Below the pieces are notes generated by a model that saw nothing but the letters and a program-made list of their open reading frames with translations, did not search any database and was not told where the DNA came from. 36,766 bases of DNA from Saprospiraceae bacterium (GTDB lineage: Bacteria > Bacteroidota > Bacteroidia > Chitinophagales > Saprospiraceae), in the NCBI GenBank assembly GCA_020631635.1, contig JAHDGW010000004.1:1-36766 (forward strand), read 5' to 3'. Shown here in pieces: positions 1 to 36,766 of this stretch (positions are counted from its first letter, which is position 1; each line of letters opens with the position of its first letter). Position numbers and translations under genes: made by a program.

Positions 1-235
1 GTAGATAGAGGTGATTATTTGCTGATCCAACGATATCTTCTAAAAAACGCGTACCGATTAAAATGGTCAGAATAATAGCATTGGCAGAAATCATCACATT
101 TACCTTGCGATCGATCATCTGCATGAGACGATATTGATTTTTGGAAAGCGTTCGGAAAAGCGATTCTATGGCTCTTCCTTTCTTTTTTTTCTTCTCTTTT
201 TTCTTTTTTGAAATTTGGAGATGCAGGTCTTCCAT
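1..235 (-). CDS. Partial (C-terminus off the left edge) membrane protein, N-terminus MEDLHLQISKKKKEKKKKKGRAIESLFRTLSKNQYRLMQMIDRKVNVMISANAIILTILIGTRFLEDIVGSANNHLY; resembles DUF5706 / Pycsar-effector-type TM proteins
   Basis: Manual minus-strand translation: ATG at 235..233 preceded by an in-frame TGA, open to the window edge. Motif 'R(x)4F(R)...DRK(x)NxMIS(x)NAII' followed by a hydrophobic helix recalls the DUF5706 family. Not in the supplied ORF track because it runs off the edge. Confidence 0.5.
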   Translation of the reverse strand, partial: MEDLHLQISKKKKEKKKKKGRAIESLFRTLSKNQYRLMQMIDRKVNVMISANAIILTILIGTRFLEDIVGSANNHLYL

Positions 236-244
236 AACTCAGAA

Positions 245-793
245 TTAAGAGGACTTAAATTGGTTAGGTATAGATAAATTTACTTCTATATCTTTTCCCA
301 CTGCAAAGCCAAAAAAGTTACCATTGATATTATATTCTTCTCGATTTAGCGAGAGGGTACCTTCTAGGTATTCTTGATTATCCTTATTGGTAAAGTTGAA
401 GGGTATTATGACTTCTTTGGTTACATCTTTGATCGTGAGTTTACCGGTAACTTGATGTTGCTCATTGATCTTTTCTACCCGCAGCGCCTCAAATTTGATA
501 TTAGGATATGTCTCGGCATCAAACCACTTCTTCCCTTTAGCATGTTTATCTTTTCTGTCATTTCCAGTCTTAATGGTGTTTACATCTGCGACAACAGATA
601 TCTTAGCATCGATAAGATTACTTTTATCTACTGAAACTATACCTTTTAATCCGTATAAGTTACCGTCCGCTTTTTTAGTAGAAAACTGGATACTATATTG
701 GTCTGTTGAGGTATAGCTTTCAGAATAATAGGAGTAGGAGGAGATGCTTATTGCAGTCATCATTAGTGATGCGATGGGTATATTGATCTTCAT
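245..793 (-). CDS. YceI-family periplasmic protein
   Basis: 182 aa with signal peptide; Y-x-I-x-F-x-T-K-K...G...G.v.vd, 'KHAKGKKWFDAETYPNIKFEA', 'GKLTIKDVTKEVIIPFNF' are typical of YceI. Confidence 0.9.
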   Translation of the reverse strand: MKINIPIASLMMTAISISSYSYYSESYTSTDQYSIQFSTKKADGNLYGLKGIVSVDKSNLIDAKISVVADVNTIKTGNDRKDKHAKGKKWFDAETYPNIKFEALRVEKINEQHQVTGKLTIKDVTKEVIIPFNFTNKDNQEYLEGTLSLNREEYNINGNFFGFAVGKDIEVNLSIPNQFKSS

Positions 794-1066
794 TTAGCGT
801 TGTGTTTTACTTTTTTCATAGCTGTATCATGTTATATGATCATATTTATGCTACGCATATTTTGACATCCTTTTATCTAAGTACAAAACCTAAAAAGCGC
901 TGAAAAGATTATATCAGGTAAAAGTTAATAAATGAAAAGCTTAATATTTACTATGAACAGTATCTGGACAAAACTCAACTATACCCTATGTGGAATGTGA
1001 TACGATGATAAATGTATACAGATATTCTCAATTAAGTATGGGGCGTACGATTATCCATAAACAAAA

Positions 1067-1101
1067 AAAAGGTTCAGCATCAATAAAGATGTTGAACCTT
1101 T
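1067..1101 (-). terminator. Rho-independent terminator of the arsR-type gene
   Basis: Inverted repeat AAAAGGTTCAGCATC / GATGTTGAACCTTT with an A-tract that becomes a U-tract on the minus strand, directly 3' of the 1145-1534 gene. Confidence 0.8.
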
Positions 1102-1144
1102 CTTCCAGAGGCTAGGCCTCTACGAAAGTTGTTTTACAATCTAA

Positions 1145-1534
1145 CTATCCTACAAGATCTTCAACTAGTTTAGAGATTTGCTCTAACCTAGAAGGGTCTA
1201 ATGAATAGTAGATGAATTTTCCTTGTCGCTCAGTACGTACTACACCAGCTCTCCTTAGGATGGCAAGGTGTTGAGACGCCACTGATTGCTCTAATCGCAA
1301 TTTGATATAAATATCCGTTACAGTCATGGTATCGCTCTCTTCTAGAAGATCGATGATGCGCTGTCTTAATTTATGATTTACTGCTCTTAGAACTAGCACT
1401 GCTTTTCTCAGGTCGGCATAGTCCAGCAGAACTTCATTTATACCTTTTTTTAAAGTAACAGTTTCGTTTTTGTCGTTTCTCATGTTAAATGAAAGTTTGA
1501 TAGTTCTTACTTTTATAATACAAAACTGTAACAA
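1145..1534 (-). CDS. ArsR-family winged-helix transcriptional regulator (actual start probably internal, MRNDKNETVTLKKG...)
   Basis: 'NHKLRQRIIDLLEESDTMTVTDIYIKLRLEQSVASQHLAILRRAGVVRTERQGKFIYYSLD' is a canonical ArsR wHTH. Confidence 0.9.
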   Translation of the reverse strand: MLQFCIIKVRTIKLSFNMRNDKNETVTLKKGINEVLLDYADLRKAVLVLRAVNHKLRQRIIDLLEESDTMTVTDIYIKLRLEQSVASQHLAILRRAGVVRTERQGKFIYYSLDPSRLEQISKLVEDLVG

Positions 1535-1627
1535 CTTTATATTAAGGGTTTACACTAATAGAAAAAATATCCAATAATATTCCAGATATATATATAAGTA
1601 ACACCTATTCAGGGTATTATAGTTCTA

Positions 1628-2296
1628 TTAGATAAGCAGTTTATTTGACTTAGTAATTTTGGGAGCTTTAAAATAATAGGGGATTGCATAGGCAACGTCG
1701 CTAAATTCCTGCTTTTGATACTGATCTATTGCTAGGGGCAGCATGTGCTTAGCCCTCAGTATCGTCTGGCCCAAAATCAACCTTTCGTCTGACCAATAAT
1801 CGATAGCTTTCTGTGCTCCATCACCACAAAGTATGGTCTTTTGGCTACTTAAATCGGTGAGATCAAAAGGATTATCAATGATAAGGTTGGAGGTAGGTTG
1901 TATTACATTACCCTCAGTACCCCATATAGAATAGTATACCTCCATTCGTCTAGCGTCGATCATCGAGATCACTCTATCAGCTTCATGTAGATGCATCTGA
2001 GCAGCGGCCTGTAGAGTATCTATTTCAAGTAATGGAATGTCTTGAGCAAAGCAAATGGCCTTAGCTGTACTATATGCTACACGTAGTCCTGTATAGGATC
2101 CTGGCCCCTTACTTACGGCGATGGCATCTAGTTGTGATATAGTAATATCGCTCTTCTGTAATACATCTTGTATAAATAATGTGATGACGGCACTATGACG
2201 CAGACCTTCATCTACATTTTTCTCATAAGTACCTTTAGACGTACATAATGCTACTGAGCAGGTATTGGTCGTGGTTTCCAAGCAAAGAATATTCAA
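1628..2296 (-). CDS. tsaB: tRNA threonylcarbamoyladenosine biosynthesis protein TsaB
   Basis: 'MNILCLETTTNTCSVAL', 'LDAIAVSKGPGSYTGLRVAYSTAKAICFAQDIPLLEIDTLQA' are characteristic of TsaB. Confidence 0.95.
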   Translation of the reverse strand: MNILCLETTTNTCSVALCTSKGTYEKNVDEGLRHSAVITLFIQDVLQKSDITISQLDAIAVSKGPGSYTGLRVAYSTAKAICFAQDIPLLEIDTLQAAAQMHLHEADRVISMIDARRMEVYYSIWGTEGNVIQPTSNLIIDNPFDLTDLSSQKTILCGDGAQKAIDYWSDERLILGQTILRAKHMLPLAIDQYQKQEFSDVAYAIPYYFKAPKITKSNKLLI

Positions 2297-2340
2297 GAGA
2301 TCATATTTTTATATCAAATAGTTGTATAAAGATATAACAA

Positions 2341-2371
2341 AGCCCTCCTCCAAATAGATTGAAGCAGGGCT
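2341..2371 (-). terminator. Probable terminator of htpG
   Basis: AGCCCT(CCTCC)...(GAAGC)AGGGCT inverted repeat immediately 3' of htpG on the minus strand; short T-run only. Confidence 0.5.
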
Positions 2372-2402
2372 CATTATTCTTTATCAATGTATGAAAAATG
2401 CT

Positions 2403-4268
2403 TTATGACATAAATTCAATAGATTGATTGATAAATTTTGACATTTCTTCTCCCTTCAACTTGTTTTGATTAAGTAAAGCGAGGTTATATAAGTAATTGG
2501 CAAATTTAGATTTTTTCTCAGTGCTCTTCATTTTCAATAGCTTATCTGCTACCAATGGATGATTGGTATTGACTACTATATTGAAGGTATCAGGAAAATC
2601 CCCGAAAGAGTTACCTTGAAGTGCTTGCATCTCCTTCATACGACGCATAAATTCTGGTACCGTGATGACTACTGGATGATCTTCTGGTGACAAAGCTTCT
2701 AGAGAGATGCTGTTTTCTTTGTCTGATCCCAGCGATTCTACAAATAGACCTTTTACTTTTTCTTGCTCTTTCTCGCTAAGGACTGAGGTCTGCTCTTCTT
2801 CTTTCTGCACTAACTTAGAGGGTATATCACTATCTACTCGTACAAATGTCACATCACCTAGCTTTTGCTCTAGATGTTGCATGTAGTGATTATCTATTAC
2901 GGTATCAAACTCTAATACATCATACCCATAGCTCTGAGCGGATTGAACATAGCTATGATGTTCTTTAGGATTATTGGTATATAATAAAATGATCTTATCA
3001 TGCTTATCCGTCTGATTGGCTTTTACTTTCTCTTTATACTCTTCAATAGTAGAGTACTCAGCTTCTATGTTTTTAAATAAGGTGTACTTGAGTGCCTTTT
3101 CATAAAACTTTTCATCTGATATCATTCCGTATTTCACAAAAACTGAAATCTCATCCCATTTAGATTCATAGTTTTCTCGGTCTTTTTTGAAAAGATCGTT
3201 GAGTTTATCTGCTACCTTTTTAGTGATGTAGTTAGTGATCTTTCTCACATTGCTATCACTCTGGAGGTATGATCTCGATACATTGAGCGGGATATCAGGG
3301 GAGTCAATTACACCATGGAGTAATGTCAAAAATTCGGGTACGATTTCTTTTACATCATCCGTTACGTATACCTGATTAGAGTATAGCTGAATTTTGTTTT
3401 TTTGTACCTCGAGACTATTATTGAGTTTAGGGAAGTATAGTATACCTGTGAGATTGAAAGGGTAATCTATATTGAGATGTATCCAGAATAATGGTGGTTG
3501 GCTGTAAGGGTATAGCTCTTTATAGAAGTTTTGATAATCTTCATCTTTGAGCTCGGCTGGTTGCTTGCGCCATGCTGGATTTGGATTATTGATGATGTTT
3601 TCTACTTCTTTTTCTATTTGTTTGCGATCATCACCTTCTCCCTCGTAATCATATTCTGTTTTAGTACCAAATCGTATTTCTACAGGTAAAAATTTACAAT
3701 ATTTATCTAGTAAGGTTTGGATTCTTGCCTCTTCTAGAAATTCTACACTGTCTTCTCCAACGTGTAGTATTATTTCAGTACCACGATCTGACTTATCATT
3801 TGCTCCTATCTCATATTCGGGATTTCCGTCGCAGATCCACGTAACACCATCAGTGCCTTTATAAGACTTAGTACGTACTTCTACTTTTTCGGCAACCATA
3901 AAAGCTGAGTAGAAGCCAAGGCCAAAGTGTCCTATGATATTAGTGTCTTCCTTATATTTTTCTAGGAAGTCTGATGCACTTGAGAATGCCACTTGATTTA
4001 GGTATTTCATGACCTCATCTTCTGTCATACCGATACCGCGATCATGTATGGTCAGTGTCTTTGCTTCTTTATCAAGTTTGATATCGATAGTTAGAGAATC
4101 CAGGTCTCCTTTATATTCTCCTCTGGAGCTTAGCGTCTTAATTTTAGAAGTAGCATCGACTGCATTGGAGACTAGTTCTCTTAAAAATATCTCTTGATCA
4201 GAGTATAAAAACTTTTTGATGATCGGAAAGATATTTTCCGTTTGTACTGAAATATGACCTTTTTGCAT
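2403..4268 (-). CDS. htpG: Molecular chaperone HtpG (Hsp90)
   Basis: 621 aa; 'IFLRELVSNAVDATSKIKTLS', 'DRGIGMTEDEVMKYLNQVAFSSASDFL', 'IIGHFGLGFYSAFMVA' Hsp90 ATPase motifs. Confidence 0.98.
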   Translation of the reverse strand: MQKGHISVQTENIFPIIKKFLYSDQEIFLRELVSNAVDATSKIKTLSSRGEYKGDLDSLTIDIKLDKEAKTLTIHDRGIGMTEDEVMKYLNQVAFSSASDFLEKYKEDTNIIGHFGLGFYSAFMVAEKVEVRTKSYKGTDGVTWICDGNPEYEIGANDKSDRGTEIILHVGEDSVEFLEEARIQTLLDKYCKFLPVEIRFGTKTEYDYEGEGDDRKQIEKEVENIINNPNPAWRKQPAELKDEDYQNFYKELYPYSQPPLFWIHLNIDYPFNLTGILYFPKLNNSLEVQKNKIQLYSNQVYVTDDVKEIVPEFLTLLHGVIDSPDIPLNVSRSYLQSDSNVRKITNYITKKVADKLNDLFKKDRENYESKWDEISVFVKYGMISDEKFYEKALKYTLFKNIEAEYSTIEEYKEKVKANQTDKHDKIILLYTNNPKEHHSYVQSAQSYGYDVLEFDTVIDNHYMQHLEQKLGDVTFVRVDSDIPSKLVQKEEEQTSVLSEKEQEKVKGLFVESLGSDKENSISLEALSPEDHPVVITVPEFMRRMKEMQALQGNSFGDFPDTFNIVVNTNHPLVADKLLKMKSTEKKSKFANYLYNLALLNQNKLKGEEMSKFINQSIEFMS

Positions 4269-4331
4269 GTGCTCTTTGATTTTTTATAGTTGATTAAACC
4301 AATATGATGAACATATGCTATAGGTCAAATG

Positions 4332-4364
4332 GAATGCCATTCGATATTTTATGACAAAATGTCA
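4332..4364. promoter_or_regulatory. Two adjacent short palindromes upstream of htpG
   Basis: GAATG-C-CATTC (4332-4342) and TGACA-AAA-TGTCA (4352-4364), both perfect, 64-96 bp upstream of the htpG start codon. Confidence 0.35.
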
Positions 4365-4496
4365 ATATCTATATTGCTCAAGAGTCATATGCGTAGGTAT
4401 GATTATCAATGCAAATATTTGGTACATTTAATAAGAGCTTTTGTACAATCATGCTATTGCTAACAAGAATTATAGCTCATATTGTAAAATATAATT

Positions 4497-4686
4497 ATGT
4501 ATACATCAGATTTAAAAGAGATTATAGTTGATATAAAATTATTATTTGAAAATTACCTATTGCGGTGTAGTGCATATGAGTCCTTTGGCAAGGATTTGGC
4601 ACATAGGTAGTTGTTCAGATTTTTAAGGAGAATACTTAAGATCGATGGTCGGTCCAAGGGGGAATTCGGATCGACCATTTTTTTTC
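4497..4686 (+). ncRNA. Candidate small RNA or short-ORF transcript ending in a strong intrinsic terminator
   Basis: Nested inverted repeats ACCTAT(4555-4560)/ATAGGT(4603-4608), GTGC(4570-4573)/GCAC(4599-4602), TGAGTCCTT(4577-4585)/AAGGATTTG(4590-4598) with TGGC loop, followed by the terminator at 4645-4686; no plus-strand gene upstream. A 37-codon ORF (4497-4610) overlaps. Confidence 0.45.
4645..4686 (+). terminator. Strong Rho-independent terminator with no annotated upstream plus-strand gene
   Basis: ATGGTCGGTCC / GGATCGACCAT (11 bp, one G-U) followed by T8; the U-tract is only on the plus strand. Confidence 0.85.
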
Positions 4687-4970
4687 TCTAGATTTCACTC
4701 TGAAACATCAAGTAAGAAACCTTCCCCTTTTAATTCTACATTACTCCTACACTTTTTAATTCTCTATTGAATTATATTCATTTTGCAGGGCTTAAAGCTC
4801 CTACATAGAAGTACTGGTGTGGTATATTCAGACCTAACTCACTGGTCTATTTTAAATTTTTCTCCGAGGTGATTAAAAAATATGGCTGCGACGTATGGAA
4901 TATATTGCCTTTACTAGTGCTATAATAGATAATATCGGTCGAGTATCCGGATGATAGATAAAAGTCTAGT

Positions 4971-6338
4971 TTATGGTTTTAATACTAGACCTTTCCTCAC
5001 CCATTTGTCGAGGTTTTCACATCCTCTATAATCTTCTTCTATTTCGATGAAGGTTTTGTTATATTTTTCATCGATCCATTCCGCCATATATTGACTTTTC
5101 TTGCCTTCTTTAGCCATGATTTTTATACGATCATAGTCTTTATCTATGGATACCCTATGAGGGCTACTTCTGGAGTCTAGTTTTATTAATCTATAAAGTT
5201 TTTCACCTCTAGGAGTGGTGTATTCTAAGGGTGCTGATAGTTGACCGACACTCATGGTATCTATAGCAAAATAAATATCTGGTGGTAGGTCACCTGTCTT
5301 GAAGAATGTATCTCCAGACTTAGGGTTTTTCATTCGTCCGCCAAAGCTATAGCTCGGGCTACTCTCAACAGAGTGAAGACGTACTGCGGTTTCAAAACTC
5401 ATACTATCCATGACCACTTCTTTTCTGATCGAATCCAATTCTAGCCTTGATTTTTCGAGATCATTATCTGTGATTTCTGGTATGATAAGGATATGCCTTA
5501 CATGTATTTTATTACCTCGTCGTTCAATCATTTGTATGATATGGAAGCCGAATTCTGTTTGTACTATTTCTGATATTTCATCATTTTTCAAACTATATGC
5601 CGCTGCCTCAAAATCGGCCACATAACTACCCCTTTTGGCAAAACCAAGATCACCGCCAGTCTGTGCCGATCCATCCATTGAGTATGTCTTAGCAAGATCC
5701 TCAAAGGATTCACCGTCTTCTACTATTCTTCTTCGTATGTCTGTGATAAGATCTAGTGCTTTTTGTTCTTCTACCGCATTTACATTGGGTTCGTATACGA
5801 TTTCACTAATTTCTACTTCTGAACTCAAAAATGGAAGACTATCTGTAGGGACTGAAGAATAATATTTTTGTACTTCTTCTGGTGTAATATTTACATTGGC
5901 GATAAGGGACTGCTGCATTCGTTCTAGCAAAATTTGCTCTTTTTGATCATCGCGGTACTTCTCTTTCATCTCTTGTACCGTAGCACCGTAGTATTCTTGA
6001 AAAAACTCTTCATCTCCATTCATTTGTGCCAGTACATTATCAAATCTAAAGTCGAGTTGAGCATTTACTTCCTCGTCAGTCACGAGTATACTATCTAGTT
6101 TAGCGTGATGGATAAACATTTTCTGAGCAATGATATTTTCTAATAATTCACATTTGGCATCCTCGTCGATATCCACCGCATTATCCTTGAGGTAGGAGTA
6201 TTGTTCTTCTACATCTGATAATAATATAATTTCGCCACCAACCTTAGCGATTACTCTATCGATTACTAGCCTTTCTTGGCTCATCAGTAATGTACTGAAG
6301 AACACTAATAATAGGCACCATGTTGCTTTGTGGCTCAT
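4971..6338 (-). CDS. SurA-like periplasmic peptidylprolyl isomerase (parvulin domains)
   Basis: 'RLVIDRVIAKVGGEIILLSDVEEQY' SurA N-domain; 'FEDLAKTYSMDGSAQTGGDLGFAKRGSYVADFEAAAYSLKNDEISEIVQTEFGFHIIQMIERRG' parvulin signature. Confidence 0.93.
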   Translation of the reverse strand: MSHKATWCLLLVFFSTLLMSQERLVIDRVIAKVGGEIILLSDVEEQYSYLKDNAVDIDEDAKCELLENIIAQKMFIHHAKLDSILVTDEEVNAQLDFRFDNVLAQMNGDEEFFQEYYGATVQEMKEKYRDDQKEQILLERMQQSLIANVNITPEEVQKYYSSVPTDSLPFLSSEVEISEIVYEPNVNAVEEQKALDLITDIRRRIVEDGESFEDLAKTYSMDGSAQTGGDLGFAKRGSYVADFEAAAYSLKNDEISEIVQTEFGFHIIQMIERRGNKIHVRHILIIPEITDNDLEKSRLELDSIRKEVVMDSMSFETAVRLHSVESSPSYSFGGRMKNPKSGDTFFKTGDLPPDIYFAIDTMSVGQLSAPLEYTTPRGEKLYRLIKLDSRSSPHRVSIDKDYDRIKIMAKEGKKSQYMAEWIDEKYNKTFIEIEEDYRGCENLDKWVRKGLVLKP

Positions 6339-7189
6339 TGTACAAGTTTAAGGTAGTTTTTGATCTTATTCCTTTTTAACATATCTTCTTTGAGTCTCGC
6401 TGCCTCATCCTGAAGAATATTTCGCTTTCGGCGATGCAATAGTATGGCTTTTATCTCAGCCTTAGTCTTACTATATGGTTTTATATCCCCTTTTTCTATT
6501 TTATTCCGCACTCGGATAAAATATTCTGTAGAAGATTTATTGTATTGCGAAGACTTGTTTTCTTTGATATATTTTGTGGAGATGCCAAGTTGTGCTAGCT
6601 CTTCTGCGGTCTTCCAACAATTTTCATCAATACAGTAGTATTCTGCACTTTTGATACAAAAGGCTTCAATGACCGCCTTTTCCTTTTTCTTCCATGATTC
6701 GAAAAAACGATCAATTCCTTTAGCCTTTTCGTCAACGATTGCATATTCTACCAGAAAGTAGTCCGTGTCGGACTCAAAGTCATTTTGGTATTTTTGATAA
6801 TACTGCTTGAGTTCTGCTTCATCTATAATCGTATCACTGAATGTGGCAATAAGCTCTTTTTCTAACTCATGTATGAGGAGATCATTTCTATATTGATCTG
6901 TAAGTGCCTTGATATTAGGGGATTCACCAAACTGGTTTTCTGCCTTTTCGGTCAATAGAGTTTTGTGTATCCATTGCTCTATATGGCTAGCCACAAGGGC
7001 AGTGCTGTCAGCTCCAGATATCTTACGAGGTAGTTTTTCTTGTATATCACTGTAATATAACTTGGCATGATTGATCTCAGCAAGTAAGGTATCCCCGTCG
7101 CTTTTAGAAGAAATAGCATTGCAACTCATCAGCATGCCTAATGGTAGCAGTATCACTAAAGAGATTATATATTTTTCAACCCAAGGCAT
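6335..7189 (-). CDS. Lipoprotein with SurA/PpiC-like N-terminal chaperone region, no obvious parvulin signature
   Basis: 284 aa, lipobox-like 'LLPLGMLMSC', context between two parvulin genes with 4-nt and 1-nt overlaps. Confidence 0.65.
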   Translation of the reverse strand: MPWVEKYIISLVILLPLGMLMSCNAISSKSDGDTLLAEINHAKLYYSDIQEKLPRKISGADSTALVASHIEQWIHKTLLTEKAENQFGESPNIKALTDQYRNDLLIHELEKELIATFSDTIIDEAELKQYYQKYQNDFESDTDYFLVEYAIVDEKAKGIDRFFESWKKKEKAVIEAFCIKSAEYYCIDENCWKTAEELAQLGISTKYIKENKSSQYNKSSTEYFIRVRNKIEKGDIKPYSKTKAEIKAILLHRRKRNILQDEAARLKEDMLKRNKIKNYLKLVQ

Positions 7190-9159
7190 TATTTCACCAA
7201 CGAATAAAATAGTTTGTCATTTCTTTTTACTGGATAAGATTTTTCTAATTCTTTGACCCAAAGTGATTCTAAAAAATCTTGATAATCGGCCAATACGTAG
7301 CCTCTTGACTCATCTAGAGTTTTTGGCGTTACTGGTAGGATATTTCTAATGTATTTAAAAGTAGCTCGTGATTTGTTTTTATTAAATTCTGGTTCTGTGA
7401 GAGTACCTTTTTTCCACTTTATTCCACTAAGTATTTTAGCTCCGTATTCATATTTACCAGATTTCATTTCTACCAGATTGCCATCAGGACCATTGTACTT
7501 ATTTTGTATGTCTTCCCAGCTATTTTTTTTGATAGCCTTTCTTAGTTCCTTTATCTTTTTTAGGTCATCCGTAAAGATGCTATATGTCTCAAGCTCTGCT
7601 CGCTCTTTCCACTCGTAGTTGTATTTATTATTTTCAAAAAACCTCTCGAGACCGACGGTATCGCTAGCGGCTTTATCCCAAATATTCATTTTCGTAACTT
7701 CAAAAAGTAAGATACCTTCTGAATACTCTCGCATCAATGCTTTAAATTCAGGATACTTAGACTCCAACGTAGATTCTTCATATTGAATAGCGTAGTCTTC
7801 AACATATTCATTGAGCATCTCCTTTGCAGAATTTGCGACAGGTACGGATTTATCAAAACGTAGCCGTTTTCTAGAATTTTTCTTTAGGTAATCGGCAAAT
7901 TCTCTGAGTGAAGATGAAATTCCATTATCAAAAGAAAAGAGACGGACATCCTCAAATTGATATGGTTTCCATTGGTAGGTGTAGAAGCTCTGATCTAAAT
8001 TTTTTACAAATGCTGAAAAAACTTTTTCATCAAGCTGATAATTACCATTTATTTTGATGCTTTCTATGAGTGCCTTACGGGCTATATCATACCGTTTCGC
8101 TTGATTTAGTTTGGCTGTTAATCTTTTTTTGGCATCATCATAGTCAGAGATATCTCTTTTTGAGAGCCTCTTGATGATATGCCATCCTACTTTAGTTTCT
8201 ATGGGAGCTGAAAAATCACCATCTTTCTCCAATTCAAATGCAACCTTCTCAAATGCTTTGTCGTATTTGTTGATACCGAAATATCCAAGATTACCACCTT
8301 TACTTTTGGTCGTATTATCGTCACTATATTTTCTTACTAGCTCTCTAAAGGTTTCACCATTTTGAAGCTCTTGATATAGGCTATCAGCCTGACTTTTTGC
8401 ATTAGGGTTCTCTTTACCGGCGACCTTCTTTCTTATTAATAAATGTGCTGCTTCTATTTGTCCCCAAGCATCTCTTTTGTCAGTAACTTTTATGATATGT
8501 AACCCTACTTTAGATCGTACCACGTCTGATATTTTACCTACACTAGTGGTATATAGCGCATTTTCCAACTCATAGAACCCCTCTGGCAACATAGCGGTAT
8601 AGTATCCTATATCTCCTCCATTGATAGCAGAAGACTTATCAGCAGAATATTGCTTAGCGGCATCTTCAAATGACATACCACCATCTATTTGTTTCTTGAT
8701 ATCTTTCGCCTTCATCATCGCAGCTGCCACTTCACCTTCTTTCGCCTTTGGTGATAGTGTCACCAAGATATGACTCATGCGTATGTCATGTTGCTGTCGC
8801 TTAAAAGCCTCTTGCAATAGATTATTAGATATTTCTTTATCAACGAGATAAGATTTTGATAGTTGATCCCTATACCCTTGCAGTTCTTTTTTAAGTCGTG
8901 GCAAGGTATCTAACCCAAGATCACGAGCTTTTCGGACTTTGAGTTTAAACTTTTTATAGAGCTCGTAATATTCCTCCAGACTTTGCTTTGTGTAGTCGGC
9001 ATCTTTACTATTGTTCTTTTTATAGATATACTCAAATTCATCTTGGGTAACAGGATATCCATCGACTTCAAAAAGAGTCTCTCCTTGTCCAAGAGAATAA
9101 GTGGTACTAACCAAAAGTGCTAGTATGGCAAGAAGGTACGGAGGTAGGATCAATCTCAT
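7189..9159 (-). CDS. Peptidylprolyl isomerase with two parvulin domains
   Basis: 656 aa, signal peptide, two repeats: 'FEDAAKQYSADKSSAINGGDIGYYTAMLPEGFYELENALYTTSVGKISDVVRSKVGLHIIKVTDKR' and 'FRELVRKYSDDNTTKSKGGNLGYFGINKYDKAFEKVAFELEKDGDFSAPIETKVGWHIIKRLSKR'. Confidence 0.93.
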   Translation of the reverse strand: MRLILPPYLLAILALLVSTTYSLGQGETLFEVDGYPVTQDEFEYIYKKNNSKDADYTKQSLEEYYELYKKFKLKVRKARDLGLDTLPRLKKELQGYRDQLSKSYLVDKEISNNLLQEAFKRQQHDIRMSHILVTLSPKAKEGEVAAAMMKAKDIKKQIDGGMSFEDAAKQYSADKSSAINGGDIGYYTAMLPEGFYELENALYTTSVGKISDVVRSKVGLHIIKVTDKRDAWGQIEAAHLLIRKKVAGKENPNAKSQADSLYQELQNGETFRELVRKYSDDNTTKSKGGNLGYFGINKYDKAFEKVAFELEKDGDFSAPIETKVGWHIIKRLSKRDISDYDDAKKRLTAKLNQAKRYDIARKALIESIKINGNYQLDEKVFSAFVKNLDQSFYTYQWKPYQFEDVRLFSFDNGISSSLREFADYLKKNSRKRLRFDKSVPVANSAKEMLNEYVEDYAIQYEESTLESKYPEFKALMREYSEGILLFEVTKMNIWDKAASDTVGLERFFENNKYNYEWKERAELETYSIFTDDLKKIKELRKAIKKNSWEDIQNKYNGPDGNLVEMKSGKYEYGAKILSGIKWKKGTLTEPEFNKNKSRATFKYIRNILPVTPKTLDESRGYVLADYQDFLESLWVKELEKSYPVKRNDKLFYSLVK

Positions 9160-9272
9160 AGTGAATAGGGTCTCATATAAAAGTGTAAAAGTACTAATTT
9201 ATTTACCGCCTATTTTAAACAGGATAAGCTTAAACGTTTCGTTAACTTCAAAGATTATATCTTTTTGGTTTT

Positions 9273-11672
9273 CTAAGCATTCTGAAATACTCGTTTGATC
9301 CTAGCGGATAGACTGCACAAGATTTCATAAGGTATAGTATCTGCACAAGAGGCCATTTGCTGTAGAGTAACTTGTTTCCCAAAAATTTCAACTTTTGTAC
9401 CTATAGGATATTGATCATTTCCCAGATTAATGCACATCTGATCCATCGAAATTTTACCGATAATAGGGTAGTAACGCTTATCAATGCATACTCGATATGA
9501 TGAGAGGCTCAATGATCGTAATATCCCATCGGCATATCCGAGAGGTAATATGGCAATATGGCTAGATTGATTTACCTTGCCGAAGGCGCCATACCCAACA
9601 GTCTCTCCTAGGCTGACCTCTTTTATTTGTATGATTTCGCTCTCTAGTCTATGAGTGATTTGCAATAGAGATGATGTATTATAATTAATGCCGTACATGC
9701 CTATACCCACTCGTACGGCATCAAAGTAATATTCTGGATAATTGGTAATGCCTTCTGAGTTCAATATATGCTTCCATGGCTGATAGCCTAGTACGGTAGT
9801 AATCTGACGGTATTGTTTCAAAAATAAAGATACTTGACGATGAGTGTTTTCGGCGTCATGCATATCTTCCGTGGCCCTGATGTGACTGTATATAGATTCC
9901 ACTTTGACCCGAGATTTAATTTTTTCAAGAGATTGGATATCTATCCTTTTTAACCCGAGCCGATTCATACCCGTATCTAAGTTAAGATGGATTTTTAGTT
10001 TGCCTTTTGTATGTATATCCTCAAATAATTGAATATCATATACTTGAGGTTCTAGATTATAATATTCAAAGAGTTCGAGTTTGGTCAGGTCTGGCGTCAG
10101 TACCATGATGGGAGTAGTAATTCCTGACTTTCGGAGCTCTATCCCTTCTGCTAGGTAGGCAACGGCAAGATAATCTATAGAGGATTGTACGAGCTCTTTG
10201 GCAATTATTTTGGCATCACTTCCATATGCATTGGCCTTGATAACAGCAATACATTTAGTACCCGTGTTCAGTTTGCGTTTATAAAAATCGATATTATGAC
10301 GAAGTGCCTCGAGATTGATATGAAGGGTGTTATGACTTTTAAATTCTTCTAGATATCCGATCACCTTGGATAGTTGATACCTAGATGCTCCCTTGATAAG
10401 ACAACTCCTAAAAGTACCAATCATGTCATCAAGTAATGGGTACAACTCTACGATATCGTTTACGATGACGAGTTCTGGCTTTAGCTTATATTGTAAGGCA
10501 AGTAGCTGCTTACCAATAAAGAGAATTTTAGTGAGCTTACTAGCATTAATAATAGGTAGTAGTTCGGCCCATTTTTGGTCGGTATCTCCGTGCTCTTCTG
10601 CAAAATCTGTAAGTATGACAAATGACTTGTATTCGACAATATATTTACTGAAACTGGTGAGTGAGATTTTCATAGACTCCAAGTCACAGCTAAAACTATC
10701 GTCTAAAATAGTAAGGCCTGAGGAGGTAGTATGTATACTGAGCCTTTGATTTAGTTTATCCAGTTTATTGATTTCTTGTTGTATAAGTTCATGATCAAGA
10801 AGCTTATGGATGCTGCAATAGGCAATGGCATGTGCAAGATTTTCTATAGTATGACTTGATCTTAGTTGCTTAGGTATAGCAAATGTCATTTCACGATGGC
10901 CAATTAAGATATTTATTGAGCTCTTTTCATCTTTCGCGATGGACTTTAATGACCATGATATAGCTCCGCTAGTATCCTTGAGATATTTTCGGATCTGTTG
11001 ATGACTATCGTGACATATGACTAGACGAGCATCTTTGGCTAATATTAATTTCTCCTTGACCTTCTCCTCTCTATTTTCAAATCCTCGATCATGAGCATCA
11101 CCTATATTCGTGATGATCACGGTGTTAGGGAGTACCATTTGCTCGAGCTTCGACATTTCACCCTTTTGTGATATACCACATTCTATATAAGCGAAGTCAT
11201 GCTGTTTTTGGATCATGAGCAAAGATAAAGCAACACCGAGCTGAGAGTTATAGCTATTGGGGCTTGCAAATACGGCATGATGATCTTTGGTCATGGATTT
11301 CAGCCATTCTTTTACGATAGTCTTTCCATTGCTGCCTGTGATGCCTACTATATGTGTAGTTAAGCTTTGACGATACGCAGAAGCATATTGTTGAAGAGCT
11401 TGCAAAGGATCCTTGACCTGCAGGAAGTTGGCATCTATTTGCGCATCGTCATATCTTTCGACCAGAAAGTTTCTTACACCTTGATCATACGCCTGTTGTA
11501 TGTAATTATGACCATCACGATGTGCTGTTTTCAAAGCGATGAATAGAGCATTTTCTCCTACTATAATTTTTCTAGAATCGAAATAGAAATTCTGAATCTT
11601 TGTATGCTTAGGAAATGCTATCTGCGCATGAGCATGTATAATTTTTCCGATATCTATCAGATCATGACTCAT
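9273..11672 (-). CDS. Bifunctional UDP-N-acetylmuramoyl-tripeptide:D-Ala-D-Ala ligase (MurF) / alanine racemase (Alr) fusion
   Basis: N-half 'GITGSNGKTIVKEWL', 'NTVIITNIGDAHDRGF' (Mur ligase); C-half 'LHINLEALRHNIDFYKRKLNTGTKCIAVIKANAYGSDA' and 'IGKISMDQMCINLG' (PLP alanine racemase). Confidence 0.95.
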   Translation of the reverse strand: MSHDLIDIGKIIHAHAQIAFPKHTKIQNFYFDSRKIIVGENALFIALKTAHRDGHNYIQQAYDQGVRNFLVERYDDAQIDANFLQVKDPLQALQQYASAYRQSLTTHIVGITGSNGKTIVKEWLKSMTKDHHAVFASPNSYNSQLGVALSLLMIQKQHDFAYIECGISQKGEMSKLEQMVLPNTVIITNIGDAHDRGFENREEKVKEKLILAKDARLVICHDSHQQIRKYLKDTSGAISWSLKSIAKDEKSSINILIGHREMTFAIPKQLRSSHTIENLAHAIAYCSIHKLLDHELIQQEINKLDKLNQRLSIHTTSSGLTILDDSFSCDLESMKISLTSFSKYIVEYKSFVILTDFAEEHGDTDQKWAELLPIINASKLTKILFIGKQLLALQYKLKPELVIVNDIVELYPLLDDMIGTFRSCLIKGASRYQLSKVIGYLEEFKSHNTLHINLEALRHNIDFYKRKLNTGTKCIAVIKANAYGSDAKIIAKELVQSSIDYLAVAYLAEGIELRKSGITTPIMVLTPDLTKLELFEYYNLEPQVYDIQLFEDIHTKGKLKIHLNLDTGMNRLGLKRIDIQSLEKIKSRVKVESIYSHIRATEDMHDAENTHRQVSLFLKQYRQITTVLGYQPWKHILNSEGITNYPEYYFDAVRVGIGMYGINYNTSSLLQITHRLESEIIQIKEVSLGETVGYGAFGKVNQSSHIAILPLGYADGILRSLSLSSYRVCIDKRYYPIIGKISMDQMCINLGNDQYPIGTKVEIFGKQVTLQQMASCADTIPYEILCSLSARIKRVFQNA

Positions 11673-12940
11673 AACGAGAGCAGATCCTTTCCGATGTCGG
11701 TACGATAGTTCTTTTGATCATAAGAGACTCTATTCACTAGATCATAGCTCTTATCCAATGCCGATTGCATATCATGAGCTACCGCACTTGCGCTCAGTAC
11801 TCTACCACCATTCGTTACGATATTCCCGTTTTTTTCTTTGGTGCCCGCGTGGAAAAGTAGATCATCATCTTTATGCTCAAAGTTGATGATTTTACCTTTG
11901 TTATATGCTTCAGGGTATCCTCCTGATACCATCATGACCGTTGAGCATATATGATCGCTGATTTCGAGACTATGTTGGTCCAAAGTCTGATCAGCTAAGC
12001 TTGCTAATATTGGTACCAAATCAGAGCTAATACGTGGCATGATAGCCTCAGTTTCTGGATCACCAAGACGACAGTTATATTCTATCACTTTTACGGTATC
12101 TCCTACTTTGATCAAGCCAAAAAAGATAAAGCCCTTATAATCTAGCTTCTCTGCATTGATTCCTGCGATGGTCGGCTCTATGATGGTTTGTTTTACTTGT
12201 TCCATAATGGTAGCATCTACAAAAGGAACTGGAGAAATAGCACCCATGCCACCTGTATTGAGACCAGTATCACCTTCTCCTATGCGTTTGTAATCTTTCG
12301 CTTCGGGAAGGATGACATAGTTTTTGCCATCGATAAGAGTAAATACAGAAAACTCAATACCATCTAGAAACTCTTCGATCACGACCGTAGAAGAAGCGTC
12401 ACCAAATTTTCCAGAAAACATTTCGTCGAGTGCCGCCTCTGCTTCTGACAAGTCATTTATGATCAGTACACCTTTACCAGCGGCAAGACCATCTGCTTTG
12501 AGTACATAAGGAGCATCCATCGTACTAAGGAAGGCTTTAGCTTCAGAAAGAGACTCTTTGGAAAATGTACCGTAAGCTGCAGTTGGCACCTTATATTTTT
12601 TCATAAATTCCTTGGAGTATGCCTTACTACCTTCAAGGATTGCTCCTGATTTACCAGGCCCTACGAATATGGGCATAGTCTCTAGGTGATCTTGAAGGTA
12701 TTCTTTGAGACCATCGACCAATGGAATCTCAGGCCCCACCACAACCATATCGATTGCATGATTTTGGATAGTATTCACTATTCCATCAAAGTCTCCAACT
12801 TGGATATCAAGATTAGACCCATGTGCTGAGGTGCCACCATTACCCGGTGCTATATATAAAGAAGTACAAGATGGAGATTGGCTTATTTTCCAACTTAAGG
12901 CATGTTCTCTTCCTCCACTTCCAAGTATCAAAATATTCAT
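11669..12940 (-). CDS. purD: Phosphoribosylamine--glycine ligase
   Basis: 'MNILILGSGGREHALSWKI', 'VVGPEIPLVDGL', 'VLKADGLAAGKGVLI', 'EYNCRLGDPETEAIMPRI'. Confidence 0.97.
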   Translation of the reverse strand: MNILILGSGGREHALSWKISQSPSCTSLYIAPGNGGTSAHGSNLDIQVGDFDGIVNTIQNHAIDMVVVGPEIPLVDGLKEYLQDHLETMPIFVGPGKSGAILEGSKAYSKEFMKKYKVPTAAYGTFSKESLSEAKAFLSTMDAPYVLKADGLAAGKGVLIINDLSEAEAALDEMFSGKFGDASSTVVIEEFLDGIEFSVFTLIDGKNYVILPEAKDYKRIGEGDTGLNTGGMGAISPVPFVDATIMEQVKQTIIEPTIAGINAEKLDYKGFIFFGLIKVGDTVKVIEYNCRLGDPETEAIMPRISSDLVPILASLADQTLDQHSLEISDHICSTVMMVSGGYPEAYNKGKIINFEHKDDDLLFHAGTKEKNGNIVTNGGRVLSASAVAHDMQSALDKSYDLVNRVSYDQKNYRTDIGKDLLSL

Positions 12941-12965
12941 AGTCGAGTTCTATTATTTGCTAGTA

Positions 12966-12988
12966 CAAAAGTAATCTGAAAATTACTT
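12966..12988 (-). promoter_or_regulatory. Bacteroidota -7 element (TACTTTTG) overlapping a 7-bp inverted repeat upstream of purD
   Basis: CAAAAGTA at 12966-12973 (TACTTTTG on minus) matches TAnnTTTG; AAGTAAT-ctgaaa-ATTACTT at 12969-12988. No clear -33 TTG. Confidence 0.4.
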
Positions 12989-13071
12989 GGGAATGACATA
13001 TACCAAGGCTATAATCATATATAATTATTTCATAATATTTGAGTAGCTTTACACCAACAAATTAGCACATT

Positions 13072-13662
13072 TTGATTGGTTATATAAAAGGAGAAATAAG
13101 CTTCAAGAGTCCTACGTACGTATACCTTGAAACCCACGGAGTAGGTTATCATATCAATATTAGCCTCTTCACGGCAGAAGGATTAGAAGGTAAAGACGCC
13201 GTGAGGCTATATACACATCTTCAGGTAAAGGAGGATAGCCATACCTTATATGGCTTTTTGACTATTGCAGAACGGGCATTATTTAAGCATTTGATATCAG
13301 TATCTGGTATAGGACCCAATACGGCTCGTGTGATGTTGAGTTACATGCCACCAGAAGAAGTAAAACAAGCCATTGTCAATGAAAACGTAGTGGCTATCAA
13401 TAAGATAAAAGGCATAGGTCCCAAGACCGCCAAACGGATCATACTTGACCTCAAAGACAAATTGATCAAAGAAGGGATGGAACAAACCGAAACTTCGCTC
13501 GGATCAAACAATAGTCTCAAAGAAGAGGCGTTATCTGCATTGTTAGCACTTGGATTCCAAAAAGCAACGATCAGCAAGAAAATTGATATGATCTTAGCCA
13601 AGAATCCGCAGGTTGATCAAGTAGAAACGTTAATCAAGATGATATTACGTCAATTGACATAA
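13072..13662 (+). CDS. ruvA: Holliday junction branch migration protein RuvA (TTG start)
   Basis: 'MIGYIKGEI', 'LQVKEDSHTLYGF', 'LISVSGIGPNTARVMLSY', 'KIKGIGPKTAKRIILDLKDKL'. Confidence 0.96.
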   Translation: MIGYIKGEISFKSPTYVYLETHGVGYHINISLFTAEGLEGKDAVRLYTHLQVKEDSHTLYGFLTIAERALFKHLISVSGIGPNTARVMLSYMPPEEVKQAIVNENVVAINKIKGIGPKTAKRIILDLKDKLIKEGMEQTETSLGSNNSLKEEALSALLALGFQKATISKKIDMILAKNPQVDQVETLIKMILRQLT

Positions 13663-13732
13663 TATTTGTCCATTAATTGAGTTTATAATTGGTGATTTTG
13701 ACGAATGCATATCTATGCATATCGCATAACAA

Positions 13733-16700
13733 TTGAAGAAAGGTCCACAAGAGACACTACATATGAGGAGATTCACATACACATTGATAACAGTCATCAG
13801 CGTGGTTTTGTTCGGTTTCAATGATGCATCGGCTTTTACGAAGGGGCCAGCGCTGGAGGAGATAAGTACTCCTGCTGTAAAAATCGTTGAGATGTCATCT
13901 GATACGATCCCATTAAGAGATCGGGATACTGATTTTATTAATAATGACTATTACAATCCATTTGACATTACACCTAGTAATGTGACACAGGAGGTGGAGT
14001 ATGACCCGGCGTCTAATCAATACATCATTACGGAGAGGATCGGAGAGGAATATTTTAGAAACCCCACAACAATGACCTTCGGTGAATATCTAGATCACCG
14101 AGGCAAAGAACAAGAACGGCAATATTTTAGTAAGCTAGCAGGTATAAATTCAGGTGTAAAAAGTGGATCAGGAAAAATAGATCCAATGGCTAAAATCGAT
14201 GTGAAAGATAATCTCATCGATCGATTATTTGGGGGTAGCGAAGTCAATATCCAACCACAGGGTAATATAGATATCACGACAGGATTTGATTATAATAAAC
14301 GTGATGATCCGGCATTACTCGAAAGACAACGTGTACAAGGGCCTCTTTTTGATTTTGATATGGCGATCAAAATGAATGTAGAGGGTAGTATTGGTAAAAA
14401 GTTAAATCTTGGGTTTAATTATGATACACAAGCGACTTTTGATTTTGATCGTCGTATCAAAATAGCCTACGACACGGAGCAATTTTCAGAAGATGATATC
14501 ATTAAAAATATAGAAGCAGGTAATGTGTCGATGCCACTCAATAGTCAGCTCATTCAAGGGTCTGAGAGTCTTTTTGGTATCAAAACAGAGCTCCAATTTG
14601 GTAAATTATTCTTGACTTTGCTGGCTTCTCAGCAACGATCACAGCAAGAAGATATCCAGATCGATGGAGGTGCCGTCGTACAGGAGTTTGAAGTACGACC
14701 TGATGAGTATGATGAGAATAGGCACTTCTTTTTATCTCATTACCATAGAGAAAAATTTGAAGAAGCACTTATAGATTTACCATACATCCAAAGTCAGATG
14801 GGTATCGTAAGACTTCAAGTATGGGTAGAGGAGATGACGGATAGAAATGTAGAGCAGACGAGGACGGTTTGTGCTATAGCAGATTTGGCAAAGTCTGATT
14901 TAGCTAACTATGATAATCCTGCTAGTATATTTCCACCCAGCACAGCTATGCAAGAGACAGATGCTGATGGCATTATACTACCAAGCAATGATAATAATCG
15001 ATTGTACAGGGAGTTAGCTGATGATCCATCTACTCGTATTCAGTCTATGACTGTACAATCTCTGATAGGGCCCTCATACCAATTACGAGAAAATGTAGAT
15101 TTCGAAAAATTTAGAGCAAGAAAGCTTAGCCCCAGTGAATATTCTTTCAATGAGCAACTTGGATTTATATCACTCAATGTAAGACTCAGACCCAATCAAG
15201 CGCTAGCTGTCGCATATGAGTATAACTATAGTTACAACGGCGATGGTATATATAAAGTAGGTGAGGTCACTGAAGATGCCAATAGCTCTAGTACAGATCA
15301 GAGTGCTGAGCCTCAGCCTGACAATGTGATATACCTAAAGATGCTCAAAAGCTCAAATCAGATACCTGCATTACCATCATGGGATCTCATGATGAAAAAC
15401 GTATATCCACTAGGTACAGGTCAGCTAGGTACAGAAGATTTTGTGTTTGATATCTTCTATGAGGATAACACTGATGGATCGCTCAAGCGATTTATACCAG
15501 AAGATGGTATTCGCTATTTACCCTTACTAGATTTATTTCAGTTAGATAAGCTTAACTCAAAGTTAGATCCACAACCTGATGGTCGTTTTGACTTTGTGCC
15601 AGGAGTGACCGTAATTCCACGTAGCGGAACGATTATTTTCCCTGTTTTGGAACCATTCGGTTCTTCATTGGATGAGCTTTTTGCTGATGCGGCGCCAGGA
15701 GTTGATCCTTCTTTTTATAAGTATCAGGAGTTATATGATACCACCGTAACGGGAGCTCGTAACTTTTTAGAGAAAAATAGATTTGTGATGGCTGGGCAGT
15801 TTAAGTCTAGTGTTTCATCCGAAATCTCACTAGGAGCATTTAATATACCACAAGGGTCAGTAACCGTACGTGCCGGTGGTGTCACCTTGATAGAAGGACA
15901 AGATTATGAAATAGACTATGGTATCGGTAGATTGAAAATCATTAATGATGCCTACCTCCAGTCGGGTACCCCGATCAGGGTATCCTTTGAGGATCAGTCC
16001 TTATTTAGCCTACAGCAAAAGAATATGCTCGGTGTCAGAGCGGATTACCTGTATAGTGATAACCTTCAATTTGGAGCTACATTTTTACAACTGAAAGAAA
16101 GACCATTTACGGAGAAAGTAAATTTTGGAGATGATCCAATCAATAACCGCATCTATGGTTTGGATATGAATTTTAGTAAAAATTCTGAATGGATTACTAA
16201 AGCGGTAGATAAACTTCCTTTCTATAGTACAAACGTACCTTCGTCTGTTAATTTTTCTGGAGAAGTAGCAGCATTAAGGCCAGGACATAATAATGCGATC
16301 AATCTATCTGGAGAAGATACAGGAGTAGTAAGTATTGATGACTTTGAGGGTGCCGCTAGTGCTATACCATTAGGAACGCAACCGCTAGAATGGGTATTGG
16401 CTAGTACTCCACTAGGTCGAGAAGGTACAGATAGCTACCGACCAGAAGCAGAGCTTGTAGATAACTTAGAGTATGGAGCCAATCGTGCAAAATTGAGTTG
16501 GTATCGTATAGATCAAGTAACACAATCATCTGAGGATCAGGATGATCCTTATACAAGAACAATACTGCAGGATGATCTTTTTGATCGTGATCTAGCATTT
16601 GATCAGCTACCTAACCTATTTACCTTCGATCTTTCATACTATCCAGAGGAGAGAGGTCCATATAATTTTGACCTACCTGGTGATGGTTACGATAATACCG

Positions 16701-18853
16701 CTGGAGCTTTTTTTGATGCCAATGAAAATCAGATAAAACTGAAGGAACCTGAAACTCGATGGGGTGGGGTCATGAGAGAGCTCAATAATAATGACTTCGA
16801 GGCTGCTAATGTAGAATATATCGAATTTTGGATGATGAATCCATTTATGGAGCGAAGAGATAGTGGTGATCCTGATGACAATGAGACAGGATTTTTATAC
16901 TTCAACTTGGGTAATGTATCAGAAGATATACTGAAGGATGATGTCCAGTTTTTTGAAAATGCAATACCTATCAACGATACTGATGTAGTACCAATAGTAG
17001 AAAGTGTATGGGGCGATGTACCTATCAGAATACCGCCCATCATTGCATATGACAACCAAGAAGGAGATAAACAGGATCAAGGATATGATGGTCTCAATGA
17101 TGAAACAGAAAGAGTAAAGTTTCAGGACTATCTCGCCAGTTTTGGCAACGAACAAGTACTCAATGAAGATCCGTCAGGTGATAACTTTGTAGCCTTCAAT
17201 AATCCATCTTATAATGGTGTAAACGACCTTACTGTCCGATACAAAGAGAATAATAACCCTCAAGGAAATAGACCTGATAACACAAACTTAGAGAGCTCTA
17301 ATAATGCTTCTGCATTGGCAGGAGACCGTAACCCACAAGTAGAAGATCTGAACAATAACCGATCTCTTGAGACCAGCGAAAGCTACTACGAATACAAAGT
17401 AGAACTGCGCCATGACAACAACAATGGATTGGCAGCTGATGTAGGAGAGCAATTTATCAGAGAGCGGCGTACCGTCGTGAGAGCTAATGGTCCTAATGAA
17501 GAATGGTATAGATTTCAAATACCCATCAATAAGGGAGAATCTGTAAACGGAATAGAAGGTCTACGATCCATACAGTTTATCAGAATGTATATGACAGGCT
17601 TTACAAAGCCTAAGACTCTACGTTTTGCTGAGTTAGAATTAGTAAGAAATCAATGGAGACGTAATATCCCAGATTGCTTCGCAGGGCCAGATGTGCCTAG
17701 AGATTTTGTTCAATTTAGTATTGACGACGTAGGAGTTCAGGAGAATTCAAATAAAACACCGTTTAACTATGTCCTTCCAGAAGGGATCAAGCAACAGACA
17801 TTATTTAGTTCATTCTCCAATTTAAGACAGGATGAAAAGTCTCTTGCACTACAGATCAATAAATTTCCAAGCTCAGGCTGTGAAGCGAGCGTATTTAAGT
17901 TTACTAATGTAGACTTAAGACTCTATGAGCGGATGCAAATGTTTGTGCATGCAGAGGACTTATCACCTATCGACTCAGATGGTGCTGACCCTATAGATCC
18001 TGGTGATTTGTTCGTCTATCTCAAGGTTGGTAAAGATTTTAAACAGAACTACTACGAGTATCAGATACCACTGGTGATGTCTGATCCAAATCAAAGTATA
18101 TCATCAGAAGAGAACATATGGAAAGATGAAAATATGTTTGACTTTCCCCTGGAGTTATTGACAGATTTGAAACAAAGACGAAATCTAAATGGAATTGCTG
18201 GTGAGATTTTCGCCGAGGCTGTTTTGGATGAAAATAGTATACCGGGAGAAATTGCTGATACCGTAAAGATTATAGGAAACCCAAGTCTAGGTTATGTAAA
18301 AGGTATTGAGATTGGGGTAAGATCAAAGAGCTCTCCCGAGTTAGAGTTTTATAGATCAGAGGTTTGGATCAACGAACTGCGAGCCACGGGACTACAAGAG
18401 CAAGGAGGATATGCTGGACTTGCACGTATGGATATACAGATGGCTGATCTCGGGTCGGTGACGGCCTCTGGTGGATTTTCTACTATAGGGTTCGGTGCTC
18501 TAAATGATAAACTGGCAGATAGACAGCAAGATACACGTACCAACTGGGACGTGGCCACCAATCTGGAGATCGGTAAGATCTTACCAGAAGCATGGAATGT
18601 AAGCATTCCGTTTTTTGCTCAATATTCAAAAAATACCATTAAAGAGAGGTGGGACCCCTACGAACTGGATCTCACGGCTGAGGAAACAATCAGCTCGAGA
18701 CAGGCAACAGGAGAAGAGGCTCAAGAAATACGAAATCGGGGTCAGGATGTGACGACGATCAAGACTTTCAATTTTACCAATGTCAAGAAAAATAGAGGTG
18801 GCTCCAAGAAAAAAACAACAAAAAGAGCCAATCAAGGTATAGGTAGGCGCTAA
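13733..18853 (+). CDS. sprA: SprA (Sov), T9SS outer-membrane translocon / gliding protein: N-terminal about two-thirds, ends at TAA 18851-18853 (likely start is ATG 13763, MRRFTYTLITVISVVLFGF...)
   Basis: Very long exported protein immediately downstream of ruvA; SprA motifs such as 'NIQPQGNIDITTGFDYNKRDDPALLERQR', 'LGFNYDTQATFDFDRRIKIAYDTEQFSEDDIIKNIEAGNVSMPLNSQLIQGSESLFGIKTELQFGKL', 'SVNFSGEVAALRPGHNNAI...GVVSIDDFEGA'. Confidence 0.93.
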   Translation: MKKGPQETLHMRRFTYTLITVISVVLFGFNDASAFTKGPALEEISTPAVKIVEMSSDTIPLRDRDTDFINNDYYNPFDITPSNVTQEVEYDPASNQYIITERIGEEYFRNPTTMTFGEYLDHRGKEQERQYFSKLAGINSGVKSGSGKIDPMAKIDVKDNLIDRLFGGSEVNIQPQGNIDITTGFDYNKRDDPALLERQRVQGPLFDFDMAIKMNVEGSIGKKLNLGFNYDTQATFDFDRRIKIAYDTEQFSEDDIIKNIEAGNVSMPLNSQLIQGSESLFGIKTELQFGKLFLTLLASQQRSQQEDIQIDGGAVVQEFEVRPDEYDENRHFFLSHYHREKFEEALIDLPYIQSQMGIVRLQVWVEEMTDRNVEQTRTVCAIADLAKSDLANYDNPASIFPPSTAMQETDADGIILPSNDNNRLYRELADDPSTRIQSMTVQSLIGPSYQLRENVDFEKFRARKLSPSEYSFNEQLGFISLNVRLRPNQALAVAYEYNYSYNGDGIYKVGEVTEDANSSSTDQSAEPQPDNVIYLKMLKSSNQIPALPSWDLMMKNVYPLGTGQLGTEDFVFDIFYEDNTDGSLKRFIPEDGIRYLPLLDLFQLDKLNSKLDPQPDGRFDFVPGVTVIPRSGTIIFPVLEPFGSSLDELFADAAPGVDPSFYKYQELYDTTVTGARNFLEKNRFVMAGQFKSSVSSEISLGAFNIPQGSVTVRAGGVTLIEGQDYEIDYGIGRLKIINDAYLQSGTPIRVSFEDQSLFSLQQKNMLGVRADYLYSDNLQFGATFLQLKERPFTEKVNFGDDPINNRIYGLDMNFSKNSEWITKAVDKLPFYSTNVPSSVNFSGEVAALRPGHNNAINLSGEDTGVVSIDDFEGAASAIPLGTQPLEWVLASTPLGREGTDSYRPEAELVDNLEYGANRAKLSWYRIDQVTQSSEDQDDPYTRTILQDDLFDRDLAFDQLPNLFTFDLSYYPEERGPYNFDLPGDGYDNTAGAFFDANENQIKLKEPETRWGGVMRELNNNDFEAANVEYIEFWMMNPFMERRDSGDPDDNETGFLYFNLGNVSEDILKDDVQFFENAIPINDTDVVPIVESVWGDVPIRIPPIIAYDNQEGDKQDQGYDGLNDETERVKFQDYLASFGNEQVLNEDPSGDNFVAFNNPSYNGVNDLTVRYKENNNPQGNRPDNTNLESSNNASALAGDRNPQVEDLNNNRSLETSESYYEYKVELRHDNNNGLAADVGEQFIRERRTVVRANGPNEEWYRFQIPINKGESVNGIEGLRSIQFIRMYMTGFTKPKTLRFAELELVRNQWRRNIPDCFAGPDVPRDFVQFSIDDVGVQENSNKTPFNYVLPEGIKQQTLFSSFSNLRQDEKSLALQINKFPSSGCEASVFKFTNVDLRLYERMQMFVHAEDLSPIDSDGADPIDPGDLFVYLKVGKDFKQNYYEYQIPLVMSDPNQSISSEENIWKDENMFDFPLELLTDLKQRRNLNGIAGEIFAEAVLDENSIPGEIADTVKIIGNPSLGYVKGIEIGVRSKSSPELEFYRSEVWINELRATGLQEQGGYAGLARMDIQMADLGSVTASGGFSTIGFGALNDKLADRQQDTRTNWDVATNLEIGKILPEAWNVSIPFFAQYSKNTIKERWDPYELDLTAEETISSRQATGEEAQEIRNRGQDVTTIKTFNFTNVKKNRGGSKKKTTKRANQGIGRR

Positions 18854-18858
18854 AATAA

Positions 18859-21426
18859 ATACAGGCCAAAAAAGAAAAGAAAAGAACTCCCAAACCATGG
18901 GATATAGAAAACTTCAGTGCAAGCTATGCTTATACCGAAATGAACCATACCGATGAATTTTATAATCAAGATCGGACTAAGGATATAAGAGGAGCACTAG
19001 ATTATAACTATAGTCGAAAAGCTAACTACATTAAGCCTTTTAAAGGTGTAAAAGGCAAATGGCTCAAATGGTTGAGCGAGTTCAACTTTAACCCGCTGCC
19101 GCAATCGTTCAATTTTACGACCGAGATGCGTCGTTATAAAAATGAGCGACAATACCGTCTACCAGAAGTACCCGTATATGCATTTGATGATCAGCGGTTT
19201 GATTGGACTCGGCAGTATGGGCTCAACTGGGATCTAAGTAAATCGATCAAGATTAACTTCAATGCAACTAATACTTCAGTGGTAGATGAGCTTCGCCAAG
19301 TGGGAGTCCCGCGAGAGACTAATGCACCAGCAGGAACCACCGACCTAGAAGCGTGGGTAAGTGACCCCAGCAATAGGATGTGGAAGGATCAATTTGGTAA
19401 TGAAACGGATGCTAACGGTCAAAACTATAGCGATATCGTAAGAGAAAATCCTGATTTTGTAAGCGATTACAGATGGGATAATATCACTAATGGGGGACGT
19501 AATCGTCAATACCAGCATGATCTCGCTGTGACATTTACAGCGCCACTCAAGTACATACCATTATTAGATTGGACTACAGCCAAGGCAAGTTACAATGCAG
19601 GATACAGTTGGGATGCAGCACCCTTAAGTATACAAGAGTTTGGTGGTATTATACAAAACAATCAAAGCCGTAGTCTTAATGTATCATTGAATTTTACCAA
19701 GTTATACAGTAAGTCCAATTACCTTAAAAGTATAGACCGTAAAAAGAGTAATCGTAAAACAAAACGAAAGACTAGAGGAGAGGTAAAACAAGATGATGCT
19801 AAGGGAGAAACAAAAGATGAAAAGGATGATCGCTCGCGTAAAAAGAGTAAGCGGGATGGCCCTAGCGATATAGAGCGCATATTGATCAAGCCATTGCTTG
19901 CATTGAGAAATATTAAGTTTAACTACAGAGAAAATTTAGCCACAGTAGTGCCAGGATTTAATGCGGGTTTATCGCCTCAATACCTTGGTCTGACCTCTGG
20001 TTTTGATGCACCAGGCGCTGCTTTTGTCCTTGGATGGCAGCCAGATATTAGTTACGTAGATGATCCTAATTCAAGCAGTAACTGGTTGTACGATGCTGCC
20101 AATAGTGGGTGGATCACTGACGATAGATTATTCAATGGTCAAGTACTACAAAATCGTACGATATCATGGGATGCCAATATCGATGTCGAACCCATTAGAG
20201 ATCTTAAAGTCAATGTAAAACTCAATAAGAGATATGTAAAAGATCATAAAGAGAACTTCCGAAATCTATCAGATATCGAAGGAGTACCTGATTTTCAGCA
20301 AGTGGCAAGACAAGATGTAGGATCATTTGAAGTGACCTATGCATCTTTCCAGACACTGTTCAATACAAATTCCTTTGAGCTGTTTCAGACTATGAAAGCC
20401 AATAGATATCTAGTATCTAGAAATCTTGCGAATAACGATATACCTCATGAGCTTGATCTTGGATTCAAGGAAGGATATGGCGGTAGTGCATCACAGGTGA
20501 TCATACCATCTTTCTTAGCGGCATATACGGGGCAAGACGTAAATAATCTAGATTATACCAATGGAGAGGAAGTGAATTTGGAGCAACAGATAGCGAATAG
20601 TAGTTATATACCAAGACCTAACTGGAATTTGGAGTATAAAGGCTTATCTAAGCTTTCTTTTATGAAAGAGATATTTAGCTCGATTGTATTTAAGCATGGC
20701 TATAAGTCTACCTTAAGTGTCAATCAATACTTCAGTGATCAGGAGTTTGATCTAGAGTTTGGTCAGGATATCCCTGGCCTACCAGGTATCAAGGAGAATG
20801 GTAATTTTTACTCTCAGATAGAGATACCTCAAGTAGTGATCGACGAGGGCTTTGAGCCTCTTATTGGTATTGAGATCAAAACGAAAAGTGATATGAAGAT
20901 CGACTTCGAATATCGCCAGACTCGTAATCTTGCATTGATCTTAGAGACAACTAATCTTCAAGAGCGTAAGAATAAAGAGATTGCATTCGGATTTGGCTAT
21001 ACCTTCCCAGATGTCAATATCAAGTTTTTGACAGGTGACAAGGGTAAGAAAAACTCTAGAAGCGACCGTGACAAAAAGGACGAAGATCCCGATAAATTAA
21101 ATAACAATACTAACAACAGCCGTGGAGGAAGAGGGGGCCGTGGTGGATCAGTCAATAACTTCAGAGGCAGAGAGCTTACGCTCAACGTAGATTTTGCATT
21201 AGGAGATGATCTTACGGTGCTACATGAGCTAGATAGTGATTATTCGGCCGAGCCAACAAGAGGTGCTAGAAGTATAAGCTTCAGTCCATCAGTAGATTAT
21301 GATATCAATGAAAATTTGACCTTGAGAGCATTCTTTGATTATAATAAACAACAACCAAAGTTGTCGAGTAGTGTAGATGTCACCAGTATGCGTGGAGGGG
21401 TTACCGTTAGGTTCAATCTCAACTAG
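18859..21426 (+). CDS. sprA: SprA C-terminal part in a different frame (annotatable ATG at 18940, but the conserved coding signal begins upstream: ...KKRTPKPWDIENFSASYAYTEMNHTDEF...)
   Basis: Frame is open from 18859; 'WDIENFSASYAYTEMNHTDEF' is the expected SprA continuation; ends 'VTSMRGGVTVRFNLN' as a typical SprA C-terminus. ATG 18940 lies inside the conserved strand and there is no signal peptide. Confidence 0.9.
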   Translation: MQAKKEKKRTPKPWDIENFSASYAYTEMNHTDEFYNQDRTKDIRGALDYNYSRKANYIKPFKGVKGKWLKWLSEFNFNPLPQSFNFTTEMRRYKNERQYRLPEVPVYAFDDQRFDWTRQYGLNWDLSKSIKINFNATNTSVVDELRQVGVPRETNAPAGTTDLEAWVSDPSNRMWKDQFGNETDANGQNYSDIVRENPDFVSDYRWDNITNGGRNRQYQHDLAVTFTAPLKYIPLLDWTTAKASYNAGYSWDAAPLSIQEFGGIIQNNQSRSLNVSLNFTKLYSKSNYLKSIDRKKSNRKTKRKTRGEVKQDDAKGETKDEKDDRSRKKSKRDGPSDIERILIKPLLALRNIKFNYRENLATVVPGFNAGLSPQYLGLTSGFDAPGAAFVLGWQPDISYVDDPNSSSNWLYDAANSGWITDDRLFNGQVLQNRTISWDANIDVEPIRDLKVNVKLNKRYVKDHKENFRNLSDIEGVPDFQQVARQDVGSFEVTYASFQTLFNTNSFELFQTMKANRYLVSRNLANNDIPHELDLGFKEGYGGSASQVIIPSFLAAYTGQDVNNLDYTNGEEVNLEQQIANSSYIPRPNWNLEYKGLSKLSFMKEIFSSIVFKHGYKSTLSVNQYFSDQEFDLEFGQDIPGLPGIKENGNFYSQIEIPQVVIDEGFEPLIGIEIKTKSDMKIDFEYRQTRNLALILETTNLQERKNKEIAFGFGYTFPDVNIKFLTGDKGKKNSRSDRDKKDEDPDKLNNNTNNSRGGRGGRGGSVNNFRGRELTLNVDFALGDDLTVLHELDSDYSAEPTRGARSISFSPSVDYDINENLTLRAFFDYNKQQPKLSSSVDVTSMRGGVTVRFNLN

Positions 21427-21449
21427 CTCATCTAAAAAAATAATTTACA

Positions 21450-21493
21450 AAAATAGGGTCAAGCAGATATATTCTGTTTGACCCTATTTTTTT
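21450..21493 (+). terminator. Strong Rho-independent terminator of sprA
   Basis: AATAGGGTCAAGCAGA-tatat-TCTGTTTGACCCTATT followed by T-run. Confidence 0.9.
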
Positions 21494-21558
21494 ACCATTA
21501 GTAATAGCCATGCTGTACTTTGTACTCCCAAAACTTAGTGCTGATACTTGACTAGATG

Positions 21559-22299
21559 CTATTCAAACTGAATCATGGTGCTCATATCTTTACCATCACG
21601 GGTATAAACAATACGAGCATCATCGATAATGTTTTGCACAATTGTGATCAGCATATCACTATCGTTTATCTTGATACCATTGATAGATTGGATAATATCT
21701 CCAGCCTGTAAGCCAGCGTTGTCGGCTTTAGAATCTTTAATGATTTCCGTGATACGTATACCATTACTACCGTCTTCGATCATCACACCTAGTCGCGGTT
21801 TTTTGTCACTCTCGTCATCTACCGTTACGGTCACTACTTTCTCGCCATTGATTTCTTTTACGACAACTTTCATATTTTCTTCATCTACGTCACCGATCAC
21901 CTTGATATCAATGTCTTCGTCATCCATGGCGTCTACCTGTACTTCGATCTCTTTAGTTAGGGATTTATGGTTATCTAGATGGATTTCGTGTTCATCTAGT
22001 AGATCTTTCATTTCTTCTGGCATCTCACCTGTACCATCCCATTTTAGTTCTTTGCGCTTACCATTATCATCTACGACGACAACTTGATATTCTTTTTCAT
22101 ACGTACTTTTGATCGTATGTTCTTTGGTCTCGCCATCCATTTTTCGAATTACCTTTTTTGTAATTTTCTTTTTGCCATCATCCGTAATTTCTTCTTCTAT
22201 AGTGATTGATTCTTCTGATTGAGCGATAGTATTAGTGATACAAAGAGAGATAATACTGACTAGTAGAAGGGTAGTAAAAAACAGTTTATTGGTGTTCAT
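21559..22299 (-). CDS. Exported acidic protein with C-terminal PDZ domain, no protease domain
   Basis: Signal peptide; 'KPRLGVMIEDGSNGIRITEIIKDSKADNAGLQAGDIIQSINGIKINDSDMLITIVQN' PDZ; N-terminal Asp/Glu/Lys-rich region. Confidence 0.88.
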   Translation of the reverse strand: MNTNKLFFTTLLLVSIISLCITNTIAQSEESITIEEEITDDGKKKITKKVIRKMDGETKEHTIKSTYEKEYQVVVVDDNGKRKELKWDGTGEMPEEMKDLLDEHEIHLDNHKSLTKEIEVQVDAMDDEDIDIKVIGDVDEENMKVVVKEINGEKVVTVTVDDESDKKPRLGVMIEDGSNGIRITEIIKDSKADNAGLQAGDIIQSINGIKINDSDMLITIVQNIIDDARIVYTRDGKDMSTMIQFE

Positions 22300-22446
22300 A
22301 ATAATTCGTTTATATTTAAAATTGACTTGAATTTACATATCAAAGTGGTGGAGAGCCATTTTTTAAGGGTTAAAACCTAGTTAAAATAGCTAGTATTTGA
22401 ATAGATTAGCAGCTGTTGGAGTGTTAGGTACAACATAAGTAAAGCT

Positions 22447-23901
22447 ATGAGCAAGAGGTCCATCTGGGCGATAATAATTTTGATGACTGGTGCATTGGTA
22501 GGCATCACACTGATTCAGTACTACTGGATCAAGTGGCAGGTAGACCTCAATGAGGAGAATTTTGATTCTAAAGTTACCATGACGCTGAATAGAGTCAAGG
22601 AGCAAATAGAGAAAGAAGCATCACTCAAAAAAGATGTAAAAAGTGACCTAGATAAGATTGCTAAATCACCTTTTGGTACAAAGAGTAAGCTCGGAGCTAA
22701 ACAGTACTTAGGCAACATGGGCTCCATCAGTTCGCTAGATCGATCATTATTCAATGATACTTATGCATATTTAAATCCAGAAGATGATTTTGATAATATA
22801 AGCAATAGGACTATTGATCGGCTCATGCTCAGAGAGCTTCAGGATCAATCGATAGATCTCGACTATAACTATGGAGTCTATTCCAATGGCGATAAGGGAT
22901 TCTTCATCGTAGATGGGGAGTATGTGCCGCTAGTCAACGAAGATGAAAAAAGTAGTGAAAGTGGTATCAATAATAGTCTGACGAGATCAGAGTATCAGAT
23001 CGATTTATTTAGGACAGAAATTGCCAATCCAGGGTTTTTAAAAATCTTTTTTCCTAAAAAAAATAGTTTTCTTTGGTCCCAGGTAAGTACATCACTGATT
23101 ACTTCTTTAATATTTACAGGTCTGATTTTATTTTGTTTTTCGTATACCATTATGGTTATTTTGAGGCAAAAGAAAGTCTCTGAAATGAAGACGGATTTTA
23201 TCAATAATATGACGCATGAGTTTAAGACTCCGATTGCTACCATCTCATTGGCGTCGGATTCTATTACCAGTCCTATGATTATCAATGATGAATCTAAAAT
23301 CAGAAGATTCACGGGTATCATAAAACAAGAAAATCAGAGAATGCTCAAGCAGGTAGAGAAGGTACTGCAAATGGCAAGAATTGATAAACAAGACTTTGAC
23401 CTTAACCTCGTGACCCTGGATATGCACGAGGTCATCAAAAAGGCCTCTCGAAATGCAAATTTAAAGGTGGAGCAAAAGGAAGGAAGTATCAGTTTAGATT
23501 TAAAAGCAAAATCCCCTGATATTATTGGGGATGAAACCCACCTGTCGAGTATTATCCATAATCTCTTAGATAATGCAATGAAATACTCTAAAAACCCTCC
23601 GCATATCACAATCTCTACCAGAAATGACAGAAAAGGTCTGGAGATAAGTGTAAAAGACAACGGAATAGGAATCTCAAACGATTCTATTAAACATATATTT
23701 GACAAGTTCTATCGAGTCCATACAGGTAATTTACATGATGTTAAAGGATTTGGACTTGGGTTGAGCTATGTCAAAGCGATAGTTGATGCCCATAAGGCTA
23801 CGATCAAAGTACAAAGTGAACTCGGTAAAGGAAGTAATTTTATTATTCATTTTCCGGTGAATAAAAGTGACTTAATACCAAAAGTTACATCCCAATTATA
23901 G
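22447..23901 (+). CDS. Sensor histidine kinase (RprX-like)
   Basis: Two TM segments flanking an extracytoplasmic region; 'NNMTHEFKTPIATISLASDSI' H-box; 'NLLDNAMKYS' N-box; 'VKDNGIGI', 'GFGLGLSYV' G-boxes. Confidence 0.96.
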   Translation: MSKRSIWAIIILMTGALVGITLIQYYWIKWQVDLNEENFDSKVTMTLNRVKEQIEKEASLKKDVKSDLDKIAKSPFGTKSKLGAKQYLGNMGSISSLDRSLFNDTYAYLNPEDDFDNISNRTIDRLMLRELQDQSIDLDYNYGVYSNGDKGFFIVDGEYVPLVNEDEKSSESGINNSLTRSEYQIDLFRTEIANPGFLKIFFPKKNSFLWSQVSTSLITSLIFTGLILFCFSYTIMVILRQKKVSEMKTDFINNMTHEFKTPIATISLASDSITSPMIINDESKIRRFTGIIKQENQRMLKQVEKVLQMARIDKQDFDLNLVTLDMHEVIKKASRNANLKVEQKEGSISLDLKAKSPDIIGDETHLSSIIHNLLDNAMKYSKNPPHITISTRNDRKGLEISVKDNGIGISNDSIKHIFDKFYRVHTGNLHDVKGFGLGLSYVKAIVDAHKATIKVQSELGKGSNFIIHFPVNKSDLIPKVTSQL

Positions 23902-23928
23902 AATTCTTATCAAAAAAAGACTTAACGA

Positions 23929-24645
23929 ATGTCAAACAAAATTTTATTAGTAGAAGACGATCAAAATTTCGGAGATGTGCTAAAATCATATCTAGAAATG
24001 CATGAATTTGACGTAACACTTGCTACTGACGGTGAAGCCGGTAAGCAGGCTTTTGATAAAGATGATTATGACCTCTGCATATTTGATGTCATGATGCCTA
24101 AAAAAGATGGATTTACTCTGGGAAAAGAAGTGAGAGAACAAGATAAGGATACACCCATTATATTCTTGACTGCTAAAACATTGAAAGAGGATGTGCTAGA
24201 AGGATTTAAGGTAGGTGCGGATGATTACATCACTAAGCCTTTTAATAGCGAGGAGTTGCTCTATCGGGTACAAGCCATACTTAAGCGAAGTGCCAAAGCA
24301 CCAGACCCAAAAGAGGATATTAAAGAATTTGAAATTGGAAAATATCATTTTAATTATCCTCTGAGAATACTCACATACACTAACGGCAAGACCAAGTCAG
24401 AGGATAAGCTATCCCCAAAAGAGGCTCATTTACTTCGATTATTTTGTATGTACAAAAATGATGTATTACCACGATCTGTTGCCCTAACCAAAATATGGAA
24501 TGAAGACAACTATTTTACAGCACGTAGTATGGATGTTTTTGTAACAAAACTGAGAAAGTATCTTGCTAAAGATGACCAACTAGAAATAGTCAATATTCAC
24601 GGCAATGGATTTAGGCTAATCGATAGAAACACTCTTGCGAGCTAA
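23929..24645 (+). CDS. OmpR/PhoB-family response regulator (RprY-like)
   Basis: 'ILLVEDDQNFGDVLKSYLEMHEFDVTLATDGE', 'DLCIFDVMMPKKDGFTLGKEVR', 'GADDYITKPF' plus C-terminal wHTH. Confidence 0.97.
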   Translation: MSNKILLVEDDQNFGDVLKSYLEMHEFDVTLATDGEAGKQAFDKDDYDLCIFDVMMPKKDGFTLGKEVREQDKDTPIIFLTAKTLKEDVLEGFKVGADDYITKPFNSEELLYRVQAILKRSAKAPDPKEDIKEFEIGKYHFNYPLRILTYTNGKTKSEDKLSPKEAHLLRLFCMYKNDVLPRSVALTKIWNEDNYFTARSMDVFVTKLRKYLAKDDQLEIVNIHGNGFRLIDRNTLAS

Positions 24646-24679
24646 CTAGATCACAGCGTAATATAGACTCCCTATAAAG

Positions 24680-24717
24680 CAAAAGGCATACTTTAATGAT
24701 TTAGAGTATGCCTTTTG
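24680..24717. terminator. Bidirectional terminator between the response regulator and M28 peptidase genes
   Basis: AAAAGGCATACTTTAA-tgat-TTAGAGTATGCCTTTT between convergent genes. Confidence 0.8.
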
Positions 24718-24739
24718 TATTTTACGATAGCTGCTGACC

Positions 24740-26368
24740 TTATTTCTTCACATCTACTTCGATGCGCTTATCTTGATTGGCAAGTTGCCATGTAGTATGA
24801 AAGATAAGTCTGGTCACTTTTTCCATTTTATCAAACATAATTTTCTCAGGAGTATCCGTAGTCATATGATAGTCTCTATGTACACCGCTAAAATAAAATA
24901 TGGCGGGTATCCCTTTTTCAGCAAAGTTATAGTGATCTGATCGGTAATAGTATCTATTGGGATCTTGCTCAGAGTTATACGTATAATCGAGCATGAGTTG
25001 GCTATACTTTTGATTTACACTTTCATTGATTTTATGTAGCTCAGTACTGAGGCGATCCGATCCTATTACGTAAATATAATTTGGGTTATTAGCATACTTT
25101 TCATCCACTCGGCCTATCATATCTACATTGACATCCACTACAGTATTTTCTAGTGGAAATATAGGGTTGTCAGCATAATAGGCAGAGCCTAAAAGCCCTT
25201 TTTCCTCACCAGTAACATTAAGAAATAGTACAGATCTTCTCGGTCCCGCATTCATTTTTTTTGCAATGCTAAAAGCTTCTGCCATATCTAGGATAGCGGA
25301 TGTTCCTGAGCCATTGTCATCAGCACCATTATAAATATCGTCACCTCGCTTCCCAAGATGATCAAAATGCGCCGATACGACTACGACTTCATCTTTGAGA
25401 TCGGTACCTTCTACATAGCCGAGCACATTTTCACCAAATAATGTCTTTATTCCTTTTTGGAGTTTTACATCAAGCTTAGTACTTAGCTTTACTTGTTTCG
25501 CTTTTCCTTTTTTATTGGCTTTATTTCTGGCTTTGAGTACTTTTTTCTCTTTCTTACCCCAGATATCTTTCGCTATTGTGGTAGATATATAGGCATGATT
25601 TACTAAGTCTACAGTTCTCTCTGACTTATCCCCGAGTTCCATCTGAGGGCTAAGTAGTCGGCTCCTATTGCGACCGAGCATTTCTTTGATATCAGGAGTG
25701 ATGATGAGCGCTAGAGCTACACCTTTGTCGTAAGCGGTTCTCAATTTGGTATTGATGTCTTTGCTCCACTTAGAAGGCACATCACTACTGGTGATATGGT
25801 ATTTGCCTACTTTATTTTTGGGTTCGCCATCAAAAAATAGTACAACCTTACCGCGGTAATCTTTTTTCTTATAATCACTATACGCAGGATCATCTATACC
25901 GTATCCTATGAAATGTACTTCATCTGTTTTCAGTGAATCTAGACCATTATTTCTAGCTGGAAATGCCAAAAAATCCCATAGATACTTGTACCGATTATCA
26001 TTTACATAGATTGATTTTTCGTCCCATTTGGACCAAGTAAACGCTACTTTTTGAAATTTTCCATCATCACCAATATTAGGTAATCCTAGTTGATCATAGT
26101 GATTAGCGATATATTGAGCAGCTTTGCGATTGCCTTCTTTTCCCGTTTCTCGTCCTTCATATTCATCAGAGGCCAGTATATCTAGATGAACTTTAATATC
26201 AGCTGCCGTGATAGTATTTGCAATTTTTACGGCTATATCTGAGGTATCCGATGATATGGCAATCGTAGTATCTGGTGCGGTGATTGAGCTTATATACTGA
26301 GCATCAATCGTAATCGTAGCGGATATTGCCATGATGAACGTATAGATCTTTATTATACGATTATTCAT
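24740..26368 (-). CDS. Secreted M28-family metallopeptidase
   Basis: 'VVVSAHFDHLGKRGDDIYNGADDNGSGTSAILDMAEAF', 'FLNVTGEEKGLLGSAYYADNP', 'SDHYNFAEKGIPAIFYFSGVHRDYHMTTDTPEKI' zinc-peptidase motifs. Confidence 0.95.
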   Translation of the reverse strand: MNNRIIKIYTFIMAISATITIDAQYISSITAPDTTIAISSDTSDIAVKIANTITAADIKVHLDILASDEYEGRETGKEGNRKAAQYIANHYDQLGLPNIGDDGKFQKVAFTWSKWDEKSIYVNDNRYKYLWDFLAFPARNNGLDSLKTDEVHFIGYGIDDPAYSDYKKKDYRGKVVLFFDGEPKNKVGKYHITSSDVPSKWSKDINTKLRTAYDKGVALALIITPDIKEMLGRNRSRLLSPQMELGDKSERTVDLVNHAYISTTIAKDIWGKKEKKVLKARNKANKKGKAKQVKLSTKLDVKLQKGIKTLFGENVLGYVEGTDLKDEVVVVSAHFDHLGKRGDDIYNGADDNGSGTSAILDMAEAFSIAKKMNAGPRRSVLFLNVTGEEKGLLGSAYYADNPIFPLENTVVDVNVDMIGRVDEKYANNPNYIYVIGSDRLSTELHKINESVNQKYSQLMLDYTYNSEQDPNRYYYRSDHYNFAEKGIPAIFYFSGVHRDYHMTTDTPEKIMFDKMEKVTRLIFHTTWQLANQDKRIEVDVKK

Positions 26369-26385
26369 TACTTATAGGTTTTTTA

Positions 26386-26814
26386 TTAGCAAGATATTTT
26401 GGAGACTCTTCGTTCGTGTCGTCCACCCTCGAATGGAGTTTCCATGAATATTTTTATCATAGATCTAGCCATCTTAGCGGATACAAATCTTGCTGGTATA
26501 CAGATTACGTTGGCATTGTTATGCTGTCTTGCTAGACTAGCAATTTCATTTTTCCAGCACAAGGCAGCACGTACATTTTTATGTTTATTTGCGGTCATGG
26601 CGACACCATTACCACTGCCACAGATGAGTACTCCACGATCGGCTCTACCTTGGTCAATGAGATCACCTACAGGATGCACAAAATCGGGATAATCAACGCT
26701 ATCCAATGAATGAGTGCCTTTATCTATCACTTCATGATCAAGTTTTTTGAGTAGTCTGATGACCGTCTCTTTATAGTCAAATCCTGCATGATCACATCCT
26801 AATGCTACTTTCAT
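26386..26814 (-). CDS. rpiB: Ribose 5-phosphate isomerase B
   Basis: 'KVALGCDHAGFDYKE', 'GVLICGSGNGVAMTANKHKNVRAALCW', 'ARQHNNANVICIPARF'. Confidence 0.96.
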   Translation of the reverse strand: MKVALGCDHAGFDYKETVIRLLKKLDHEVIDKGTHSLDSVDYPDFVHPVGDLIDQGRADRGVLICGSGNGVAMTANKHKNVRAALCWKNEIASLARQHNNANVICIPARFVSAKMARSMIKIFMETPFEGGRHERRVSKISC

Positions 26815-26820
26815 TATATC

Positions 26821-29800
26821 CTATCCTTTAGGTTGACTATTTTGGTATTGTCTGATATCGTACTGGCCGAGTAGATCTTTCATTCTTTGTGCAAATTCAG
26901 GATCTTCTAGCTTTTCTACATTCCTTAAAATATCATTTGCTGATCTGAGCGAATATTGGAAATCTTCTTGAAAACTACTGAAATCAGATTCATCTAAGCT
27001 TTCAAAAAAGTATAGCTTCTCCTGTGTAAGATTTGCTAGTATTTCTATGTGTTCTTTAGCATTTTCATAATCCTTAGCTCTAATCATCACATCTATGAAT
27101 GGAAAGATCGTAGAGTCGTATTGGAAATTGAAATTAGGGAATGCATCAAAGTATTTATTGGCTAGAGCAGTCGCTTTTTCGTGTTTTCCATTTTCTGAAA
27201 GATCAACAGATGCCCGCAGTATACTCATCTTCATAGCCTGTATTTCTGCTCCATAACTAGGGTTGATGTAGAGATCTTCTTTATCAAAATTACCCCATTT
27301 CCACTTATTCATGACATTGTCATACAGCTTATCAGAATCGACTCGTCCATTTCCATAGATGTAAAGATCACGATCACTTTTTGATTTTACGGGTATGAGT
27401 CTCAGACCAAGTCCCTCCAGTTGTAGATAATCATCTAGTCCCATAAGCTTTTCAGGGTTAGAGGTGATCGCAAAGTATATGGGCCTATCATTGATATTAC
27501 TAGCAATGATATCAAGTACTCCAAGCTCAGCTTTGGTAATGTAACGTTCACGAGTCTTGAATGTTACAGGTATTTTTTCGACTACATTAGCCGTATCTCT
27601 AGGGGTAAGCAAACCATTTTGAAAAGCTTTTGATTTATCATAAGGGATAGCCAGTTTACGAGTTCTGATGGTGTATTGCTCTACCTTATTGCCCTTACGA
27701 TCAGTTCCTCTCATGATACCACGATCACCGGCTATGAATTTCAGTTCGGCCAGTGCATCTATTCGTTGATCTTTATTTGCTTCTTGAGGATCATGCATAA
27801 ACCACATTTGGTTACGTTTGATACCACGATATGCCTCCTTAGGTATAGTCATTTTTAGTCCGTCTGACTCATTGACCTTCCAAGTCATTTTTTCAATGTA
27901 CCAATCTACCGCTATCAGACTTAAGTTGACTACTCTTACATCTGTCCTTATATTTTCTACTTCTTGTGCATACCATAGCGGGTAAGTATCGTTGTCACCA
28001 TAAGTAAATATGATCGAGTTGGGCTCGCAACTTTCAAGGAAGTTGGATGCATAATCTCGAGAACCATAGTGCTCACTACGATCATGATCATCAAAGTTTT
28101 CGCTAAGCATAAGTGCAGGGGCTAAGAGACCTAGTGCCGCTGCAACTCCAAAGGAGGCCATAGAAGGGATACTTGCGATGTTTTTCCTCAATATTTGAAA
28201 TATACCTACCACTCCTAGACCGACCCATATAGAATAGGCAAACATAGATCCTGCCAGTACGTAGTCACGTTCCCGAGGTTCATTTGGTGGTTGATTGGAA
28301 TATAAGATAATACCTATACCTGTGATCAAGAATAGTATAAGCAAAGCTGTAGCATCTTTTCCTTTCGATTTGAAATGAAAGAATAAGCCTATAAGCCCTA
28401 TCAAGAACGGAATAAAGTAGTAATGATTAGTTGCTTTTGAGTATAGCGAGTCTGGTTTGAATTCGCTATCGTATAGTCTAGCGTCATCTATAAAAGATAC
28501 TCCTGACTCCCAGTGACCGCTACGTTTATCCCATGGATAATATCCTTGGTCGCCATTTTGCCTACCGATAAAGTTCCATGCAAAATATCGCCAGTACATC
28601 CAGTTAAACTGATAGCTGAGCATAAATTTGATATTGTATGCATAACTTGGTTTTCCTTTTCCCGCTTCGTTAAGATATTTTCGCCATTCTTGATGTTGAG
28701 CTCTTTTCTCACTATGACCGATTCTTGGGAATAGTATTTTGTCTTTACTATCAAAGTTCATACTGAACTTCTCATCCACTTTTTCATATCGACCATTGAG
28801 TCGACCCAGCCGATCTTCTCGCTCTATTCCTTTGGGCTCTCCTAAGTATGTAGGTCCGTGGAGTAGTGCTCTTTCTCCATATTGCTCTCTATTGAGATAT
28901 GGTAGCAGCCTAGTAGCGTCACTAGGTACATTCATATTGATCGGTGTATCCGCATTGGCTCTTATTACAATCACTCCGATGGTAGAAAAGCCCATGATCA
29001 CCATGACGCTCATCATGGTAAATAGCTGGAGTTCGTGTAGATTTCTTTTATGGGCATACCTCAATAGAGCAAACGTACTACCGCCTAAAAGTAAAATCGT
29101 AGGTATGATACCTGTATGGAATGGAAGCCCCATACTATTGACCATTGGTATCTCAAAGAATTTCCAAATGCCAGGAATACCGGCAATGATACCTTTCATG
29201 ACGAATACTACAGAGATGGCACCGATGACCATACTTAATAATGCTCCCAGTAAGGTAGTTTTTTCATATTTTTTATAATAATATAAAAGTGCTACTGCAG
29301 GGAACGTGAGTATACTCAGTAAGTGAACTCCTATCGATAATCCAGCGCTTAATGCCACAAATACAAGCCAACGATCATTGGACTTAGTATTTGGTAGATC
29401 ATACCATTTGATAGATGCCCAAAACGTAAGTATGGTAAAGAAAGTAGACAATGCATACACTTCACCCTCTACCGCACTAAACCAAATAGAGGTACAGAAA
29501 GCTGTAGTCAAACCACCTACAAGCCCTGCCGCGGCTAGGGTAAATAACTCGGATTGAGAAAGTACCTCATCTGTTTTGATTATTCTTTTACCAAAGATCA
29601 TAGTGATCTGTGCCACAAGTCCAGCTCCAAAAGCAGTAAAAATACCCGACATTAAATTAATGGAAAAGGCTATGTCAGCGGGGTCATTGGAGATTAATTC
29701 TGCTACATAAGTAAAGAGCCTACCAATCAGCATAAATAAAGGTGCTCCAGGTGGGTGAACTACCTGTAACTTCTGCGCTCCGAGAATGAACTCTCCACAA

Positions 29801-29904
29801 TCCCAAAGGCTACCAGTACGTTCGGCAGTAAGAAAATATACTACTGCAGCAATAACAAATACCGTCCAGGAAATAATTCTAGAGATTCCTTTAAATGAGG
29901 TCAT
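26821..29904 (-). CDS. DUF2723-family multi-TM protein (TMEM260-like, predicted GT-C fold)
   Basis: 1027 aa; 'GSLWDCGEFILGAQKLQVVHPPGAPLFMLIGRLF', 'EGEVYALSTFFTILTFWASIKW', 'YGDNDTYPLWYAQEVENIRTDVRVVNLSL' typical of Bacteroidota DUF2723. Confidence 0.92.
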   Translation of the reverse strand: MTSFKGISRIISWTVFVIAAVVYFLTAERTGSLWDCGEFILGAQKLQVVHPPGAPLFMLIGRLFTYVAELISNDPADIAFSINLMSGIFTAFGAGLVAQITMIFGKRIIKTDEVLSQSELFTLAAAGLVGGLTTAFCTSIWFSAVEGEVYALSTFFTILTFWASIKWYDLPNTKSNDRWLVFVALSAGLSIGVHLLSILTFPAVALLYYYKKYEKTTLLGALLSMVIGAISVVFVMKGIIAGIPGIWKFFEIPMVNSMGLPFHTGIIPTILLLGGSTFALLRYAHKRNLHELQLFTMMSVMVIMGFSTIGVIVIRANADTPINMNVPSDATRLLPYLNREQYGERALLHGPTYLGEPKGIEREDRLGRLNGRYEKVDEKFSMNFDSKDKILFPRIGHSEKRAQHQEWRKYLNEAGKGKPSYAYNIKFMLSYQFNWMYWRYFAWNFIGRQNGDQGYYPWDKRSGHWESGVSFIDDARLYDSEFKPDSLYSKATNHYYFIPFLIGLIGLFFHFKSKGKDATALLILFLITGIGIILYSNQPPNEPRERDYVLAGSMFAYSIWVGLGVVGIFQILRKNIASIPSMASFGVAAALGLLAPALMLSENFDDHDRSEHYGSRDYASNFLESCEPNSIIFTYGDNDTYPLWYAQEVENIRTDVRVVNLSLIAVDWYIEKMTWKVNESDGLKMTIPKEAYRGIKRNQMWFMHDPQEANKDQRIDALAELKFIAGDRGIMRGTDRKGNKVEQYTIRTRKLAIPYDKSKAFQNGLLTPRDTANVVEKIPVTFKTRERYITKAELGVLDIIASNINDRPIYFAITSNPEKLMGLDDYLQLEGLGLRLIPVKSKSDRDLYIYGNGRVDSDKLYDNVMNKWKWGNFDKEDLYINPSYGAEIQAMKMSILRASVDLSENGKHEKATALANKYFDAFPNFNFQYDSTIFPFIDVMIRAKDYENAKEHIEILANLTQEKLYFFESLDESDFSSFQEDFQYSLRSANDILRNVEKLEDPEFAQRMKDLLGQYDIRQYQNSQPKG

Positions 29905-30042
29905 ATATGGCTAATTAAATTGTATCAATATTATTCCAATAAAAACGCTACAAATGTAATAATATTCTCATGCAAGAATGGGGCTTTGGAGATGCGAGTA
30001 CTATTAGGGTAATAATAAACATAATCTACCGTGAAATATAGA

Positions 30043-30050
30043 TAACTTTG
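30043..30050 (+). promoter_or_regulatory. Bacteroidota -7 promoter element TAACTTTG
   Basis: Perfect TAnnTTTG 4 nt upstream of the ATG at 30055; no clear -33 TTG. Confidence 0.4.
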
Positions 30051-30054
30051 CACC

Positions 30055-30204
30055 ATGTTATTGAAATATCTAGTACTGGCTAGCATCGTTTATTTTATCT
30101 ACAGACTGTTTTCTGTTACAAAAAAAATAAATGAGGCTAAGCGCAATGCGCAGGATAAACAGGAGCCAGAAGTATTTACTGATTATGAAGAGCTTGATGA
30201 CTAA
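30055..30204 (+). CDS. 49-aa single-TM small protein, DUF4834-like: MLLKYLVLASIVYFIYRLFSVTKKINEAKRNAQDKQEPEVFTDYEELDD
   Basis: Below the ORF-track cutoff; N-terminal TM, KxA/Q-rich linker and acidic 'DYEELDD' tail, overlapping the start of the downstream gene. Confidence 0.7.
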   Translation: MLLKYLVLASIVYFIYRLFSVTKKINEAKRNAQDKQEPEVFTDYEELDD

Positions 30205-30889
30205 ACTTATGAACGAAAAATTCCGTATTTCTGACCAAATCATTGAGTCCAACAATCAATTTTTATTAGCCAATAAGCCATTTGGTATACCCGTGCAAGA
30301 TGACCTGACTGAAGATGCCTCATGGACTACAATGGTCAGAAACTACTGTAAGCATAAGGTGCATCTGATTACGCGTCTAGATAGACCCGTGGGTGGTATT
30401 ACCTTGTTTTCTAAATCAGCTCAAGGTAATGCTCATCTCAATAACTCAAAGTTGGTCAAACGATATATTGCGATAGTAGAAGGTAAACTAGAAGCAAAGA
30501 AGTGGACTACGCTGAGCAATCAGATATTTCATGATACGAAGCTAAAGAAGGCATTTATAAATCCTAAAAGAGGACAGGCAGCCGATCTTAAATATCGATC
30601 CCTGCAAGTTTTAGATCGATACACGATTGTCGAAGTAGAACTCATATCTGGGAGATTTCATCAGATCAGAGCACAGCTTGCTCATCTGGGTCATGCTATC
30701 AAAGGAGATGTAAAGTATGGTGCTCGTAGGTCCAATAAGGATAGGAGTATTCACTTATTTGCGTATCACATCGAGCTTACGCATCCCGTATCGCAAAAAT
30801 CTATGAAGTTTAAAGCAACTTTACCTAGTCATGATGCATTATGGCTGAGTGCTTTTAATCTTTTAAATAAGGAGGAAGATGGAAAATAA
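30197..30889 (+). CDS. RluA-family RNA pseudouridine synthase (track start 30131; ATG 30197 is more likely)
   Basis: 'HLITRLDRPVGGITLFSKSAQGNAHLN', 'ISGRFHQIRAQLAHLGHAIKGDVKYGA'. Confidence 0.93.
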   Translation: MTKLMNEKFRISDQIIESNNQFLLANKPFGIPVQDDLTEDASWTTMVRNYCKHKVHLITRLDRPVGGITLFSKSAQGNAHLNNSKLVKRYIAIVEGKLEAKKWTTLSNQIFHDTKLKKAFINPKRGQAADLKYRSLQVLDRYTIVEVELISGRFHQIRAQLAHLGHAIKGDVKYGARRSNKDRSIHLFAYHIELTHPVSQKSMKFKATLPSHDALWLSAFNLLNKEEDGK

Positions 30890-31925
30890 AGAGACCAAAA
30901 GAACAGATGTCAATAAGCTTGGTGAATTTGGCTTGATCGATCACCTGACTCATGATATTGTACTACAAAACAAATCGAGTAGGAGAGGTATTGGAGATGA
31001 TGCTGCGGTCATAGATCATGGAGACTTACAGACAGTTGTATCTAGTGACATGCTGGTAGAGGGTATACATTTTGATATGATGTATACACCACTGAAGCAT
31101 CTCGGGTATAAGTCTGTCATCGTCAATCTATCAGACATCTACGCCATGAATGCTAGACCGACACAGATTACGGTATCTATTGCTTTTTCTAACCGCTACT
31201 CTGTAGAGGCAATCGATGAATTATACGAAGGCATATTATTGGCATGTAAGCTGTATAATGTGGATCTAGTAGGTGGAGATACCACTTCTTCTCCTAAGGG
31301 TTTGATTATCAGTATCACGGCTATCGGGGAGGCAAAAAACGAAGATATCGTATATCGAGATGGTGCTCAGTCGGGAGATATCATCTGTGTAAGTGGTGAT
31401 CTAGGTGCAGCTTACTTAGGCTTACAAATACTCGAACGAGAAAAACAAATATATCTCGAAGCTCCTCAGGTACAGCCAGATCTTGAAAATCAAGAGTATT
31501 GCCTCCGTAGATTCTTGAAGCCAGAAGCAAGAAAAGATACGATTGAGTATTTCGCTAAACATGGATTTAAACCCACATCGATGATAGATATATCTGATGG
31601 TCTGGCCTCAGAATTATTTCATATCTGCAAGCAATCAGACGTAGGTGCATATATTGAAGAAGACAAGGTGTCTATACAACCTGACGCATATCAGCTGGCA
31701 CTCAAGTTTAATGTCAATCCTATCACTTGTGCTCTCAATGGTGGAGAAGACTATGAGCTCTTATTTACCGTGAAGCCTGACGATTTGGAGAAAGTAAGAT
31801 TTATGCCAGGTGTTTATCTCATCGGTGATATTTTGGATAAGAAAGAGGGAATAAACCTCCATAGCTCAGGGGGAAATATTTATCCACTAGAGGCACAAGG
31901 ATGGCAGCACTTTAAAGCGGAGTAG
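30879..31925 (+). CDS. thiL: Thiamine-monophosphate kinase
   Basis: 'RRGIGDDAAVID', 'VVSSDMLVEGIHFDMMYTPLKHLGYKSVIVNLSDIYAMNARPTQITVSIAF', 'DLVGGDTTSSPKG', 'NGGEDYELLFTV'. Confidence 0.97.
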   Translation: MENKETKRTDVNKLGEFGLIDHLTHDIVLQNKSSRRGIGDDAAVIDHGDLQTVVSSDMLVEGIHFDMMYTPLKHLGYKSVIVNLSDIYAMNARPTQITVSIAFSNRYSVEAIDELYEGILLACKLYNVDLVGGDTTSSPKGLIISITAIGEAKNEDIVYRDGAQSGDIICVSGDLGAAYLGLQILEREKQIYLEAPQVQPDLENQEYCLRRFLKPEARKDTIEYFAKHGFKPTSMIDISDGLASELFHICKQSDVGAYIEEDKVSIQPDAYQLALKFNVNPITCALNGGEDYELLFTVKPDDLEKVRFMPGVYLIGDILDKKEGINLHSSGGNIYPLEAQGWQHFKAE

Positions 31926-32550
31926 TCTGTTTTTGTGACTTACAATCGTATGGTATGAGCACTATTATCCCTGAAATATTGGCTTGATCTATAGGTAATT
32001 TTCGATGGGCCTCTATTTGTGCCTCAAAAATCATCTCTAGTGTTGAAAATATTTTCTCTACACTAGTTTCACGACTGATGCCAAGATGTATTATTGCCTT
32101 ATTGGGTGCCTCACTGTAATAAGACTTATTACCAAAATTTATTATAAATTCTGCAATATCTTCTTTGGGTTTAAGAGATTGCTCATGAGGACATTCATCT
32201 GAGATTATATTTCTGAATATATTTCTGCTTTTGATTTTTGAAATATCTCCACAAGGAAAGTATTCATTAAGGAGTAGGGGTATCCAATACTGTCCATGAG
32301 TTTTTATAGAGTTTTCTATCTCAAAAGTTTCGGAATTAACGGCACAATACAGACTCTCGGAGCTGCAGTCATCTTGATAGATATATTTTTCCAAGAATCC
32401 ACCGAAAGTAAGTTTTCTATTAGAAGAGATTGAAACTAATTGATTAGAAGACTCGAATCTAAGATCAACACTCTTATGCTTCTTAATAGGATAGAGATTG
32501 CAACTCGCGGTAAAAGCAAGGATCAACAATATAGAATGCCACATCTTCAT
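31912..32550 (-). CDS. Putative lipoprotein of unknown function
   Basis: 'MKMWHSILLILAFTASC' lipobox; no family recognised; further Cys residues. Confidence 0.7.
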   Translation of the reverse strand: MKMWHSILLILAFTASCNLYPIKKHKSVDLRFESSNQLVSISSNRKLTFGGFLEKYIYQDDCSSESLYCAVNSETFEIENSIKTHGQYWIPLLLNEYFPCGDISKIKSRNIFRNIISDECPHEQSLKPKEDIAEFIINFGNKSYYSEAPNKAIIHLGISRETSVEKIFSTLEMIFEAQIEAHRKLPIDQANISGIIVLIPYDCKSQKQTTPL

Positions 32551-32584
32551 AGATATAAGATGAGCTTTAGTGACTTATTGGTGC

Positions 32585-33277
32585 TTAATTGATCGTAAAC
32601 CGAATATATTTGATCGTCAGCCCTTTGGCAAGGTGCATGCGTTCATAGAAGGTTTTGTATTCTAGTTCTGGATATACTAGCTCTGAGGCATAGATGTCAT
32701 CATTGTGATAAATGATATTGACACCATCATACTCTGATAGTACTTCCATTGTATAATCATAGAGTTGTACCTCATCAGTCTTGAGATGTATAATAGCGCC
32801 AGGCTTTAAGATCTTTTTGTAACGATCTAGAAAATTAGGTGAGGTAAGACGTCGATTTTCTTTACTTTCTCTTAGAAAAGGATCTGGAAAGGTAATCCAT
32901 ATTTCATCAACCTCATTTGGTTCGAAGAAATTTCCGATTTGCTCTATTCTTGTACGTAAGAAGGCAACGTTTTCTATTTTCTCCTCGAGTGCATCAGTAG
33001 CGCCTTTCCATATACGAGCACCTTTGACATCTACACCCATGATATTATGACCAGGATATGCTCTTGCCAGAGACAGGGCATAGTCACCCTTACCACAAGC
33101 CAGCTCTAGTGTAAGTGGGTTGTCATTACCAAAATGATCGCTTTTCCACTTTCCTTTCATCTGCACGGTATCTGTCGCCGATTTGTGTAGTATGGGAATT
33201 AATGGATCAAAATTTTCATACACGTGTGGGTATTTGAGTAGATCGGCAAATTTCCCAAGCTTATTTCTGCGACTCAT
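32585..33277 (-). CDS. trmB: tRNA (guanine-N7-)-methyltransferase
   Basis: 'LELACGKGDYALSLARAYPGHNIMGVDVKGARIWKGATDAL', 'VDEIWITFPDPFLRESKENRRLTSPNFLDRYKKILKPGAIIHLKTD'. Confidence 0.97.
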   Translation of the reverse strand: MSRRNKLGKFADLLKYPHVYENFDPLIPILHKSATDTVQMKGKWKSDHFGNDNPLTLELACGKGDYALSLARAYPGHNIMGVDVKGARIWKGATDALEEKIENVAFLRTRIEQIGNFFEPNEVDEIWITFPDPFLRESKENRRLTSPNFLDRYKKILKPGAIIHLKTDEVQLYDYTMEVLSEYDGVNIIYHNDDIYASELVYPELEYKTFYERMHLAKGLTIKYIRFTIN

Positions 33278-33299
33278 ATCAGCGGTTGATTTAAGACTG

Positions 33300-33330
33300 C
33301 AAAAGTATACGCATTTACCTGATATTCCAA
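33300..33330 (-). promoter_or_regulatory. Bacteroidota sigma-ABfr-type promoter for trmB
   Basis: On the minus strand: TTG (33330-33328) - 20 nt - TACTTTTG (33307-33300), matching TTG/TAnnTTTG spacing, 23 bp upstream of the ATG. Confidence 0.6.
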
Positions 33331-33428
33331 TCTCTTTGTATATCCTTCATGCTTAGTATTGGGTTACTTGCTCAGTAATATTAATTTTGTGGCTTGTAAA
33401 GTAGCTTTATAGGCATACACAATGACAA

Positions 33429-34337
33429 TTGATGCGTTTAGGTATGGTGAAATGTATACGCTACGAGAAAATGAATATCATGAGATTTAAAGTACTATTA
33501 CCCTTATTCTTTTTTGTATTCGGTACACTATTGTTGCAAGCTCAAGATTACAACATAGGAGTAAGAGCAGGGCTCAACTGGTCGAAGCTTGGTGGAGCAC
33601 TAGAAGAAGGGGAGACCGCTAGTTTCCAAGATGGATTTCACTTTGGGATCAACTTTACTTGGAACTTTACGGATCGTTTTGGTCTCAGGGGAGAAGTTTC
33701 ATATACTCAAAATGGTCATAAAAAAGAGTATTCAGGACCAAGCTACTTCATCATACATAGTGCTGATTATGTAGATGAGGGAACACTGAATAGTTACTTG
33801 CTAGAGCAATCTAATGCCAGTATCGGTCTTCCATTCACGGCACATGTACGACTGAGTAAAAAATGGGAAGTCTTTGGGGGTGCCTATACTAATTTCATTT
33901 TTGGTCCTACTGCTGTGGGTTCTCTCGATTATGATAGTACTGTCGCAGTTGGTGATATTGTGATTATTCAGTCTTTAGATTATAATTATTTCGATGATGT
34001 CGCCTTAGAAGGAAACTTTATAGTACCCGGTGTAGACATTATAGTCAATGGTACTAACCTCGTTACTATCCCTAAGATTGCAGGAGCTTACTATCAATTT
34101 GATGAAGTAGAGGAAAACTTATTTAAGGTTATTGATATAGGTCTTGTAGGAGGATTTTCATATTATTTCAATCCGGGTTTTTATGCGTCGGCACGAGCAG
34201 AGTATGGCTTCAGAGATTTGACACGTAGAGCATCTGATGTATCACTTAGAGAGCTCAATAGTGGTAATGGATTTATCCTAAGAGATGACAATGATACACA
34301 TCTTGGTATGCAGTTTTCTCTAGGATTTAAGTTCTAA
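33429..34337 (+). CDS. Outer-membrane beta-barrel protein (PorT-like fold family); signal peptide starts at internal MNIMRF/MRF
   Basis: 'LLLQAQDYNIGVRAGLNWSKLGG', alternating amphipathic strands, C-terminal 'THLGMQFSLGFKF'. Confidence 0.85.
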   Translation: MMRLGMVKCIRYEKMNIMRFKVLLPLFFFVFGTLLLQAQDYNIGVRAGLNWSKLGGALEEGETASFQDGFHFGINFTWNFTDRFGLRGEVSYTQNGHKKEYSGPSYFIIHSADYVDEGTLNSYLLEQSNASIGLPFTAHVRLSKKWEVFGGAYTNFIFGPTAVGSLDYDSTVAVGDIVIIQSLDYNYFDDVALEGNFIVPGVDIIVNGTNLVTIPKIAGAYYQFDEVEENLFKVIDIGLVGGFSYYFNPGFYASARAEYGFRDLTRRASDVSLRELNSGNGFILRDDNDTHLGMQFSLGFKF

Positions 34338-34896
34338 ATTTGATGAAAATTCCCAGAGGAGGAATGGTGACTAGCGAAAAATCATCGATGAAATCGAATA
34401 GCAATACCGCCTCTGTACCTATGGCTACATGAGGATTTATCCTATACTCCGCCCCTAGTCCAAAGCCTATACCGAAATAAGCATCATCACTATCTCTGCC
34501 AAAAGGATCGAGCGGCTGATCTTGATCTATATTGAGGCTACCTCCAGAGAGTATCATCTGATAGTTTTGGTACCAAGTCCAATGCTCACCCGCATCTCTA
34601 CGCTTTTCAAAACCTATAGCAAGATTTAGAAAACTATCATCTATAAAATCATCTTGATTGGAGTCTATATTAGCCCCAAGTGTAAGCAAAAATCCTCTGT
34701 TATTATTAAACCGTTTGTAGCTAAAGCCAAATGGTCCGTACGGAATATCATTGGAGCCAAATGGTATCATTTTACTGATCAGAGAGGTGGTGTTGAGGCC
34801 ATATTCGGCATAATCTTGCGAGGGTCGTTCATCGTTTTGCCCTACCAGCATAATACTCATGGCTGTCAATATGATCGTGGATATAATAGACCTCAT
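34327..34896 (-). CDS. Uncharacterised exported protein, predicted small beta-barrel; paralogue of the next gene
   Basis: Signal peptide ending ~'LVGQNDE'; alternating amphipathic pattern; 'GFGLGAEYRINPHVAIGTEAVLLFDF'; aligns by eye with 34893-35531. Confidence 0.75.
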   Translation of the reverse strand: MRSIISTIILTAMSIMLVGQNDERPSQDYAEYGLNTTSLISKMIPFGSNDIPYGPFGFSYKRFNNNRGFLLTLGANIDSNQDDFIDDSFLNLAIGFEKRRDAGEHWTWYQNYQMILSGGSLNIDQDQPLDPFGRDSDDAYFGIGFGLGAEYRINPHVAIGTEAVLLFDFIDDFSLVTIPPLGIFIKFRT

Positions 34897-35531
34897 GATT
34901 TACCTAATTTGATAATGAGATAAAATGATTGAGGTGCCATCATAGAAAAATCATAGTCTAATGAGTTTTCTGAAAAATCTTGACTCGGATCGAAGGAAAA
35001 TTCTGTGGTTTCTCTATTGTAGCTACCGGAGAGCAAAAAAGCTAGCTCAAACTCAAAGGCTATGCGCTGGCTTATTTTGAAATGACAACCTATAAAAGCC
35101 CGTGGACCTATAAGTAGATCAGTGCTGACCAAGGAGATATTATCTGCACCTATGAATGAGCTACTTCTCACATATTGTGCTTGAGTAAATAGGTCTAGTC
35201 CATAAATAAGATCGATCCATGATTCTATCTTTTTTCGTCTCTCTCTTCCTACTCTAAAAGATAGAGTATTGTCTTCTAAACTTCGAAATTCGTCGGTATT
35301 GAGATTGAGGTCAAATGCAAAACCATATCGAGTAGCTTTATTTCCTTTTACCCTTTTGATGGTAAACGGTACATCACTATTTTGGATATTATCATTGTTG
35401 ATAAACATGCTCAGAGCTTGAGTCATATTAAAACCAAGTTCCGTATGTTTTTCGTCATTTTGAGACCATAGGCTACATTGGACCCAAGATGATAGAAGTA
35501 AGGTAAGGGTGATTAACTTGTTTAGTCTCAT
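34893..35531 (-). CDS. Uncharacterised exported protein, predicted small beta-barrel; paralogue of the previous gene
   Basis: 'SLWSQNDEKHTELGFNMTQALSMFI...FTIKRVKGNKATRYGFAFDLNLNTDEF' matches 'MLVGQNDERPSQDYAEYGLNTTSLISKMI...FSYKRFNNNRGFLLTLGANIDSNQDDF'; 4-nt overlaps on both sides. Confidence 0.75.
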   Translation of the reverse strand: MRLNKLITLTLLLSSWVQCSLWSQNDEKHTELGFNMTQALSMFINNDNIQNSDVPFTIKRVKGNKATRYGFAFDLNLNTDEFRSLEDNTLSFRVGRERRKKIESWIDLIYGLDLFTQAQYVRSSSFIGADNISLVSTDLLIGPRAFIGCHFKISQRIAFEFELAFLLSGSYNRETTEFSFDPSQDFSENSLDYDFSMMAPQSFYLIIKLGKS

Positions 35532-36766
35532 AATCTTGATCGTAATGAAACGATGATATTTCTACCCGGAGCACTGATGCCAGAGGCAAATGGCCTATAA
35601 TGTACGTCAAAAATATTCTCTACGGCAAGACCAAGCGATAAATCTCCTATTTTGAAATCTGAATAAAAATTGAAAGTATTCCACGATAGTGACCCTACAG
35701 GTGTTGCGAGATCAAGATTATCAACGGATGGATCAAAATCTTCTGCCGCTTTTGAAGCATTGAATCTATAATCTAAAGAAAGATCGAAAGTGCTTTTTTC
35801 ATAAGACAAACTAATATTACCATAGGAAGGTGGAATATGAGCGAGAGGGGATTCTGCTTCATTGGCACTTTGTGCTCGTCCATGAGTATAATTATACCCT
35901 GCACTGAGAGTAAACTGATCATTGACCTCATGACTGCCTCCTACAGAATAGCCATAGATATATCCTGATGATGCGTTGACGTTGGCGACTGTGGTAAGTG
36001 TATCACCATTATCGATAATCTCATTACTACCGTCAGGTAAAGCAAAGGGAGTCCTAATAATAGCATCTTGCAGCTGAGTATAAAAAACAGATGCTCTTAG
36101 GCTAGTTGTATTCTTGATTTTCTGTTGAATATTAAATTCAATATTATTCGATCGTTCTGGATTGAGGTCTAGATTTGGTATAGTGATATCGCCTGCTTTT
36201 ATTCTGATTTTGGCCATATCATCGATATTGGGTGACCTGAAAGCACTTGCACCTATCAATTGCAGTCGAGTACCATCGTTTTGATATCTAACACCCGCTG
36301 ACCATGTCAAGGCATTGTTATAGGTATTCAAGCCTTCATAGTACGACTCTGGCCAAGCTATCAAATCTCGACGCATATATTGGACACTTATGTGATTGAA
36401 ACTAAAACGTAAACCTGCTTGTATATTGACGTGGTTATCCCAAATATTTCGTTCTGATTTGAGGTAGATACCCGAGTATTGCATAGCGTTTTCGCCGTCA
36501 GGGTACCTTGAGAGTTCATCTTTTTGGATAACTCCCGATATAATATCTTCTGATAAGGCTACAGACTCAAGACTATTATGTTGTATGTCTAAGCCATAAG
36601 ACCAATCCAACCCTAGACTTTTTTTATTGAAATCTATCGTAAGACTTGCTATATGGAGAGTCTCATCTTGAGTAGCTCTTTTTACATCCTGAAATCTGCG
36701 GTCTACTCGGATTTCTTTTACATTCTGGTAAGCAGGGATGACCATTACGCGGTCAAATAGTAAATG
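35528..36766 (-). CDS. TonB-dependent receptor, C-terminal beta-barrel part (N-terminus off the right edge)
   Basis: Frame open through window end (..HLLFDRVMVIPAYQ); 'GASAFRSPNIDDMAKI', 'NLDLNPERSNNIEFNIQQKI', 'LAVENIFDVHYRPFASGISAPGRNIIVSLRSRL' are TBDR C-terminal barrel hallmarks. Confidence 0.93.
   Translation of the reverse strand, partial: HLLFDRVMVIPAYQNVKEIRVDRRFQDVKRATQDETLHIASLTIDFNKKSLGLDWSYGLDIQHNSLESVALSEDIISGVIQKDELSRYPDGENAMQYSGIYLKSERNIWDNHVNIQAGLRFSFNHISVQYMRRDLIAWPESYYEGLNTYNNALTWSAGVRYQNDGTRLQLIGASAFRSPNIDDMAKIRIKAGDITIPNLDLNPERSNNIEFNIQQKIKNTTSLRASVFYTQLQDAIIRTPFALPDGSNEIIDNGDTLTTVANVNASSGYIYGYSVGGSHEVNDQFTLSAGYNYTHGRAQSANEAESPLAHIPPSYGNISLSYEKSTFDLSLDYRFNASKAAEDFDPSVDNLDLATPVGSLSWNTFNFYSDFKIGDLSLGLAVENIFDVHYRPFASGISAPGRNIIVSLRSRL

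Follow-up and report, generated by a model that had tools for sequence, protein, structure and literature searches.

The sprA locus and its counterparts in relatives

The DNA analysed here (the window) was the whole of a 36,766-nt contig (C412) of a draft Saprospiraceae genome of 436 contigs and 3.42 Mb. An intact ruvA gene (13072-13662, + strand; TIGR00084; 98.5% amino acid identity to the sister species, the congener Saprospiraceae MAG-141) was found directly upstream of two consecutive open reading frames on the same strand. The first one, of 1706 codons, ran from 13733 to a TAA at 18851-18853, and its likelier start was the ATG at 13763 (MRRFTYTLITVISVVLFG...); the N-terminal piece, MRRFTYTLITVISVVLFGFNDASA, had the look of a signal peptide as judged by eye only. 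The second frame was open from 18859 to 21426 (+ strand, 855 codons), and its first ATG, at 18940, fell within the conserved region, leaving an ORF2 of 18940-21426.

Both pieces matched the TIGR04189 profile well above its cut-off of 200, the 5' piece with 1612.6 bits over positions 6-1574 of 2319 and the 3' piece with 481.3 bits over positions 1567-2318, so that together they spanned positions 6-2318 and gave a full-length family match. With phmmer, the 5' piece aligned to residues 43-1651 of F. johnsoniae SprA (PDB 6h3i), and the 3' piece aligned to residues 1648-2401 (PDB 6h3j). This adjoining coverage, together with the ruvA-sprA gene order, identified both pieces at the level of their sequence as SprA/Sov, the outer-membrane translocon of the type IX secretion system (T9SS), in agreement with the initial annotation. 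The protein of the window appeared to be an ordinary SprA, its sole difference being an interruption in a linker. A second, intact sprA was not found in the window's own genome, which gave only one match.

The split was real in the deposited sequence, where the window contained no Ns and where the end of the first ORF, the stop codons, the opening of the second frame and its ATG were all re-checked and confirmed at the positions initially annotated. The C-terminal frame had a TAG at 18844-18846 and a TAA at 18856-18858 and was open only from 18859, and the third frame had a TAG at 18840-18842, placing stops in all frames within 18840-18858. Stops in all three + frames fell within 19 bp of one another at 50 distinct places on the + strand of this AT-rich window (0.75% of the 19-bp intervals), yet in the 7.7 kb of sprA the break was the only such place. 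The break lay in a Lys/Gly-rich linker (18779-18903, + strand), with 52% A across 18781-18900. Since the length of this linker varied among relatives, from 12 to 41 residues in the ten where it could be delimited, a genuine in-frame change in it would probably be harmless.

The comparison with sprA of close relatives, which the initial annotation had proposed, showed that the sister (G002, JAHDCU010000007.1), with a common neighbourhood over the window, has sprA as one ORF of 2562 aa with 94% amino acid identity to that of the window. In the nucleotide alignment the window lacked exactly 5 bp at two points located 19 bp apart, the first at 18844-18846 and the second at 18863-18865 (+ strand, each position within 1-2 bp), both stretches being present in the sister. 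It had been predicted that at least two events would be needed to restore a single frame, and two were what the alignment gave. The stretch between the losses, overlooked before, still coded for the peptide of the sister: at 18846-18863 (+ strand; a 19-nt run with 84% identity and a frame offset of +1) GAKINT was encoded in the third frame, the 19 bp reading GAKINTG compared with GDKINTG in the sister. Each 5-bp loss amounted to a +1 shift minus two codons. The stops found in all frames at 18840-18858 were thus due to three successive coding segments that zigzag through the frames, the stops being wrong-frame readings.

Of 349 genomes in the order, 338 contained the region. Among the best ~155 of these 338 relatives, none besides the window had an internal split in sprA, all other frames being full length except for cuts at contig ends. 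SprA was a single continuous polypeptide of ~2,400 residues in the sister and in the other relatives listed, in contrast with the window, where it was broken at 18844-18865. Recurrent splitting in the order was therefore rejected: for G247, G078 and G092, inspection of the sequences showed the short frames to be contig-end truncations, and those of G016, G047, G117 and G342 lay, according to their coordinates, too close to contig ends for a whole gene. A second genome of the window's species was sought among the three of the genus and not found; the third (65% complete) had no match at the sprA locus. A contig-level scan for relatives of the window returned the sister and one distant relative. 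Apart from sprA, every long gene of the window but one had a full-length, single-frame counterpart in the sister. Unlike these, a 220-codon open frame at 31912-32574 (- strand) was matched in the sister by a frame of only 70 codons.

Frame breaks across the genome

About 630 kb of the genome containing the window (~18%) was compared with ~1.25 Mb of the sister (~30%), giving 196 comparable genes in which internal, uncompensated and N-free frame breaks were counted. All eight breaks corresponded to the loss of exactly 5 bp and were distributed in six genes, two in sprA, two in porU and one in each of four others. The porU gene (T9SS sortase, NF033707) was affected at ~4533 and ~4610 of L073 (G000:C182; region ~4533-4615), with the same order of frames as in sprA. 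Single 5-bp losses relative to the sister were observed in a histidine kinase gene on the porU contig (L073, ~10506), in an ABC-F ATPase gene (L159), in a tRNA-hydroxylase-like gene, named by eye (L164, G000:C137), and at the C-terminus of a hypothetical gene (L167, ~5185). In the reverse comparison no such break was detected in the sister sample; the same lesion thus recurred in unrelated genes of one assembly and was absent from the other. The tRNA-hydroxylase-like gene, on a 2-kb contig, also carried an in-frame TAG downstream of its 5-bp loss, which may point to genuine decay of this copy or to its origin in another strain.

Indels of other sizes (+/-1, +/-2 and +11) were discarded, as they were compensated, fell in divergent segments, or lay close to the 5' boundary of a stop-to-stop frame, in leader DNA; the leader-DNA reading of these small indels was based on position, and the +11 case was the one checked directly.

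In the assembly of the window, N runs numbered 13 per 506 kb, and ten of these were exactly N10; the 1.25 Mb sample of the sister had one run. Three N10 joins were located inside genes for dihydrolipoyl dehydrogenase, NADP-isocitrate dehydrogenase and a protein with a sorting domain (L063:9329, L083:10929 and L067:9585, respectively), and they stood for only 2-3 real bases, implying that the assembly had been joined where almost nothing was missing.

Constraint and origin of the break

Against the sister, dN/dS was 0.040 for the 5' piece of sprA and 0.016 for the 3' piece, that is ~0.02-0.04 for both halves and like that of neighbouring genes, with dS near saturation. When changes were polarised, those derived in the window and those derived in the sister were nearly even, 14 vs 13 in the 3' half and 9 vs 7 in the last part of the 5' half. 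Neither of these analyses revealed relaxed constraint or an excess of change in the sprA lineage of the window, and old decay of the gene was rejected on these grounds, which bears out the earlier remark that both halves look intact. Concerning other T9SS genes and their cargo, whose state it had been suggested to verify, porV was intact and ~133 matches to the type A sorting domain (CTD) were kept in the genome; porU was split by its two 5-bp losses, and gldM, although present, was cut by contig ends. The remainder of the T9SS looks to be in use.

Among natural frameshifts, events of 1 bp predominate. Against this background, the finding of a single loss size eight times, across six unrelated genes in one draft assembly, leads us to attribute the losses to the assembly. 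From the sequence comparisons, the split of sprA is very probably an artefact of the draft assembly, and the organism most likely has one continuous sprA of ~2,560 codons. A join or gap-closing step would have dropped exactly 5 bp on either side of a short linker segment, the two drops would shift the sprA frame twice and expose the stops, and the identical 5-bp join error would have hit the further genes of the genome; we infer that the cells do carry these missing bases. The fragmentation into 436 contigs, the N10 joins hiding 2-3 bp and the one recurrent 5-bp loss resemble the join and gap-closing artefacts of draft MAGs. The initial annotation had considered a doubly wrong consensus in an A-rich stretch; a double error is indeed the favoured reading, but an A-rich homopolymer is not its likely cause, the losses being of 5 bp each and recurring in five other genes.

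A point against an assembly artefact is that the T9SS accounts for two genes, sprA and porU, out of the six affected, which is a mild coincidence. Decay specific to this system, first suggested by porU, was weakened by the identical 5-bp losses in non-T9SS genes. No T9SS-specific story is necessary, since other genes carry the same lesion, sprA was the gene given at the outset and the porU contig (C182) entered the sample because porV lies on it.

Phages can select for T9SS and gliding mutants in flavobacteria. Two true 5-bp deletions might have disrupted the translocon in the sampled population, in a real and recent inactivation of sprA (and porU); the result could be, for instance, a lineage that does not glide, perhaps resists phages and is too young to show other decay. 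The breakage of two T9SS genes would fit such an event, as would the second sprA ORF, which lacks a signal peptide, begins within the conserved barrel and hence could not be exported, a point on which we agree with the earlier description. We consider this explanation unlikely, because losses of exactly 5 bp were also found in non-T9SS genes (the ABC-F ATPase, the histidine kinase and others), all eight breaks had this size instead of the 1 bp of most natural frameshifts, and neither relaxed constraint nor damage to porV or the cargo matches accompanied them. The earlier proposal of a pseudogene implying loss of the T9SS and gliding was not upheld for the same lack of relaxed constraint and the same retention of porV and sorting domains. 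Somewhat more doubtful still is a reading in which the cells truly lack these bases, a mutational process of this lineage removing exactly 5 bp at numerous sites; the T9SS (sprA, porU) would then have been lost recently, with more than 100 cargo genes still carried.

Programmed frameshifting or ribosomal bypass fusing both ORFs into one SprA, also raised initially, is very improbable. Two +1 shifts would restore the frame and both halves are conserved, but the relatives listed all have a single ORF, contig-end truncations aside, and the window lacks bases relative to them instead of carrying an inserted element to be skipped. No conserved recoding site or inserted element was found in these relatives; moreover, the ribosome would have to shift at two unrelated sites separated by 19 bp, and visual inspection of the eight sites showed no slip motif shared among them. 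Least probable of all is a SprA formed from two separately made proteins: the break does sit in a linker that tolerates change and varies in length, but ORF2 has neither a signal peptide nor a start ahead of the conserved region, no split homologue occurred among the best ~155 of the 338 relatives, and SprA is a single 36-strand barrel forming the T9SS translocon (PMC8754138).

With an assembly artefact as the preferred reading, breaks in this draft genome, those of sprA and porU included, should not be taken to mean that type IX secretion has been lost. Whether a single indel size recurs in the comparison with a congener may serve as a simple check to separate artefacts from pseudogenes.

A candidate small RNA in the window

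Away from sprA, a segment of ~135 bp at 4583-4717 (+ strand) was 97.8% identical to the sister, with surroundings at ~80%. This segment, part of the region 4553-4717 (+ strand), had no Rfam match at the gathering score; it folded well (z = -2.9) and ended in a strong hairpin followed by a T-run, resembling an intrinsic terminator. Weak DNA matches to it were found in two other members of the family (77% over 104 bp and 88% over 40 bp), and we regard this region as a candidate for an unnamed small RNA.
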